Assembly (NCBI GenBank): GCA_016784025.1
Contig: JADHVL010000007.1
Span: 87,501 to 151,500 of the forward strand
Origin: Fidelibacterota bacterium
Lineage (GTDB): Bacteria > Fidelibacterota > UBA8477 > JABMPR01
Direction: 5' to 3'
DNA: 64,000 nucleotides
Shown here: piece by piece, positions 1 to 64,000 of the stretch
How positions within the stretch are numbered: position 1 is the stretch's first letter
Layout: each line of letters opens with the position of its first letter
Program-made: the position numbers and the translations under genes
Notes under the pieces: model-generated
Databases searched by the model: none
Told to the model about the DNA's origin: nothing
The model's input: the letters and a program-made list of their open reading frames with translations, nothing else

Positions 1-1
1 A

Positions 2-1117
2 ACACTCACTTTATTAATGGCTAGTATTAGTCATGGACAAAACATTGTCGTAACTGCTCAACCAGACCTGGCGGAATGGGACATTATTTACTTGACGGAT
101 TTTGATTTTGAGAATGGTCAGAATAATCCACTCATTTTTGGATATCGCATTTCTGTTGATGACGAATCCTATCCCGTTGAGAATGTAAACTTGACCCTGA
201 ATATGACCGCCAATGTCCCGTCTTTGGATCTAAACAACGAAGTGTTGTTCAATGCTCAGGTAAACATGACATTACTGGCTCCTATCTATATTACAAATAG
301 AGATTTGGACAGAAATGTCGAGAGCCGGGGAATCAATGACGAAGCCGGTAATCAGATCAATTTTGATAGCTTTACTCTTGATATGATTGATTCTGACGAG
401 ATGGATGGCCTAATCAACACTATCATGACCCTTGGCTCAATGCCTTCAGGTAATTACTCCTTCACCCTTTTAGTAGATGCACCAGGCTATACATTCACTC
501 CAGAAGGTTTTGAACCCAATAAACAGATTTCAATTGTTGCTCCTGCCAATATTGATCTCATTTTTCCATCTCTTGGTTATGAATTTGTAAGTGACACCTA
601 TCCTGTATTTGAATGGAACTCCACAGGTTGTGATAACTATTTCATTCGAATCTGTGAATACAACCCGATTCAACACAGTTCGCCAGAAGATGCCATGCAA
701 AGTGAAGCTTCTTATCCCTATCCAGATAATGGTACATTTGTATCTGTGGGAACCAATGCACAATTGGATTACTCTTCCGTTAATGGTCGGCCACTTGAAG
801 TTGGGAAGGCCTACGCCTGGCAGGTTAAAAAAGTTTGTAGTACCACCGGGAATGACCAGGAATTTTTCAGTGAAATCTATGGATTTACCATTTCAGAGGC
901 TGGCCAGAGCATTACACCATGCCAGCAACAACTAAGAAATGTGCTCGGCGATAGCCAGTATAATGTCTTATTCGGTTCCAATGGCCCCTTAGAGGGATAT
1001 GGTGAGTGTGCCGAGATTACCCTTGACGGGGAAAATTTAAATACAACCGATTTCGGAGCGCTTCTGGTTCAGCTTATGAGCGGAGCCTATGAAATTGAGA
1101 GCATCACGACACAATAG
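2..1117 (+). CDS. Secreted protein of unknown function, 5'-truncated
   Basis: The reading frame is open to the left edge of the window. The residues before and after the first ATG (17) read TLTLLMASISHGQN, which looks like the end of a signal-peptide hydrophobic core and cleavage region, so the real start lies outside the window and the ATG at 17 is probably internal. The body is rich in beta-strand-forming residues and Asn/Asp. A C-terminal part (about residues 175-290) has the look of a fibronectin III/Ig-like fold, with a PVFEWNSTGCDNYFIRI strand and a YAWQVKK strand. I recognise no family. It ends 9 nt before the FecR gene and is probably co-transcribed with it, so an envelope or surface role is likely. 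The C-terminus has two Cys that may form a disulfide. Confidence 0.7.
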   Translation, partial: TLTLLMASISHGQNIVVTAQPDLAEWDIIYLTDFDFENGQNNPLIFGYRISVDDESYPVENVNLTLNMTANVPSLDLNNEVLFNAQVNMTLLAPIYITNRDLDRNVESRGINDEAGNQINFDSFTLDMIDSDEMDGLINTIMTLGSMPSGNYSFTLLVDAPGYTFTPEGFEPNKQISIVAPANIDLIFPSLGYEFVSDTYPVFEWNSTGCDNYFIRICEYNPIQHSSPEDAMQSEASYPYPDNGTFVSVGTNAQLDYSSVNGRPLEVGKAYAWQVKKVCSTTGNDQEFFSEIYGFTISEAGQSITPCQQQLRNVLGDSQYNVLFGSNGPLEGYGECAEITLDGENLNTTDFGALLVQLMSGAYEIESITTQ

Positions 1118-1126
1118 GGGTTTAAA

Positions 1127-1834
1127 ATGAAGACTATTTCAAAAGTTTCTTTAATTACCATTCTTCTTGCCCTCGTGTCGATGACCGCCGTGGCGCAAGA
1201 GCCGATTGGTGTAATAGCAAAATCAAGCGGAACGACCTTTCATAAAAAATTCAACGCAGACGAATATTCTCCCAATGCAATCATGGGAACTCAGCTAAAG
1301 AATAATGACTGGATAAAAACAGGTGACGATGGGTTTGTTGCAATTTTCTTTCTTGATGATAAAAGTCAGATCAAGGTCAAAGGGAACTCCGAAATGGAGA
1401 TTTTGGCTGCTGTTGAGCGCGGAAAAATATCCAAAACTATCTCCCTGGATTATGGAACTGTCAAAGCCACTGTGAACAAGCAGAAGGGCGAATTTCGAAT
1501 TGTTACTCCCACATCAGTTGCTTCCGTGAAGGGAACAGAATGGTGGGTTGAGAGCGACGAAAATGGAGATATCTTCATTGTTGTCGAAGGAGTGGTTGAG
1601 GTTGAGAATCTTGTTAGTGGTACCGTTCAGAATGTTGGACAAGACGAAACGGCTACCTCAAATCCCGATGGATCGGTAGAGGTTGAAGAAACCAATGACG
1701 AGGATATCCCCGATGATCCAGACGACGATGAAGAAGACGAGGAGACAGGTAGTACTATCCATGAACTTCGCATCCGTATGGTCAACGATGAAACCAATTC
1801 AGAAAAATTTATAATCATAGAATACGCCGAATAA
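1127..1834 (+). CDS. FecR domain exported protein
   Basis: A 235-residue protein with a clear Sec signal peptide (MKTISKVSLITILLALVSMTAVAQ). A FecR-type beta domain follows (about residues 45-160): TGDDGFVAIFFLDDKSQIKV, then a GTVKATV strand and the hallmark TPTSVASVKGTEWWV stretch. The C-terminal third is a strongly acidic linker (DDPDDDEEDEE) and a short terminal strand. FecR domains are best known in siderophore anti-sigma regulators, but here there is no N-terminal cytoplasmic part, so this is a periplasmic or surface FecR protein, not a sigma regulator. FecR proteins of this kind often sit next to beta-barrel or TPR proteins and CHASE2 cyclases, as here. An AGGGG ribosome site lies 7 nt before the ATG. 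Confidence 0.85.
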   Translation: MKTISKVSLITILLALVSMTAVAQEPIGVIAKSSGTTFHKKFNADEYSPNAIMGTQLKNNDWIKTGDDGFVAIFFLDDKSQIKVKGNSEMEILAAVERGKISKTISLDYGTVKATVNKQKGEFRIVTPTSVASVKGTEWWVESDENGDIFIVVEGVVEVENLVSGTVQNVGQDETATSNPDGSVEVEETNDEDIPDDPDDDEEDEETGSTIHELRIRMVNDETNSEKFIIIEYAE

Positions 1835-1860
1835 TAAGCGCCTAGACGGATTAACATATT

Positions 1861-4647
1861 ATGAAGCGACTACTTGCAATATTGCTGGTGGGGGTTGGAA
1901 TAAATGGTTTCGCCCTTCAATCTGATGGCGAACTGATCCACATTGCCCCTCGGGAAGCCGTTGAAGGTAACACCCTGACTCTTGATGCTATCTATACTGG
2001 CGACTTGGATGATATTCAATCTGCCAAGGTTTTATATCGTCTCGCTGGACAAGTGGGATATCTCGAAGCAGAGATGAGCATAGGAGATGTCAAACTTTCC
2101 GGTGATTTGCCAGGAGAAATTATAGGCGCTCCAGGTATTGAATATGTAATTGTCGTTAGCCTTATGGATGGTGGCCTGGTTGCTTTCCCAATAAGTAGTG
2201 ATCCACTTTCCGATCCACAGTTTGTCGCTGTTTCAGAAGCAAGTCTTGCTGATGTTGCATCTGGTGGAGGGGGTGAGAACTTTGGGCAGCTGATTATTTT
2301 GACACCGGACCCAGGTACAATCATGTCTTTCGGGGATCCCATGATTGTGGCAGTCTCTCTGTTTAATCTCGATAATGTCGATATCAATTCGGTTCGAGTG
2401 ACATTTGATAATGCCGATGTAACCGCTTATTCGATGATCACTACAGATCTAATCACTTACAAACCTGATGCCCTAAGTGCTGGCAAGCATACCATTTTTA
2501 TAGAAGTATCTAATATTTATGGTGTTCGATTGTCGTCAACATCATGGAGCTTTGACGTTCAGAGCCAGGCTCAACAGATCTTTCATATGAAAGTGAATGG
2601 CAATTTAAATGTGAGCCATAGAGCAGATTTAATTAATATCAGTTCAGCTAATGTTGATACAGTTATTGCTGGCGATTCAGTTTCAGTAGCCAACTATACA
2701 CCCACATCTCAATCCGTCACCCGTGTAGATTTTTCAACAAATGTCAATTTTGATTGGGCCAAAGTTAAACTTTTTGCAAATATAACCTCAAAGGAAGACG
2801 CCGGTCTGCAGCCACAAAATCGATATGGTATGAAAGTCAGAACCTCGTGGTTGAAATACGCCTTCGGTGATGAGACTCCTATGATGAACCGTCTCGCCCT
2901 CTGGGGCAAACGAGTTCGCGGCCACAATATTGATGCCCGTTTTAAATACTTTAATTTGCATGTGGTCTCTGGACAAACATCTCGAGCTGTCACTGGTACG
3001 GCTTCGTTTGATACCACAGGCTCTGAATGGAAAAGGTCAGGTTACAGCTTTGAACGAGGCTTGTTTGCCATCCGACCCAGTTTCGGATCAGGCAAAAATT
3101 TCCAACTAGGGTTGTTTTATGTACACACCCGGGATAGTATCAATACAGTCCCCTTGAGACCAGACGATTGGGACGCCAGCACTTTTTCTGAAGAATTTAT
3201 CACTGACAATGGAACGGTGGTGGTTGGATTTGGGGATGATACTTACACCCTCAATGGTGAATCTCGCGATATTCAATATTTTTTGAGTGGAAATAATCCT
3301 GAAGATAACATTGTCGTCGGATCAGACATCAAGTTGGCGCTTGATGATCATAGATTTGTTCTGGAGGGCAGCGCAGCCTTTTCCCTCTACAACAGAAATA
3401 TTATAGATGGAGCACTTACTCGAGACGACCTGGATACCTATGGGCTTCTATCAGATTCCACTGCTGATGATACACTCGGAACCGGTTCAATCGATTTACC
3501 CCTGGCCACACTGGATGATGCAGTATCTGGAATGGGACTCAACTTCTTGCTCACCGATGGTAAGTTTGACCCACAAAATTTGGCGGAGTATTTCATCCTC
3601 AACGAAAATTTGACCCTGCCAATTGATCTGGACAATCTCGATAAAGGTAATACGTTTAAAGCTCTTACCACGCTGGCCCTGCACTTTGCAGCCAAAATGA
3701 ATTATTACGGCAACTTCATCCATGTGGATTATCACCACGTGGGTCCTGGATATAAAGCATTGGGTAGCCCCGTTCTTCGTCTTGATGGTAAGGGTTGGAA
3801 TGGCTGGAAGATCACAGATAAGGTCCGTATGTTAAACAATATGCTGTATCTGAATCTGGGATGGGAGCTGTATAAGAATAACACCATTTCACAAGACTTA
3901 GAAACCGATCCTCGACTTGCTCAGAATTCATATAGCGGTGGCCTAACACTCAATCCTGGTCGTGGACTTCCCACTGTTACTACCAATATGAAATATTTTA
4001 CCAGAAACAATAATGTTAATGATACCACCCATACCACACAGTATGTGGGTGATGATACACTACTCATCATCATCGATGATAGGGAATTAAACGAATCCTT
4101 AAGTTCCAATGTTAATATCACCTATTTGGTAACAACGGGTCCACTGGATAATACCGTTTCGTTCAACATGATGCGCTCAAATATGGATAATATTGTAATT
4201 GGTCGAGAAGGCTTACTGCGTACTTCAAATCTATATGGTTTGAATCTCAAATCCGACTGGATGATCCCGCTTACCACAACCCTTTCCATTCGTAATAATC
4301 GCAATCAGCTTTATGAAACAACGGATCCCAATCATCAAACCAATACCTTTAATACCTATCGTTTAGGAGCGGGGTATCGACTATTTGGTGGTAACCTGGT
4401 GTTACGCAGCAGCCTTCAATACATGACGTTTGAATCTGAAAAATATGTAGAAGAAGAATTGGTCTCCAGCCTGAAAACCCAAACAAATTTACAGGCAAAT
4501 GCCCAGTACACATTCATGCCAATCACTATTGGAAGCTCAACCGTGAAATCTCGAGTTATTGGAAGCTTCGAACAGCGCAAGTATGTCAGTGATTACACCG
4601 ATTATTCTGATAATACGATTTCAGCGCGACTTGAGATGACTTTTTAA
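1861..4647 (+). CDS. Large outer-membrane beta-barrel-like protein
   Basis: A 928-residue protein with a short signal peptide (MKRLLAILLVGVGINGFA). The N-terminal ~230 residues look like two Ig-like beta-sandwich domains (for example VTFDNADVTAYSMI and AGKHTIFIEVSN). From about residue 240 onward the sequence becomes alternating polar/aromatic strands typical of a transmembrane beta-barrel. It ends in ISARLEMTF, a C-terminal aromatic beta-signal as recognised by the BAM complex. I know of no named family. Spacing to FecR (26 nt) and to the CHASE2 cyclase (31 nt) suggests one operon. It could be a surface receptor or channel whose state is reported to the cyclase, but that is inference. No good Shine-Dalgarno is visible before the ATG. 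Confidence 0.7.
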   Translation: MKRLLAILLVGVGINGFALQSDGELIHIAPREAVEGNTLTLDAIYTGDLDDIQSAKVLYRLAGQVGYLEAEMSIGDVKLSGDLPGEIIGAPGIEYVIVVSLMDGGLVAFPISSDPLSDPQFVAVSEASLADVASGGGGENFGQLIILTPDPGTIMSFGDPMIVAVSLFNLDNVDINSVRVTFDNADVTAYSMITTDLITYKPDALSAGKHTIFIEVSNIYGVRLSSTSWSFDVQSQAQQIFHMKVNGNLNVSHRADLINISSANVDTVIAGDSVSVANYTPTSQSVTRVDFSTNVNFDWAKVKLFANITSKEDAGLQPQNRYGMKVRTSWLKYAFGDETPMMNRLALWGKRVRGHNIDARFKYFNLHVVSGQTSRAVTGTASFDTTGSEWKRSGYSFERGLFAIRPSFGSGKNFQLGLFYVHTRDSINTVPLRPDDWDASTFSEEFITDNGTVVVGFGDDTYTLNGESRDIQYFLSGNNPEDNIVVGSDIKLALDDHRFVLEGSAAFSLYNRNIIDGALTRDDLDTYGLLSDSTADDTLGTGSIDLPLATLDDAVSGMGLNFLLTDGKFDPQNLAEYFILNENLTLPIDLDNLDKGNTFKALTTLALHFAAKMNYYGNFIHVDYHHVGPGYKALGSPVLRLDGKGWNGWKITDKVRMLNNMLYLNLGWELYKNNTISQDLETDPRLAQNSYSGGLTLNPGRGLPTVTTNMKYFTRNNNVNDTTHTTQYVGDDTLLIIIDDRELNESLSSNVNITYLVTTGPLDNTVSFNMMRSNMDNIVIGREGLLRTSNLYGLNLKSDWMIPLTTTLSIRNNRNQLYETTDPNHQTNTFNTYRLGAGYRLFGGNLVLRSSLQYMTFESEKYVEEELVSSLKTQTNLQANAQYTFMPITIGSSTVKSRVIGSFEQRKYVSDYTDYSDNTISARLEMTF

Positions 4648-4678
4648 ACAACCGAAATAATAAAAATCGGGGAATAGT

Positions 4679-7096
4679 ATGCTGAAAAAACACGGTATCG
4701 GAGTTTTATTTACTTTTATCGCTATCGTTTTAGCAATATTGGTACAAGTAATTGGACTGTTTGATCTGGCTAATTATAAAATGCTGGACTACAGCTATCA
4801 GGTCAGGGGTCCACTTTCATCCTGGGCAGCCCACCAGGACAATCCAAATGATAGTTTAGATGTCATCCTCATTGATGTTGATGATGAGAGCTTTCGCCTG
4901 TTAGCTGACTATGGTTGGCCCTATCCCCGTGGAAAGATTTGGGACGCTGCCATCGTGAATCTGGCCAATGCCGGTGCCAAGGTAATTGTATTTGATATTC
5001 AGTTCGATTCCCGTGATGCCCATACAGCTAATGTTTTGTCTGTTTTTAACGGTGTCCTCCCTGAAGGTTACAGTGATGGCGATGTAGAAATTGCCGATGC
5101 CATTGAATATGCCCGGAGTAAGGGTACCGAAATAGTCATGGCTTCTACCATCAAGACTGAACTATCAAGCATTCCACCACAAATGTTGGTGACGCCAAAC
5201 GAACACATCATGCAAGTGAATCCAGATCACGGTCTCGTTGATATTGATGAGGATAAGGACCATTTTACGCGTAGATATCCAGTATTTGGTGCCATGGCTC
5301 ATGAACCGGATGTGTGGCGTCCTTCTCTGGCAGTGAAAGCCGTCAAATATTTTCTTGAGATAGATGATGATCCCGGTTTGACCTATGATTTTGATATAGG
5401 TGAATTTACTTACGGTCCTCTTACTATCCCAACCTACGGATCTGATTATCCCGGCTTCCTTACCAATATATACGGGCCGGCATCCCATGCTCGAATTGGA
5501 GAATCCGAACCCTGGCAAACCTTTCAACGCTTCCCCCTTGTTTGGATTATTGATACGGATGATTTTGACCTACCTGCCGCTGAGGAAGACACAGACTGGA
5601 TGTCCAACTTTGATCCGACAAGTGGCTTCAACAGCATGATGGCAATGATGGATCCAACATTTGAAGTAATGGCCAGCCCTTTTAAGGATAAGATTTGCAT
5701 CATAGGTGTGTCGGTTGAGGTCATGCATGACTATAAGTCTACAGCATTTTTTGATTATCTCGGAGCCCCGACACTCATGCCGGGATTTGAGTATCATGCC
5801 AATGCGACCCAGACACTCCTGGATGAAAACTTTGTGCATGTGTTGGGAAACACCATTGAATTCACGTCTGATTCAGCCCTGACACACATTCTTCTTGTCA
5901 TCATTTGTGCCCTTCTTGCCTATCTGATCATTGCCTTCCTGGACCCACTCTGGGGAGCCATTATGATAGGATTGGAAGCGACTGTTTTATTTAGCATCAG
6001 CGTTGGCATGTTTACCACAGATCACCTGTGGTTCTTCAAATGGATTAGCGGCAATTCAGAAAGTATATTGATTCCTCCACCGGGTGAAACCCTCTTTGTC
6101 CCAATCATGGCCCCACTAGTTGTCATGGGATTAACCTATCTAATCAATGTTTTGTACAGGTTCATCCTTGAACAGCGAGATAAACATTTCTTGAAAGATA
6201 CATTTGGCACATACATAGCACCCGAACTTATAGATAAGATGTATGAAGAAAAACAGGAACCAAAACTAGGAGGAGATGCTGGAGTACATACCGCCTTCTT
6301 TACTGACATTCAAAGTTTTTCGGCCTTTTCAGAGAAATTATCCGCCGAGGAGGTTGTGGAATTACTCAATGAGTACTTAACTGAGATGACTGATATTCTC
6401 CTGGAAAATAAGGGTACCTTAGATAAGTATATTGGTGATGCCATCGTTGCATTTTATGGCGCTCCTGTACCCGTTGAAAATCACGAACACATGGCGTGCC
6501 TTACAGCTATTAATATGCAGTTGGGACTTGATGTCCTGAGGAAAAAATGGCAGTCAGAGGGAGATCGCTGGCCTGATATCGTCCACAATATGCAGAATCG
6601 CATCGGTATCGCAACCGGTGATATGGTCACTGGAAATATGGGATCCGCCATGCGTATGAACTATACCATGATGGGTGATATTGTGAACACTGCAGCACGC
6701 TTGGAGTCTTCGGCAAAGCAGTATGGAATATACATTCAGGTCGCTGAATCAACTTATCTTGTCGCCAGGGATGGCTTCGAATGGCGGCAACTTGACTATG
6801 CCATCGTCAAGGGAAAAAATGAACCAGTATATGTCTACGAACTCATGTCAACCAAAGGCAACCTTCCTGATGGATATGCAGAGTTGCTGGAAGCATATCA
6901 CAAAGCACTGGATCTTTTTAGATCTCAAAAGTTTGAGGCAGCCTTGGAAGCATTCATACATTCAGATACCCTGGAAGATATGTTCCCAGGTCGAAACACA
7001 AATCCCAGTCGTGTCTATATAGATCGCTGCAAAATCTTTCTTGAGGATCCACCCGGGGAAGATTGGGACGGTTCTTGGAGACTTACCGAGAAATAG
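4679..7096 (+). CDS. CHASE2 sensor class III adenylate/guanylate cyclase
   Basis: An 805-residue membrane protein. Order: N-terminal TM helix (about 8-28), a large extracytoplasmic CHASE2 domain (about 35-370), three TM helices (about 395-500), then a cytoplasmic class III nucleotide cyclase domain (about 530-720) and a short helical tail. Catalytic residues are present: metal-binding D543 (FTDIQSFS) and D587 (KYIGDAI), a purine-reading pair K583/D667, and transition-state N670 and R674 in DIVNTAARLE. The Lys/Asp pair favours ATP as substrate, so cAMP is the likely product, but this is a family-level inference. A Met-rich insertion (FNSMMAMMDP) lies near the end of the CHASE2 domain. GGGGA lies 6 nt before the ATG. 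Its place after FecR and a beta-barrel gene suggests envelope sensing. Confidence 0.92.
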   Translation: MLKKHGIGVLFTFIAIVLAILVQVIGLFDLANYKMLDYSYQVRGPLSSWAAHQDNPNDSLDVILIDVDDESFRLLADYGWPYPRGKIWDAAIVNLANAGAKVIVFDIQFDSRDAHTANVLSVFNGVLPEGYSDGDVEIADAIEYARSKGTEIVMASTIKTELSSIPPQMLVTPNEHIMQVNPDHGLVDIDEDKDHFTRRYPVFGAMAHEPDVWRPSLAVKAVKYFLEIDDDPGLTYDFDIGEFTYGPLTIPTYGSDYPGFLTNIYGPASHARIGESEPWQTFQRFPLVWIIDTDDFDLPAAEEDTDWMSNFDPTSGFNSMMAMMDPTFEVMASPFKDKICIIGVSVEVMHDYKSTAFFDYLGAPTLMPGFEYHANATQTLLDENFVHVLGNTIEFTSDSALTHILLVIICALLAYLIIAFLDPLWGAIMIGLEATVLFSISVGMFTTDHLWFFKWISGNSESILIPPPGETLFVPIMAPLVVMGLTYLINVLYRFILEQRDKHFLKDTFGTYIAPELIDKMYEEKQEPKLGGDAGVHTAFFTDIQSFSAFSEKLSAEEVVELLNEYLTEMTDILLENKGTLDKYIGDAIVAFYGAPVPVENHEHMACLTAINMQLGLDVLRKKWQSEGDRWPDIVHNMQNRIGIATGDMVTGNMGSAMRMNYTMMGDIVNTAARLESSAKQYGIYIQVAESTYLVARDGFEWRQLDYAIVKGKNEPVYVYELMSTKGNLPDGYAELLEAYHKALDLFRSQKFEAALEAFIHSDTLEDMFPGRNTNPSRVYIDRCKIFLEDPPGEDWDGSWRLTEK

Positions 7097-7168
7097 TCCA
7101 ACAGATATACTCCTGCTTCCTTCAAAGATTAGTGTTTGCTCAACTTGATCTGCACATATTTTGGAGCC

Positions 7169-8737
7169 ATGAATACTACTGAACAAATTCGGGGAAAAAT
7201 ATTATGGGCTGACGATGAGATTGATCTTCTCAGATCCCATGTTATGTTTTTAGAGGGTAAAGGTTTTCAGGTCACAACAGTGACCAATGGAGACGATGCC
7301 ATCGCTCTGTGTCAGAATAACAGATTCGACATCGTCCTGCTGGATGAAACCATGCCCGGCAAAGATGGGCTTGAGACCTTGTCCATTCTAAAAGCTGAAT
7401 TTCCTGCGCTTCCCATCATCATGATCACAAAGAATGAAGAAGAAAAGCTCATGGAAGAGGCCATTGGGAGCAAAATTTCTGATTACCTCACCAAGCCTGT
7501 AAATCCATCACAGATATTGCTTGCCATCATCAAAACTCTGGAAAATCGACAAATCAAACAGGACGCCGTATCAGGTCAGTACATGAGTGCTTTCGCAGAT
7601 CTCGCCTTCAATATCGAAGACAATCCTGGCCCTGCGGATTGGATAAATATCCATAACCAGTTGTCTGCCTGGGAGCTTGAGCTGGATGATTATCCTGATC
7701 TTGGATTTGATGAGATGCTTCTGCAACAGCAACACGAAGCCAACGATCGATTCACCCGGTTTATAAAATCCAATTATGAAAACTGGGTCAATGTTTCAGC
7801 TGACAAACGCCCCACGCTTTCTCCAGATGTCTTCTCAACCGCTGTAAAACCACTCCTGGAACAAGATAAAAAAGTGCTCATGCTGATTATTGACTGTATG
7901 CGCTGGGATCAGTGGCTCACACTGGAACCACTCCTCTATAATGATTATCAGATTAAACGTGATGGATACTTTTCGCTTTTACCAACCACAACTGAATACA
8001 GTCGCAATGCCATATTCAGTGGTCTTTTTCCCGACGATATGCAAAGATTTCATCCAGAGTGGTGGGGGGGAACTGATGAACACAGCCTCAATCGTCATGA
8101 AGCAGCGTTTTTGCAGGAAAATATTAAAAGATCCGGTCTGGAGTTGAAACCAGAAGCCAAATATAAAAAGATTATCACTAACCGTGAAGGCATTCAATTT
8201 GGAAAACAATTTGGATCCTGGGGCAGCCAGAATTTAGTGACGCTTGTGGTCAATCAGGTTGATCTATTGGCTCACCGCCGAACTGATTCACCCCTCCTGC
8301 GTGAACTCTTGCCAAATGAGGCCAGCTACAGGGAGATCGTGAGAGCCTGGTTTAATAATTCCTGGATCAAAGATGTGCTATCCACGGCGGCAAAAATGGG
8401 TTTTCATGTTGTCATTACCTCTGATCATGGCAGTGTAAGAGTCCAACAACCCTCTCAAATTCTTGCTGATCGTGAAGCCTCCACCAATCTCAGGTTCAAA
8501 CAGGGTCGCAACTTGAAGCCCAGCACCAAAGATGCCTGGTTTCTGGATAAACCTGGCAGACTCAGAATCCCTTCAACCATTCAAAATGATACGCTGGCCA
8601 TTGCCCAGAAAATGTATTATTTCCTCTATCCCAATAATTACCGAAAATATCAAAATAAGTTTACCGATACTTACCAACATGGTGGATTGAGTATGTGGGA
8701 AATGATTATTCCTCTGGCCCATCTGGAACCCAAATGA
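7169..8737 (+). CDS. porX: PorX-like response regulator with PglZ domain
   Basis: A 522-residue protein: receiver domain (1-125) joined through a helical linker to a PglZ domain of the alkaline phosphatase superfamily (about 230-522). Receiver residues are complete: D15/D16, phospho-acceptor D59, T87 and K109. The PglZ domain keeps the metal and nucleophile positions: D242 (IIDCMRWDQ), T273-T275, D365 and H369 (VDLLAHR), D419/H420 (TSDHG) and H504 (QHGG). PorX in Porphyromonas/Flavobacterium controls type IX secretion and its PglZ domain cleaves cyclic and linear oligonucleotides. I chose ATG 7169, where homology begins, over a TTG at 7136. No PorY-like kinase is adjacent. The gene sits 72 nt after the cyclase gene and overlaps tsaE. 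Confidence 0.9.
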   Translation: MNTTEQIRGKILWADDEIDLLRSHVMFLEGKGFQVTTVTNGDDAIALCQNNRFDIVLLDETMPGKDGLETLSILKAEFPALPIIMITKNEEEKLMEEAIGSKISDYLTKPVNPSQILLAIIKTLENRQIKQDAVSGQYMSAFADLAFNIEDNPGPADWINIHNQLSAWELELDDYPDLGFDEMLLQQQHEANDRFTRFIKSNYENWVNVSADKRPTLSPDVFSTAVKPLLEQDKKVLMLIIDCMRWDQWLTLEPLLYNDYQIKRDGYFSLLPTTTEYSRNAIFSGLFPDDMQRFHPEWWGGTDEHSLNRHEAAFLQENIKRSGLELKPEAKYKKIITNREGIQFGKQFGSWGSQNLVTLVVNQVDLLAHRRTDSPLLRELLPNEASYREIVRAWFNNSWIKDVLSTAAKMGFHVVITSDHGSVRVQQPSQILADREASTNLRFKQGRNLKPSTKDAWFLDKPGRLRIPSTIQNDTLAIAQKMYYFLYPNNYRKYQNKFTDTYQHGGLSMWEMIIPLAHLEPK

Positions 8738-9189
8738 TCCATCAATACCATTTTAAAACCCATGGCCCTGAGGAAACGAATCAACTAGCCCAAAGTTTAG
8801 CAGCTCAACTTGAGCCCGGTGATATCCTCGCCATGAGCGGAAACCTGGCTAGTGGAAAAACCACTTTTACTCAGGGATTGACCACTTTCTTCGAAATAAA
8901 AGAGTATGCCCTAAGTCCGACTTTTACCTATATCAATGAATACCACGGTGCACATCAGGATATCATTCATATAGATGCCTACCGGCTCAATAGTGGAGAA
9001 GAATTGATTTCAATGGGGATTTGGGAATATTTTGACTCAGGAGCCATCGTTATCATTGAGTGGGCAGATATCGTTGCTGGAGCCATCCCCGAGGATGCAT
9101 TTGGTTTGAGTTTTCGTGTCATTGAAGGTGAAGAAAATGGACGGGAAATTTTGATCCATTCACCGCGAGCCCTGGAGCTAAACCTGTGA
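8734..9189 (+). CDS. tsaE: tRNA t6A synthesis ATPase TsaE
   Basis: A 151-residue protein that works with TsaB and TsaD to make threonylcarbamoyl-adenosine at position 37 of ANN-decoding tRNAs. The Walker A loop is GNLASGKT (36-43), a Gly-to-Ala/Ser variant of the usual GxLGAGKT. SPTFTYINEY and HIDAYRL match the conserved centre of the family, and IIEWAD matches its later motif. The start is ATG 8734, overlapping the porX stop as ATGA. A GTG at 8695 would add 13 residues lying inside porX and is unlikely. The gene is followed by tsaB with a GTGA overlap, so translation of the three genes is coupled. Confidence 0.95.
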   Translation: MIHQYHFKTHGPEETNQLAQSLAAQLEPGDILAMSGNLASGKTTFTQGLTTFFEIKEYALSPTFTYINEYHGAHQDIIHIDAYRLNSGEELISMGIWEYFDSGAIVIIEWADIVAGAIPEDAFGLSFRVIEGEENGREILIHSPRALELNL

Positions 9190-9863
9190 TCATCGCCGGC
9201 GATACTTCCTCTGTTATATGTTCTGTAGCCATTTCAGATAAGGGCACAGTTCTGTGGGAGAAAGAAGCCACGGGTGGACAGATACATATTGAAAAGTTAT
9301 CCCCCTTTTTAAAAGAAGCCCTGGATTATTGTAAGTCAGTAGGAATGCATCCAGATGCGCTGGCAATAGCCATTGGACCTGGAAGTTTTAATGGATTGCG
9401 CATTGGTTTGGCTACCATGAAAGCGCTAGCAGTGGCACTGGAACTGCCACTTATACCGATTCCTACCACTGACGCATTGGCCTATGGGATGGCGGACCAG
9501 TTAAGCGGAAAGTCACGGGCGGTTATCTACTCCCATCGAAATTTTGTGCATTACGCTGATTATGATTTTTCGACTTCCAAAACAATTATCACACCTGAGT
9601 TTAAATACGGGGCCTGGGATCAGCTCCACGAAGGGCAGATAGACCACTATTTTGGTAAGGCTGATCGAGGTTTTGATACCTGGCTAAAGGGAGCAGAGGC
9701 TCTAGAGGTACAATCGAAATTTGTACATATTGAAGCAAAGGCCTCATTTGTCGCCCTTTTAGCCGAATCTCGCACTGATATGGGTATACGTGACATGGAT
9801 GAGCTCGAACCTCTTTATAATGCCGTCTATGAAGCAAAAAAGTGGGTTCCCCCTCAATTCTGA
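9186..9863 (+). CDS. tsaB: tRNA t6A synthesis protein TsaB
   Basis: A 225-residue ASKHA-fold protein, partner of TsaD/TsaE in t6A37 modification of tRNA. Family features: the N-terminal MIIAGDTSSVICSVAI strand pair, SPFLKEALDYC, and the strongly conserved AIAIGPGSFNGLRIGLATMK stretch. Later parts (residues 110-225) are diverged, as is usual for TsaB. The start codon is GTG, overlapping the tsaE stop (GTGA), and no ATG lies near. It is the last gene before a 130-nt gap containing an inverted repeat and a promoter, so it probably ends the transcription unit that starts before this window. Confidence 0.93.
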   Translation: MIIAGDTSSVICSVAISDKGTVLWEKEATGGQIHIEKLSPFLKEALDYCKSVGMHPDALAIAIGPGSFNGLRIGLATMKALAVALELPLIPIPTTDALAYGMADQLSGKSRAVIYSHRNFVHYADYDFSTSKTIITPEFKYGAWDQLHEGQIDHYFGKADRGFDTWLKGAEALEVQSKFVHIEAKASFVALLAESRTDMGIRDMDELEPLYNAVYEAKKWVPPQF

Positions 9864-9891
9864 GGTAGCTACGGAATAGCATGTATATATG

Positions 9892-9910
9892 AATCCCTTA
9901 GGCTGGGATT
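9892..9910. other. Inverted repeat after tsaB, possible weak terminator
   Basis: AATCCC and GGGATT form a perfect 6-bp stem around a 7-nt loop (TTAGGCT), 28 nt after the tsaB stop and just before the accD promoter. No T-run follows, so it would be a poor intrinsic terminator. An operator or a chance repeat is equally possible. Confidence 0.35.
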
Positions 9911-9924
9911 ATATGAATTACAAA

Positions 9925-9953
9925 TTGGTCTAACTTGCTTTGTAGGTTATTAT
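9925..9953 (+). promoter_or_regulatory. Promoter for accD-surE-guaA-glmS
   Basis: TTGGTC (9925-9930), an exact 17-nt spacer and TATTAT (9948-9953) give a housekeeping sigma-type promoter 41 nt before the accD start. It fits the gap between two transcription units. The -10 box matches 5 of 6 of TATAAT. GAGGA lies 6-7 nt before the accD ATG. Confidence 0.6.
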
Positions 9954-9993
9954 GTATCAGGGTTAAATACCTGTTAAATATCGAGGATTTTGA

Positions 9994-10845
9994 ATGAGTT
10001 GGTTTCGACGAAAAGATAAAAATATTCAGACTGAAAATTCTGAAAAGAAGGACATAAAAGAAGGCCTCTGGGTGAAATGTCCCAGCTGCCGCCAGATCTT
10101 ATATAAAGCGGAGTTGATGCAGAGCAACAATGTTTGTTACAAGTGTGGATATCATTTTAGAATTCCCGCTGCCAGCTATATAGATCTTTTGTTGGATACT
10201 GATGGTCGTCAACAGCATTTCCAAGGCATCAAGCCCCTTGATCCCTTAAAATTTAAAGCCCAAAAAAAGTATAGTGACCAAATCACTGCTGCACAGCAAA
10301 AGACAGGTCACAATGAGGCAGTTCAGGTTTATGAAGGACTCATTTTCGAGAAACCAATTGTCGTGGCCGTGATGGACTTCTCCTTTATTGGTGGCAGCAT
10401 GGGATCTGCTGTGGGTGAGCTGCTGGCAAAATCTGCTGATCTAGCCAGAGAAAAGAAAATACCTCTAATCATTGTTTCGGCATCTGGGGGAGCACGTATG
10501 ATGGAGGGAGCCTACTCCTTGATGCAAATGGCTAAAACTTCTGCCAAGCTCAGCCAATTGGCAGATGCGAAAATTCCATATATCTCCATAATGACTGATC
10601 CTACCACTGGTGGAGTTACAGCAAGTTTTGCCATGCTGGGTGACGTAAATATTGCAGAACCAGGAGCACTCATTGGCTTTGCTGGTCAGAGAGTTATTAA
10701 GCAGACCATTGGTGCTGATTTACCAGAAGGTTTTCAGCGGGCTGAATTTCTGTTAGAAAAGGGTTTCCTTGATTTGATCGTCTCCCGAGATGATCTCAAG
10801 AAGCAAGTCGCAGAAATTTTAGATATTCTTCATGCAAAAGCCTAA
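9994..10845 (+). CDS. accD: Acetyl-CoA carboxylase carboxyltransferase subunit beta
   Basis: A 283-residue protein: the beta half of the carboxyltransferase that moves CO2 from biotin-BCCP to acetyl-CoA, giving malonyl-CoA for fatty acid synthesis. The N-terminal zinc ribbon has C29, C32, C48 and C51 (CPSCRQIL and CYKCGYHF). The crotonase-like core is intact, with VVAVMDFSFIGGSMGSAVGE, SASGGARMMEGAYSLMQMAK and the TTGGVTASFAMLGD oxyanion region. Length is normal for AccD (about 280-305). The alpha subunit gene accA is not in the window. The gene overlaps surE by 14 nt and is the first gene of a new unit. Confidence 0.97.
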   Translation: MSWFRRKDKNIQTENSEKKDIKEGLWVKCPSCRQILYKAELMQSNNVCYKCGYHFRIPAASYIDLLLDTDGRQQHFQGIKPLDPLKFKAQKKYSDQITAAQQKTGHNEAVQVYEGLIFEKPIVVAVMDFSFIGGSMGSAVGELLAKSADLAREKKIPLIIVSASGGARMMEGAYSLMQMAKTSAKLSQLADAKIPYISIMTDPTTGGVTASFAMLGDVNIAEPGALIGFAGQRVIKQTIGADLPEGFQRAEFLLEKGFLDLIVSRDDLKKQVAEILDILHAKA

Positions 10846-11602
10846 AATTCTACTTACCAATGATGATGGGATAAATGCTCCAGGAATCGTAACCCTGGCT
10901 GAGTCGCTATCGGATTTCGCAGATATATCTATTGTTGCACCTCTTTCAGAGATGAGTGCCATGGGTCATGCGATAACCATTTCAGATCCTCTCAAAGTGA
11001 CCGAAATATTTAAAGATGACCAGCATTTTGGCTGGGCTGTCGGTGGAACACCGGCAGATTGTGTGAAATTGGCAATCAACGGTGGGCTGGTGGAAAAACC
11101 AGATCTAGTCATATCGGGTATTAACCAGGGTGCAAATGTGGGTGTAGATATCATCTATTCAGGGACTGTCTCTGCCGCCTATGAGGGCACCATACTGAGT
11201 ATTCCATCCATGGCTATCTCATTAGATTCATTTGTGCAGAAGGACTTTACCGCAGCTGGTAAGGTCGCCCATATTATGGCCGAAAGAATTCTCAAGGAAG
11301 GTTTACCTGAAGGCACACTTCTGAACGTGAATGTCCCGGCTGGAGAATACAGTTCTTTTAAAGGCTTCTCCGTAACCCGCCAGGGAAGTGGTACCTATAA
11401 AGAAACCATGGACAGACGGGAAGATCCTCGTAAACGTATCTATTATTGGTTGTCCGGTACCCGTACTTATGAAAATTCTGATCCAGATATGGATGAGAAT
11501 GCTGTGCGAGCAGGATTCGTGACACTCACACCACTTCACTATGAACTCACCAACACAGGCTATATGCAAGCATTAGAATCCTGGGAATTGAATTTAGGGT
11601 AA
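10832..11602 (+). CDS. surE: 5'/3'-nucleotidase SurE
   Basis: A 256-residue metal-dependent nucleoside monophosphate phosphatase (survival protein SurE). The N-terminal metal motif LLTNDDGINAPG (D11, D12) is intact. Also conserved are the SEMSAMGHAIT stretch, GTPADCVKLA, and SGINQGANVGVDIIYSGTVS, which carries the metal-binding Asn. Length is typical. The start is ATG 10832, inside the end of accD, giving tight translational coupling. It lies 6 nt before guaA, and a role in nucleotide balance would fit that neighbour, though SurE is often found in unrelated settings. Confidence 0.96.
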   Translation: MQKPKILLTNDDGINAPGIVTLAESLSDFADISIVAPLSEMSAMGHAITISDPLKVTEIFKDDQHFGWAVGGTPADCVKLAINGGLVEKPDLVISGINQGANVGVDIIYSGTVSAAYEGTILSIPSMAISLDSFVQKDFTAAGKVAHIMAERILKEGLPEGTLLNVNVPAGEYSSFKGFSVTRQGSGTYKETMDRREDPRKRIYYWLSGTRTYENSDPDMDENAVRAGFVTLTPLHYELTNTGYMQALESWELNLG

Positions 11603-11608
11603 CTGACC

Positions 11609-13141
11609 ATGCATGAATTAGTATTGATTTTAGATTTTGGCTCTCAGTATACTCAGCTCATTGCCCGTCGCATTCGCGAAGAGCAGGTCTACTGTCGCAT
11701 AGAGCGTTCCGATTTGAGCGCAACTGAGATAAAACACATGGGCGCAAAAGCTTTGATCCTCTCCGGTGGTCCCAATAGCATTTTTGAAGCGCAAGCTCCC
11801 CAGGTTGATCCAGCAATTTTTGATTTAGAGATACCCATACTTGGTGTTTGCTATGGTTTGCAGATCATGGCTCAGCATTTCAAAGGCAATGTGATTCCTG
11901 GGGAAACCAGAGAATACGGTCCCATGGGAATCTCATTCCCAACACCAAGTCCCTTATTTGAGGGGGTGAGTGAAGGATCGCAGGTTTGGATGAGCCACGG
12001 TGACCACGTAGAAAGTATTCCTGAAAATTTTAATATTATAGCCCACTCCAGTGGTGATTTGATCGCTGGTATATCTAATCAATCAAAAGCATTTTATGGT
12101 GTTCAGTTTCATCCTGAAGTGAACCACACGGTACAGGGTCAAACCATTATCAGTAATTTTTTATTCAAAATTGCTGACTTCAATCGTGACTGGACCTCAT
12201 CCAGCTTTGTTGAAGATGCGATCAAAGAAATTCAGGCCACTGTAGGTGAAGGGAAAGTATTACTCGGTCTAAGTGGGGGAGTGGATTCTTCTGTATTAGC
12301 GTTCCTCATGCATGAAGCCATCGGTGACAATTGTGTGCCGGTATTTATCAATAATGGCCTCCTGCGTAACCATGAAACCGAAGAAGTAAAATCTCTTTTT
12401 CAAACCTCCCATGTAAAAATATATCAACATGATTATACTGACGCTTTCCTCTCAGAGCTCGAAGGAGTAACTGAACCAGAAAAAAAGCGAAAAATTATTG
12501 GGCGAGTTTTTATTGAGGCTTTTGAAGAAGTGGCTCGTGAGATCGAGGGAATTGACTTCCTGGCTCAAGGCACACTCTATCCTGATATCATAGAGAGTGG
12601 AGCCATAACCGGACATGCCGTAACTATTAAGAGCCACCATAATGTGGGTGGTCTTCCCGAAAAGATGTCCCTAAAGGTTATAGAGCCTTTCAAGGAATTG
12701 TTTAAAGACGAAGTTCGGGCAGTAGGTCGGGTATTGAATGTGCCTGCAAAGATTATTGGTCGCCATCCCTTTCCTGGTCCTGGTCTGGCAGTGCGCTGTC
12801 TGGGTGCAGTTAGTGAGGATCGCTTACGCATATTAAGAGCAGCTGATCAAATATTTATAGACACTCTCTATGAAACTGGGTGGTACGACAAAATATGGCA
12901 GGCTTTCACCGTTTTACTTCCCATTCAAACAGTGGGAGTTATGGGGGATAAGCGTACATATGAAAACGTGCTAGCCATTAGGGCGGTTCACAGTTTGGAT
13001 GGAATGACAGCTGATTGGGTCAGAATTCCATATGAGATCATTGCAGATATATCCAGCAAAATTGTTAATTCAGTGAGTGGCGTAAACCGGGTTGTTTATG
13101 ATGTGACCTCCAAGCCACCTGGAACTATTGAGTGGGAGTAG
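11609..13141 (+). CDS. guaA: GMP synthase (glutamine-hydrolysing)
   Basis: A 510-residue enzyme converting XMP to GMP with glutamine and ATP. The class I amidotransferase domain (1-190) has catalytic C81 (GVCYGLQ), H168 and E170 (QFHPEV). The ATP pyrophosphatase domain carries the PP-loop SGGVDSS (222-228). The C-terminal dimerisation domain ends in TSKPPGTIEWE, the usual GuaA terminus. Nothing is missing and the length is normal (about 510-525). The gene follows surE by 6 nt and precedes glmS by 50 nt, so glutamine-dependent enzymes are grouped here. Confidence 0.98.
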   Translation: MHELVLILDFGSQYTQLIARRIREEQVYCRIERSDLSATEIKHMGAKALILSGGPNSIFEAQAPQVDPAIFDLEIPILGVCYGLQIMAQHFKGNVIPGETREYGPMGISFPTPSPLFEGVSEGSQVWMSHGDHVESIPENFNIIAHSSGDLIAGISNQSKAFYGVQFHPEVNHTVQGQTIISNFLFKIADFNRDWTSSSFVEDAIKEIQATVGEGKVLLGLSGGVDSSVLAFLMHEAIGDNCVPVFINNGLLRNHETEEVKSLFQTSHVKIYQHDYTDAFLSELEGVTEPEKKRKIIGRVFIEAFEEVAREIEGIDFLAQGTLYPDIIESGAITGHAVTIKSHHNVGGLPEKMSLKVIEPFKELFKDEVRAVGRVLNVPAKIIGRHPFPGPGLAVRCLGAVSEDRLRILRAADQIFIDTLYETGWYDKIWQAFTVLLPIQTVGVMGDKRTYENVLAIRAVHSLDGMTADWVRIPYEIIADISSKIVNSVSGVNRVVYDVTSKPPGTIEWE

Positions 13142-13191
13142 CATTAAATTCCTGACTCCATTTGTTAGCAGAAAACTATAGTAGGTAAATT

Positions 13192-15018
13192 ATGTGTGGA
13201 ATAGTTGGTTACATCGGTAAGAATAATGCAATTCCTGTTGTCATTCAGGGCTTGCAGAGATTGGAATACAGGGGCTACGACTCCTGCGGTATCGCCATGA
13301 TGGATTCTGAAAAAATGATTCTGGAAAAAGTGACTGGCAAAGTCGAGGAATTGCAGGGGCTTTTGGCCCGGCAGAAAACGAACAGTTCCGTGGCTATCGG
13401 CCATACACGCTGGGCTACACATGGTCCTCCCACTTTTTCAAATGCCCATCCCCACACCAGCCAGGACGGAAAAGTAGCGCTGGTTCACAATGGTATCATC
13501 GAAAATTACAAAGTACTCAGAGATGGACTGATTAACGATGGCTACGAATTTAGCAGCGAGACAGATACAGAAGTAATAGCCGCATTGGTTAGTCAGGCAT
13601 ATCACGGAAACCTGGAACATGCCGTTAGGGAGGCACTCTCACATGTTGTGGGTGCTTATGGTCTGGCTGTAATCCACACAGATGAACCTGAAAAAATTGT
13701 ATGTACTCGCAAAGGTGCACCCCTCATTATGGCAGTGGGTGAAGATGAATTCTTTGTGGCGTCTGATGTGGCTGCCATTCTCAGTTATTCTAAGGATGTC
13801 ATATACCTTGATAATGAGGAAATAGGTATACTTACCCCTGATGGAGTGACGACCTATTCTGGTTCTGATGAGCCCATAGACAAAAAAATTCACAAAATTA
13901 CTTTCAACCTGGAAGAAATAGAGAAGGGTGGCTATGAACACTTCATGCTAAAAGAGATTTTTAGCCAACCCCAGACTATTTATGATGCCATGCGGGGTCG
14001 CTTACTCCCTGAGACTGGAGATGCCTTCCTCGGTGGAATAGATCATATGATTGGCTCAATACTACATGCAGATCAACGCTATTTTACGGCCTGCGGGACA
14101 TCCTGGCACGCCGCGCTTATTGGTGAGATGATGTTTGAGCAATTCGCTCGGATACCATGCGAAGTTGAGTATGCCAGTGAATTTCGTTATCGAGAACCCC
14201 TGGTTGATGCAAAATCCATCGTATTCGCCATTAGTCAGTCAGGAGAAACGGCGGATACTCTAGCCGCTATTCAGGAAGCCAAGACTCGTGAAGCAACTGT
14301 ACTTGGTATCTGCAATGTCGTAGGGAGCTCAATTGCCAGAGAGACCGAGGCTGGTGTGTATATTCATGCTGGGCCGGAAATTGGCGTCGCCTCCACCAAA
14401 GCCTTTACCTCCCAGGTGACAGTATTGTCTCTGCTTACCTTAAAACTGGCCCGTTTGATGGGTATGAGTAAAACAGATGGCCTTGAGATCAGTCAGGCTA
14501 TGCAAAAACTACCTGAAAACGTTGAGTGGGTATTGAAACAAGCTGACCAAATCGCCGAAATAGCCAAACTATACGCTGATGCTGCGAACTTTCTCTATCT
14601 GGGTCGTGGTGTCAACTTCCCTGTGGCGCTTGAAGGGGCTTTGAAGCTCAAAGAAATTTCATATATCCATGCTGAAGGCTACCCAGCCGCTGAGATGAAG
14701 CATGGCCCCATTGCCCTGATTGACAAGTCCATGCCTATCGTGGCAATTGCTCCCCAGGATAAAACCTACGATAAAATTATCAGTAATATCGAAGAAGTGA
14801 AAGCCAGACATGGTCGAGTGATTGCCCTGGCTACAGAAGGGGATACCAGAATAAAGGATATTGCGGACCACGTACTCTATGTGCCCCCTGCCTTATCATT
14901 TACAGCCCCCATTTTGAACGTGATACCTCTACAGCTTCTCTCGTATTATGTTGCTGTTGAACGTGGTTGCGATGTGGATCAACCGAGAAATTTAGCAAAG
15001 AGTGTCACGGTGGAGTAA
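13192..15018 (+). CDS. glmS: Glutamine-fructose-6-phosphate aminotransferase
   Basis: A 608-residue enzyme making glucosamine-6-phosphate from fructose-6-phosphate and glutamine, the entry step to UDP-GlcNAc for peptidoglycan and lipopolysaccharide. The Ntn amidotransferase domain starts MCGIVGYIG, with the catalytic Cys directly after Met. Conserved stretches include GHTRWATHG and VHNGIIENY. The two SIS domains contain ACGTSWHA, ISQSGETADT and the STKAFTSQ loop, and the C-terminus is LAKSVTVE. There are only 50 nt upstream, so there is no room for a glmS ribozyme. An LpoA-like gene follows after 3 nt. Confidence 0.98.
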   Translation: MCGIVGYIGKNNAIPVVIQGLQRLEYRGYDSCGIAMMDSEKMILEKVTGKVEELQGLLARQKTNSSVAIGHTRWATHGPPTFSNAHPHTSQDGKVALVHNGIIENYKVLRDGLINDGYEFSSETDTEVIAALVSQAYHGNLEHAVREALSHVVGAYGLAVIHTDEPEKIVCTRKGAPLIMAVGEDEFFVASDVAAILSYSKDVIYLDNEEIGILTPDGVTTYSGSDEPIDKKIHKITFNLEEIEKGGYEHFMLKEIFSQPQTIYDAMRGRLLPETGDAFLGGIDHMIGSILHADQRYFTACGTSWHAALIGEMMFEQFARIPCEVEYASEFRYREPLVDAKSIVFAISQSGETADTLAAIQEAKTREATVLGICNVVGSSIARETEAGVYIHAGPEIGVASTKAFTSQVTVLSLLTLKLARLMGMSKTDGLEISQAMQKLPENVEWVLKQADQIAEIAKLYADAANFLYLGRGVNFPVALEGALKLKEISYIHAEGYPAAEMKHGPIALIDKSMPIVAIAPQDKTYDKIISNIEEVKARHGRVIALATEGDTRIKDIADHVLYVPPALSFTAPILNVIPLQLLSYYVAVERGCDVDQPRNLAKSVTVE

Positions 15019-15021
15019 TTC

Positions 15022-16941
15022 ATGCGGAAACTATTTTTACTACTCATCGTCCCGCTCATTATTTTTGGAGCACGTCCAGATTTTAAGCAGGGTGTTTCAC
15101 TTTATAATCAAGGCGCATATTGGGAGGCTCTGCGAGTTTTTGCAGAACTGGCTGATGAAGAAGTCTCACTCAATCTTCAGCGTTCAGCCTCGTCCTACAT
15201 GAGAATCAAATGTTATAATAAGCTGGGTTTTAGCCAACGAGCGCTCATGCTCGCCAGAGACTTTTCCATATCTTATCCTGGGAGTGAATACCTGGATGAC
15301 CTTGAATACCTCCTTGGTGAGATTCACCTTGATCTGGGTGATGCCCGTGAAGCGGCCTGGTATTTTGCTTCTTCTGCCATTACGACGAAGGATAAAAAAA
15401 TCAGAAAAGCTGCCCGTGAATTGGCAGAATCATTGGTGGGGACTGCTTGTGACCAGGATGATTTACATGCCCTGGCTGGCAGATCAATTGACCGGACTGG
15501 ACAATATGTTGCACTCCTGGTAGCCCAACGTTTTTTAATGGACGGCAATAGGGGAGAATCAATCAGTATTCTCTTCAATATGCGTCCCTACATCAAGGAT
15601 GATGATCTACGTAAGAAAGCCATTTCCCTCTATGATAGATTTGGTTCAAGTCAAACTGACACATTGCATATCTCTGTCGTTCTGCCACTTACTGGACCGC
15701 TAGGAGAAATTGGCGGAACCATGCTGGATGGGATAAAATTTTCAGCGATGAATTTCATGGATAGTACTGATCAAGGTATTGAACTGCATATCTACGATAA
15801 TGAGAGCAAATTGTCTGAAACAATTAGTATTGCCAGAAAGGTGAGAGATGATCCTCGGGTTATTGCTCAGATTGGTCCTTTAACCAATGAAAATGTTAAG
15901 GGTACAGCTGCAGTCCTGGAGGGTCACTCCATACCCATCATTGTTCCAACTGCTACTGAAAATCATTTGACTAACTTATCCAAGGGTATTTTTCAATTCC
16001 GCTCCACAAGGGAACGTAAAGCTATTGCTATGGCGGAATATGCAGTGCAGATCCTGGGACTGGAAACGTTTGCCATTATCGCACCCTCAACTGAGTATGG
16101 ACAGCAGTTCGCAGATAACTTTGCCCTGCGAGTCGATGAATTGGGTGGTATTATCCAATATCAGGGTTGGTATGTGGGTGAACCCACTGACCTCAGCAGG
16201 GTTCATTTTCGAAGAATCAGAGAACAGGGACTCGAAGAACTCTACATAAAATTTCAAGCAGACTCTTTGCGTCTGGACTCCTTACTCATTGGAATGATTA
16301 CTGAGGGGGATTCTGTAAATGCGTATGAGGAGCAACTCAATCCAATTTTCAAGAAGTCCAGACCTACACGGGGAGATTCGTTAGGCGTTGAGTTGTCACA
16401 CATCGATGGAATATTTTTCCCCATCCATGAAGGCAATATGCGTTATATCCTCTATCAGCTTGCCAGCAATAATCTGAATACTCATATCCTTGGTGATGAG
16501 AATTGGCTGGATAAAGACATTCTGAAGAAAGACGCAAGTTATATCACAGATTTAACCATTGTTGCTGGAGATAGACTGGGATTTGAAACAATCAGCCCTG
16601 CATTCTCCAATGAGTATGTTCGCATATTTAAACATCGTCCTGAGCAGTATGATTTGATGGGCTACGATGTGATGGGGATGTTGCTTGAAGCGGCCCAATA
16701 TGCCGGTGGCTCTGGCAATAAACTCTGGGAGGCCATGATAAACTCTCCCAATTATGAAGGCCTGATTCATCAGGTACAGTGGGGTGGCGCTACCAGACGC
16801 GAGAATGATCTGGTCTTTCTAATGGATTACGTTGAGGATTCCTTTGAATTGACAGGATACTATGATAATTCCGGATTCTTCTCCATGGATAGTCTTGGTA
16901 CGGATAGTCTTGATACGGAGTCAACATCGGAGATCGAATAG
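15022..16941 (+). CDS. TPR plus periplasmic-binding-fold protein, LpoA-like
   Basis: A 639-residue exported protein with signal MRKLFLLLIVPLIIFGA. Residues about 20-205 are helical repeats (TPR-like: QGVSLYNQGAYWEALRVFAEL). From about 215 it has a Leu/Ile/Val-binding receptor fold (ISVVLPLTGPLGEIGGTMLDGIKF; IAQIGPLTNENVKGTAAVLE; IIVPTATENHLTNLSKGIFQF). It ends in a Ser/Asp/Thr-rich tail. No ABC permease or ATPase gene is near, so it is probably not a transporter receptor. The same TPR plus receptor layout is found in LpoA, the activator of penicillin-binding protein PBP1A, and the neighbours (glmS, pgeF, uppP) are cell-wall genes. I infer a peptidoglycan-synthase activator-like role. There is no lipobox Cys at the signal peptide end, unlike E. 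coli LpoA. Confidence 0.75.
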   Translation: MRKLFLLLIVPLIIFGARPDFKQGVSLYNQGAYWEALRVFAELADEEVSLNLQRSASSYMRIKCYNKLGFSQRALMLARDFSISYPGSEYLDDLEYLLGEIHLDLGDAREAAWYFASSAITTKDKKIRKAARELAESLVGTACDQDDLHALAGRSIDRTGQYVALLVAQRFLMDGNRGESISILFNMRPYIKDDDLRKKAISLYDRFGSSQTDTLHISVVLPLTGPLGEIGGTMLDGIKFSAMNFMDSTDQGIELHIYDNESKLSETISIARKVRDDPRVIAQIGPLTNENVKGTAAVLEGHSIPIIVPTATENHLTNLSKGIFQFRSTRERKAIAMAEYAVQILGLETFAIIAPSTEYGQQFADNFALRVDELGGIIQYQGWYVGEPTDLSRVHFRRIREQGLEELYIKFQADSLRLDSLLIGMITEGDSVNAYEEQLNPIFKKSRPTRGDSLGVELSHIDGIFFPIHEGNMRYILYQLASNNLNTHILGDENWLDKDILKKDASYITDLTIVAGDRLGFETISPAFSNEYVRIFKHRPEQYDLMGYDVMGMLLEAAQYAGGSGNKLWEAMINSPNYEGLIHQVQWGGATRRENDLVFLMDYVEDSFELTGYYDNSGFFSMDSLGTDSLDTESTSEIE

Positions 16942-17675
16942 GGGTTATCAAACCTCAAAAACTATCTTACCCCGCACAAATTTCGCTGGGATTCTCAAAT
17001 AGGCTGGGCGGACTAAGTCCAAACCCCTTCCAGGGATTGAATATGTCTGTTTCACGGGGTGATAGTAAAGAAAATGTTACTGCAAACCGTCAAATCTTCT
17101 TGAAAGAGTTCGGGATTGATGAAGCTCAGCTGGCTGAACCCCTTCAGGTGAGTCAGGATGGAATTCAAATTGTTGAAGCTCCTGGTGAATATGCAGGTCG
17201 AGATGCTCTGATTACAACTCAGCCAGGTATATTCCTGCGTGTCCTCACTGCCGATTGTTCACCTATTCTCATATGGTCAGAGCAAATAGTAGCGGCTGTT
17301 CACTCTGGATGGCAAGGCTCAGAGCTAGATATTCTTGGACAAACCCTGAAGAAAATGCACAGTAAAATGGGTGTCGAGATAGAGTCCTTACATTTGGCCA
17401 TTGGACCTGGTTTGTCTCAGGCCAATTTTGAAGTGGGACCGGAATTTAGTGATAAATTTGCTTTGAAGTATTTATCACCACATCTAAATAGTGGAAGGTT
17501 TTTATTTGATAACAATGCCCATTTGAGAGATACAGCCATTCAATTGGGGGTTCCAGCAAATCAGATTGAAATCTTACCTTTTTGCAGTTATAGAGATGAT
17601 GAATTATTTTTTTCCCATCGTCGCGATGGCGGAACTACTGGAAGAATGATGTCAGTCATAGGAATTAACAAATGA
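16938..17675 (+). CDS. pgeF: Peptidoglycan editing factor PgeF (YfiH), unusual start
   Basis: Family: YfiH/PgeF, a cytoplasmic enzyme removing wrongly built muropeptide precursors, formerly called laccase domain. The conserved N-terminus LGFSNRLGGLSPNPFQGLN is encoded at 16986-17042, upstream of the first usable TTG (17037) or ATG (17043). Between an in-frame stop near 16911 and 17037 there is no ATG, GTG or TTG. ATA at 16938 overlaps the previous stop (ATAG), has GGAG (16929-16932) 5 nt before it and gives 245 residues, the normal family length. Cys107 (LTADCSP) and His122 (VHSGWQG) are present, but the expected QVHG histidine reads QVSQ. The C-terminus FFSHRRDG-TTGRM is typical. ATT 16980 or CTG 16986 are other possible starts. 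Confidence 0.85.
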   Translation: MGVIKPQKLSYPAQISLGFSNRLGGLSPNPFQGLNMSVSRGDSKENVTANRQIFLKEFGIDEAQLAEPLQVSQDGIQIVEAPGEYAGRDALITTQPGIFLRVLTADCSPILIWSEQIVAAVHSGWQGSELDILGQTLKKMHSKMGVEIESLHLAIGPGLSQANFEVGPEFSDKFALKYLSPHLNSGRFLFDNNAHLRDTAIQLGVPANQIEILPFCSYRDDELFFSHRRDGGTTGRMMSVIGINK

Positions 17676-18487
17676 GTCCTCTTAGTGCAGCAATCCTGGC
17701 CATTGTACAAGGTCTTACAGAATTTCTACCAGTTTCAAGTTCTGGTCATCTCGTATTAGGCGAAGCCCTCTTGGGATCTCATTCGTTCGGAAACAGCATT
17801 GCTTTTGAGCTGGTGGTTCATCTCGGAACCTTTCTAGCGGTTCTAGTGATCTTTTGGAAAGATATTTTAAATTTGGGACGAGTATTTTTTACCCAGCTTG
17901 TGAAACCTGGGACCTGGTCATCAGAGTATAAAAATAATGATGGATTTAGAATAAGCGTCTTGATGATTGTTGCCATGTTGCCGGCAGGTTTTATTGGACT
18001 GCTGCTCCGAGATCAGATTAGCGAACTCTTCTCCCAGCCTTTCATGGTTAGCATAGCCCTCATATTTACAGGATCCATGCTCTTATCAACCATGTTTTTC
18101 AAGAAATCTGACAAACCAATCGACTTGAAAAAGGCTCTGCTCATCGGTTTTGCTCAAGCTCTGGCTCTGGTGCCAGGAATATCTCGTTCAGGATCTACTA
18201 TTTCCATGGCTCTGGGGCTGGGTATTAAGCAGGAGGAAGCTGCACGATTCAGTTTTATCATGGTGCTGCCTCTCATTGTCGCTGCTACCATTCTCGAGTT
18301 TCTTGATCTCATCAAGGTGGGTATTTCATCAGACGAAGTTTCAATTCTGCTAATCGGACTAATCGTTTCATTTGTGGTGGGAATATTTAGCCTGAAGTGG
18401 CTACTTCAATTGCTGAAACGCGGTAAATTTCATTATTTCGCCTGGTATTGTTTTACCATCGCCATTATAGGATTGTTTTACTTTTAA
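17672..18487 (+). CDS. uppP: Undecaprenyl-diphosphate phosphatase
   Basis: A 271-residue polytopic membrane protein (BacA/UppP family) that dephosphorylates undecaprenyl diphosphate and so recycles the lipid carrier for peptidoglycan and surface polysaccharides. Both signature motifs are present: GLTEFLPVSSSGHL near the N-terminus and PGISRSGSTI at about residue 170. About eight hydrophobic helices are visible and the length is standard. Its ATG overlaps the pgeF stop (ATGA), so the two cell-wall genes are translationally coupled. It can also confer low-level bacitracin tolerance, a family property only. Confidence 0.97.
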   Translation: MSPLSAAILAIVQGLTEFLPVSSSGHLVLGEALLGSHSFGNSIAFELVVHLGTFLAVLVIFWKDILNLGRVFFTQLVKPGTWSSEYKNNDGFRISVLMIVAMLPAGFIGLLLRDQISELFSQPFMVSIALIFTGSMLLSTMFFKKSDKPIDLKKALLIGFAQALALVPGISRSGSTISMALGLGIKQEEAARFSFIMVLPLIVAATILEFLDLIKVGISSDEVSILLIGLIVSFVVGIFSLKWLLQLLKRGKFHYFAWYCFTIAIIGLFYF

Positions 18488-18489
18488 CC

Positions 18490-19488
18490 ATGTCCCCAAA
18501 ATTAAGTTATAGTCAGGTAATTTCTGATCTACAGGCAGGGAAACTGGGTGGTCTGTATTTCGCCATGGGTTCCGACTACTACCTTTATAGAAAATTTCTG
18601 AAGGAATTTCAATCGACTTTCAGGCAACACTTTGGTGAAAACGCCAACCTGGTTCAACGCTGGGGTGCAGAGCTCAAACTTGCAACGGATGTAAGCAATT
18701 TGCTTGGGGGAGGAGGTCTCTTTTCTTCTGCAAGTCTTATCATGCTTCATGAAATTCAGGATGCAGGGACCGCAGTCAAAACCAAACTCTCTGAAATGCT
18801 GGGAAATTTGCCTGAAGATACCGTAGTACTGGCCCATTACTCAGTCAGCGATTTTAGAAAGGCAAAGTGGCTTGACGCCATACAGAATGTGGCTCAAGTA
18901 GTTTCTATGACCAGTCCGGAAGCAGCACAATTACCTGCTTTGGTGGGTAAGATGGCAACTCAGCGAAACCTTAAGATAGATGAAGCCGGGATATATCGCC
19001 TCATCGAACTGAGCAGTGGTGAATTAGCCATCATAGACAATGAGCTTGAGAAGATTACACTCTTCCTGGAAGATGTATCTGAGCCGGTTGGTCGAGGAGT
19101 AGTAGATCAGGTGGCCGGGGCCATAGAAAATGCTCAGGCTTCACAGTTTATCGATGCAATCTTCAATCGGGATCGTCGGGTTGCAATCCAGACCTTGGTT
19201 GAAATTGATCATCAAGGGAAGGAAGGACTGCCATATTTGGTCTCCCTCCTTTATAATTGTCTTATTCAGCTCATGGCCCTAAGGGAATCACCAGAGGCCA
19301 GGAAAACTATCAGTCAGGGTGCCACATCCTGGTTTTTTCTAAGCAAATTGGGGTCTGTATCAAAAAATTATACTCTAGAAGAATTACAGGAAGCCACACG
19401 GGAGCTGGCAAATCTGGACTTGAAGTTTAGATTGGGTTCCATGGATACACTAACTGCTTTTACTGAATGGGTATCAAAGGTTGTTTAA
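18490..19488 (+). CDS. holA: DNA polymerase III delta subunit
   Basis: A 332-residue clamp-loader subunit HolA, which opens the beta clamp. Family features are weak in sequence but clear in layout: an N-terminal GGLYFAMGSDYYLYRKFLKEF stretch, a degenerate AAA+ part without Walker A, RNLKIDEAGIYRLIELSSGELAIIDNELEKI (the usual conserved L-x-NELEK region), and a helical C-terminal collar domain. I chose ATG 18490, two nt after the uppP stop, over an upstream in-frame ATG at 18448 that lies inside uppP. Its position before the sigma factor gene appears to have no functional meaning. Confidence 0.88.
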   Translation: MSPKLSYSQVISDLQAGKLGGLYFAMGSDYYLYRKFLKEFQSTFRQHFGENANLVQRWGAELKLATDVSNLLGGGGLFSSASLIMLHEIQDAGTAVKTKLSEMLGNLPEDTVVLAHYSVSDFRKAKWLDAIQNVAQVVSMTSPEAAQLPALVGKMATQRNLKIDEAGIYRLIELSSGELAIIDNELEKITLFLEDVSEPVGRGVVDQVAGAIENAQASQFIDAIFNRDRRVAIQTLVEIDHQGKEGLPYLVSLLYNCLIQLMALRESPEARKTISQGATSWFFLSKLGSVSKNYTLEELQEATRELANLDLKFRLGSMDTLTAFTEWVSKVV

Positions 19489-19490
19489 GG

Positions 19491-20066
19491 ATGAGTGAGA
19501 AGCCGCTAAAAACAGACGAGCAACTTATTGCAGACTTCCAGAATGGGAATGAGAATGCATTTGTTGAATTGGTTGATCGCTATAAGGATCGTCTGGTGAA
19601 CTTTGTCTATCGCTTTCTCCACGATATGACAGATGCTGAAGACATGGTCCAGGAAACTTTTTTAAAGGTTTATAAGAACAAACATGCCTATCGCGAAATC
19701 GCAAAATTTTCTACCTGGATCTACACAATTGCTGGTAATCTGGCACGTTCGGAACTGAGAAAACGGAAGCGTCGTAAAACATATACAATGTCAGATCTTT
19801 CTTTTGATGACAATGAATTTACGCCAGTTGATCCGGGTAAAGACACAGAAGGTATTGTTTTTAATAGTTATGCTGGTGAAGAAATAATGAAGGCCATTTA
19901 TGCGCTTCCAGAACCTTTTCAAACCATAATTATTTTACGAGATATTCAGGAACTTTCTTACGAAGACATCAGTACAATACTCGACATCCCAATGGGCACT
20001 GTCAAGTCACGTGTCAATAGAGCACGTTTGAAATTGCAGGATACATTGAGCTACTTAAAGGAGTAA
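19491..20066 (+). CDS. ECF RNA polymerase sigma factor
   Basis: A 191-residue sigma-70 family ECF factor. Region 2 (about 25-90) contains DRYKDRLVNFVYRFLHDMTDAEDMVQETFLKVY and FSTWIYTIAGNLARSELRKRKRR. Region 4 (about 130-185) contains LPEPFQTIIILRDIQELSYEDISTILDIP, followed by GTVKSRVNRARLKLQ. There is no region 3, as expected. Start ATG 19491 lies 2 nt after the holA stop; an in-frame ATG at 19467 inside holA is less likely. The next gene encodes a zinc-binding anti-sigma-like protein, forming a typical regulatory pair. The target genes cannot be deduced from this window. Confidence 0.95.
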   Translation: MSEKPLKTDEQLIADFQNGNENAFVELVDRYKDRLVNFVYRFLHDMTDAEDMVQETFLKVYKNKHAYREIAKFSTWIYTIAGNLARSELRKRKRRKTYTMSDLSFDDNEFTPVDPGKDTEGIVFNSYAGEEIMKAIYALPEPFQTIIILRDIQELSYEDISTILDIPMGTVKSRVNRARLKLQDTLSYLKE

Positions 20067-20120
20067 TCCTATAGCCAAAAACGCTATTGTTAGAGCACCA
20101 TACATCGAGGAAGATTAGGC

Positions 20121-20651
20121 ATGCAAAACACAGATTGCACATTTATTTGCGAACAGTTCACCGAATATCAGGACAATTCGTTATCATCTAAAATCCGAGC
20201 ACGGGTTGACACTCATCTTGCCTCATGTTCCTCCTGCAGTGAAATTTATCAAAAATTAGCTGGTGTTATTGAAACGCTCCATAAACTTCCTACTCTCCAG
20301 GCTTCATCCGATTTTAACTCAACACTATTATCACGGATCGAAACGCTAAACCAGGAAACTGTTTGGCAAAAATTTTACCATTCATCCTCTTCAAGAGTGG
20401 CGGGGTATGCTATTGCTGCCGGTCTTATCGTAGCAATTGGTATCAATATCATGATTGATCCCATTTCTCCAGTGAAAACTGGTATTCAATCGAATTTCGC
20501 AGGGGAACAGATCAAACCAAATCAGCCTACTGAATCACTTGCTGAGATTTCAGATAGTTCGGCAAACCATCCCGTAGACTCTTTAACGCTTCAGAATTCG
20601 ACGATTAATTCCCAGAACCAATCAATGCAATTGGTCAGTGGAAAGAAATAA
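20121..20651 (+). CDS. Anti-sigma factor with zinc-binding (ZAS-like) domain
   Basis: A 176-residue single-pass membrane protein. The N-terminal cytoplasmic part (1-60) has the zinc-binding anti-sigma pattern, with C7/C11 upstream and the H-x3-C-x2-C motif HLASCSSC. One TM helix follows (VAGYAIAAGLIVAIGINIMI, about 91-112), then a Ser/Asn/Gln-rich periplasmic tail with low complexity. It lies 54 nt after the ECF sigma gene and very likely binds and holds that sigma at the membrane. The ZAS layout often responds to oxidative or envelope stress; the signal here is unknown. Confidence 0.85.
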   Translation: MQNTDCTFICEQFTEYQDNSLSSKIRARVDTHLASCSSCSEIYQKLAGVIETLHKLPTLQASSDFNSTLLSRIETLNQETVWQKFYHSSSSRVAGYAIAAGLIVAIGINIMIDPISPVKTGIQSNFAGEQIKPNQPTESLAEISDSSANHPVDSLTLQNSTINSQNQSMQLVSGKK

Positions 20652-20706
20652 ACTTTAGCTCCACAATTTCCCTCTAGATAAAATCTCAATTTATCCTTGT
20701 TAGGAG

Positions 20707-20734
20707 AGGAGTATCAATTGATTTTGGTACTCTT
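20707..20734 (+). terminator. Possible intrinsic terminator after anti-sigma gene
   Basis: AGGAGTATC and GGTACTCTT can form a 9-bp stem with two G-U pairs around a 10-nt loop. It is followed by the U-rich AACTTTTAACTTT. It lies about 55 nt after the anti-sigma stop and 120 nt before the next gene. The T-run is broken, so the call is weak. The rest of the 202-nt gap shows no other clear signal. Confidence 0.35.
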
Positions 20735-20853
20735 AACTTTTAACTTTAAGTCTATGGCGTAAATCGTCTGAAATGACGTATTCTTAAGAATTTCTGAAAT
20801 AGATATCTTCTCGAGGAAAATTTCGATGAAGTCCAGCAGGGAAAGGTTCGATC

Positions 20854-22368
20854 ATGGCGCTCACTGATATTGATTTAGCGAATATGGATACGCAGCCGTT
20901 CTTTAAATCTCAGATTCGTCATCTGCTCAATATCCTCTATACTATTTATCCAGGCGTAAATGTCTATTTTTACACAAAGAATACCGCTCTGGAATTTGAT
21001 CTTCAGGAGATGCCTACAAACAAAGCGCACCTCTTCGACACCATCCCTGCGGATGTCCCAGCTATCATGGAGATGACATCTGCGAAAGAGATAAAAAGCA
21101 AATTTATAAAAAATCAGGAAAATGCCGCCATGTTCTCCACGGAACCTGCTGATTGGGCAGAATACTCTGTGCTATCTCCCCTGGGTGAGTCCGATGGCAT
21201 AGAAGGATTTTTGCTTGCCATTTTTCCAAAAGAAGTTGATCGGGGTATGATTAATCTGGAAGTCTTCGATGAAGTGGCCGCCAGCATTGCTGTAAACTCG
21301 GTTACTTCAAATTTGGTGGAGAGTTACAAGGATAGATCCGATCACCTCTCCGTCATGCTTGAAGTGAACACCCATTTAAATGTCGCTGCCACAAAAACTG
21401 ATTTTCTTTTTGAAATAACCCGCTTCGGTAAATACTTCATTCAATTTGACCGAGCTGTACTTGTTCTTCGTCCCGAAAACACACCTGAATATTTTATGAT
21501 TGATTCCATTGAAGGAGATGAGACAGGCTTACAACAAGGCATGAGTTATCCAGTTTACAATTCCCTTGTGAGTAAAACCATCCTTACTGGCCATCACTTC
21601 ATCTATAATAAAAGCAGCAAACCTGACCCTGATGGAATATATAGAACCGGAGATTTTCAGGAATATCCATATAGTCAGGTCATCGGCTTTCCTCTGGCAA
21701 AAATCAAAAATGGCCCTGGAGTTCTAGTGCTTGAATCTTTAAGCGAAAATCCTATTCAGCAAAGTGAATTGGCCATCTTCGAGATGATAAGCCAAAGTTT
21801 GGGAGCAGCACTGACTCGCTTCAGCCTCTATGAGCGCCTCAACAATTACGCCACCATCGATACACTCACTCATCTTTACAACATTCGAGCTTTAAAACAG
21901 CGCTTTGAGGAAGAATTAGCCCGTGCTGGTCGTTATCAGAATTCGCTGGTGGTTCTATTCCTTGATCTTGACAAATTCAAATTAGTAAACGATACCTATG
22001 GGCATCTCGTCGGTGATTTTGTCCTCAAGGAAATTTCACAAATCATAAGAGAAACTATTCGTACAAGTGACATTCCTGGCCGATATGGGGGAGAAGAGTT
22101 TGTGGTTATTATGGTGAACGCTGATGCCGAAGCCTGTATGGCTAGCGCAAAACGAATTTGTACAGCAGTTCGTGAACACCAATTCGAAATGAATGAAACA
22201 AATATTGAAAATAGAATCAGTATTGGCCTCTCAGAGTTTCCTCGTGATGGTGAGAGCATGCAGGATTTAATCCAGTCAGCAGACGCTGCCATGTACACTG
22301 CTAAGCGTCGAGGTGGAGATCAAGTCGTTAAATACGAGAAAGGGATGGTGCCCAAATCACGCGCTTGA
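20854..22368 (+). CDS. GAF-GGDEF diguanylate cyclase
   Basis: A 504-residue cytoplasmic protein. Residues about 150-325 form a GAF-like sensor domain (LSVMLEVNTHLNVAATKTDFLFEITRFG, ending in FEMISQSLGAALTRFSLYERL). A GGDEF domain occupies about 330-495, starting from DTLTHLYNIRALKQRFEEEL. The active-site loop reads GGEEF. An RxxD inhibitory I-site (RTSD) lies exactly five residues before it, so product feedback by c-di-GMP is expected. No EAL or HD-GYP domain is attached. The N-terminal 150 residues are of unknown fold. The stop overlaps the TTG start of the antiporter gene, linking the two genes in translation. Confidence 0.92.
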   Translation: MALTDIDLANMDTQPFFKSQIRHLLNILYTIYPGVNVYFYTKNTALEFDLQEMPTNKAHLFDTIPADVPAIMEMTSAKEIKSKFIKNQENAAMFSTEPADWAEYSVLSPLGESDGIEGFLLAIFPKEVDRGMINLEVFDEVAASIAVNSVTSNLVESYKDRSDHLSVMLEVNTHLNVAATKTDFLFEITRFGKYFIQFDRAVLVLRPENTPEYFMIDSIEGDETGLQQGMSYPVYNSLVSKTILTGHHFIYNKSSKPDPDGIYRTGDFQEYPYSQVIGFPLAKIKNGPGVLVLESLSENPIQQSELAIFEMISQSLGAALTRFSLYERLNNYATIDTLTHLYNIRALKQRFEEELARAGRYQNSLVVLFLDLDKFKLVNDTYGHLVGDFVLKEISQIIRETIRTSDIPGRYGGEEFVVIMVNADAEACMASAKRICTAVREHQFEMNETNIENRISIGLSEFPRDGESMQDLIQSADAAMYTAKRRGGDQVVKYEKGMVPKSRA

Positions 22369-24272
22369 ATCTTGTGAAGTCGCTTTTCTTCGTTGTCACC
22401 CTCCTCATGGGTTATGGAAACCCAGTATTGGCTCAAAATATCAACCTGCCATCAATCATTTTATCAAATGTACCATTTGAAATGGACTGGGGGGGCTTTT
22501 CTCAAGCCAGCATGGAGAATCCTGTTGTTGTCAAGGGACTTTCAGGAGGCTCGTTTAACATCACTAGCCCAGCAGGCAGTGCCGATGTCAAAATCCAGGG
22601 AAATGTTGTTCTGGAACATCCACTTAATGAAGGTGGCTTTGAATCTCGCGAGGTAACATCAATTCCCGGTTGGCTGAGCCTATTACCTCCACTCCTGGCT
22701 ATTGTATTGGCCTTACTCACCAAAGAAATGCTGATTTCTCTTTTCGCCGGCATCTGGGTGGGTGTAACCATTATGATGAGTTACAATCCCATGAAGGGTT
22801 TTCTCAGCTCTCTGGACGGGTATATCGTAGATAATCTCGCCAATTCAGGCCATGCTACCATTTTACTTTTTACCTTTGGCTTTGGTGGACTTATCGGAAT
22901 TGTCCAACGAAATGGGGGCCTGGCAGGGATTGTGGCTATCGCAGCAAAATTTGCCAAAACCCGAGTACGAGGGCAAGTAGCCACTGCATCCATGGGACTG
23001 TTTATCTTTTTTGATGATTACGCCAATAGTCTTCTCGTGGGAAATACCATGCGACCCTTTACAGACAAGCTACGCATCAGTCGAGAGAAACTAAGCTATA
23101 TTGTTGATTCTACAGCCGCCCCAGTGGCCAGCATTGGAATAATTAGCACCTGGATTGTCTTCGCAATGTCTCTGTTGGACGGTCAGCTGCAAATCCTGGG
23201 TATTCACACCAACGCCTACCTCATTTTTCTTTTAGCAATTCCTTTTAGCTATTATGCAGTTCTCGCTATCATCTTCGTTTTTATGAATGCAACAATGAAA
23301 CGGGAGTTTGGTCCCATGTATGAGGCCGAAAAGCGAGCCATCACAACCGGAGCTATTTTACGACCGGGAGCCAAACCCCTGTCTGACGACTCATTGTTGC
23401 GTAATGCCATGCCCGAAGGAATTCCACACCGTTGGTATAATGCGGTGATTCCAGTCGCTATTGTCATTTTTGGAACCATGATAGGGATGGTAGTCACTGG
23501 CATGCCGGATGTATTCCCTGAAAATATAAGCTTTCTGAAAAAGATTCTTATCATTATGGACAATACCAATTCCAGCAAGGCCTTGTTGTGGGGGAGTTAC
23601 ATTGCAACGTTCACCGCCATCCTCATGGCGCTGGGACAGAAGCTCCTTACCTTGAGAGCAGCTCTGGAAAGCTGGTTTGAGGGGGCAAGAACCATGTTTC
23701 TCGCCGTTATTATCCTCATCCTGGCCTGGAGCCTGGGTAGCGTCTGTACCGACATTCATACTGCTGATTTTATTGTCCATCACACCCGGGACTGGATTTC
23801 GCCGGGACTACTACCTGCTCTGACCTTTATAATGGCCGGTCTCATTAGTTTTGCTACAGGCACATCCTATGGAACCATGTCCATATTAATTCCTCTCATC
23901 GTGCCTTTATCTGTGCAATTGACAGGAGATGTCCACAACGTGATGTTCTGGGCCACCTTCTCTGCCATCATTAGTGGGGCAACCTTTGGGGACCACTGTT
24001 CACCTATTTCAGATACTACCATTCTCTCCTCTCTGGCAAGTGGTGCAGACAATGTAGACCATGTTCAAACGCAACTTCCCTATGCTCTCACAGTAGGTGG
24101 GGTTTCCATTCTGTTTGGTTTTCTTCCCATCGGTCTGATTCCAGGTGCTGGTTATTTGACGGGGGTTATGTTTTATGCACTGAGCATTACTACCCTGTTT
24201 CTCATACTGAAATTCTATGGTAAAAAGCTTCCCACTGAACCATCTAAACTCAAGGGAGTTGAAAGCCTTTAG
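22365..24272 (+). CDS. NhaC-type Na+/H+ antiporter with exported N-terminal domain
   Basis: A 635-residue polytopic membrane protein of the NhaC/ArsB ion transporter group. The first ~25 residues form a signal-like helix (SLFFVVTLLMGYGNPVLAQ), then about 70 residues of beta-type sequence lie before the first antiporter helix (LSLLPPLLAIVLALLTKEML). The core has FGFGGLIGIVQRNGG, FIFFDDYANSLLVG, DSTAAPVASIGIISTW and SGATFGDHCSPISDTT, all typical of NhaC-like proteins. The start is probably TTG 22365 (TTGA overlap) or GTG 22374. Substrate could be Na+/H+ or a carboxylate/amine exchange as in other NhaC relatives. Confidence 0.88.
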   Translation: MNLVKSLFFVVTLLMGYGNPVLAQNINLPSIILSNVPFEMDWGGFSQASMENPVVVKGLSGGSFNITSPAGSADVKIQGNVVLEHPLNEGGFESREVTSIPGWLSLLPPLLAIVLALLTKEMLISLFAGIWVGVTIMMSYNPMKGFLSSLDGYIVDNLANSGHATILLFTFGFGGLIGIVQRNGGLAGIVAIAAKFAKTRVRGQVATASMGLFIFFDDYANSLLVGNTMRPFTDKLRISREKLSYIVDSTAAPVASIGIISTWIVFAMSLLDGQLQILGIHTNAYLIFLLAIPFSYYAVLAIIFVFMNATMKREFGPMYEAEKRAITTGAILRPGAKPLSDDSLLRNAMPEGIPHRWYNAVIPVAIVIFGTMIGMVVTGMPDVFPENISFLKKILIIMDNTNSSKALLWGSYIATFTAILMALGQKLLTLRAALESWFEGARTMFLAVIILILAWSLGSVCTDIHTADFIVHHTRDWISPGLLPALTFIMAGLISFATGTSYGTMSILIPLIVPLSVQLTGDVHNVMFWATFSAIISGATFGDHCSPISDTTILSSLASGADNVDHVQTQLPYALTVGGVSILFGFLPIGLIPGAGYLTGVMFYALSITTLFLILKFYGKKLPTEPSKLKGVESL

Positions 24273-24276
24273 AATT

Positions 24277-25830
24277 ATGTGGAAACGGACCGTGGGCAGA
24301 CTAGCAGCCATAATCATCTTTACATTGATTTCATCACTCCATGGTGCTGATTCATTAAAGACCTATGACACCCGAGCCATCGATGCCTTTATGGATGGAA
24401 TGGACCTTGAAGCCGCTGGTGAAATCGAGCAGGCAATACAGGCCTATAAAGCAGCCATTGGTTACGATCCCCAGGCAGTAGATATCCATTTCTCATTGGC
24501 CAAGTTATATCTTCAGTCCCAACGGAAAGAATTGGCCCACTCCTCCCTATTAAATGTGATTAAATATGATTCTAGAAATGTAGAGGCTCTGGAATTGCTA
24601 GGGGAAATCGCCCAATCCAACCAGGAGCATACAATGGCTCTCGGCTATTTTGAGCGTGTCCTCGATATAGATTATAACAATGATTACGCCATTCTTCAAT
24701 CGGCTCAGATTCATCATGCACTGGGTGATACCATCCGCGAGGCCGAATTTCTCTTCCGTCTCTGGGAGTTGGATACTGATCGTCTCGCCGCATTGCAGAG
24801 AGCTGAATCCATTTACCTTGGTGCCAATGACTACGACAGAATCACTGAGCTCTATAGCAAACTCATCAAACGTATGCCGACAAAAACAGACCTGGTTGGT
24901 CGACAGATCAGACTTTTTCTGGGAATGAATCGATTTTTTGATGCAGAAGCACTCATGGATTCTCTGATAGGAGTTGCTCCATATTCAATGGATTTACAAA
25001 GTATGAAAACCGACCTGGTAAAAGTGATGCACGGTGAAATGGCCGCCGTTGATTACCTCACCAAGGTAGTAAGAGAATATCCTGATGCCTGGGAGTTAAA
25101 ATTAAAATTAAGCCAGCTTTTGATAGATGCAGGGGAGTCAACAACTGCACGCTCCCTTCTTATGGATATTCTGGAAATCAAACCTGAATTAGCCAATGCC
25201 GTTTCCATGTTGGTTTGGACCTATCTTGACGTGGATGATGTTCATCAAGCCCGTGATGTTTTAGAGAGTTATCTCCCAGCTTTTCCTGAAGATTTCTTCT
25301 TACACCGACTCATGGGAAGTATACTTCATGATATTGCTGTAGGATACGCTGATTCCGTGCATTATCAGATCGCTCTGGACGCACAGAGAGCCGCCCTGAA
25401 GCTAAGACCCAACGATCAGCAAACGCTCCATTTGATAGCCAATACACTTGAGCTTTTCGGCCGGCGAGAAGAAGTACTAGAGACCTATCTCCAGCTCATT
25501 CAAATCAATGGTGAAGATGATCTTGCCTTAAATAATTATGCATATTTGATAACAGAAGGGGATGTCAGTGAAGACACCCTGCGACATGCTGCTGAGTTTG
25601 TTGAAAGGGCACTGGTTATTCAACCCGATAATGCGCCCTATCTGGATACAGCAGGGTGGATATATTTCAAACTGGGTCACGTTCAACTTGCCCGGGAATT
25701 CATAGACCGATCCTTGAACATCAACCCGGACAATGCCGAGGTTTTAATGCACATGGGAGACGTTTTAGAGTATCTTGGAAAGTCTAATGAGGCCTATATC
25801 TACTACATGCGCGCAGATAAGCTGAAATGA
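24277..25830 (+). CDS. TPR repeat protein, membrane-anchored or exported
   Basis: A 517-residue protein with a basic N-terminus and one hydrophobic stretch (VGRLAAIIIFTLISSLHGAD), so either a signal peptide or an anchor. The rest is almost wholly tetratricopeptide repeats: clear units at about 40-105 (EQAIQAYKAAIGYDPQAVDIHFSLAKLYL), 110-170, 255-330 and 390-515 (LNNYAYLITEG, DTAGWIYFKLGHVQLAREFI). ATG 24277 was chosen because it starts the signal sequence; an in-frame codon at 24217 lies inside the antiporter gene. Such proteins scaffold envelope complexes. No specific partner can be named. A polysaccharide cluster begins 72 nt later. Confidence 0.85.
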   Translation: MWKRTVGRLAAIIIFTLISSLHGADSLKTYDTRAIDAFMDGMDLEAAGEIEQAIQAYKAAIGYDPQAVDIHFSLAKLYLQSQRKELAHSSLLNVIKYDSRNVEALELLGEIAQSNQEHTMALGYFERVLDIDYNNDYAILQSAQIHHALGDTIREAEFLFRLWELDTDRLAALQRAESIYLGANDYDRITELYSKLIKRMPTKTDLVGRQIRLFLGMNRFFDAEALMDSLIGVAPYSMDLQSMKTDLVKVMHGEMAAVDYLTKVVREYPDAWELKLKLSQLLIDAGESTTARSLLMDILEIKPELANAVSMLVWTYLDVDDVHQARDVLESYLPAFPEDFFLHRLMGSILHDIAVGYADSVHYQIALDAQRAALKLRPNDQQTLHLIANTLELFGRREEVLETYLQLIQINGEDDLALNNYAYLITEGDVSEDTLRHAAEFVERALVIQPDNAPYLDTAGWIYFKLGHVQLAREFIDRSLNINPDNAEVLMHMGDVLEYLGKSNEAYIYYMRADKLK

Positions 25831-25902
25831 ATGAGACTCAGGAACTAAAGCATATATGTTTCGTTTTAAAGTTGAAGAAATGAACACTAGAAGGAAATCA
25901 CA

Positions 25903-26841
25903 TTGAGTTTAATCAGCCTGGTCATTCCAGTATACAATGAAGAAGAATCCCTCGTTGAACTGTATAACCAAATCAGACAAGCGCTGGAGCCCTCAACTCA
26001 TGAGTTTGAAGTATTGTTTGTCGATGATGGGAGTCAGGATAAATCGCTTCAAATCATGCATGAATTAGGCAGTGAAGACCCCAGGGTAAAAGCCATTGGA
26101 TTTCAAAGAAATCATGGCAAAGCAACAGCTTTAAACACAGGATTTCAAAAATGTGAAGGTGATTATGTCATCACCATGGATGCCGATCTTCAAGATGATC
26201 CTAAGGAAGTTCTGGAACTCATCGCAATCCTTGATTCAGGTTGGGATATGGTCTCTGGATGGAAAAAGGTCAGACATGATCCCATCGGGAAGCGGTGGCC
26301 TTCCAAGCTGTACAATTTTACTGTTTCATCCCTGTCAGGTATCCCCATTCATGACTTCAATTGCGGTTTGAAAGCCTATACCCGCAAAGTTGTGAAAAAT
26401 ATAGAGCTCTATGGAGAGATGCACCGCTACATTCCCGTTCTGGCCAAACAAAAGGGCTTCACCTGTACCGAAAAAGTGGTTTCCCACAGAGCACGGAAAT
26501 ACGGTGAATCCAAATACGGTATAAAACGACTATTTACTGGTTATCTCGATTTATTCACTGTCATGTTCCTGGGCACCTATATGCGGAAGCCCATGCATTT
26601 CTTTGGATTGGCAGGAATGATATTGCTGGTTGCGGGAATGGGAATCCTGGCCTTCTTAAGTGTCCAGTGGTTTCGACAGTATTTATTTGGAACGGGGCAA
26701 TGGATAGGCGGTCGTCCCATATTTTACATCGGAATGCTGCTTTCAATCATAGGGGGCCAGTTTATTTCAATGGGACTTCTGGGTGAACTCATAACCAGCT
26801 CACTCCATAAGGAGAAGCCTGTCATCCGCAGTGATGACTGA
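25903..26841 (+). CDS. Family 2 glycosyltransferase, polyprenyl-phosphate sugar synthase type
   Basis: A 312-residue membrane GT2 protein of the DPM1/GtrB/ArnC type. Residues 1-225 form the GT-A catalytic domain: VIPVYNEEES, FVDDGSQDKS, MDADLQDDPKEV (the DxD metal site) and HDFNCGLKAYTRKV. Two TM helices follow at about 231-253 and 271-296. These enzymes usually load a sugar from a nucleotide donor onto undecaprenyl phosphate. The start is TTG 25903 with AAGGA about 8 nt upstream, and SLISLVIPVYNEEES begins right there. It is the first gene of the surface-polysaccharide cluster. Confidence 0.92.
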   Translation: MSLISLVIPVYNEEESLVELYNQIRQALEPSTHEFEVLFVDDGSQDKSLQIMHELGSEDPRVKAIGFQRNHGKATALNTGFQKCEGDYVITMDADLQDDPKEVLELIAILDSGWDMVSGWKKVRHDPIGKRWPSKLYNFTVSSLSGIPIHDFNCGLKAYTRKVVKNIELYGEMHRYIPVLAKQKGFTCTEKVVSHRARKYGESKYGIKRLFTGYLDLFTVMFLGTYMRKPMHFFGLAGMILLVAGMGILAFLSVQWFRQYLFGTGQWIGGRPIFYIGMLLSIIGGQFISMGLLGELITSSLHKEKPVIRSDD

Positions 26842-26853
26842 TCTTAACCTTCT

Positions 26854-27978
26854 GTGCGACTCTCTCTAATCAGCGTTGGTCCACCGTATCGCGGGGGCAT
26901 TTCCGACCTAAGTGCACTTATCTATGAGGAATTGAGCAAAGACCACCAGGTCCAGTTCATCAATTTCAAGCGTCAATACCCTTCAATTCTTTTTCCTGGA
27001 AAAACAGAATACAAAATTGGGGACAGAGCCTCAGATTTTCCTTCCAAACGAATCATTGATTCCATCAATGCTCTCACCTGGATTCAGGCAGTCAAGCAGA
27101 TCAGGGACTTCGATTCTGAATGGGCTATCTTTCGCTACTGGAATCCATTTTTTGCCCCTCTTATTGGATATATCGCCGGAAAGCTGCGCAAAAAATCCAT
27201 AAAAGTTGCCATCCTCATCGATAATCTGGTACCCCATGAGGAATCATTCCTTGATTCCTGGATGGCGCGTAGGATTCTTTCCCGGGCAGACCATGTCATT
27301 ACCATGTCCAAATCGGTTACAAAAGATGTGCAGACCCATCGGCCAGGGATGAACACATCTACCTTATTTCATCCCCTCTATGAAATATATCAGTCCGGCC
27401 ATAGCAAAGCAGAAGCCAGAGCGAAGCTCCACTTACCTGATCATCCTATAGTACTCTATTTTGGGCTCATCCGTCCCTATAAGGGCTTGGATATTATGAT
27501 TAAAGCTCTGGGTGCCATTAAACACGAATTTGATGATTATACGGCACTCATTCTAGGTGAAGCCTATGAAGATTCACAAAAATATGTGGATCTCATTAAA
27601 TCCGAGGGAATTTCCTCCTACACCATATTTCGAAATGAATTTATTTCCGATAGTGAGCTCCCGCTTTATTTCTCAGCAGCCGACGTCCTGGTTTTGCCCT
27701 ATCGCACTGCAACTCAAAGCGGAATAGTTGGAATCGCACTTCAAATGGATCGTCCAGTGATCGCCACAAAGGTTGGTGGTTTGGGAGAATATATTCAGGA
27801 GGGTGAGACAGGCTATCTGGTGGAACCAGAGAACCCCGAAGCCATGGGACAAGCCATACTCAGCTTTTTCCTCCAAGGTGATCAGGACAGGATGATTGAA
27901 AATATAAAAGCGACAAAATCTCAGTATTCAACGCAGAGCTTTTGTTCTCAGCTTATACAGGATCTACAAAATGCCTGA
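26854..27978 (+). CDS. Family 4 glycosyltransferase
   Basis: A 374-residue GT-B fold enzyme (GT4, RfaB/WcaI-like). The N-terminal acceptor domain begins MRLSLISVGPPYRGGISDLS with the usual Gly-rich loop. The C-terminal donor domain shows VLYFGLIRPYKGLDIMIKAL, and the EX7E region lies around LPYRTATQSGIVGIALQMDRPVIATKVGGLGEYI. Start GTG 26854 sits 12 nt after the previous stop, and no ATG is better placed. Its end overlaps the next glycosyltransferase gene by 8 nt. The sugar cannot be predicted. Confidence 0.9.
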   Translation: MRLSLISVGPPYRGGISDLSALIYEELSKDHQVQFINFKRQYPSILFPGKTEYKIGDRASDFPSKRIIDSINALTWIQAVKQIRDFDSEWAIFRYWNPFFAPLIGYIAGKLRKKSIKVAILIDNLVPHEESFLDSWMARRILSRADHVITMSKSVTKDVQTHRPGMNTSTLFHPLYEIYQSGHSKAEARAKLHLPDHPIVLYFGLIRPYKGLDIMIKALGAIKHEFDDYTALILGEAYEDSQKYVDLIKSEGISSYTIFRNEFISDSELPLYFSAADVLVLPYRTATQSGIVGIALQMDRPVIATKVGGLGEYIQEGETGYLVEPENPEAMGQAILSFFLQGDQDRMIENIKATKSQYSTQSFCSQLIQDLQNA

Positions 27979-28834
27979 TCCAAAGATCTGTATCCTTGTT
28001 CTGAATTGGAATGGGGCAGATGATACCATTGAATGTGTTCAATCGCTGGAAGAAGTAACATACACCAATGCAGAGATTGTGGTCATTGATAATGGATCCA
28101 CTGATGATTCAGTCCAACGCATTCAAAAACAATTTGGTGAGGTTGAACTTATTGAACTTGAATCAAACTTGTTCTTTGGTGGCGGAAATAATGCCGGTCT
28201 TGATTGGGCGCAGAGCCATGATTTTGATTATGTTGTCTTTTTAAACAATGATACCACTGTAGAACCCGATTTTCTTGAACCATTACTGGCAGGATTTGAA
28301 TATTCCCAGGGAATAGGTATGGTGGCCCCGCTGATGTGCTATTCTGCTACACCAGATATTATCTGGTATGGTGGGGGAATCGTCAATTTGTGGACTGGAG
28401 TAGTTGAGCATCTCCATATCAGAAAAAATGTGTCCGTACTTGAGACCAAACCGATGATTACAGATTATATCACAGGTTGTTGTCTCATGATGCCAACCAA
28501 ACTGGCTGTTGAGCTCGGTGGATTCGATCTCTCATTTAAAATGTATGGCGAAGATGTGGATCTTTCGTTGCGTACCAAAGCTGCAGGTTATGAGCTTTTG
28601 TTTGTACCTGAGAGTAAAATTTACCATAAGGTGTCAGCCTCTGTGGGTGGAGAATTCGCCCTTTCTAAATTGAAAAGAAAACTTGATGGTCTGTTAAGAA
28701 TATTTGCAGCACATACGAAATGGTACCAGTGGATTTCAATTCTTATATCTCAATTGATCCTCAGCTTCAAATACGTATTCATTTATCTAAAAAATAGAAC
28801 ACCTCGTGGAAGCAGTAACGGTGCTGAAAGTTGA
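27971..28834 (+). CDS. Family 2 glycosyltransferase, rhamnosyltransferase-like
   Basis: A 287-residue GT2 enzyme without strong TM helices except a hydrophobic C-terminal stretch (WISILISQLILSFKYVFIYL). Motifs: ILVLNWNGADDTIECV, VVIDNGSTDDS, FFGGGNNAGLDWA, the metal site FLNNDTTV, and the late MYGEDVDLSLR (ED base region). This pattern matches the WcaE/RfbF-type group that adds rhamnose-like sugars to cell-surface polymers. The start ATG overlaps the upstream gene by 8 nt. Confidence 0.92.
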   Translation: MPDPKICILVLNWNGADDTIECVQSLEEVTYTNAEIVVIDNGSTDDSVQRIQKQFGEVELIELESNLFFGGGNNAGLDWAQSHDFDYVVFLNNDTTVEPDFLEPLLAGFEYSQGIGMVAPLMCYSATPDIIWYGGGIVNLWTGVVEHLHIRKNVSVLETKPMITDYITGCCLMMPTKLAVELGGFDLSFKMYGEDVDLSLRTKAAGYELLFVPESKIYHKVSASVGGEFALSKLKRKLDGLLRIFAAHTKWYQWISILISQLILSFKYVFIYLKNRTPRGSSNGAES

Positions 28835-28841
28835 TTCACCT

Positions 28842-29972
28842 ATGAAGAGATTGATCTGGTTCTCTGAAATAAAGTGGGACTATCTGGTCACCAGAAAGCA
28901 GCAGATTCTTAACCGATTCCCCTCGGATATAAAAATCCTGTTTATCGAACCTTTCGTAATTGGAAAGCAACAGAATTGGCTTCCCCGGCGGCATGGGAAT
29001 ATTACTGTTTTAACCATACCCTTTTTGAAAACCATTCCTCAACCACTCCTTGCCAGTTTATTTAATCTCAGAGTCGTGCGTTGGATATTTGCCATGGTGG
29101 GGTCTCTGTATTTTAAGCTCTTCTCAGGCCTGCTGGGCTTTTCTGGTGGTAACCGGGTCATCGGTCTCAGTTCTGCTTTCTGGGGAAAAATCGCAGCGAG
29201 GCAAAAGGCAAATCTACATTTCTATGATGCCAATGATGCTCATTTGGATTTTCCAGGAACACCTGAATGGTTGGAAGAATATCTCCGGGCCTATCTGACT
29301 GTTGCCAAGCTTTGCTTTTCTGTGAGTCCAGAGATCAGTAGTAGCATTGAGAGTTTGGGAGCCAGGAATATTCATTTGCTGGGGAATGGGGTAGACTTTG
29401 ATCATTTCTCCACACCACAGCCAACACCAGACAGGCTCAATAATGTTTCCAGACCCATTCTGGGGTATGCCGGTGCTATGGATTGGCTGGACCCAGGACT
29501 TATCCGTGAGGTTTGTCTGGCCAACACTGATCATGAAATTGTCCTTATTGGCCCCGAAATTCGGCCGGGATGGTTTGAAAATCAGCCAGCATTTAATGGA
29601 TTGGACAACCTGTCCTACCTGGGGAAGGTCAGCTATCAGGATTTACCAGCCTATGTACAGACTTTCAAAATTGCCCTCATCCCATTTGTGGTTGACGAAT
29701 TAACCAAGCCTCTTAATCCCAACAAGCTGTATGAGTATAGCGCAGCGGGGAAACCGGTGGTTTCCATGAATTATTCATCCACAATTGATGCCCTAAGCAA
29801 GGTCATTTTTGTAGGGAAATCATATGCTGAGTTTGTTTCACAGATACAATCTGCCTTCGAGAATCACCAACCAGAACTTTCACGAAGCCTGGCCATGGCC
29901 AACAGCTGGGATGAAATTGCTCTTAATATGAGTGGGGCTATTCAAAGAGAGCTGTCGAGGAGAGAGGCGTGA
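28842..29972 (+). CDS. Glycosyltransferase, GT4-like (TuaH-type)
   Basis: A 376-residue GT-B type protein. It begins MKRLIWFSEIKWDYLVTRKQQ, close to the start of TuaH-like enzymes that act on teichuronic or exopolysaccharides. It has FYDANDAHLDFPG at about 130 and LCFSVSPEI...NIHLLGNGVDFDHF at about 160-185. The donor side carries ILGYAGAMDWLDPGLI and PLNPNKLYEYSAAGKPVVSM. I chose ATG 28842, 7 nt after the previous stop, over an in-frame GTG at 28806 that lies inside the upstream gene. It ends with a GTGA overlap into the flippase gene. Confidence 0.85.
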   Translation: MKRLIWFSEIKWDYLVTRKQQILNRFPSDIKILFIEPFVIGKQQNWLPRRHGNITVLTIPFLKTIPQPLLASLFNLRVVRWIFAMVGSLYFKLFSGLLGFSGGNRVIGLSSAFWGKIAARQKANLHFYDANDAHLDFPGTPEWLEEYLRAYLTVAKLCFSVSPEISSSIESLGARNIHLLGNGVDFDHFSTPQPTPDRLNNVSRPILGYAGAMDWLDPGLIREVCLANTDHEIVLIGPEIRPGWFENQPAFNGLDNLSYLGKVSYQDLPAYVQTFKIALIPFVVDELTKPLNPNKLYEYSAAGKPVVSMNYSSTIDALSKVIFVGKSYAEFVSQIQSAFENHQPELSRSLAMANSWDEIALNMSGAIQRELSRREA

Positions 29973-31231
29973 GTTCAAGGTTCAATAAAAATGTTCTGAC
30001 TCTGGCAACAGGGGTGAGCATCGGGCAAACTATCCCACTCTTGATCAGTCCTATTTTAACCAGGATATACACTCCTGAGGACTTCGGTATTCTGGCACTT
30101 TTCCTTTCTATTTCAACTCTTATATCCGTCATATCCAGTGGGAGATATGAGCAAGCCATTATGCTGCCTGATACTGATGAAGAGGCGATGCATCTGACTG
30201 TATTTTCATGGATATTTGCTGCAATTAGCAGTTTGATTATGTTACTGGCCATTCTTCTCTTTCATCCCCTGATAATGAATACCATTAATAACCAGGCCTT
30301 GAGTACATATATTTATTTTACACCTCTTCTGACCTTTCTTCTGGCATCATTTAATATCTTAAACATCCTGGCAACCCGACTTCATGCATTTTCCCTACTC
30401 TCAAAAGTCTCAGTTATTAAATCCATGGTCAATGGAAGTGTTCAGTTGATTTCAGGTGCCCTGAAAGGGGACGCATTCGGTTTAATTCTTGGCCAAATAC
30501 TGGGAAGTCTGACTCAAATTGTAGTGCTATTTACCAATCTCAAAGGACGAATACCTCGGCTCTCTTTTCCTCCTCTGAATTCGATAAAAACATTACTTAA
30601 AAGATATAAGCGATTTCCACAGTTTTCAGTGGCTGCCGTACTTTCAAATACCTTGACTCAAAATGTGCTGAATATATCAATATCATCCATTTTCTCTGTA
30701 GCTTTGCTGGGGTATTATTCTTTTGCCAATCGCATCCTGATCCTGCCAATGAGTTTTTTGGGGAATTCAATCGGACAGGTTTTTTTCCAGGAAGCCACCA
30801 GCGAGAAGAATGAATCAGGCAGTGCCCAAAAAACATTGAAATCAACATTCTGGAAACTGACCATGCTGAGCATCGTAGGATTTGGCCTCCTGTATTTCAT
30901 TATTGAGGATTTGTTCAGCATCGTGTTTGGTAAAAATTGGGAACAGGCAGGGCTATATGCCAGGTACCTGATTCCAATGATGGCAGCTAAATTTGTGGTT
31001 TCCCCACTCAGCGCCATCAATAATATTTTTAACAAGCAATACATATCTCTAACCTGGCAGGTTGGATTTTTAACTTTGACCATCATCGCTCTAGGGATTG
31101 TGGATTACTTTGGACTTGCATTTTCCACCTTTATTAATATTTATGCCCTTGTCATGGCCTTATATTATTTACTAATGCTACCCTTTATCTTCACCTTCGC
31201 CAGGGGATCAAAAATCCCAAAAAGTACCTGA
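29969..31231 (+). CDS. Oligosaccharide flippase (Wzx-like)
   Basis: A 420-residue membrane protein with about 12 hydrophobic helices, of the polysaccharide biosynthesis family in the MOP superfamily. The N-terminus LATGVSIGQTIPLLISPILTRIYTPEDFG is the family's typical opening (helix 1 and the tyrosine-rich loop). The helix pair GYYSFANRILILPMSFLGNSIGQVFFQEAT is also typical. It would move undecaprenyl-diphosphate-linked repeat units across the inner membrane. No Wzy-like polymerase is recognised in the cluster. The GTG start overlaps the upstream stop (GTGA). Confidence 0.9.
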   Translation: MSSRFNKNVLTLATGVSIGQTIPLLISPILTRIYTPEDFGILALFLSISTLISVISSGRYEQAIMLPDTDEEAMHLTVFSWIFAAISSLIMLLAILLFHPLIMNTINNQALSTYIYFTPLLTFLLASFNILNILATRLHAFSLLSKVSVIKSMVNGSVQLISGALKGDAFGLILGQILGSLTQIVVLFTNLKGRIPRLSFPPLNSIKTLLKRYKRFPQFSVAAVLSNTLTQNVLNISISSIFSVALLGYYSFANRILILPMSFLGNSIGQVFFQEATSEKNESGSAQKTLKSTFWKLTMLSIVGFGLLYFIIEDLFSIVFGKNWEQAGLYARYLIPMMAAKFVVSPLSAINNIFNKQYISLTWQVGFLTLTIIALGIVDYFGLAFSTFINIYALVMALYYLLMLPFIFTFARGSKIPKST

Positions 31232-31236
31232 AAATA

Positions 31237-32547
31237 ATGCTCAGGGATCATCGCACAGTTACCTCTGTGGTCACCTCTGATTTATGCATGAGTTGCGGCA
31301 TCTGCCAGCCCTCATGCCATGTCGATGCAATCACAGTCATCAATGATAAAAAAAGAGGTATGTTTATTCCTGTCATTGATGAGACCATTTGTGATTTTTG
31401 TGAGGAAGCCCAAGTCGGTAAATGTGTCATCGTGTGCCCCGGGGTTGAGGTTAATTTTACAAAATTATCGGAAAAATTTATTGAGGGTCAGAATCATTCA
31501 CCCATTCTGGGGAACTACGACAAGTGTTACTACGCCCATGCCTCCGATCACGATATAAGATTTACTTCCAGCTCTGGCGGTTTGGTCACAAGCCTGCTTA
31601 TTTTCGCCCTGGAACAGAAGCTCATAGAGGGGGTGGCTGTAATCACCATGGACACTGGTCTGGAACCACGTGGGATTATCGCCCGAACGACGGAAGAAGT
31701 TAAGGCAGCTGCAGGCTCCAAGTATTGTCCTGCACACCTGGGGGATGCACTGACGGAGATCGCAAATTCAGATGGCCGATATGCTGTTGTTGGTCTACCC
31801 TGTCACTTGCATGGTGTGAGAAAACTAGAAAAGATTAATCCAAGGCTCAAAACAAAAATTCTTTATCATTTTGGTCTATACTGCGCAAACACCAATTCCT
31901 TTCATGGCACTGAATATTTCTTAAAAAAGAATGAAATTAACCCTGAAGAAGTCTCACAATTGCGTTATCGAGGAATGGGCTGGCCCGGAATGTTTTCTTT
32001 GAAAATGAAGAATGGTGAAAAGAAAACAATAAAGCGAGGAACCACTGAGACAGACAAACAACGACGTGCTGTATTTTCCTCTGCCTTTCACTATGATTTC
32101 CAATTACCCCGCTGTTTTACCTGTAATGACCTCACAGCAGAATTAGCAGATATTTCCTTTGCGGACCCATGGAATAAGAAATTTATCGCCAAAGAAAGAG
32201 TTGGCAAATCCATGCTAGTGGTGAGGAATAAAATTGGTGACGAATTGTTGAAGCTTGCAGCAAAAATGGGGGCTATTGTCCTAGAGGAAGCTGATCCGGA
32301 GGAAGTTGCCAGAAGTCAAAATGTGGATTTTAAGAATGGGGCTCAGTCCCGATTAAAAGCCCTCAACTTTTTGGGTAAAGCCACGCCGCACTATGTTGGA
32401 AAAAAACAGACTATTAACATTCGCTATATGTGGAACCTTGGGTTTCACATCATGAGTTTCCTGCCAAAGAATAGGCTGACGCTTAAATTGCTGCCACTGG
32501 TACAGTTTAGCCGAAGAGTATTACTTAAATTTGGAAATATTTTATAA
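31237..32547 (+). CDS. F420 hydrogenase/dehydrogenase beta subunit-like iron-sulfur protein
   Basis: A 436-residue protein. The N-terminus has two 4Fe-4S sites: C17, C20, C23, C27 (CMSCGICQPSC) and C52, C55, C63, C67 (ICDFCEEAQVGKCVIVCPG). The FrhB-type N- and C-domains follow (SSGGLVTSLLIFALEQ; YAVVGLPCHLHGVRKLE; LRYRGMGWPGMFSLKM; CNDLTAELADISFADPW). In bacterial capsule and exopolysaccharide clusters such proteins are regularly paired with a polysaccharide pyruvyl transferase, as here. The reaction is not established; a redox step on a sugar is an inference. The FrhB family binds FAD and F420 in archaea, but nothing here shows F420 use. Confidence 0.87.
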   Translation: MLRDHRTVTSVVTSDLCMSCGICQPSCHVDAITVINDKKRGMFIPVIDETICDFCEEAQVGKCVIVCPGVEVNFTKLSEKFIEGQNHSPILGNYDKCYYAHASDHDIRFTSSSGGLVTSLLIFALEQKLIEGVAVITMDTGLEPRGIIARTTEEVKAAAGSKYCPAHLGDALTEIANSDGRYAVVGLPCHLHGVRKLEKINPRLKTKILYHFGLYCANTNSFHGTEYFLKKNEINPEEVSQLRYRGMGWPGMFSLKMKNGEKKTIKRGTTETDKQRRAVFSSAFHYDFQLPRCFTCNDLTAELADISFADPWNKKFIAKERVGKSMLVVRNKIGDELLKLAAKMGAIVLEEADPEEVARSQNVDFKNGAQSRLKALNFLGKATPHYVGKKQTINIRYMWNLGFHIMSFLPKNRLTLKLLPLVQFSRRVLLKFGNIL

Positions 32548-32569
32548 AGGTTTGAAAAGGGAGAGTATC

Positions 32570-33763
32570 GTGACTTTAAAAGTTGTGATAATGGGTGCAA
32601 GATTAAATTCAAATTTGGGTGGTCCATCACTGTTTGTAAGTACTGAAAAGGCCATCCGGAATTATCATGAGGATGTGGAGTTTAAGTATTTCACCCAGGC
32701 AGGAGAATATCCAAAAGACCATAAGGAACAACACCTGTATGGGGCTGATGTTCTTCCCCTGGAAGAAAACCTCCTCGCCCTTGGTGGATTATTCTACAGA
32801 CTCTTTAGATTTTTCCCATTTCCATCTTATAAAAAGTCCCATCTGGCTCTAAAAGATGCTGATGCCATTGTCGATGTCTGGGGAATCATGTTCACAGATT
32901 TTCTGGGAAAAAATACGTTCATCAATCGTTTCAGAGAAGGTTTGAGATTGCTCCTAGGGAAGATTTATGGTATTCCAGTTGTTAAAGCCACTGCGGCGCT
33001 GGGACCCTTTGATTTGAAGTGGAATCGACGTCTCGCATATTTCTATCTTAAGCATTGCGTTGACAAAGTGATGACACGCGATGAGAAGTCCTTCCATGAA
33101 GTGAATAAGATTGGTGTCACATCAGATGTATACCTCACAGCAGATACGGCATTTTTACTACCTCCTGATGAGTATCCACCGGTATTTTCGGGTACCTCAA
33201 AGGGCAATGTTCTGGTTTCAGTGAGTCACCAGGCTACCAGTAGAGCAAGTGACGAGCAATCCTATCTGGATACCATCTCAAATTTTATCAAGCATGTCAT
33301 AGACACATATGAAATAAATGTGACCCTGTTACCCAATGCAATTGTACCAGAAGATGATGATTTAAGAATCGCCCAGAAAATTAGCGATCTGGTTGCCAAT
33401 GAGAAATGCAAACTTGTCAATCCCACAGGTCTAACTGCCATGCAGATAAAGGGCGTGGTGGCGCAATCCAGTGTGGTGGTCGCCTCCAGGTACCATACAG
33501 TAATCGCAGCACTTTCACTTGAGAAACCAACCATTTCCATTGGCTGGCATCACAAGTATAGAGGTGTTTTGGGATTATTCGGCCTGGAAGACTGGGATAT
33601 GCCAGTGGATAAACTTGAATTGGACTCTCTCCAGCAAAAATTTGATCAACTTTGGAACCAACGCACAGAAATATCCAGGACCATCGCCCTAAAATTGCCC
33701 GACGTCAAAATGGATATATACCAGACTTTCAAAGAGGTTTTGTCGTCAGTGCTTGAGAAATAG
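32570..33763 (+). CDS. Polysaccharide pyruvyl transferase family protein
   Basis: A 397-residue GT-B-like enzyme (CsaB/WcaK/AmsJ family) that transfers pyruvate from phosphoenolpyruvate to a sugar as a ketal. The N-terminus VVIMGARLNSNLGGPSLFVSTEKA matches the family's glycine-rich opening (usually NxGD). The C-terminal half has SRYHTVIAALSLEKPTISIGWHHKY, including the conserved SxxH motif. The start is GTG 32570: GGGAG lies at 32559-32563 with a 6-nt spacer. An upstream in-frame ATG at 32531 lies inside the previous gene. It gives acidic groups to a surface polymer. Confidence 0.88.
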   Translation: MTLKVVIMGARLNSNLGGPSLFVSTEKAIRNYHEDVEFKYFTQAGEYPKDHKEQHLYGADVLPLEENLLALGGLFYRLFRFFPFPSYKKSHLALKDADAIVDVWGIMFTDFLGKNTFINRFREGLRLLLGKIYGIPVVKATAALGPFDLKWNRRLAYFYLKHCVDKVMTRDEKSFHEVNKIGVTSDVYLTADTAFLLPPDEYPPVFSGTSKGNVLVSVSHQATSRASDEQSYLDTISNFIKHVIDTYEINVTLLPNAIVPEDDDLRIAQKISDLVANEKCKLVNPTGLTAMQIKGVVAQSSVVVASRYHTVIAALSLEKPTISIGWHHKYRGVLGLFGLEDWDMPVDKLELDSLQQKFDQLWNQRTEISRTIALKLPDVKMDIYQTFKEVLSSVLEK

Positions 33764-33823
33764 TCGAGCTCAAAAGATTCTATCATGATTACAAATTGAG
33801 TAGAGGAATAATTTTTTATATAA

Positions 33824-34816
33824 ATGAAACAATTAGTACGCGAAGTTAAAATTACAGGCACTGGGTCATACCTTCCAGAAAAAGTTATCACCAATGAGTA
33901 TTTGGAAACAAAAATTGATACCAATGCCGCTTGGATATATGAGAATCTTGGTATTAAAGAACGGCGCATTGCAGCAGAAAATCAGGCAACTAGTGACTTG
34001 GCATCCAACGCCGCACTCAATGCCATCGAAAATGCCGGACTTGTCGTATCGGACATAGATTTAATCATCGTTGCCACAGCTACACCAGATCGACTTGCTC
34101 CATCAACTGCAGCCATCGTTCAAGATAAAATCAAAGCCTATAATGCCGTTGCCTTCGATATTGCTGCAGTATGTAGTGGCTTTCTCTATGGAATGTCAGT
34201 CGCCTCCCAATATATCGCCACCAGTGTGTATGATAATGTCCTGGTTATCGGTGCGGATACTTTCTCAAGAATCACGGACTGGACCCGAAGAGATGCTGTT
34301 TTTTTTGGTGATGGTGCTGGAGCAGCAATATTTTCACATGGGGATAAGGATGAAGGTTTTCTGGCCTTTCGACTCTACACCGATGGCAGGGGAAAATGGA
34401 ACTATACTATACCTGCTGGGGGATCAGAAATCCCATCCACCCACGAAAGTGTGGAACAGGGACTGCATTTTTTCCAAATGAACGGCCGTGAAGTATACAA
34501 TACAGGCACCAAGGTTTTGCCAATTGCCATCAATCAGGTGCTGGCTGACACGGGACTTACAGTTGATGATATTGACTATATGATTCCACATCAACCTTCA
34601 ATTAAAATCTTGCAAAAAACAGCAGAAATTATAAAGCTTCCCTGGGAAAAGGTCCTGACGAATATGGATAAATACGCCAACACGAGCGGTGGCACCATTC
34701 CCATTCTCCTGGATGAATCAAATCGGAGTGGGAAGCTGCATAGAGGAAGCACCTTACTTTTTGCCGCTGTGGGTTCTGGTTGGACCTATGGTGCGTCAAT
34801 ATTACGTTGGTCATAA
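33824..34816 (+). CDS. 3-oxoacyl-ACP synthase III family protein
   Basis: A 330-residue KAS III (FabH-like) thiolase-fold enzyme. The catalytic triad is complete: C117 (DIAAVCSGF), H256 (IPHQPS) and N286 (YANTSGGT). It begins with KITGTGSYLPEKVITNE, typical of the family. True FabH starts fatty acid synthesis, but this gene lies in a polysaccharide cluster, directly before an SDR gene and with no other fab genes or acyl carrier protein gene. It may make a beta-keto acyl group used to decorate a polymer. The ATG has no close Shine-Dalgarno (AGAGGAA is about 18 nt upstream). A second, housekeeping FabH elsewhere is likely. Confidence 0.9.
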   Translation: MKQLVREVKITGTGSYLPEKVITNEYLETKIDTNAAWIYENLGIKERRIAAENQATSDLASNAALNAIENAGLVVSDIDLIIVATATPDRLAPSTAAIVQDKIKAYNAVAFDIAAVCSGFLYGMSVASQYIATSVYDNVLVIGADTFSRITDWTRRDAVFFGDGAGAAIFSHGDKDEGFLAFRLYTDGRGKWNYTIPAGGSEIPSTHESVEQGLHFFQMNGREVYNTGTKVLPIAINQVLADTGLTVDDIDYMIPHQPSIKILQKTAEIIKLPWEKVLTNMDKYANTSGGTIPILLDESNRSGKLHRGSTLLFAAVGSGWTYGASILRWS

Positions 34817-34837
34817 GCATAAAACGAAAGATATAGC

Positions 34838-35521
34838 ATGATTATTATTACAGGGGCATCAAAGGGGATAGGCAAATATTTGATGGAATCTTATATGGAT
34901 AGGGGAACCGAACCAATAGTTGGAACTTACCTCAGCACTGTTCCTCAAGAGCATATTGACAATTTTGTTCAAATAGATGTCTGCAATTCCACCCAGGTTA
35001 CTGATTTTATTGAGAATATAGCTGGAACTGCCAATCAAATTACCCTGATTAATTGTGCAGGAATTTCATACAGCGCCTACACCCATAAAAGTGATCCTGA
35101 AGAATGGAAAAAGGTGGTGGAAACCAATTTGTTTGGCAGCTATCATTTTATCCGGGCTTTGTTACCATTAATGCGCGATCAAAAATTTGGCCGGGTGATA
35201 AACTTTTCATCAGTGGTGGCTGTAAAACCTACGCCAGGTATCAGTGCCTATGCAGCTTCAAAGGCTGCCCTTTGGGGAATGGCAAAATCTTTGGCTATTG
35301 AGAATGCGTCCCTCAATGTGACCATTAATAATATTAATCTGGGTTATTCAGAGCTTGGAATGATCAGTTCAGTGCCGGAAGAATATAGAAAAAAAATTAC
35401 GGCTCAAATACCGGCCGGTTTCTTGTGTGAACCCCAGGATATTCTCTCTACTGTAGAGTACCTTAGAAATACAAAATATATTACGGGATCATCTATAGAT
35501 TTAAGTGGTGGACTTGTATAA
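34838..35521 (+). CDS. Short-chain dehydrogenase/reductase, FabG-like
   Basis: A 227-residue classical SDR. The nucleotide site is TGASKGIG (5-12), NCAG is at 72-75, and the catalytic residues are S125 (INFSSVV), Y138 and K142 (YAASK). The C-terminus ITGSSIDLSGGLV is the usual FabG-like end. It follows the KAS III gene by 21 nt, so a 3-ketoacyl reduction after the KAS III condensation is the simplest idea. A sugar dehydrogenase role is equally possible from the cluster. It is the last + strand gene of the polysaccharide block and converges with the next gene. Confidence 0.9.
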   Translation: MIIITGASKGIGKYLMESYMDRGTEPIVGTYLSTVPQEHIDNFVQIDVCNSTQVTDFIENIAGTANQITLINCAGISYSAYTHKSDPEEWKKVVETNLFGSYHFIRALLPLMRDQKFGRVINFSSVVAVKPTPGISAYAASKAALWGMAKSLAIENASLNVTINNINLGYSELGMISSVPEEYRKKITAQIPAGFLCEPQDILSTVEYLRNTKYITGSSIDLSGGLV

Positions 35522-35535
35522 GTCGAATCATGTTA

Positions 35536-35553
35536 AGGATTAAGATCAATCCT
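35536..35553. terminator. Inverted repeat between convergent genes, possible two-way terminator
   Basis: AGGATT (35536-35541) and AATCCT (35548-35553) form a perfect 6-bp stem with a 6-nt loop in the gap between the SDR gene and the converging acetyltransferase gene; its right arm overlaps that gene's last codons. No T-run is present, so it is a weak candidate. Confidence 0.3.
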
Positions 35554-36508
35554 GAGCTTGCCAGGAATCAATAGAGGAATTGCCACCATTCATGGCTTTC
35601 CATTGTGCCTCTGTTAGATAAATGGTGATTCCTTTCTTCGCCAACCTTTTTAGCTCCTTAAACACTGGAGCAGCATTCATCACCCATGAATCTGCATTGC
35701 CAAATTTAAAATGTCGCATTACACCCAGTGTTGAAAAATGCTCAGTGAGCATTTTATTTATCCACTCTGTATTTGGGCTGCCAATACGTGTTTTAGAAAC
35801 CTCGGGGTCAAATCGGATGATGTCACGGGTAACCGTAACCCCATCAGGATCAATATATTTTGCCTCAAAGACAGGAGAATGGACTTCAATGGGAAAAGTC
35901 TCATCAGTATCCTCAAGAACATGTGAAACCGCCATGCCCACTGCAATCGTAACACCAATACCGACGATCTGTGCATCCCTTTCAACAATTCTTCCCAGGG
36001 GTGAATCGGCATGACTGATATTCGGATCCTTCCAGTGATCTTCAAGCATATAGTCCAAATCCTTACCGATTGCACATACTGAGGAAAATGGGTGTGAGCT
36101 TCTTTTTACACCGGTCCATGTCCTGAAAACTTCAGTAATCTTCCCCATATATGATTTCTGGGTCCTGAGATCGATAATGTCACCAGTTTTCATGCCTTCT
36201 TCAACGTCTGCTGCTGATCCATAGGCAGGCATCATAATGGTCCCAGAAGGTTCAACCGTTTCCAGAAAACTTTTAATGATGGTTTCTGCACCCTCATCCA
36301 CATTACCTACTTTTGACATGGCTGAGTGGACCATCAGAATATCTCCTTGTGCAAAACCTGCTGTGGAGAGGTCAGCTTTCAGATCGGCAAGCGATGACCT
36401 ATCCATCCGCGCCCTGTGAAGGTTTCTCAGAAAGGAGCGTATCTTACTGGAAAGAGGACGAATAGATTTGCGTACAGATAGGGGTATGAGTTTTTTGATT
36501 ATATTCAT
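35546..36508 (-). CDS. AAC(3)-family N-acetyltransferase in polysaccharide context
   Basis: A 320-residue protein with the antibiotic N-acetyltransferase (AAC(3)/FrbF) fold: GDILMVHSAMSKVGNVDEGAETIIKSFLE, GTIMMPAYGS, RSSHPFSSVCAIGKDLDYML and DSPLGRIVERDAQIVGIGV. An N-terminal ~40-residue basic helical part precedes the domain. Relatives in O-antigen and capsule clusters acetylate amino sugars, and the context here favours that over aminoglycoside resistance. It is read opposite to the main cluster. Its ATG overlaps the stop of the upstream deacetylase-like gene (TAATG), so those two genes form a unit and probably act on the same amino sugar (deacetylation and acetylation). Confidence 0.85.
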   Translation of the reverse strand: MNIIKKLIPLSVRKSIRPLSSKIRSFLRNLHRARMDRSSLADLKADLSTAGFAQGDILMVHSAMSKVGNVDEGAETIIKSFLETVEPSGTIMMPAYGSAADVEEGMKTGDIIDLRTQKSYMGKITEVFRTWTGVKRSSHPFSSVCAIGKDLDYMLEDHWKDPNISHADSPLGRIVERDAQIVGIGVTIAVGMAVSHVLEDTDETFPIEVHSPVFEAKYIDPDGVTVTRDIIRFDPEVSKTRIGSPNTEWINKMLTEHFSTLGVMRHFKFGNADSWVMNAAPVFKELKRLAKKGITIYLTEAQWKAMNGGNSSIDSWQAQD

Positions 36509-37638
36509 TATGACACTTTCATTTCCTGCTTCAGGAACTGCTCGGCTTCCTTGAAAGTAATTGCTTTCAAGTGTGACCCATAAAGGGAATCAAGCTGCCT
36601 GTGGAATTTCTTAAAAGCTTTAAGTATTCTAGGATTCATGGATTTTGAGTGACAACTGATTGATACATATAGATCGGTATTATCGTTTTTATATTGATCG
36701 ATATATCGAGTGGCCACATCCATCATCAGATCGGCGTCCTCACCCAATTCAAGCATGTACCAACCATCTCTAATTATCTTAAACTCTGCCAGGAGTTGCT
36801 GGGTCAGTGTGTTATCCTTTGCTGGTGCATGACTCATCTGGATGGGATATCCCAGTCGTTTTCGCTTTTCACGAGATAGAAATGATTTGATCACTTTTCT
36901 GAAAAACGCTTTTGCCAGCGGCCATCTAGCTTCACCCTTCCTCAAGGCTAAAACCGGAATCTCAAACACACCGGTATCTGAAGCCCGGGTTAAGCCCTTG
37001 TCTGGATCAATTGAATAGTTCCCTAGTGAAGGCACTTTGGTGAAGTCAATGCGGTTCACCTCGGTCTCATAGGTCATACCTGGAACTATGGAAGAGTCAA
37101 TCTTGTAGCCTGAATTTTGAAGTGCACTATAAATATCTCCTGAATTGGGCTGGACACCATATCCACCAGCTCTATAGGCCATGCATTCATAGTTGGAATC
37201 TATAGGAATTAATAAATCCTCTAAGTGCTGCTTTGCTTTTGTATATATACCTACACAAAAATCGCGTAAGCTGGTTCCATCCTCTGGAGACCAGTTTCCC
37301 ATAAGAAATTTGGAGGGGTCAACCTTGTAAGATGTACTGCCATTCTTTCCATAAGAAATTTCAGTATCAAGCCAATGTGGGTGGATATGGGTCTGAACGT
37401 CATGTCCACTCCTGATGGTCTGCACCAATTGCTGTTCCACTGCATCTGGAAACTCAGTATAACCCAATTCGCGATAACGCCAGAGGCAGGTCAGGTCACA
37501 GAAGAAGGTCATGGGTACACCAATTTCCTCACAGGATTTGAGTATATTTTCAGTGGTGCTAATCAGGACATCATTTTCCGGCAAGTAGTTCCCACCGAGA
37601 AACACCTCATAATCATTTGAATACAGAATGTATATCAT
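36508..37638 (-). CDS. Polysaccharide deacetylase-like (CE4 fold) protein
   Basis: A 376-residue protein with features of the NodB/CE4 fold: GVPMTFFCDLTCLWRY near residue 45, HDVQTHIHPHW near residue 85 (H-x3-H metal site) and YRAGGYGVQP near residue 190. The rest resembles deacetylase-like proteins of O-antigen clusters. A metal-dependent deacetylase acting on an N-acetyl sugar is likely. I chose ATG at 37638 (minus strand) because GGAG lies 9 nt upstream; a GTG at 37665 would place that ribosome site inside the gene. A perfect 16-bp palindrome lies just upstream. It shares a stop/start overlap with the acetyltransferase gene. Confidence 0.8.
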   Translation of the reverse strand: MIYILYSNDYEVFLGGNYLPENDVLISTTENILKSCEEIGVPMTFFCDLTCLWRYRELGYTEFPDAVEQQLVQTIRSGHDVQTHIHPHWLDTEISYGKNGSTSYKVDPSKFLMGNWSPEDGTSLRDFCVGIYTKAKQHLEDLLIPIDSNYECMAYRAGGYGVQPNSGDIYSALQNSGYKIDSSIVPGMTYETEVNRIDFTKVPSLGNYSIDPDKGLTRASDTGVFEIPVLALRKGEARWPLAKAFFRKVIKSFLSREKRKRLGYPIQMSHAPAKDNTLTQQLLAEFKIIRDGWYMLELGEDADLMMDVATRYIDQYKNDNTDLYVSISCHSKSMNPRILKAFKKFHRQLDSLYGSHLKAITFKEAEQFLKQEMKVS

Positions 37639-37659
37639 TTCCTGAATCTCCACTTTGAA

Positions 37660-37675
37660 TATCACCTGGGTGATA
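37660..37675. promoter_or_regulatory. 16-bp palindrome upstream of deacetylase-like gene
   Basis: TATCACC and GGTGATA form perfect 7-bp arms around a 2-nt centre, starting 22 nt before the deacetylase-like ATG on the minus strand. The 261-nt divergent gap (37639-37899) must hold promoters for both directions, so this could be an operator. With a 2-nt centre it cannot form a stable RNA loop without opening the inner pair. The rest of the gap is AT-rich with no clear promoter. Confidence 0.4.
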
Positions 37676-37899
37676 CGGACGAATTAAGCTAAAAGGTTAG
37701 ACCTGTGGTAAAAGGTAAAAGGGGATAACTCAGGATTGCTGTATAAATTTAACAATTGAAACTTCTGGCAAGCGGAAACATCGATTATTACCAAAAATTT
37801 TAAGAACTATTTTTGTTACAAAAAAGAGTACTTAAAACTTTAATATTACAGGTTAAGTTTAGGCTATCGTATCAGATTATCTAAATGATGGGGAAATTT

Positions 37900-39504
37900 A
37901 TGAGAACTCGGATTCCAATATGGGTGTTGCTGAATTTAATAACCTCAGTATGGTTACTTGGGCAAAATCATGTCCTTCATCTTGATGGAGATGGGGATTA
38001 TGTCAGCTTGCCTTCAACAATTATTGAGGGTACTGAATTTACAATTGAAGGTTGGGCTTACACCAACGGAACGGGCGGTGGACTCGACGGACAACATACG
38101 ATTTTTACTCAACGGGATTATTCAACTGGGACTGGTGCTGCATCCATAATCCTGAATGCCGAAAGCCCCACAGTGGGCGACATGATACGGTTCAATATCA
38201 GAAGTACAGTAGGACCCAACGATATCGTCGAATATCCTGCCAGCAATTATGAAGAATGGCATCACTATGCAGGTGTCGTGAGCACAGATAGTGTGTATCT
38301 GTACTTCGATGGCGAATTAGTTGATATTGTGGAAAATACACAATCTGGAAATTATAATCAAAGTGTTGAGTTGATTGAGATTGGCCGTCATTATCACGCA
38401 TCAAGTTATCTTGCTGGCTATTTCAATGGATACATAGATAATCTGCGCATCTGGGGAGGGGCGTTGAACCGCTCTGACATCTTAGATGCAAAAAATGCCT
38501 TCATACAATACATAGATTTACCTCTTCTTGCGCACTGGGATTTTGAATCTGAGGATTTCATCGATGTGACTCAAAATGGGCATGATGGGACGCCTATGGA
38601 TGACGCACACATCATTGAAATGAATCTGAACAATATCGATTTAGGCTATAGTCTCTATCTGGATGGTATAGATGATTATGTTGGTATCCCTGAACCAATA
38701 ATATATACATCAGAGTTTACCATTGAAGTCTGGGCAGCAATGCTCGGTGTTGGTGGTGGTTTAGACCAACAAAATACGCTTTTCACTCAACGTGATTACT
38801 TAACCGAGACCGGATCCGCAGTCATCATCCTGAATGCCGAAGCCCCAACGGTGGGTGACATGATACGGTTCAATATCAGAAGTACAAATGGATCAAATGA
38901 TATTGTTGAATATCCTGCCAGCAATTATGCAGAATGGCACCATTACACAGGTGTGGTTGGGATAGACAGCATTTATCTGTATCTGGACGGCGTATTGGTT
39001 TCAACCGCAGTGAATACTCAGACTGGTGATTTTGATTATAGTATTGATCATGTGGAGATAGGTCGACACTTTCATTCAGTGCTTTATGAAGCTGGATATT
39101 TCCACGGATACATCGATGAGCTGAAGATTTGGTCAATCCCCAAATCAGCTGAGCAAATTCAAAATGATATGTTTGAGGCTTTAACTGGAAATGAACCGGA
39201 GTTGGCAGCATATTATAACTTTGATAATCAAGTTGCTGATGATCTGTCCACATGGGGGAATCATGGTACCCTTCTCAATGGGGCAGATATCATCGTCGCT
39301 GACATTTCACCAAATGCGTGCCTGACGAGGGGAGATGCCAATGGTGATGGAATTACAGATATATCAGATCTAATTACCCTTGTCCAATACATCATTGGAA
39401 GGCCAGTTAACAATCTTAATGAAAGATGTGCTGATATCTCAGGAGATGGAATCATAACTATTTCTGATGTGATGGTTTTAATCGACTATTTATTGGCAAA
39501 CTAG
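37900..39504 (+). CDS. Secreted protein with two LamG domains and a dockerin-like end
   Basis: A 534-residue exported protein with signal MRTRIPIWVLLNLITSVWLLGQ. Two concanavalin-like LamG domains follow (about 24-200 and 250-425), each beginning LxLDGxxDYVxxP and containing FTIEGW or FTIEVW. Each also has an EWHHYxGVV strand and a GYFNGYIDNLRIWG or GYFHGYIDELKIWS strand. The end (about 475-534) is a dockerin type I-like pair of calcium loops: DANGDGITDISDLITL and DISGDGIITISDVMVL. The two LamG units are 678 bp apart and nearly identical over part of their length. It probably binds carbohydrate at the cell surface. GGGGA lies 5 nt before ATG 37900; ATGs at 37885 and 37888 are alternatives. 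Confidence 0.88.
   Translation: MRTRIPIWVLLNLITSVWLLGQNHVLHLDGDGDYVSLPSTIIEGTEFTIEGWAYTNGTGGGLDGQHTIFTQRDYSTGTGAASIILNAESPTVGDMIRFNIRSTVGPNDIVEYPASNYEEWHHYAGVVSTDSVYLYFDGELVDIVENTQSGNYNQSVELIEIGRHYHASSYLAGYFNGYIDNLRIWGGALNRSDILDAKNAFIQYIDLPLLAHWDFESEDFIDVTQNGHDGTPMDDAHIIEMNLNNIDLGYSLYLDGIDDYVGIPEPIIYTSEFTIEVWAAMLGVGGGLDQQNTLFTQRDYLTETGSAVIILNAEAPTVGDMIRFNIRSTNGSNDIVEYPASNYAEWHHYTGVVGIDSIYLYLDGVLVSTAVNTQTGDFDYSIDHVEIGRHFHSVLYEAGYFHGYIDELKIWSIPKSAEQIQNDMFEALTGNEPELAAYYNFDNQVADDLSTWGNHGTLLNGADIIVADISPNACLTRGDANGDGITDISDLITLVQYIIGRPVNNLNERCADISGDGIITISDVMVLIDYLLAN
38149..38948 (+). repeat. Internal tandem duplication of the LamG-coding unit
   Basis: Sequence at 38149-38270 recurs at 38827-38948 with a constant 678-bp offset (226 codons). 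The core around CCTGAATGCCGAA...GACATGATACGGTTCAATATC is almost identical at DNA level, while flanks have drifted. The entry marks the span covering both conserved blocks. It shows a fairly recent in-gene duplication or gene conversion. Confidence 0.8.
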
Positions 39505-39620
39505 GTTTGGTGCAGAATAGTTAATTATTTCCATGATAATTGAGGTGTGCTTAAGGATGTGTTTACACAAATAATCCTCAGTCCGAAGACTCAACCGATT
39601 CTCAGCCGATAAATCATTTT

Positions 39621-39669
39621 CCATAGACCAATATGGGTTTAGCTTCGAAGCAAATGAAGCTTGGTCTGG
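39621..39669 (+). other. Nested hairpin between LamG gene and yfhO-like gene
   Basis: AGACCAA (39625-39631) pairs with TTGGTCT (39661-39667) and AGCTTC (39641-39646) pairs with GAAGCT (39656-39661), sharing one base at their edge. A 9-nt bulge lies on the left arm, and CC/GG can extend the base. ACTTTTCTTG follows, so this may be a weak terminator for the LamG gene or a leader structure. The rest of the 237-nt gap has no clear gene or promoter. Confidence 0.35.
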
Positions 39670-39741
39670 ACTTTTCTTGTTCAGGAGATTCCATATCCTT
39701 CAATGAACCTTAACCATTCTGGTGTATCACAAGGACTCACT

Positions 39742-42195
39742 ATGTTTTCAGAATTTATTCGCAAGGATATTGTCAAGGCAGCAGGAATATTTCTAGTAAT
39801 TCTTATCGTCTTATTCTCCGCAGTTTTTTTCAAAGGATACATTTTTGGTGGGGGTGATACAACAGCAGCCACAGGCATGACCCGACAACTGAGTCTATAC
39901 CACAGTGAGACAGGGGAGTATCCCCTGTGGCAACCTTACATTTTTTCTGGTATGCCAGCATTCAGTAGCATGATGTACACGAAATGGGTGTATTTCCCGA
40001 ATTTTATATTGGGTCTCTTTAATAAAATTGGCATGCCCGCACTATGGAGCATGATGCTTCACTACCTCCTGGCTGCCATGGGTGTATATGTTTTATTGCG
40101 GAGTCTCAAAGTAGGTTTCTTGCCAGCCCTGCTGGGTGGATTTGCCTATATGTTGACTCCTTTCTTTATCGTCATGGTCTCAGCCGGGCATGGATCCCAG
40201 ATGATGACCGCAGCTTATCTACCCTGGTTGATTTATGCTACCAAGAGGATATTTGACCAACCCGACTTGAAAGGTTTGATAATCCTTGCCATTGTGGCTG
40301 GTTTTCAACTTCAAAGGGGACATGTCCAGGTTGCTTACTATGGCTGGATGGCTGTAGGTTGGTATGTGGTCATTGAAGTAATATTCAGGGCAATGGGCAA
40401 AAATTGGAAAAAATTTCCTCTCTCAGTCGGGTATTTGCTGGGAGGTCTTGTTCTCGGAATTGGCTTGGCGGCAGTCCTTTACATCCCTTCCCTGGCCTAT
40501 GTAGCTCATACTATCCGAGGTGGTAGCGCTGGTGGGGGACTAGAATATGGTTATGCCACGAGTTGGTCTTTTCCACCCTATGAATTTATAGCACTCTTTT
40601 TCTCTGATTGGTTTGGTTTTGGTGGCCAAACCTATTGGGGTGGTCGCACTTTTACCGAACATTCCGATTTCATTGGAATAACGCTTCTCATTCTCATGGC
40701 TGCAGCCTTTTTTAACAAAGAGAACCTCAAGGAGAAAGTATTCCTGCTATCAACCATGTTGTTGGCCCTGATGATAAGTTTTGGAAGCTATTGGCCCTAT
40801 CTATATGACGTCCTTTTCAAGTTGCTCCCATTTTTTAATAAGTTCAGAGTTCCTTCTATGATTCTCATTTTAATGGAGCTCATGGCAGCCCTTCTGGCTG
40901 GCATTGGGTTATACACACTACTTAATCTGGATGAGAAACGGCGGGCAGAATTGGTAAAGGGCATACTTATCGCGGCCGGTGTCATGGGTGGTCTCTTCGT
41001 TATAGTGCTCCTTTTTAAAGGATTGATCACAGGAGCTTTTTCAAATGCTTTGATCGCTTCACCAAAATATCACCCCCAACTGAGTAGCGCCCGGATCGAT
41101 ATGTTTTACTCCAGCCTGATCAAAGGTCTGTTTATTGGAACCCTGGGTTTGGCGGTGATTTGGGCTTATTTCGCTCAAAAAATTAAGGGAATGGTTCTTT
41201 CGATTGTAATGATTGCTCTTGTTGTTGTCGAGTTGGGACATGTGGATCTACGTTTTACAAAAAACGCTGTTGCAAAAAAGAGAGTCCAGGCTGGAGAGCA
41301 GGAAACACCGGCGATTCGCAAATTAAAAGAACTCACAGCAGCAAATCCAGGACGGATTTTTCCTGTCCATACCCTGTTTGGATCAAATGGCTGGGCTCTG
41401 CATGGTCTGGAGTCCATTGGTGGTTATAGTCCTGCAAAATTGAAGATCCTCCAGGATTTCCTGAACTCCACCCAGATTGAACAAACCTTCTTGCTGAAGT
41501 ATTACTCTCAAACCGAAAGTGGAGCATCTCCCAAACCCATTGGAGATGTTGATCCAGCTCTGAGAAAACGGCATCTGGATTTACTGAGAAATTTGAATGT
41601 AAAATATTTGGTTTCACCTTTTCCAATGAATGATCCGCTCTTCAAGTTGATCGATCAACCGCTGCATATTGTCAGGGGACAAAGAGCTCAAGTGCTGATT
41701 TATGAGTTCATAGATGACTATTCCAGAGCCTGGTTCGTTCCAGAGATTGTTACAGCAAGCAATTCAAACGAGATGAGCTCAAAAATGGATGCTTCCCTAT
41801 CCAGTCCTGCTGATATAGCCTATGTCCTTGATCCTGAGGGAACTCTTGGGAATACTACCTACAGTGTAGGTACGGCAATTGTGGAGGAACACTCTCTTCA
41901 ATCACTCCAGTTAAAAACAGATAATAATGAAGATGGATTCTTAATCGTCAGTGAAGTTTTTTATCCCGCTGGATGGTCAATTTATATGGACGATGATACC
42001 AGATTGGAAATGTTTGCAGCAAATGAATTGATTCGTGGTATTCCAGTTCCTGCTGGGCAGCATATATTGAGGTTTGTGTATGAACCACCTGCCGTCCGAG
42101 CAGGTTTTAGAATTACGCTATTATCAGCCCTTATCATTTTGGGTCTTGGAGCCTTTCTGTTTTATAGAAGTAGGCAATATCCAGAGCAAGAGTAA
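39742..42195 (+). CDS. YfhO family membrane protein
   Basis: An 817-residue polytopic membrane protein. Residues 1-500 hold about 12 hydrophobic helices. The large periplasmic loop after the first helix has GGGDTTAATGMTRQLSLYHSE and YPLWQPYIFSGMPAF, typical for YfhO proteins. The C-terminal part (about 500-785) is soluble, with one last helix (ITLLSALIILGLGAFLFY). YfhO proteins are GT-C-like and linked to glycosylation of surface polymers such as lipoteichoic acid. The start is ATG 39742, with AAGGA at 39731-39735 and a 6-nt spacer; earlier in-frame starts (39661, 39703) lack this. The stop overlaps the kinase start. Confidence 0.85.
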   Translation: MFSEFIRKDIVKAAGIFLVILIVLFSAVFFKGYIFGGGDTTAATGMTRQLSLYHSETGEYPLWQPYIFSGMPAFSSMMYTKWVYFPNFILGLFNKIGMPALWSMMLHYLLAAMGVYVLLRSLKVGFLPALLGGFAYMLTPFFIVMVSAGHGSQMMTAAYLPWLIYATKRIFDQPDLKGLIILAIVAGFQLQRGHVQVAYYGWMAVGWYVVIEVIFRAMGKNWKKFPLSVGYLLGGLVLGIGLAAVLYIPSLAYVAHTIRGGSAGGGLEYGYATSWSFPPYEFIALFFSDWFGFGGQTYWGGRTFTEHSDFIGITLLILMAAAFFNKENLKEKVFLLSTMLLALMISFGSYWPYLYDVLFKLLPFFNKFRVPSMILILMELMAALLAGIGLYTLLNLDEKRRAELVKGILIAAGVMGGLFVIVLLFKGLITGAFSNALIASPKYHPQLSSARIDMFYSSLIKGLFIGTLGLAVIWAYFAQKIKGMVLSIVMIALVVVELGHVDLRFTKNAVAKKRVQAGEQETPAIRKLKELTAANPGRIFPVHTLFGSNGWALHGLESIGGYSPAKLKILQDFLNSTQIEQTFLLKYYSQTESGASPKPIGDVDPALRKRHLDLLRNLNVKYLVSPFPMNDPLFKLIDQPLHIVRGQRAQVLIYEFIDDYSRAWFVPEIVTASNSNEMSSKMDASLSSPADIAYVLDPEGTLGNTTYSVGTAIVEEHSLQSLQLKTDNNEDGFLIVSEVFYPAGWSIYMDDDTRLEMFAANELIRGIPVPAGQHILRFVYEPPAVRAGFRITLLSALIILGLGAFLFYRSRQYPEQE

Positions 42196-43721
42196 TGAGA
42201 GAATTCAGGTCCACTACCAATATTAAGCTGGGGCTTTTTGTCCTCAGCATTCTGATAATTAGTGGATCCCTGCTATATACAAATTGGATTGTGCGAGAAT
42301 TACGCGATGACAATCTTCGTTTCCTGAACTACAATTCGAAACTATTGGCGAATGCGCTTTCGGCTGACTTGCAAAGCAAAGCCTACCTGAATGAACAGCG
42401 TCAATTTTTGAATTATAATGCAAATCTATATGCCACTGCGCTATCAGCTGATTCGCCTAATATGGATTTTGCCTTCAATCAGATTATCCGCAACATCAGC
42501 TTCCCTGTAATTATTACCGTTGTTGAGGATGATCAACCAATTATCTATGCCCATCGCAATGTGAGTGTACCTGATTCTTTGAGCGAGGCTGATCTTCAAG
42601 CATTCCTCCTCAAGTCAGCTGCAGCCATGGATTCTCAAAACGAAGCGATTCCTGTCAAATATCTCGATCAGGAAATCATGCAGATTCACTTCGGAAGAAT
42701 AGAACGACAAGAATTTGATGAAATTGTAGAGAATATCATGCGAGCAGTCAACTTCCCCATGATTTTAACCAAAAAAAATATCCATGGAATTGTCGAAATT
42801 CAGGATCATACAATAGATCTTGAGGAGACTCTGGAGCCTGATGAGCGAATGAATGTTCTCCAAATGGCTCTACGCAGGATGGATTCTATCAATGATCCCG
42901 TTCCTGTAGAATTTGACAATGAAACCGTCATGTTGATTCATTATGAAGATTCAGGAATGATCCAGGCTTTACGTTGGTTCCCATTTATCGAAATTGGCAT
43001 CATGGGAGGGTTTATCCTGCTGGGTTTTGCAGGATTTCAATTTATACGCAAAGCCGAACATCGCGGTATTTGGGTTGGACTCTCAAAGGAAACTGCGCAT
43101 CAATTGGGGACACCGCTCTCATCGCTCATGGGGTGGATAGAACTATTGAGACAAGAGGAAAATAGAGACCAAACCAGTCAAATTGTTGAAGAGATGGATC
43201 GTGATCTTCAGAGACTGAATCAGGTTGCAGATCGCTTCTCAAAAATCGGTGCCGGCGTAAAATTAGAGAGTCTTTCTATTAAAGAATTGGTTGAACCAGT
43301 GCTTGGATACGTTCAGCGCCGCATACCCCAGTGGGGCAAAACCATAAGCGTTGAATTTGATTGTCCCGAGGATTTTCTCGTTTTGGCCCATGCAGAATTG
43401 TTTGGTTGGGCATTCGAAAACCTGTTAAAAAACTCCGTTGATGCCATCAAAGGGGATGAAGGGATGATTCAAGTCCAGGTAATTCAACGTAGTAACTGGG
43501 TTCAAATCATGGTAAGGGACAATGGGGAAGGGATTCCCCTCAGAGATCACAAAAACATCTTCAGGCCAGGTTGGAGCTCAAAAAAACGCGGTTGGGGTCT
43601 GGGATTGAGTCTCGTAGAACGTATCATTCGTGAATACCATGAGGGAGATATCACGGTTGAGTCTGCACCTGGCCAAGGTACCAGCTTTGAAATAAGCCTA
43701 AAAACCTCGGGAAGTGACTGA
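42195..43721 (+). CDS. Membrane sensor histidine kinase with duplicated sensor domain
   Basis: A 508-residue kinase. TM helices lie at about 12-35 and 260-280. The extracytoplasmic part holds two similar units, FLNYNSKLLANALSAD and FLNYNANLYATALSAD, then two longer repeats ending PVKYLDQEIMQIHFG and PVEFDNETVMLIHYE. The HisKA domain has H302 in ETAHQLGTPLSSLMGW. The ATPase domain has ENLLKNSVDAI (N box), RDNGEGIP (G1), GWGLGLSLVERII (G2) and GQGTSFEI. No response regulator gene is next to it; PorX-like regulator 35 kb upstream is one possible partner, but nothing in the sequence proves it. ATG overlaps the YfhO stop (TAATG). Confidence 0.93.
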   Translation: MREFRSTTNIKLGLFVLSILIISGSLLYTNWIVRELRDDNLRFLNYNSKLLANALSADLQSKAYLNEQRQFLNYNANLYATALSADSPNMDFAFNQIIRNISFPVIITVVEDDQPIIYAHRNVSVPDSLSEADLQAFLLKSAAAMDSQNEAIPVKYLDQEIMQIHFGRIERQEFDEIVENIMRAVNFPMILTKKNIHGIVEIQDHTIDLEETLEPDERMNVLQMALRRMDSINDPVPVEFDNETVMLIHYEDSGMIQALRWFPFIEIGIMGGFILLGFAGFQFIRKAEHRGIWVGLSKETAHQLGTPLSSLMGWIELLRQEENRDQTSQIVEEMDRDLQRLNQVADRFSKIGAGVKLESLSIKELVEPVLGYVQRRIPQWGKTISVEFDCPEDFLVLAHAELFGWAFENLLKNSVDAIKGDEGMIQVQVIQRSNWVQIMVRDNGEGIPLRDHKNIFRPGWSSKKRGWGLGLSLVERIIREYHEGDITVESAPGQGTSFEISLKTSGSD

Positions 43722-43753
43722 AAATCCTCGGTTTTCTCACTAGGAAATTATGT

Positions 43754-43782
43754 TTGACATGCCACAGGGCGCCGGTTAGATT
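43754..43782 (+). promoter_or_regulatory. Strong promoter for the ribosomal operon rplM-frr
   Basis: TTGACA (43754-43759, perfect -35), 17-nt spacer, TAGATT (43777-43782). It is followed by the GC-rich ACGTCGC and then T6. A GC-rich discriminator fits growth-rate or stringent control. The leader to the TTG start of rplM is about 50 nt and holds a short TGACC/GGTCA hairpin (43797-43812). The yajC promoter shares the same -10, discriminator type and T6. Confidence 0.8.
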
Positions 43783-43838
43783 ACGTCGCTTTTTTGTGAC
43801 CGTAGGTGGTCATAAGCCATGAATGAGAAGGAATAGAA

Positions 43839-44270
43839 TTGAAAACGTATAATGTAAAAGCAAGTGAAATCGAGAGAGAGTGGTGGATTGTCGATGCTAC
43901 TGATAAAACACTAGGTAGACTCTCAACTACGATTGCTCAAATCCTGAGGGGAAAGCACAAACCAACCTTTGTTCCCCATCTTGACAGCGGTGATTTTATC
44001 GTTGTTACAAATGCAGAAAAAATTCGGGTCACAGGAAATAAAGAAGAACAGAAGACTTATTTTCGCCACAGTGGCTACCCAGGTGGAGCTCGTTTCACTT
44101 CTTTGAAACAGTTGCGCGAGAAGCATCCAGAACGGATTCTTGAACATGCTGTAAAAGGTATGCTCCCACATAACCGTCTTGGTCGTGTCCAGATTAAGAA
44201 ATTGAAAATTTATAAGGGTGATTCTCATCCTCATGAAGCACAACAACCTAAACCACTCGAGGTAGGCTAG
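43839..44270 (+). CDS. rplM: 50S ribosomal protein L13
   Basis: A 143-residue large-subunit protein. [30 protein letters not shown] and [20 protein letters not shown] are standard L13 stretches, as is [16 protein letters not shown]. The start is TTG 43839 with AAGGA 6-7 nt upstream; no ATG is available that keeps the conserved KTYNVKASE start. It is the first gene of rplM-rpsI-rpsB-tsf-pyrH-frr, an order seen in several FCB-group bacteria. Autoregulation by leader RNA binding is known for L13 in some bacteria but is not shown here. Confidence 0.98.
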
Positions 44271-44273
44271 TCC

Positions 44274-44669
44274 ATGACTACATCAACTACATTTTATGCT
44301 ACCGGAAAACGCAAAAGCTCAATCGCTCGCGTTTATATGACCCCTGGCAAGGGCATTATCAAAGTTAACGACCGCGAGCTCGATGATTATTTCGGTCGTA
44401 AAACATTGAGAATGATTGTTCACGAAGCACTTGAATTAACAGAGAATTCAGGTCGTTATGATATTTCTGTCAATGTTAATGGCGGTGGATTGTCCGGACA
44501 GGCTTATGCAATTCGTCACGGTATTTCGCGTGCTTTGCAAGGTGATAATAATGAACTACGGCCAGTGCTTAAAAAAGCCGGTCTGCTAACCCGTGATGCT
44601 CGTAAGAAAGAGCGTAAGAAATACGGTTTGGCCGGTGCACGTAAAGCCTATCAGTTCTCAAAACGTTAA
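44274..44669 (+). CDS. rpsI: 30S ribosomal protein S9
   Basis: A 131-residue small-subunit protein. [24 protein letters not shown], then [30 protein letters not shown] and the C-terminal [17 protein letters not shown] are all typical; the last Lys-Arg contacts tRNA in the P site. The gene begins 3 nt after rplM. Length is normal. Confidence 0.98.
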
Positions 44670-44690
44670 AAAGTTTTTTCAGGAGTTTTA

Positions 44691-45407
44691 ATGCGCAATA
44701 TTTCACTAGAGGATCTACTCGCTTCCGGAGCCCATTTTGGTCATATGACCAGTAACTGGGATCCAAACATGGCTGAATATATCTTCACCCAGAAAAATGG
44801 TGTTCACATCATTGATCTGTATAAGACAATAGAACAGCTGAACAACGCCGTGGATCTGGTGAGTTCTACAGTTAAAAAAGGTGGATCCATTCTTTTCGTG
44901 GCTACGAAAAAGGCCGCAAAAACCGTTGTGGAAGAAGAAGCCGATCGCTGTGGTATGTTCCATGTTACTGAACGCTGGTTAGGTGGAACGCTGACAAACT
45001 TCATGACCATAAAAAAATCTATCAAGCGCTTACACCTACTTGAAAAAGACGAAACCAGTGGTATTGCAGAGACCTTGACCAAAAAAGAACTCTTGATGCG
45101 TACTCGTGAACGTAGCCGTTTACAGACACAGCATCGTGGTATCAAGGATATGCGACGTCTTCCTGATGTAGTCATTGTAGTCGACGCAAAAAAAGAGACC
45201 ATCGCTATTGCTGAGGCTCTTAGACTGGAAATTCCCATTGTAGCTGTTGTTGATACAAATACTGATCCACGCAAAGTTGATATTCCAATTCCAGCAAATG
45301 ATGACTCCATTCAGGCTGTTCGTTTACTTATGGGAACCCTTGCAGACGCTATTCTGGAAGCAAAGGGTATTTCCAACGTAAAAGAAACTGAAGAAGTAAC
45401 CGCTTAA
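44691..45407 (+). CDS. rpsB: 30S ribosomal protein S2
   Basis: A 238-residue small-subunit protein. Markers: LLASGAHFGHMTSNWDPNM, then YIFTQKNGVHIIDLYKT, FVATKKAAKTVV, ERWLGGTLTNF and PDVVIVVDAKKETIAIAEA, ending in the AVVDTNTDP-IPANDDS region. CAGGAG lies 5 nt before the ATG. It is followed by tsf after 34 nt, the near-universal rpsB-tsf pair. Confidence 0.98.
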   Translation: MRNISLEDLLASGAHFGHMTSNWDPNMAEYIFTQKNGVHIIDLYKTIEQLNNAVDLVSSTVKKGGSILFVATKKAAKTVVEEEADRCGMFHVTERWLGGTLTNFMTIKKSIKRLHLLEKDETSGIAETLTKKELLMRTRERSRLQTQHRGIKDMRRLPDVVIVVDAKKETIAIAEALRLEIPIVAVVDTNTDPRKVDIPIPANDDSIQAVRLLMGTLADAILEAKGISNVKETEEVTA

Positions 45408-45441
45408 GACCCGAAAAATATAAACCTGGAGATTATGTAGA

Positions 45442-46053
45442 ATGGCTATAACAGCTGCTGCGGTAAAAGAGCTGCGCGATAAAACTGGTGTCGGCATGAT
45501 GGAGTGCAAAAGTGCACTTAGTGAAGCCGATGGTAATATTGAAAAGGCAATCGAACTCCTTCGTAAAAAAGGAATGGCAAAAGCCGCTAAAAAAGTGGGT
45601 CGTGCCACCAAAGAAGGTCTGGTTTTCAGTTATATCCACGCTGGTGGTAAACTGGGCGCCCTTGTTGAAATCGCCTGTGAAACTGATTTTGTTGCTAAGA
45701 CTGACAAGTTTCTGGAACTAGGTCATAGCATTGCCATGCATATTGCTGCTGCCGGTCCAGAAGTTGTAAAACGTGAACAGGTTTCTACAGATGCTTTGGA
45801 TAAAGAAGCAGAGATCTTCAAAGTCCAGGCTTTGAATGAAGGTAAACCTGAAGCCATTGTTGAAAAAATTGTTACTGGTCGTTTGGAAAAATACTACAAA
45901 GAAGTTGTTCTTATGGAACAGTCCTATGTAAAAGATCCTGAAAGAACGATTACAGATCTGCTAAATGAGACTATATCATCTCTTGGTGAAAACATGTCTG
46001 TTACACGCTTCCAGCGTTTTGCAGTCGGAGAGTCCGTCACCAGCGCAGAATAA
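45442..46053 (+). CDS. tsf: Elongation factor Ts, short form
   Basis: A 203-residue nucleotide exchange factor for EF-Tu. The N-terminal UBA-like domain contains VKELRDKTGVGMMECKSAL, with the TGVGMM-CK motif that contacts EF-Tu. The core has GALVEIACETDFVAKTDKF. It is about 80 residues shorter than E. coli EF-Ts, with only one core subdomain, as in Thermus. Everything needed for exchange in that short type appears to be present. Confidence 0.97.
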   Translation: MAITAAAVKELRDKTGVGMMECKSALSEADGNIEKAIELLRKKGMAKAAKKVGRATKEGLVFSYIHAGGKLGALVEIACETDFVAKTDKFLELGHSIAMHIAAAGPEVVKREQVSTDALDKEAEIFKVQALNEGKPEAIVEKIVTGRLEKYYKEVVLMEQSYVKDPERTITDLLNETISSLGENMSVTRFQRFAVGESVTSAE

Positions 46054-46076
46054 TCCTAAAAAATTTAGGCGGAAAT

Positions 46077-46808
46077 ATGTCAGCCGGATCAATCTACAAG
46101 CGTATACTCCTTAAACTAAGTGGTGAATCGCTGGCAGGTGATTCGGCTCTTTCTATTGATACACATGTCCTTGATCAGATGACATCAGACCTCCAGGCTG
46201 TCGTTGAGCTGGGTGTAGAGGTCGGAATAGTCATAGGGGGGGGCAATATCTTCCGTGGATTATCTCAAAAAGCCAAAGACATGAATCGAGTTGCCGCTGA
46301 CCATATGGGTATGCTGGCAACCGTTATAAATGCAGTTGCTTTGGGAGATGCGATTAAACGTAGAGGGATGCAGGCCAGTGTCCTTACTGCTATTGAAATG
46401 AACGAAATTGCTGCACCATTCTCTCAAAGAAAAGCGCTTCAGGAACTCTCTTTAGGAAAAGTTGTCATCTTTGCTGCTGGTACTGGCAACCCATTTTTTA
46501 CCACAGATACTGCTGCAGCTTTGAGGGGTGTTGAAATTGAAGCAGATGTACTCCTTAAAGGTACCCGCGTGGATGGTATTTATTCAGCTGATCCTGAAAA
46601 GGATCCCCAAGCCGAATATTTACCCAACTTGAGTTATGATGAAGTAATGAATAAAAATTTACGTGTAATGGATCAGACAGCTTTCGCACTGTGCCGCGAA
46701 AATAATCTTGCGGTTCATGTCTTTAATATGGAAATTCCAGGAAATTTATTAAAAGTGATACAAGGCGCTGCCATTGGATCTGTAGTTGGAGGAAATCATG
46801 CTGAATGA
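46077..46808 (+). CDS. pyrH: UMP kinase
   Basis: A 243-residue hexameric kinase of the amino acid kinase fold, UMP + ATP to UDP + ADP. Motifs: KRILLKLSGESLAG (phosphate loop), GIVIGGGNIFRG, DHMGMLATVINAVALGDA, FAAGTGNPFFTTDTAAALR and ADVLLKGTRVDGIY. Length and order are standard for bacterial PyrH. It overlaps frr by 11 nt. PyrH is usually inhibited by UTP and activated by GTP, a family property. Confidence 0.98.
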   Translation: MSAGSIYKRILLKLSGESLAGDSALSIDTHVLDQMTSDLQAVVELGVEVGIVIGGGNIFRGLSQKAKDMNRVAADHMGMLATVINAVALGDAIKRRGMQASVLTAIEMNEIAAPFSQRKALQELSLGKVVIFAAGTGNPFFTTDTAAALRGVEIEADVLLKGTRVDGIYSADPEKDPQAEYLPNLSYDEVMNKNLRVMDQTAFALCRENNLAVHVFNMEIPGNLLKVIQGAAIGSVVGGNHAE

Positions 46809-47355
46809 ATTATTTAAAGATGTAGATCACAGAATGCATATGTCTGTTGAGCACGTAAGACATGAGTTTACCGGGTTGCGTAGTGCCAGGGCCTCTGTTA
46901 CCCTTGTAGAGCACATTAAAGTTCCCTACTATGGTAATCCAACACCCCTGAATCAAGTCGCAAATTTGAGCGTTCCTGAACCTCGTCTCATCGTAGTCCA
47001 GCCTTGGGATAAAAGTCTTATGGCAGAGATTGAAAAAGCAATCATGGCAGCTGACCTGGGTTTAAATCCCGCAAATGATGGTGTTAATATTCGCATTCCC
47101 ATTCCTGCCTTAAATGATGAACGTCGTCAGGAGCTTATCAGGCATATGCATAAGCTGGCCGAAGAAGGTCGTGTCGGTATCCGCAATGTCCGTCGCGATG
47201 CCAATGATCATATTAGAAAGGCCGAGAAGGATTCTGAAATCTCAGAAGACAATTCTAAGCGAGCCACTGCAAATGTTCAGGAAATGACTGACAAATATAT
47301 CAAAGAGATTGATGATGCGGTTAAGACCAAAGAAGAGGATATTATGACCGTTTAA
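46798..47355 (+). CDS. frr: Ribosome recycling factor
   Basis: A 185-residue factor that, with EF-G, splits the ribosome after termination. Typical stretches: HVRHEFTGLRSARASVTLVEHIKVPYYG, then PLNQVANLSVPEPR, LIVVQPWDKS, GLNPANDGVNIRIPIPALNDERRQEL and VRRDANDHIRKAEKD. Start ATG 46798 has a perfect GGAGG with a 5-nt spacer inside pyrH; an in-frame TTG at 46786 would put that site inside the coding region. It is the last gene before a strong terminator. Confidence 0.98.
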   Translation: MLNELFKDVDHRMHMSVEHVRHEFTGLRSARASVTLVEHIKVPYYGNPTPLNQVANLSVPEPRLIVVQPWDKSLMAEIEKAIMAADLGLNPANDGVNIRIPIPALNDERRQELIRHMHKLAEEGRVGIRNVRRDANDHIRKAEKDSEISEDNSKRATANVQEMTDKYIKEIDDAVKTKEEDIMTV

Positions 47356-47377
47356 TTGGTCCCACATATTTTGCATA

Positions 47378-47411
47378 AAAAAAGCTCCGAGTAAATCGGA
47401 GCTTTTTTATT
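47378..47411. terminator. Two-way intrinsic terminator between frr and peroxiredoxin gene
   Basis: GCTCCGA, a GTAAA loop and TCGGAGC form a perfect stem. It is flanked by A7 on the left and T6 on the right, so it works as an intrinsic terminator for both converging genes. Confidence 0.95.
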
Positions 47412-47430
47412 TTTATCAGAGAATCGTGAT

Positions 47431-48075
47431 TTAAAGCTTATCTGCGTTTTTCTCAAGATATGAAGCGACACCAGCAAAATTCTCCTGCATTGTGTCATCA
47501 CCTTCCTGCCATCCAGCAGGACAAACTTCACCGTGTTCCTGGTTAAAAGCAAGAGCATCAACCATACGCAGCATCTCATCAACATTTCTACCAAGTGGTA
47601 AATCATTGATTACGGCGTGACGAACAATTCCTTCTTCATCAATCAGGAAAGAAGCTCTTAAAGCGACATCACCATTTACTGTAGTTTCTTCTTCACCATC
47701 TTCTGTCAAAACAGCAGCCGGTGTTGAACCCTTGAGTACATCATATGATCTGGCAATCGTCTTTTCTATATCGGCAAGAATTGGATACTGAATGTCTCCG
47801 ATACCACCATTTTTGATGTCGGTGTTCTTCCAACCATAGTGACTCCACTTTGAATCAACTGAACAACCGATAACCTGAACGCCACGTTTCTCAAAGTCAG
47901 CGAGACGGTGGTTAAAAGCTAGAATTTCAGTTGGACACACAAATGTGAAATCCAGGGGATAGAAGAATAAGACAACTTTCTTCCCTTTATAATCAGCTAA
48001 ACTGATCTCTTTGAATGAATTGTCGCCCATGATGGCGGTTGCTTTAAAATCTGGTGCTGGTCTTGTAACTAACAT
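47431..48075 (-). CDS. 2-Cys peroxiredoxin (AhpC/Prx1 type)
   Basis: A 214-residue thiol peroxidase that reduces H2O2 and organic peroxides. The peroxidatic C47 lies in FTFVCPTE and the resolving C185 in HGEVCPAGW, so both are present. The conserved Arg lies in NDLPLGRNVDEMLR. An insertion of about 15-20 residues (around GSTPAAVLTEDGEEE, 117-130) sits where most Prx1 enzymes have a tight turn. Start ATG 48075 was chosen, with GGGAG 11 nt upstream; a GTG at 48111 would add 12 residues. No AhpF gene is adjacent. A promoter with a TAAT-N-ATTA palindrome lies upstream. Confidence 0.96.
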   Translation of the reverse strand: MLVTRPAPDFKATAIMGDNSFKEISLADYKGKKVVLFFYPLDFTFVCPTEILAFNHRLADFEKRGVQVIGCSVDSKWSHYGWKNTDIKNGGIGDIQYPILADIEKTIARSYDVLKGSTPAAVLTEDGEEETTVNGDVALRASFLIDEEGIVRHAVINDLPLGRNVDEMLRMVDALAFNQEHGEVCPAGWQEGDDTMQENFAGVASYLEKNADKL

Positions 48076-48126
48076 ATGATTTATTTCTCCCTCTAGTTGT
48101 TTTGGGTTCACCCCATTTAATTAAGT

Positions 48127-48171
48127 AGTAATCATTACTGTTTAATATAGAATCAATATATGTGGCTGCAA
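48127..48171 (-). promoter_or_regulatory. Peroxiredoxin promoter with PerR/Fur-like operator candidate
   Basis: On the minus strand, TTGCAG (48171-48166), a 16-nt spacer and TATATT (48149-48144) give a promoter about 62 nt before the gene. The perfect palindrome AGTAAT-C-ATTACT (48127-48139) covers the expected transcription start. Its TAAT-N-ATTA core matches the centre of PerR/Fur-family 7-1-7 boxes; the outer bases do not. A peroxide-sensing regulator would suit the gene, but this is inference. Confidence 0.45.
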
Positions 48172-48334
48172 GTGAATATTGAATCATTATTCAGAGTTGG
48201 GAGTGACTTATTTGTCCTGAATAATTGCTCAAGTGTTTGTCAAAATAATTATTGGAAATCTATGACTTGTGGATGTAAACTCAGCCTATTATTGCACCAT
48301 GAATATCATCAATTTCTCATGAAAGGGTCGTCCA

Positions 48335-48760
48335 TTGAATAGCTACTTCAAACATTTATTTTCAATCTTGATGCTAGTCCCAATCCTACTCTCAGCCCAG
48401 ATTCAGGATCGGCATTTATCCAGTACTGTAGAAAAATATTTTGCACGGAATAGGACAGCTCCAACTATCATTTCCGCAGAGGTGGTTGATGATATTATGT
48501 ATGGAAGAACACTAAAAATCAGAATCCAGGGTCATCGCAACAGTGAAAATGAAGATCTCGGCTTCGCCTTCGGTGCAGCTGCCGCAGTAGCTAATCAGGC
48601 ATCAAATAAACTTGAAGCTTTATGGATTGAAATGGATGTGCGTTATAAGGCAGTAGAGACGACTGTTGCTGTCGCCCCAGCTCTTTGCAGCATAGAAGCC
48701 ATTGTGTATAAATCACGGAGTTTTGGTGAGTGGTGGGAAAACTGCCTTGAAATATTGTAG
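48335..48760 (+). CDS. Small exported protein of unknown function
   Basis: A 141-residue protein with a signal-like N-terminus (HLFSILMLVPILLSAQ). The mature part has alternating strands and one Ala-rich helix (FGAAAAVANQA), with two Cys (CSIEA and NCLEIL) that could pair. I recognise no family. The start is TTG 48335 with AAGGG about 8 nt upstream; no ATG gives the full signal sequence. It stands alone between the peroxiredoxin promoter and the yajC promoter. The 259-nt gap before it (48076-48334) is AT-rich and holds only the peroxiredoxin promoter region. Confidence 0.65.
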   Translation: MNSYFKHLFSILMLVPILLSAQIQDRHLSSTVEKYFARNRTAPTIISAEVVDDIMYGRTLKIRIQGHRNSENEDLGFAFGAAAAVANQASNKLEALWIEMDVRYKAVETTVAVAPALCSIEAIVYKSRSFGEWWENCLEIL

Positions 48761-48851
48761 CTTTTCGTTGATCCTAATCGGCTTTTCATGTTGACCTCGC
48801 AAAATATGGTGCAAATCGTCAGGAATTAATGAGATGGATAGGTGATGCAGG

Positions 48852-48880
48852 TTGGAATGATCTTAACCCCCGTTTAGATT
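48852..48880 (+). promoter_or_regulatory. Promoter for yajC and following genes
   Basis: TTGGAA (48852-48857), an exact 17-nt spacer and TAGATT (48875-48880), followed by the GC-rich AGCGCGG and T6. Layout matches the rplM promoter: TTAGATTA, six GC-rich bases, TTTTTT. Both drive housekeeping genes, which suggests shared growth-rate control. Confidence 0.7.
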
Positions 48881-48918
48881 AGCGCGGTTTTTTAATTATA
48901 GAGGAGTTTTACATTATT

Positions 48919-49230
48919 ATGATCGCAAACATTATGCTCATGGCCTCACCATCAGGTGGAGAAGCCGGAAACCCAATCTTAAGTTTTCTACCCATTATTT
49001 TGATGTTCGGTGTATTCTACTTTTTACTCATCAGACCTCAGACGAAACGTCAAAAAGAGGCTGAAAAAATGCGCACAGAACTCAAAAAAGGTGACCATAT
49101 TGTCACTACTGGTGGCATTCACGGAACCATCGAAGGTATCAAGGACAATGATATTCTATTGGTGAAAACAGCCACTGATACCAAACTTCACGTTGGTAGA
49201 GCTGCAGTAACAACGGTGAAAACTAAATAG
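48919..49230 (+). CDS. yajC: Preprotein translocase subunit YajC
   Basis: A 103-residue single-pass membrane protein of the SecDF-YajC complex. The TM helix ILSFLPIILMFGVFYFLLIRPQ and the following QKEAEKMRTELKKGDHIVTTGGIHGTIEGI are the family signature. The best ribosome site (GAGGAG, 48901-48906) is 12 nt before ATG 48919, which is long; an in-frame ATT at 48913 would be at ideal distance. The secD/secF genes are not in the window. Confidence 0.95.
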   Translation: MIANIMLMASPSGGEAGNPILSFLPIILMFGVFYFLLIRPQTKRQKEAEKMRTELKKGDHIVTTGGIHGTIEGIKDNDILLVKTATDTKLHVGRAAVTTVKTK

Positions 49231-49234
49231 AACC

Positions 49235-49774
49235 ATGCTGTTCGAAATTCAAACCTATGGCAAAGACGTCCTCAGGACCAAGACTGAGGAGATTCCACAG
49301 ATTGATGACGATCTGAGGGTATTTGTCGCCAATATGTTTGAAACGATGTATGCAGCCGAAGGTATTGGTCTGGCTGCTCCACAGGTTGATAAATCAATTC
49401 GTTTATTTGTTATCGATCTTTCACCCATTGATGAGGAAGAGGGTCGGCGTGTCTTTGTCAATCCCCAAATTATTGGTTTTGGTGATGAGAAAGATGAATA
49501 CGAAGAAGGCTGCTTGAGCGTTCCCACAATACGTGAAATCGTTACCCGTCCCACCACTATTAGAATTACTTACCAGGATATGAATGGTAAACATTATGAT
49601 GAAGAAATTGATGGCTTCCTTGCCCGAGTGATTCAACATGAATATGATCATCTTGAAAAGACACTTTTTATTGATCATTTAAGCTCATTGAAGAAATCAC
49701 TCCTCAAGAATACGCTCAAAAAGATTGCCAGCGGGGAAATAGAAGTCGAAGCATCTGAAAACTTTGAGCTTTAG
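49235..49774 (+). CDS. def: Peptide deformylase
   Basis: A 179-residue Fe/Zn enzyme that removes formyl from new N-termini. All three motifs are present: GIGLAAPQ (43-50), EGCLS with metal ligand C93, and QHEYDHL with ligands H135 and H139 and catalytic E136. The gene starts 4 nt after yajC, and fmt follows after a 99-nt gap, so formylation and deformylation genes lie together. The gap has no clear signal. Confidence 0.98.
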   Translation: MLFEIQTYGKDVLRTKTEEIPQIDDDLRVFVANMFETMYAAEGIGLAAPQVDKSIRLFVIDLSPIDEEEGRRVFVNPQIIGFGDEKDEYEEGCLSVPTIREIVTRPTTIRITYQDMNGKHYDEEIDGFLARVIQHEYDHLEKTLFIDHLSSLKKSLLKNTLKKIASGEIEVEASENFEL

Positions 49775-49873
49775 GGTAGCCTGAACGCCCATCAAATACA
49801 ATATTACTCACCGGGGTGTGGATTCTCAACCGACTGCTTATCTGTTCAGCTTTTCAATATGGTCTGAAATAAA

Positions 49874-50812
49874 ATGAATAATCCTATACCATTAAAAATC
49901 ATTTTCATGGGAACGCCCGATTTTGCAGTTCCAGCCTTACAAGCATTGCATGAGAGTCCCCATCTTATCCAGGCTGTTGTAACCGTTCCTGACAAACAGC
50001 AGGGGAGAGGACGGCGTGAGAAGCCTTCTGCTGTGAAATCAGCAGCTCTGAAATACAACTTGCCCATCCTTCAGCCAGAAAAACTCACAGATCCTGATTT
50101 TATTGAGAACCTGAAAACATATGCTCCTGATGTGATTGTGGTTGTGGCCTTTAGAATTCTACCTGAAACTGTTTTTTCCATCCCCAGATACGGATCATTT
50201 AATCTACATGCTTCCCTGCTTCCAAAATATCGGGGAGCTGCCCCCATACACTGGGCTTTACTCAATGGGGATTCTGAAACTGGTCTAACTACATTTTTTC
50301 TCAAACGCCGAGTGGATACAGGCAATATTATCAAAAAGGCTAAAACTCCCATTCTTCCAGAGGACAATCTGCATACTCTATATGCAAAATTATGCAAAAT
50401 GGGAGCTGATCTGGTCCTTGAGACCACAAACCTTATTGCCAGGGGGACTGCCGTCGCCGGGGAGCAGGACAACAGCCTGGCAAGTCCAGCCCCAAAAGTC
50501 ACTTCGGAAACCCGTCTCATCCATTTCGATGAGAGTGCTGAGCAGTGTCACAACCGCGTCAGAGCTTTTGCGCCCACCCCAGGTGCTTACACCTACCGAG
50601 ATGGTAACTTACTTAAAATATTGTCAACCAGGGCAGTTTCTGGTGATGGGATTCCTGGCAGTATCATTCACATTTCAGAAGATTCCTTTACTGTGGCCTG
50701 CAAAGAGGGCGCTCTTGAGATCATGTCTATCCAGCCTGAGAGCAAGAAAGTCATGGATGTAGCATCATACTTACGGGGCTACCCCATCAAAACTGGTGAA
50801 ACTCTTGGCTAA
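49874..50812 (+). CDS. fmt: Methionyl-tRNA formyltransferase
   Basis: A 312-residue enzyme that formylates initiator Met-tRNA with 10-formyl-THF. The N-terminal Rossmann part has IIFMGTPDFAVPALQAL, and the active-site region reads FNLHASLLPKYRGAAPIHWAL (with H and the SLLP-x-x-RG motif). The C-terminal OB-like domain has RVRAFAPTPGAYTY. Length is normal (E. coli 315). It overlaps rsmB by 17 nt, the classic def-fmt-rsmB order. Confidence 0.98.
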   Translation: MNNPIPLKIIFMGTPDFAVPALQALHESPHLIQAVVTVPDKQQGRGRREKPSAVKSAALKYNLPILQPEKLTDPDFIENLKTYAPDVIVVVAFRILPETVFSIPRYGSFNLHASLLPKYRGAAPIHWALLNGDSETGLTTFFLKRRVDTGNIIKKAKTPILPEDNLHTLYAKLCKMGADLVLETTNLIARGTAVAGEQDNSLASPAPKVTSETRLIHFDESAEQCHNRVRAFAPTPGAYTYRDGNLLKILSTRAVSGDGIPGSIIHISEDSFTVACKEGALEIMSIQPESKKVMDVASYLRGYPIKTGETLG

Positions 50813-52133
50813 TACACCTCGCGAACTGGCATATAAGACACTTCTCACAGCTGAGAGGTCCCCTTCTTCAGGGATTGATGAACTCCTTTCAACTTATCTC
50901 CAGCAACGGGAGCTAACCCAACAGGAAAAACGCTGGATTATGGAGCTTGTCTATGGCGTGACCCGGATGAAACTCCAACTGGATGCCTGGATTGGGATCG
51001 CCTATAAAGGTCGCTATCGTAAAGCTCAACACTCAGTCAAGAGCCTGCTTCGAATGGGGGCCTTTCAGCTCAAATACATGCACACTTCTGAACACGCAGC
51101 CATCAATGAAACAGTAGCTTTGAGCAAACGGGTTAAACAATCCCAGGCCAGTGGGCTTGTGAATGCTGTCCTGCGTAAACTTCAAACGCTTGAGCTGGAA
51201 GATGTGCTGAACCAATCTGAAGATGATATTCAGCGTTTATCCATTGAAACCTCACATCCCCAGTGGCTTTTGGAAAAATGGATATCGAGATATACTCCAG
51301 ATGAAGTGTCAGCCCTGTGCAGCCATAATAATACGGCTCCCAAAACATGGATCAGAAGAAACATCCAAAATGTCGGTACAGAAGATTTTGAGGCATTTCT
51401 AGATGGTCTGGACATTAAGTACAATAAATCAGACCTTTTAGATGTGTTCTATGAAATCGGAAGCGCATCATCTCTGTTCAGTACAAAAGAATTTCATGCG
51501 GGTTGGTTCTCATTCCAGGATCTCGCTGCAGGTATTGTGGCTTCCTTACTTGAAGCTGAAGCAGGGGATATTATCGTTGATGCCTGTTCAGCCCCCGGTG
51601 GGAAGATGGCCTTTATGTCGGAATTGTCTGGGGGAAAGGCGAAAATCATAGCCTGCGACGCCAGCCAGACAAGATTGGTCAAGGTCAGGGAGAATATTCA
51701 ACGACTTGGGCTAAAACAGGTTGAAGTACAAGAGTTGGATGCAGCACTGGCACCCTTGCCAATTGCTAATAAAATTCTCTTGGATGTGCCCTGCTCTGGC
51801 ACTGGCGTATTAAATCGCCGTCCCGATGCAAGGTGGAAACGTCAAGAATCGGATATCACATCCCTAGTAGGTATTCAGTCCCGGATCCTCACCAACAGCT
51901 GGAAATATTTAGCACCTGGCGGGTTGCTCGTATACGCAACCTGTACCCTGGAACCTGATGAAAATTGGGAGCTAATCGATTCGGCGCTAGAACAATTAGA
52001 TCAGGCCAGTGTTGAAGCTATTGATGATGAAATCCTTAAACCATACATTGATGAAAGAGGTGCGTTGTCTACATTACCATGGCGTCACAGTATGGATGGA
52101 ATGTTTGCAGTAAAAATTAGAAAATCGTTATGA
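50796..52133 (+). CDS. rsmB: 16S rRNA (cytosine-967-C5)-methyltransferase
   Basis: A 445-residue enzyme. The N-terminal NusB-like RNA-binding domain covers about 8-140 (RELAYKTLLTAERSP, RWIMELVYGVTRMKLQLDAWI). The Rossmann methyltransferase domain covers about 240-445, with VDACSAPGGKMAFMSEL for SAM. The two catalytic cysteines are C333 (PCSGTGVL) and C383 (ATCTLEPDEN). GTG 50796 is the start, inside the fmt end. Its stop overlaps the PASTA gene start (ATGA). Confidence 0.95.
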   Translation: MKLLANTPRELAYKTLLTAERSPSSGIDELLSTYLQQRELTQQEKRWIMELVYGVTRMKLQLDAWIGIAYKGRYRKAQHSVKSLLRMGAFQLKYMHTSEHAAINETVALSKRVKQSQASGLVNAVLRKLQTLELEDVLNQSEDDIQRLSIETSHPQWLLEKWISRYTPDEVSALCSHNNTAPKTWIRRNIQNVGTEDFEAFLDGLDIKYNKSDLLDVFYEIGSASSLFSTKEFHAGWFSFQDLAAGIVASLLEAEAGDIIVDACSAPGGKMAFMSELSGGKAKIIACDASQTRLVKVRENIQRLGLKQVEVQELDAALAPLPIANKILLDVPCSGTGVLNRRPDARWKRQESDITSLVGIQSRILTNSWKYLAPGGLLVYATCTLEPDENWELIDSALEQLDQASVEAIDDEILKPYIDERGALSTLPWRHSMDGMFAVKIRKSL

Positions 52134-52858
52134 AATTAATAAGAGATTATTTGTTCATTTTTGCAGGGATTGGAATTGTGGTGGCTCTGTCATTCAACAA
52201 TGTCATTTTACCCCTGTATGTGAACTGGAATGATGAGATTCGAGTACCCAGTCTGACTCATACTGACCTGAATAAAGCCACAAAAATTCTCAAAGAACGG
52301 ACGCTGGAATGGACCATAAAGGATACCATCTTCAGACGAGATATACCCAGTAGATTTATCATGGATCAGTATCCCGAAGCCGGTCAAATGGTAAAGGAAA
52401 ATAGAAAGATTCAACTCACGATTAACCTACCCCCGGCAAAACTGGAAATGCCTGATCTTATTGCTATTACGGAAAGACAGGCCATTATAGCCATGGATCG
52501 CCTCGGTCTGATACTGGTGGAAACCATGACAGATTCTTCAGATCAATATGAGCGTACCGTGGTGATGGAGCAATCCGTATTGGCTGGCATGCCGGTAGCA
52601 CCAGGGGATTCAATTATCATCACAGTGAGTCTTGGGAAAAGAAATCTAAAGAAAACCATGCCTGATCTACTGAACAAAGGACTTGAAGAAGCAAGACGAA
52701 CACTGGAATCTCAAGGATTTTTATTAGGAGAGGTTCAAACTACTGAAAACTCTGATTTATTACCCAATACTGTGGTTTCACAATCAGTAGTTGCAGGAAA
52801 AGAATTTCCTCGCGAAAGAATTATTCAAGTCGATCTCATGATTACTGACGGTTTCTAG
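52130..52858 (+). CDS. Membrane-anchored protein with three PASTA domains
   Basis: A 242-residue protein: one N-terminal TM helix (LFIFAGIGIVVALSFNNVILPLYV) and three extracytoplasmic PASTA domains (about 36-103, 105-172, 177-242). Examples are MPDLIAITERQAIIAMDRLGL and MPDLLNKGLEEARRTLESQGF. PASTA domains bind uncrosslinked peptidoglycan in serine/threonine kinases and penicillin-binding proteins, but there is no kinase or transpeptidase domain here. Stand-alone PASTA proteins are common in FCB bacteria. The ATG overlaps the rsmB stop, and its stop overlaps rpe by one base (TAGTG). Confidence 0.92.
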   Translation: MKLIRDYLFIFAGIGIVVALSFNNVILPLYVNWNDEIRVPSLTHTDLNKATKILKERTLEWTIKDTIFRRDIPSRFIMDQYPEAGQMVKENRKIQLTINLPPAKLEMPDLIAITERQAIIAMDRLGLILVETMTDSSDQYERTVVMEQSVLAGMPVAPGDSIIITVSLGKRNLKKTMPDLLNKGLEEARRTLESQGFLLGEVQTTENSDLLPNTVVSQSVVAGKEFPRERIIQVDLMITDGF

Positions 52859-53532
52859 TGGCATTCAATATGACAGCACAAATTTCACCCTCAGTTCTTT
52901 CCGCCGATTTTTCAAGACTTGGGGATCAGATCAAATCTGTGGCCGAGAGTGGTGGGGAAGTTCTGCATCTCGATGTCATGGATGGTCACTATGTCCCCAA
53001 TTTGACCTTTGGACCTCTGCTGGTGAAGGCCATGCGCAAGATGACTGACATGGTTTTGGAAGCTCATCTTATGATCTCAGAGCCTGATCTATACATTGAA
53101 AATTTTATCAAAGCCGGTGCTGATATTGTTTTGGTTCATCCTTCGACCTGTTCATCTGTCCAGGATACTCTTAGAAACATAAAAACCTTAGGAGCAAAAG
53201 CTGGCCTCGTTGTTAATCCTGATGAAAAGCTATCTATTATTGACCCCTATTTGGGCGAAATAGACCAATTGCTTATTATGTCTGTCGTACCAGGATTCGG
53301 TGGTCAGTCGTTTATGCCGGAAGTCCTAGATGATCTCCCTCAAATGCGACAGGCGCTAGTGGATAACAATGTGTTGGTGGAAATTGATGGCGGGATAAAT
53401 AAGACAACCATAGCTTCGGTGTTGGGTAAGGGGATTAGCCGTTTCGTAGCTGGTTCAGCTGTCTTCAATAAGCATGCTTCTCCAGGAGAGAATTTTAATA
53501 CCCTCCAAACCTTAGTTACTGCAGGTAAATGA
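52858..53532 (+). CDS. rpe: Ribulose-phosphate 3-epimerase
   Basis: A 224-residue TIM-barrel enzyme of the pentose phosphate pathway, interconverting ribulose-5-P and xylulose-5-P. Motifs: ISPSVLSADFSRLGDQI, LHLDVMDGHYVPNLTFGP (metal His and Asp), VLEAHLMI, MSVVPGFGGQSFMPEV and VEIDGGINKTT, the metal-binding Asp site. Start may be GTG 52858 or ATG 52870; both precede the conserved core, and the TAGTG overlap favours GTG. Confidence 0.97.
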   Translation: MAFNMTAQISPSVLSADFSRLGDQIKSVAESGGEVLHLDVMDGHYVPNLTFGPLLVKAMRKMTDMVLEAHLMISEPDLYIENFIKAGADIVLVHPSTCSSVQDTLRNIKTLGAKAGLVVNPDEKLSIIDPYLGEIDQLLIMSVVPGFGGQSFMPEVLDDLPQMRQALVDNNVLVEIDGGINKTTIASVLGKGISRFVAGSAVFNKHASPGENFNTLQTLVTAGK

Positions 53533-54116
53533 GTTTATCCAAGCTTCGAAGTCATGAACTTATCCGTAAGGCTATTCATTTAAGCAGTAGCATCATCCCG
53601 TTATCATATTGGTTCTTCTTTGAGCGACATTTCACACTTCAGATTGTCATCGTTCTTGCTCTGGGTTTTCTTACGGCCGACTATTTGCGACTAAAATCCG
53701 GTAGTATTGAGAAACTGTTCATGCGAATTTTTGGATCTGCTCTGAGACAGCATGAAAAGAAAAATTTAACAGGGGCAACCTACGTTTTTACAGGATCAGT
53801 CGTGGCCATTTTTCTCTTTCCAAAAGAGATAGCTGTCCCAGCCCTATTGATCCTATCTATATCAGATACGCTGGCAGCCTTGATTGGAATACCCTTTGGG
53901 AAACATAAGTTCCTGAAAAAATCACTGGAGGGTAGCACAGCATTTTTTATCAGCACAGCTGTCATACTTGCAATATTTTTTCCTGATAGTATTATTATTA
54001 GTCTCCTGATTGCAGCTATTGTCACCCTGGCCGAGGCTTACCCTATGAATTTGGATGATAATTTCCTTATACCGATTTTGTCAGGCACTTTATTAAGTCT
54101 CGCAAGTCTGTTATAG
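53529..54116 (+). CDS. SEC59/dolichol kinase-like membrane protein
   Basis: A 195-residue polytopic protein with about six helices. It matches the polyprenol/diacylglycerol/phytol kinase family: RKAIHLSSSIIPLSYWFFFER at the start, RFGSALRQHEK-type loop, TGATYVFTGSVVAIFLFPKE, SISDTLAALIGIPFGKH and SLEGSTAFF. The family transfers phosphate from CTP to lipid alcohols, so a role in recycling undecaprenol or making phospholipid precursors is likely; the substrate is unknown. ATG overlaps the rpe stop (ATGA). Confidence 0.85.
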   Translation: MSLSKLRSHELIRKAIHLSSSIIPLSYWFFFERHFTLQIVIVLALGFLTADYLRLKSGSIEKLFMRIFGSALRQHEKKNLTGATYVFTGSVVAIFLFPKEIAVPALLILSISDTLAALIGIPFGKHKFLKKSLEGSTAFFISTAVILAIFFPDSIIISLLIAAIVTLAEAYPMNLDDNFLIPILSGTLLSLASLL

Positions 54117-54135
54117 ATAGGTTCGCAATCCAAAA

Positions 54136-56091
54136 ATGACCTTCCTAAATCCTATCTTTCTCTGGTTTTTACCACTGATTTCAATCCCCATTATCATCCA
54201 TTTACTGGCCAAACGGAAAAGTAAGCTTATTGATTTCCCATCCCTGAAATTTTTAAAGTTATTGGAGCAGGACGCGCTTAGAAAATTTAATATTAAACAG
54301 CTCATTCTGCTCATCATCCGAACCCTGATGATTCTGCTGATCATCCTCGCCTTCGCCAGACCCGGGCTTGATAGAAGTACTGGGTTCAGGTTGAATTCAG
54401 GCAGTATAGACCTACTGATTTTTGCCATCGATAATACAGCTTCAAACCAATCAAATATTGAAAATATAGACCGAGCTATGCCACAAGTTTTTAGTGATGA
54501 ACTGAAAGCCAAAGGTTTCAATGTTGCCTACTGTGGTCTAACCGATCTTCAACTCCATGATTCTATGGATGAGATTGCTGCTGAGTTTGGAGATATTTAT
54601 CATGATGATTTTATGGCGGCATTTTCAGAGCAAATCGATTTAGATCGGTATGAACGAAAGTCCATTTTCTGGATCGGGGACGGCCAGGATGTGCGGGATC
54701 GTATGGAAGAACTCGACGGGTGGAGTAAATATTTATTGGTTACCCCTGTAGATAATGATGCTGCCATAACCAATATCATACTTCCTGGACAAGGGATTCG
54801 TCTTGGCGATACATATGATATGAGCATCGAGTTAGGACGTTCAATCGAATCTCAAGAAGCGCTTAGCCTGGAGCTGTTGATCAACGAGAAAAGACAGAAT
54901 CAACTTGTGGTTGAAGAGCCTAAAAATTCGGTTCTTATGACAGCTCGTGTTGAAGAGGGTGGTTATCAAAGTGGTCGACTGATTCTTCCAAGTGATGAAG
55001 CAGCCTATAACAACGATAGACATTTTATTTTGCCTGCAGAAGGTGACATTCCAGTTCAAATTCTGCGATCTAAACAAATTCCAGACTTTTGGACGCTCAT
55101 AAAATCCTCTGTTGAAGATCAACAATTAAACCTGGATATTCGAGTTTTGGATTACAACGAAATAGACAATATGGATCTAAGTAGGGGAGGGACTGTCATC
55201 GTTGATGCTGCTCATATGCTTGCATCCTATAACTGGGAACGCTTAGAAACCTTTGTGAGTACTGGTGGGCAGCTGGTCTTGTTTGGAAATGGTGGCAGCG
55301 CTATGATGGACGTATTGGGATTCAAATCTCAACTTGTTGAGGAGATCAATCCTTTTCCCCTTGGGCTCTACCTCACAGGCTCTGCAACCAAAACCTTTAA
55401 CACAACCCCTCTCCGGACGATTATTGATCAGAATCGGCTTAAGGTTTTCAAGCGATACAAAACCGGGGGAGATGAATTGGGGGAGACCTGGGTTCGGTTT
55501 CTTGATGATCAACCCTTTATGGGATCCAGGAATCTGAAAGAAGGTAGGATCGTCTGGTTCAACACGGACTTTGGTATGAGTGCCAATAATCTGCCTGTTC
55601 TGGGTATGTTCCCAACCCTCATCATCCAGTTGGCTCAATCTCAGGCTATCAAAGCCCAAACAGATTTGTACAATGCCTTTGTCGGTGACACGCTCAACTT
55701 TTTCCCACCACCACTGGCAAGCGACAATAGTCCCTTTAGTGTCCAACGTCCAGATGGCACAACCGATTTTCTATCACCTGATTTGAATTATGTGCTCCAT
55801 TACCCAAATACGAATTTACCAGGTATCTACAAGTTATCAAGGGGACGCCAGGTATTGCAGTCCATGGCAGTGAACATCTCAAGCCATGAAGCACAGGCAC
55901 ATCGACCTGTTTATTCATTTGGGGATACGGATATATTCGTAAGTTCTGATGCATCTGAAATAACGAATGAGATATTGGATCAAGGTTCTAGTCTGGCTCT
56001 CTGGCCCTTCCTCTTTTTGGTGATTTTCCTCTTATGGCTGGCAGAGACCTATTTAGCCAGAATTAAAGCAACTTGGCGGCAACATGTTTGA
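54136..56091 (+). CDS. BatA-domain membrane protein
   Basis: A 651-residue protein. The N-terminus (1-90) is the BatA signature domain: MTFLNPIFLWFLPLISIPIIIHLL, then KLIDFPSLKFLK and two hydrophobic helices. A von Willebrand A-like part follows, where the metal site DxSxS reads DNTAS (Thr at the middle position), so metal binding may be weak. Residues 360-590 form a glutamine amidotransferase-like or Ig-type region (GGTVIVDAAHML; GGQLVLFGNGGSAMM). One C-terminal TM helix (WPFLFLVIFLLWLAETYL). The role in envelope stress or aerotolerance is inferred from Bat proteins. It overlaps hflX by 8 nt. Confidence 0.85.
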   Translation: MTFLNPIFLWFLPLISIPIIIHLLAKRKSKLIDFPSLKFLKLLEQDALRKFNIKQLILLIIRTLMILLIILAFARPGLDRSTGFRLNSGSIDLLIFAIDNTASNQSNIENIDRAMPQVFSDELKAKGFNVAYCGLTDLQLHDSMDEIAAEFGDIYHDDFMAAFSEQIDLDRYERKSIFWIGDGQDVRDRMEELDGWSKYLLVTPVDNDAAITNIILPGQGIRLGDTYDMSIELGRSIESQEALSLELLINEKRQNQLVVEEPKNSVLMTARVEEGGYQSGRLILPSDEAAYNNDRHFILPAEGDIPVQILRSKQIPDFWTLIKSSVEDQQLNLDIRVLDYNEIDNMDLSRGGTVIVDAAHMLASYNWERLETFVSTGGQLVLFGNGGSAMMDVLGFKSQLVEEINPFPLGLYLTGSATKTFNTTPLRTIIDQNRLKVFKRYKTGGDELGETWVRFLDDQPFMGSRNLKEGRIVWFNTDFGMSANNLPVLGMFPTLIIQLAQSQAIKAQTDLYNAFVGDTLNFFPPPLASDNSPFSVQRPDGTTDFLSPDLNYVLHYPNTNLPGIYKLSRGRQVLQSMAVNISSHEAQAHRPVYSFGDTDIFVSSDASEITNEILDQGSSLALWPFLFLVIFLLWLAETYLARIKATWRQHV

Positions 56092-57355
56092 AACAACGGT
56101 CGAAAAAGAAAAAGCATTACTCGTAGGCGTCGTCCACGGAGAACAATCAGTATCTGATGTTGAAGAAAACCTGGTTGAGTTGGGTCTTTTAGCAACTACT
56201 GCTGGAGCCATCGTAAGTGGTGAGGTCATTCAAAAACGCACTTCAGTTCATGCTGCGCACTATGTTGGCAAGGGCAAGATTGAAGAAATTGTTGCCAAGG
56301 TAGAAATGCTAAAGGTGAATCTGGTCATCTTTGATGATGAGCTCTCTCCAGCCCAAACTAAAAATTTACAAAAAATGTTTGATAAAGCGCGGGTCATAGA
56401 CAGAAGTATTTTAATTCTAGACATCTTTGTAAGGCATGCCAGCAGCAAGGAATCCAAAACACAGGTAGAATTGGCCCAGCTTCAGTATCTGCTTCCTCGA
56501 CTTACTCGAGCCTGGACACACCTTGAAAGACAGCGTGGAGCTACTTCAACTCGTGGTGGTATGGGAGAGACCCAGATTGAGATTGATCGCCGCCTGGTCC
56601 GGAATAGAATATCCCAGCTCAAGAAAGAGCTGATCAAAATTGAAACCCAGCGAGATACTCGACGGAAGCAACGCGAAGATATGTTTAAGGTTGCACTTGT
56701 GGGATACACCAATGCGGGGAAATCTTCACTCATGAATCTTTTTTCCGATGCTGGTGTATTGGTTGAAGATAAGCTGTTTGCCACCCTGGATACTACGGTT
56801 AGAAAAATAACAGTACTCGATAATGAAATCCTCCTAAGTGATACAGTGGGATTTATTCATAAACTGCCTCATCATCTTGTTGCCTCATTCAAGAGTACGC
56901 TACAAGAGGTTCGACTGGCAGATCTAATTCTCATTGTCATTGATCTTAGCGATCCGCAGTATGAAAAACACCTGAGGACCGTCAATGAAGTTTTAATGGA
57001 TTTGGGTGTATCCGAGAGTCAGACTTTGACAGTCTTTAATAAGATTGACCTGATTACTGGCCAGGAAACCCTATCAGGAGCTCTGAAGGAATATAGCGAT
57101 GCTGTTCCTGTGTCAGCTCTACGTCAGGTCAATATCCAACAGCTTGAAGAAAAAATAATTGAAGTTCGGCAAAGTGGTTATGTGGTAGAAACTCTAAAAC
57201 TCGATCATTCGCAACAAAAATTTCTGGCTTCGCTACATCGCACAGCTGAGGTTCTCAATATTGATTATGAAGAGGACCATATTCTGGTAGAAGTGAGAGT
57301 CAGAGCCAGTGCCCTCCATCAAATACGAAAAGAAAGTCAAAACGGGATACACTGA
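56084..57355 (+). CDS. hflX: Ribosome-splitting GTPase HflX
   Basis: A 423-residue Obg-HflX family GTPase that splits stalled ribosomes under stress. The N-terminal HflX domain contains VQKRTSVHAAHYVGKGKIEEI-like sequence and the glycine-rich RGATSTRGGMGETQIE loop. The G domain has G1 GYTNAGKSS (207-215), switch region LDTTVRKI, G3 DTVGFI and G4 FNKID. C-terminal ~90 residues are helical. Length is normal. It lies between BatA-type and patatin genes in a compact run. Confidence 0.96.
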   Translation: MFETTVEKEKALLVGVVHGEQSVSDVEENLVELGLLATTAGAIVSGEVIQKRTSVHAAHYVGKGKIEEIVAKVEMLKVNLVIFDDELSPAQTKNLQKMFDKARVIDRSILILDIFVRHASSKESKTQVELAQLQYLLPRLTRAWTHLERQRGATSTRGGMGETQIEIDRRLVRNRISQLKKELIKIETQRDTRRKQREDMFKVALVGYTNAGKSSLMNLFSDAGVLVEDKLFATLDTTVRKITVLDNEILLSDTVGFIHKLPHHLVASFKSTLQEVRLADLILIVIDLSDPQYEKHLRTVNEVLMDLGVSESQTLTVFNKIDLITGQETLSGALKEYSDAVPVSALRQVNIQQLEEKIIEVRQSGYVVETLKLDHSQQKFLASLHRTAEVLNIDYEEDHILVEVRVRASALHQIRKESQNGIH

Positions 57356-57357
57356 TA

Positions 57358-58308
57358 ATGAATGCGCCAAAAATTGGTTTGGTCCTGGGTAGCGGAGCTT
57401 CCAGAGGCTGGGCACATATTGGCGTTATTGAAGCTCTTGAAAAACACGGAGTGGAAATAGGTGTCATTACAGGAGCCAGTGCAGGTTCTTTTATTGGAGC
57501 CGCCTATGCTGGTGGAGGATTAGAACAGGTCAAGAAATTCGCCCTGGATATGGATTGGAAAGCGGTACTATCTTATCTCGACCTGGCCTTTCCCCGCTCT
57601 GGGTTTATTGAGGGTCATAAAGTTGCTGAACTCATCGAGCTCTTTACCAGAATTGATCAATTTGAAGACTTGAATATTCCCCTCATCATGGTTGCAACCA
57701 ATATGTTCACAGGGAAAGAAGTCACCCTCTCTACGGGCAGCATCACACAGGCACTTCGGGCCAGTATGGCCGTACCAGGCCTGCTAACTCCAAAATTAAT
57801 TGATGATGAATGGCTAGTGGATGGAGGGGTTGTCAATCCTCTACCCATTGATGTGTGTCAGAATGCCGGTGCAGATATTGTGATTGCTGTGGACATCAAT
57901 TCTGAACGGAGCACCAATAAAAAGAATCCTCCACAAGATGCAGCCTGGGTCAAAAACTCAGAGAAGATGGAGAAGAAGAGATTAGAGGTAATCAAGTCGT
58001 GGACAGATAGATTTGGATCAAGGGGGAAGACCCTGGGTTCAAAAATCGATCAATGGTTCACCCGAGAGGCACCTTCACCACACATATTTGAGGTGCTTGG
58101 GTCATCCATTAATATCATGCAAAAGAAAATAGAAGAAATGAACCTACAGTCCCACACCCCAGACGTGCTTCTTTCCCCACGATTAGGGGATATGAGTTTT
58201 TTCGACTTTGATCATGCAGAGCGAGCTATTCTTGAGGGCTACAAGTGCTGTGAGAAGTCAATTCCAGAAATTCTAGGGAAAATAGAAAAATATCATATGG
58301 AAAATTGA
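57358..58308 (+). CDS. Patatin-like phospholipase, RssA type
   Basis: A 316-residue protein with the patatin lipase fold. The oxyanion loop is GSGASRGWAHIGV (11-23), the nucleophile S41 sits in GASAG, and the catalytic D155 sits in VDGGVVNP. It is closest to the RssA/NTE-like group of small cytoplasmic patatins. The C-terminal ~100 residues are helical and charged. The substrate is unknown; lysophospholipids are typical. It begins 2 nt after hflX and ends the long run from yajC, followed by a 146-nt gap. Confidence 0.92.
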   Translation: MNAPKIGLVLGSGASRGWAHIGVIEALEKHGVEIGVITGASAGSFIGAAYAGGGLEQVKKFALDMDWKAVLSYLDLAFPRSGFIEGHKVAELIELFTRIDQFEDLNIPLIMVATNMFTGKEVTLSTGSITQALRASMAVPGLLTPKLIDDEWLVDGGVVNPLPIDVCQNAGADIVIAVDINSERSTNKKNPPQDAAWVKNSEKMEKKRLEVIKSWTDRFGSRGKTLGSKIDQWFTREAPSPHIFEVLGSSINIMQKKIEEMNLQSHTPDVLLSPRLGDMSFFDFDHAERAILEGYKCCEKSIPEILGKIEKYHMEN

Positions 58309-58411
58309 GCTTCAACTACCCAATTTTCTGCTTAAACAAAATATTTATCCAATTCTAACAATTATCTGAATAATCTTTTGCTATTCGAAGCAGAAGGCAC
58401 TTTATTTGCAC

Positions 58412-58428
58412 TTCTCCTTATTGGAGAA
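58412..58428 (+). other. Small hairpin in leader of CoA-transferase gene
   Basis: TTCTCC and GGAGAA pair around a 5-nt loop, 27 nt before the ATG at 58455. No T-run follows, so it is not a terminator. It may be a leader structure. The 146-nt gap holds a loose TTGCTA / TTATTT promoter-like pair but nothing convincing. Confidence 0.3.
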
Positions 58429-58454
58429 TGAACGCTAGAAAGTGAGTTTGAAAT

Positions 58455-60359
58455 ATGGCAAATGAATCACCAAGTAAAAAGGCTCTTGCTGTCTTAAAAG
58501 AGCAATATGCTGATAAATTTGTTTCCGTAAATCAAGCCATCAGATCCATTCACAGGGGGGACAGAATATTTGTCCATACTGCTTGTGCTGAACCCCAATA
58601 TCTCCTTAGATCACTCGTTGAATATATTGAAAGCGAACCAAAAGCAGTATTTGATGCTGAGGTTCTCCAGGTCTGGTCTCTGGGCCTTGCGCCCTATACC
58701 CAGGAGAAATACAAACACAATTTCAGACACAACTCCTTTTTTATCGGCAGTAGCACCAGAGCTGCCGTAAATAGCGGACTGGCCGATTACACACCTATAT
58801 TTCTCTCAGAGATTCCCAAACTATTCCAGAGAGGACACGTCCCCGTTGATGTGGCTCTCATTCAAACTTCATGTCCAGACCCCCATGGATATATGAGTCT
58901 GGGTGTCAGTGTTGACATCGTTAAGGCTGCCACGGAAAAAGCACAGACCATTATCGTACAGGTCAATCCCAGGACGCCACGGGTGCATGGTGATGGATTT
59001 ATTCATATCTCAGATGTTGATTACGTTATTTACCATGAAGAACCTCTGCTGGAATATGAAGATGAGCTTGATGATGAGGTTGCAGACAAAATTGGAAAAT
59101 ACGTCGCAACATTAATTGAAGATGGCAACACGATCCAAGTTGGCTATGGTTCTTTGCCAAATGCAATTCTGGCAAATCTTGGTGAGAAGAAACATTTAGG
59201 TGTTCATACTGAGCTGCTAGGGGATGGACTGGTTAAATTGATGAAATCAGGAGTGATTGATAACTCCAAAAAATCTATTAACAGAGGAAAAACCATTGCT
59301 ACCTTTAGCATGGGGTCAGCGGCGACATATGAGTATCTCCACGATAATCCCTTCATTGAATTCAAAACCGTTGACTATACCAATGATCCCAGGGTAATTG
59401 CACAACATGTGAACATGACAGCAATTAACTCTGCGCTTGAAATTGATCTCACAGGTCAGGCCACTGCAGAATCATTGGGAAAAGTATTTTATAGTGGAAT
59501 TGGTGGTCAGGCGGATTTTATGCGCGGGGCTATCCTGGCTGACAAAGGTAAAACTATTCTCACCATGCCCTCAACTGCAGAGCATGGAGAGGTATCTCGT
59601 ATCGCAACATTCCTAAAAGCAGGGGCTGGTGTAACCCTTAATCGGGGTGATGTTCACTATGTGGTCACTGAATACGGTATTGCCTATCTGCATGGGAAAA
59701 ATATTCGTGAGCGAGCCATGGAGCTGATATCCATTGCTCACCCTAAATTCAGAGCAGAATTGATTCGCAAGGCCAAGAAACGGAATTTGATTTATCAGGA
59801 TCAGGCCTTTATTGCTGGAAAAGCTGGCGAATATCCTGAAAAAGTTGAAACCTATAGAACCACATCTAGTGGATTAGAGGTTTTCATTCGACCGGTTAAG
59901 ATCAGTGATGAACCCCTTTTAAAAGAATTTTTCTATTCGCTGTCAGATGCCAGCCTGCAACGGAGATTTATTTCTGAGCGAAAAGACATGCCACATGAGA
60001 GATTGCAGGATTTTGTTGTGATAGATTATAGCACCGAAATCATCCTTTTGGCTTTTACTCAAAAAGATGGTGAGGAACACCTGGTTGGTCTTGGACAATA
60101 TGCCATTATCGGTTCAACACATACTGCTGATGTTGCCTTTGTTATTAGAGATGATCACCAGGAATTAGGGATAGGCAAAGAGTTGTTGAAGTATTTGACT
60201 CTGTTAGCCAGGAAACAAGGTCTGCTTGGATTTACTGCAGACGTAATAATTAGTAACGCGCGGATGATGCGCCTGTTTGAAAGTATGGGCTTTGATGTGC
60301 AGAAACATATTTCAGATGGATTGTATGAAATGAAAATGACATTCCTGGAGAGTAAGTAA
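58455..60359 (+). CDS. Acetyl-CoA hydrolase/transferase fused to GNAT acetyltransferase
   Basis: A 634-residue fusion. Residues 1-450 are a 4-hydroxybutyrate/acetyl-CoA transferase family domain: VNQAIRSIHRGDRIFVHTACAEP, SCPDPHGYMSLGVSVDIV, GYGSLPNAIL, GIGGQADFMRGA and VTEYGIAYLHGK (E406 in it). Residues about 473-634 are a GNAT domain, IRPVKISDEPLLKEFFYSL, with the acetyl-CoA loop QELGIGKELL. Such fusions are known in other bacteria; the transferase half moves CoA between acids, and the GNAT half may acetylate a protein. It starts a three-gene acyl-CoA operon. Confidence 0.92.
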   Translation: MANESPSKKALAVLKEQYADKFVSVNQAIRSIHRGDRIFVHTACAEPQYLLRSLVEYIESEPKAVFDAEVLQVWSLGLAPYTQEKYKHNFRHNSFFIGSSTRAAVNSGLADYTPIFLSEIPKLFQRGHVPVDVALIQTSCPDPHGYMSLGVSVDIVKAATEKAQTIIVQVNPRTPRVHGDGFIHISDVDYVIYHEEPLLEYEDELDDEVADKIGKYVATLIEDGNTIQVGYGSLPNAILANLGEKKHLGVHTELLGDGLVKLMKSGVIDNSKKSINRGKTIATFSMGSAATYEYLHDNPFIEFKTVDYTNDPRVIAQHVNMTAINSALEIDLTGQATAESLGKVFYSGIGGQADFMRGAILADKGKTILTMPSTAEHGEVSRIATFLKAGAGVTLNRGDVHYVVTEYGIAYLHGKNIRERAMELISIAHPKFRAELIRKAKKRNLIYQDQAFIAGKAGEYPEKVETYRTTSSGLEVFIRPVKISDEPLLKEFFYSLSDASLQRRFISERKDMPHERLQDFVVIDYSTEIILLAFTQKDGEEHLVGLGQYAIIGSTHTADVAFVIRDDHQELGIGKELLKYLTLLARKQGLLGFTADVIISNARMMRLFESMGFDVQKHISDGLYEMKMTFLESK

Positions 60360-60361
60360 TA

Positions 60362-62491
60362 GTGGAAAAACCTGATATAAAATATTTGTTCGAACCAGAT
60401 TCTGTAGCGGTGATTGGTGTCAGCCAGGAACCAGGCAAAATTGGTTACAAAATTCTGGAGAATATGCTTTACGTAGGTTACAAAGGAGATATATATCCTG
60501 TTAATCCAAAGGGCGGGCACGCTCTGGGATATGATATCCTCAGAAGTATTGAAGAAGTTGAAGGTGAAGTTGATGTAGCTGTGATAGCTATTCCCGCCCG
60601 TTTTGTGTATGACGCCGTTGTGAGTTGTGCCAGGAAGAATGTGAAAATGCTGGCCATTATTTCATCTGGATTTTCAGAAATTGGAAATCTTGAAGAAGAG
60701 CAACGTGTATTGAATTACGCAAGAGCTCACAATATGAGAATATTGGGTCCAAATATTTTTGGGCATTATTCTTCAAAGGTTGCTCTAAATGCAACTTTTG
60801 GTCCTCGGGATATCCGTGAGGGCAATGTGGCCATTATTACTCAGAGTGGAGCTCTGGGGATTGCCATGATAGGCAAAACTGCTGTCCAGAATATTGGTTT
60901 GTCTTCCATCATTTCGGTTGGGAATAAGACTGATATCAATGAAGCTGACCTCCTCGAGTATCTCATTACTCAGGAAGAAACTAAAATCATCCTCATGTAT
61001 ATCGAAGGTATCCAGGAAGGTGAGCGTCTTGTTAAAGTATTAAAGCGCGCCACCAAGATTAAGCCAGTTATTGTCATCAAATCGGGTCGCTCGAAGCGTG
61101 GCGCCGTTGCCGCAGCCAGTCATACTGGTTCGCTGGCTGGTTCGGATAAAGTTTTTGATGCGATTATGCGTCAGTGTGGTGTCCTTCGAGCTGAAAGTAT
61201 CCAGGAAGCGCTTGAATGGAGCAAATTTCTCTCACATTCAGTAGTACCCAAAGGTCCAAATGGGATCATCATTACCAATGGTGGTGGCGTTGGCGTTATG
61301 GCCACGGATGCCTGTGAAAAGTACGATATCAAACTCTATGATGATCAGGACAAATTGAAGGAAACCTTCGAAAGCGTTGCTCATGGGTTTGGCTCAACAA
61401 AAAATCCAGTGGATATCACTGGTGAAGCATCCAAAGCTGATTATGTGAAAGCCCTTCAAGAAGCTCTGGTTGACGATTCTATTCATTGTGTCATGGCACT
61501 ATATTGCGAAACAGCCATGATGAACTCTCAGGAATTGACTGAGATGATTGATGAAATGTATGAGAAGTACAAAGCCAAGGGTAAACCCATCACCTTTTCT
61601 GTTTTTGGTGGCGAGCTCACAGAAATTGCCATCACTGCCCTGCACAAGAAGAACGTTCCAGTTTATCGTGATGTCTATGACGGTGTATCCTGTATGGGTG
61701 CTATTCAGTCCATACGGAAGGTTCAGTCCCAGGAAGACGGTGAACCAGTTACAGCTGAGATTGATGTTGATGCCATCAATACACTCATTGATAGTGCCCT
61801 AGCTGACGGGCGAACCTTCCTGCTGGCAGAAGAGGGGCAGGGCTTACTGAATGCCGCTCAACTCCCTGGCCCACGTGGTGGTGTGGTGCAATCTGTTAAC
61901 GCCGCTGTAAAGCTGGCCGATGAAATTGGATATCCCGTCGTCATGAAAGTGGTATCCAGAAACATCCTCCATAAAAGTGATGCCGGTGGTGTGCTTCTCG
62001 ATCTGGATAACCCTGAAGAAGTCATTGATGGGTATCAGACCATTATTCACTCCTGTAAAGCCAATGTACCCGATGCCATTATCGATGGTATTGAAGTTGT
62101 TGAACAAATTACAGCTGGTACTGAAGTTATTATTGGCGCTCGCAGAGATGCCAATTTTGGAACCACAATCATGTTTGGTCTCGGTGGCATCTATGTTGAA
62201 GTGATGAAGGATGTCGCTTTCAGGGCAGTGCCACTTTCGAATCGGGAACTTAGATCAATGATTAAAGAGATTCGCTCATATCCACTCCTGCTGGGTGTAA
62301 GAGGGGAAGCTCGTAAAGATATTGAAAGTATTATCACAGCACTGGAAAAGGTTGCCAGTCTTATCAGCAAGGTTCCCAGAATTACTGATATTGAAATCAA
62401 CCCCATGGTCGTCTATGAACAAGGTTCTGGCGCCCGGGCTGTAGATATTCGTGTATTATTGTCTGACGATAAAAAGGATTCACCCCAATGA
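60362..62491 (+). CDS. ADP-forming acyl-CoA synthetase (acetate-CoA ligase), fused
   Basis: A 709-residue enzyme with alpha and beta parts in one chain. Residues 1-135 are a CoA-binding Rossmann domain (SVAVIGVSQEPGKIGYKIL). The succinyl-CoA ligase-like domains follow, ITQSGALGIAM and AASHTGSLAGSDKVFDAI, with H254 as the expected phospho-carrier. A C-terminal ATP-grasp domain (about 480-705) has YPVVMKVVSRNILHKSDAGGV and the EVIIGARRDANFG stretch. It makes ATP from acyl-CoA, ADP and phosphate, ending fermentation with acetate or a similar acid. The start is GTG 60362, 2 nt after the upstream stop. Confidence 0.94.
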   Translation: MEKPDIKYLFEPDSVAVIGVSQEPGKIGYKILENMLYVGYKGDIYPVNPKGGHALGYDILRSIEEVEGEVDVAVIAIPARFVYDAVVSCARKNVKMLAIISSGFSEIGNLEEEQRVLNYARAHNMRILGPNIFGHYSSKVALNATFGPRDIREGNVAIITQSGALGIAMIGKTAVQNIGLSSIISVGNKTDINEADLLEYLITQEETKIILMYIEGIQEGERLVKVLKRATKIKPVIVIKSGRSKRGAVAAASHTGSLAGSDKVFDAIMRQCGVLRAESIQEALEWSKFLSHSVVPKGPNGIIITNGGGVGVMATDACEKYDIKLYDDQDKLKETFESVAHGFGSTKNPVDITGEASKADYVKALQEALVDDSIHCVMALYCETAMMNSQELTEMIDEMYEKYKAKGKPITFSVFGGELTEIAITALHKKNVPVYRDVYDGVSCMGAIQSIRKVQSQEDGEPVTAEIDVDAINTLIDSALADGRTFLLAEEGQGLLNAAQLPGPRGGVVQSVNAAVKLADEIGYPVVMKVVSRNILHKSDAGGVLLDLDNPEEVIDGYQTIIHSCKANVPDAIIDGIEVVEQITAGTEVIIGARRDANFGTTIMFGLGGIYVEVMKDVAFRAVPLSNRELRSMIKEIRSYPLLLGVRGEARKDIESIITALEKVASLISKVPRITDIEINPMVVYEQGSGARAVDIRVLLSDDKKDSPQ

Positions 62492-63522
62492 AAAATATAA
62501 TTGTAACATCAATCCGGAAAGATGCCGGAAAAACAAGTATCATCGTTGGAATGGCTAAAAACTCCTCCAAGAAAATGGGATATTTAAAGCCCTTTGGTGA
62601 CAGGCTACTCTATCGAAAAAAACGTCTTTGGGATTTTGATGCAGCGGTATGTACCTCTGCAATGAACGCAAACGAATCACCTGAAGAAATGAGTATCGGC
62701 TTTGATCACTCCAAACTGAGATTTATGTATGATGAAAAAACCACTGCGGAAAAAGTACGTGAAATAGCAGCCCACAATTCTCAGGGCAAAGAAATTATGC
62801 TCATCGAGAGTGGTAACGAACTCACACGAGGATTATCCGTTCATCTCGATGCAATTTCCCTTTGCAAATATCTAGATGGCGAGTTGCTGGTAATACTTAG
62901 TGGAACCAACGATCAAATTGTGGATGATGCCTGTGCCCTCAAAAAGACAATTGATCTAGGGGGTGTAAAGCTGGCTGGGGTCATCATAAACAAAGTTCAT
63001 GATGTAGAAGACTTCAAAGCAGTCTATAGCGATCATTTCGAAGCGTTGGAGCTCCCGGTATTAGGGATTATTCCATATGCAGATAATCTCACGAAACCTT
63101 CCATGCGTTTTCTGGCGGATCTTTTCTTCGCGAAGGTATTGGCTGGAGAAAAGGGGTTGGGAAACACCATCAAAGACGTTTTCGTAGGTGCTATGTCTGC
63201 CGATGCAGTACTACGCATGCAGCGTTTCAACAAGGAGTCAAAACTTGTTATCACCAGTGGTGATAGAAGTGATATGATTCTGGCCGCCCTGGATAGTCAG
63301 GCAGCTGGCATTATTCTGACAAACAATATCCTTCCTCCACCAAATATTCTTGCCAGAGCCTCCGGGACAAATGTTCCTCTATTGCTGGTTGCTCAGGACA
63401 CTTTCCAGGCTGCCAAAAAAGTGGACAACCTGGTTTCATTGCTATCCAAAGATGATGATGAAAAGATGGAGCAGCTGGCTGGTATGATTAAAGATCATGT
63501 TGAGCTCATGACAATTAGCTGA
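62488..63522 (+). CDS. AAA_26 (BioD/Pta-N-like) and DRTGG domain protein
   Basis: A 344-residue protein. The N-terminal half (1-200) is a dethiobiotin synthase-like P-loop domain (IIVTSIRKDAGKTSIIVGMA; AGVIINKVHD; LGIIPYADNLTKPSM), like the N-terminal domain of long phosphotransacetylases. The C-terminal half (about 210-320) is a DRTGG domain (FVGAMSADAVLRM, VITSGDRSDMILAAL). There is no acetyl-transferase domain. It overlaps the acyl-CoA synthetase stop (ATGA). In Pta these domains bind nucleotides and pyruvate or NADH and set enzyme activity, so I infer a regulatory partner for the synthetase or transferase. Confidence 0.88.
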   Translation: MKNIIVTSIRKDAGKTSIIVGMAKNSSKKMGYLKPFGDRLLYRKKRLWDFDAAVCTSAMNANESPEEMSIGFDHSKLRFMYDEKTTAEKVREIAAHNSQGKEIMLIESGNELTRGLSVHLDAISLCKYLDGELLVILSGTNDQIVDDACALKKTIDLGGVKLAGVIINKVHDVEDFKAVYSDHFEALELPVLGIIPYADNLTKPSMRFLADLFFAKVLAGEKGLGNTIKDVFVGAMSADAVLRMQRFNKESKLVITSGDRSDMILAALDSQAAGIILTNNILPPPNILARASGTNVPLLLVAQDTFQAAKKVDNLVSLLSKDDDEKMEQLAGMIKDHVELMTIS

Positions 63523-63532
63523 TCTCTGGCTA

Positions 63533-63578
63533 ATCAGGATTAAAAGGCAATCCTGATGGGTTGCCTTTTGTTTTTGTG
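63533..63578 (+). terminator. Terminator overlapping an alternative antiterminator stem
   Basis: AAAAGGCAA (63542-63550) and TTGCCTTTT (63561-63569) form a 9-bp stem before GTTTTTGTG, a good intrinsic terminator. A second perfect 9-bp stem, ATCAGGATT (63533-63541) with AATCCTGAT (63549-63557), overlaps it by two bases and would occupy the loop. The two overlap and so compete, as in attenuators. It lies 10 nt after the DRTGG gene and 127 nt before the aspartate kinase gene. Confidence 0.85.
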
Positions 63579-63704
63579 TAGGTGATGGTTGAAAAATAAA
63601 TTCTGCCATTCCTGTGAAAATGCTTCAAAAATGCAGATAGTCCTTTGCCTCTTTACCCTTGAGATTCATATTAAGATTGTCGAATCAGAATTTGAGAGAA
63701 TAAA

Positions 63705-64000
63705 ATGAAGAAAATATTGAAATTTGGTGGTTCATCAGTTGCCAATGGAGAAAGCATCCGTCAAGTGGCAGCTATCATAGAAAATGCTCAAAATCCAGGT
63801 GATGAGGTCTTTGTGGTTCTTTCAGCCATGCGCGGAGTTACGGATGCGCTCATCGAGATTGCCGTGGGTACCCGTGAAGGGCAATATATGGAGCCCAAGC
63901 TGCAGGGCATCAATGAAGTCCATGAAGAAGCCATCCTTGAGCTGGGACTTGATTCAGATTTTGCCCTAGTCACGACTTTCGGTCAATATTCGTCTCAAAT
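63705..64000 (+). CDS. Aspartate kinase, 3'-truncated by the window end
   Basis: The first 98 codons are visible, open to the right edge. MKKILKFGGSSVANGESI is the kinase phosphate loop (KFGGSSVA), and VFVVLSAMRGVTDALIEIA is the usual second strand-helix. It catalyses the first step to lysine, threonine and methionine. It could be a single-function LysC-type enzyme or the N-terminus of a ThrA-type kinase-homoserine dehydrogenase fusion; the start resembles ThrA but cannot decide it. The gap before it (63579-63704) holds no long leader, so a lysine riboswitch is unlikely. Confidence 0.92.
   Translation, partial: MKKILKFGGSSVANGESIRQVAAIIENAQNPGDEVFVVLSAMRGVTDALIEIAVGTREGQYMEPKLQGINEVHEEAILELGLDSDFALVTTFGQYSSQ

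Follow-up and report, generated by a model that had tools for sequence, protein, structure and literature searches.

How is translation initiated when a reading frame has no ATG, GTG or TTG ahead of the conserved N-terminus of its product? This question is raised by pgeF in the window, the 64,000-nucleotide stretch of a Fidelibacterota contig that was analysed. The gene lies between an exported protein and a membrane protein.

15022-16941, plus strand: upstream gene, encoding a Peripla_BP_6 / LppC-like exported protein (PF13458, E 1.4e-20; PF04348, E 3e-8).
16939-16941, plus strand: TAG, the stop codon of the upstream gene.
16926-17675, plus strand: pgeF (peptidoglycan editing factor, YfiH/PF02578), 249 aa if ATC 16926 initiates.
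17672-18487, plus strand: downstream open reading frame for an integral membrane protein, by inspection of its sequence a putative undecaprenyl-diphosphatase (uppP/bacA).

The pgeF frame is open between TGA 16911-16913 and its own stop at 17673-17675, which is overlapped by the ATG of the downstream open reading frame. From the in-frame stop at 16911 on, the earliest ATG, GTG or TTG is TTG 17037, as a sequence-only reading of this DNA had pointed out. Counted from ATC 16926, PgeF has 249 residues and a cysteine at position 111. The protein matches Pfam family PF02578 with an E-value of 2.8e-58 over positions 2-237 of the 238 in the profile, and NCBIfam TIGR00726 with an E-value of 4.5e-39, a score of 134.1 bits that misses the equivalog cut-off of 141.15. 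The alignment with YfiH homologues in the PDB begins at residue 15-21 of PgeF, counted in its 249-aa form. A search for an RNA element at the site gave no Rfam match within 15000-19000.

The comparison set was composed of 19 genomes of one genus of uncultured Neomarinimicrobiota, searched over the whole genome. pgeF is present in 18 of the 19, with a single match per genome, and the copies of the 17 other species share 57-86% protein identity with that of the window. The upstream neighbour is the same gene in all 18, its stop is overlapped by pgeF in a constant phase, and none of them has an ATG, GTG or TTG up to and including the codon that overlaps this stop. The claim that pgeF has a non-canonical start overlapping the upstream gene is borne out here, as no canonical start stands at the conserved N-terminus in any of the 18 members. 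Four species (L009, L010, L013 and L016) have a GTG two codons past the overlap codon. Outside of the genus, a canonical codon is found nearby, ATG in L019, L020 and L022 and GTG in L021, and the ATG of L019 is at almost the same place as the ATC of the window.

The genome that contains the window is a draft in 47 contigs, and the loss of an ordinary ATG to a sequencing or assembly error had been named as a possible cause of the missing start. Because the same arrangement is shared by 17 other genomes at the identities given above, such an error is effectively ruled out. A shorter PgeF, with its start at the earliest canonical codon, either TTG 17037 or ATG 17043, could draw on the conserved ATG of the LNM motif. 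However, it would drop the conserved GF(S/T)xRxGGxSxxPF, which is part of the Pfam domain and of the solved YfiH structures, and purifying selection on the codons upstream of TTG 17037 is as strong as in the remainder of pgeF. In the 31 codons that follow the upstream stop, pN/pS among the 18 species is 0.36 when read in the pgeF frame, against 1.22 and 2.09 for the two alternative frames, with variation concentrated at third positions; in the remainder of the gene it is 0.32. The mean synonymous difference is ~0.75, which is saturated, in both the N-terminal stretch and the remainder, and conservation of the N-terminus is therefore not the product of recent common ancestry alone. The species of a genus do share ancestry, and synonymous saturation limits the objection that follows from it. 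Judged by its substitution pattern, the stretch before TTG 17037 is translated, and the shorter PgeF is highly improbable.

Two sites at the end of the upstream gene carry a GGAG followed after 5 nt by a possible initiator.

16917-16920, plus strand: GGAG, Shine-Dalgarno sequence of the proposed ATC start, with the 5-nt spacer TCAAC.
16926-16928, plus strand: ATC, the proposed start codon (read as fMet), ATC in 17 of the 18 species of the genus.
16929-16932, plus strand: second GGAG, located in PgeF codons 2-3 and in Ser-Glu codons of the upstream protein.
16938-16940, plus strand: ATA, probably an internal Ile codon (ATA 11, GTA 6, CTG 1 across the genus).

The first GGAG sits 12 nt upstream of the second, and the ATC is four codons upstream of ATA 16938. 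The sequence-only reading had placed the start at this ATA, which forms ATAG together with the upstream stop; such coupling would imply termination-reinitiation with a relaxed choice of codon. The letters on which it was built are all present, namely GGAG 16929-16932, the 5-nt spacer ATCGA, ATA 16938 and the ATAG overlap with TAG 16939-16941, and the product counted from ATA does have 245 residues with the cysteine at position 107. All 18 show an NTAR or NTGA overlap with unchanged phase, and several relatives share the GGAG 5 nt upstream. The alignment of close relatives, which had been proposed as a check on conservation of the ATA, goes against it, as six species have GTA there and one has CTG, and GTA is not one mismatch from ATG. 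The Shine-Dalgarno sequence is lost or weak in 8 of the 18 (-2.9 kcal/mol or weaker), and the first base of its GGAG varies between species (G in 10, A in 8). Moreover, the overlap codon is composed of the last base of an upstream Glu (once Asp) codon and the first two bases of the stop. Its letters are set by the upstream frame (GAA or GAG plus stop) and need no special explanation. Initiation at ATA 16938 is thus unlikely, and with ATC kept in 17 of the 18, the start is probably to be moved from ATA 16938 to ATC 16926.

At the latter position, 17 species have ATC and one has CTT. The exact GGAG precedes it in 14 of the 18, and some Shine-Dalgarno sequence of -5.9 kcal/mol or stronger is found in all 17 species with ATC. 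Where GGAG is altered, in three species, it is replaced by GAGGTGG (L006), GGGGG (L014) or AGAGGTGA (L017). L009, the sole species without ATC, is also the one without an upstream Shine-Dalgarno sequence, which leaves the site with one in 17/18, and its GTG is six codons downstream of the ATC position. Both elements are conserved between species beyond what coding needs. The G of GGAG is a wobble base in the upstream gene, kept in 17/18 across Thr, Val, Ala, Met, Pro and Leu codons, and the A of ATC is another, kept in 17/18 across Thr, Pro and Ser. Among the 83 columns of the upstream gene in which the amino acid varies, these two are the most constrained, the next being kept in 16/17 and the one after that in 13/17. 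Of the 487 upstream-gene positions in the same phase, the ATC site is alone in having a start codon, near-cognate or canonical, that no more than one species lacks. Within pgeF itself, this column is the sole invariant ATA/ATC/ATT/CTG codon column (at 17/18 for ATC), and residues 2-4 (GDR) are only moderately conserved. The 5-nt spacing is within the normal range of the window genome, which peaks at 5-8 nt, and the 3' end of the 16S rRNA is ordinary (GGATCACCTCCTTTCT).

It is very likely that pgeF initiates at ATC 16926 by means of GGAG 16917-16920, through an AUC start that would be weak and sensitive to IF3. IF3, the product of infC, is the factor that polices start codons, and it is present in the genus. 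The GGAG near the end of the upstream coding sequence would recruit ribosomes, and the fMet-tRNA would then initiate on AUC with a mismatch at the third position. Because this pairing is imperfect, initiation is expected to be weak and should respond to IF3. With its start at this ATC, pgeF would overlap the upstream gene by 16 nt. The overlap is short and pgeF is shifted by -1 against the upstream frame, which would also suit a programmed -1 frameshift that fuses the upstream protein to PgeF, but no X XXY YYZ slippery motif is present and the overlap codons differ among species. A signal-like sequence stands at the start of the upstream protein, whereas PgeF is cytoplasmic, and the GGAG-N5-ATC spacing fits a start site; a frameshift is scarcely credible. 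The preferred ATC start may not be the only one in use throughout the genus. As the overlap region has to satisfy two frames and perhaps also two Shine-Dalgarno sequences, initiation at ATA (11 species) or at the GTG two codons after the overlap (four species) may apply.

pgeF joins the conserved non-canonical starts already known from infC, pcnB, sigR and ccpN. infC starts with AUU, AUC or AUA, being ATC in Streptomyces (PMC5472188) and AUA in S. aureus (PMC13009471). Like pgeF, it combines a near-cognate ATN codon with a Shine-Dalgarno sequence, and in this genus the codon is the same ATC. infC is autoregulated by its own product, whereas PgeF is not an initiation factor. In Streptomyces, sigR has a GTC start that was proven by experiment and is repressed by IF3 (PMC5472188). 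It shares with pgeF a non-canonical start and a ribosome-binding site conserved across a genus, although its codon and function are different and the pgeF start is predicted from sequence. In staphylococci, ccpN (AUA) and cvfC1 (AUU) reach, in poor medium, ~10% of the expression obtained with AUG (PMC13009471). Their non-canonical starts are conserved, as is that of pgeF, and have a strong Shine-Dalgarno sequence. They were mapped by ribosome profiling and the Shine-Dalgarno sequence is extended, whereas that of pgeF, read from the DNA, is mostly four bases. The E. coli pcnB gene has an AUU start and is held low by this inefficient codon, as cited in PMC9410913; it is another gene than pgeF, and the codon is AUU rather than AUC. 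By analogy with infC, sigR, ccpN and cvfC1, the output of pgeF would be low and IF3-dependent.

Other genes of the genus with such starts were sought by a coding-potential scan for frames with a conserved N-terminus before any canonical codon, followed by collection of genus-wide loci. The scan covered 1.94 Mb of the window genome and 0.4 Mb of G017, and the number of genes with non-canonical starts is accordingly a lower bound. Three companion genes came out of this work and are listed here together with infC, which served as an internal control.

G000:C14:19278-19820, minus strand (L054): infC, ATC start; genus loci L049-L063.
G000:C14:31470-31961, minus strand (L178): ruvC, putative CTG start; genus loci L164-L181.
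G000:C7:25310-26467, minus strand (L193): lpxB, putative ATA start; genus loci L182-L197.
G000:C12:56280-57293 (L243): rluD-like pseudouridine synthase gene, probable CTG start; other loci L244-L259.

infC was found in 15 genomes of the genus and begins with ATC in every one, a short distance downstream of a GGGAGAGA Shine-Dalgarno sequence, so the genus initiates at ATC in the textbook case. In more distant relatives of the phylum, the equivalent position is ATT, ATA or ATC. ruvC is without a canonical start, and a CTG after TGGAGTARNNN is invariant in all 18 species of the genus. This CTG is also found in L224, L226 and L227, which are of the same order, and several other members of the phylum have ATG. 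In lpxB, no canonical start is found just before the conserved N-terminus. Its ATA is invariant (16/16) while the flanking codons vary, and its Shine-Dalgarno sequence looks weak. The rluD-like gene probably starts at a CTG that is invariant in 17/17, mostly after TTAGGAA or similar. The proposed initiator is the sole invariant ATA/ATC/ATT/CTG codon column in ruvC and lpxB, as in pgeF; in infC it is the only such column at 15/15, with two others at 14/15. Read from these alignments, at least three housekeeping genes besides pgeF and infC keep putative starts that are odd and invariant in the genus.

Across 139 ortholog pairs between the window genome and G017, infC alone is clearly non-canonical; a raw candidate list, composed mostly of antisense frames, was set aside. 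Non-canonical starts are rare in this genome, and a general loss of start-codon stringency is ruled out on this ground. A translational regulon composed of pgeF (ATC), ruvC (CTG), lpxB (ATA), the rluD-like gene (CTG) and infC (ATC), gated by IF3 or by start-codon stringency, is a tentative and rather doubtful proposal.

Three further frames were noticed. At G000:C11:43365-44111, a conserved-looking N-terminus (INHIYLDATGGNS) lies ahead of the first GTG, and an ATA right after TAA is a possible start. An S41-peptidase-like frame at G000:C47:7594-8649 has a lipoprotein-like signal sequence before any canonical start, and its close orthologue is found in G007 only (92%). L067 (G000:C4:19664-20713), which by reading of its sequence is presumably the release factor 2 gene prfB, has no start codon in frame, which is what the known programmed frameshift would lead one to expect.

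Gene finders limited to ATG, GTG and TTG would trim 37 residues off PgeF, including the conserved family motif, and ruvC, lpxB and rluD in the genus would suffer a similar truncation. That weak starts are so deeply conserved suggests selection for weakness, and a regulatory role of non-canonical starts would thereby become testable beyond infC. The codon-invariance test used here takes as initiator the Ile or Leu codon column that stays constant despite saturation at synonymous sites. Wherever enough genomes of a lineage are available, it can locate such starts at little cost.

The product of pgeF in this genus has a further peculiarity. In E. coli YfiH, Cys107 and His124 are catalytic, and His71 contacts the lactyl group of MurNAc (PMC8844914). 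The equivalents of Cys107 and His124 are kept in 18/18 genus members, within ADC and VHSGW or IHSGW. The equivalent of His71 is lost in 18/18 (L001-L018, the copy of the window included), where Q(V/I)H has become Q(V/I)(S/G), and the other aligned relatives outside of the genus keep it. The protein of this genus is best described as a PgeF homologue in which editing activity is not to be assumed. Because pgeF is under purifying selection, a changed enzyme is more likely than a decayed one.
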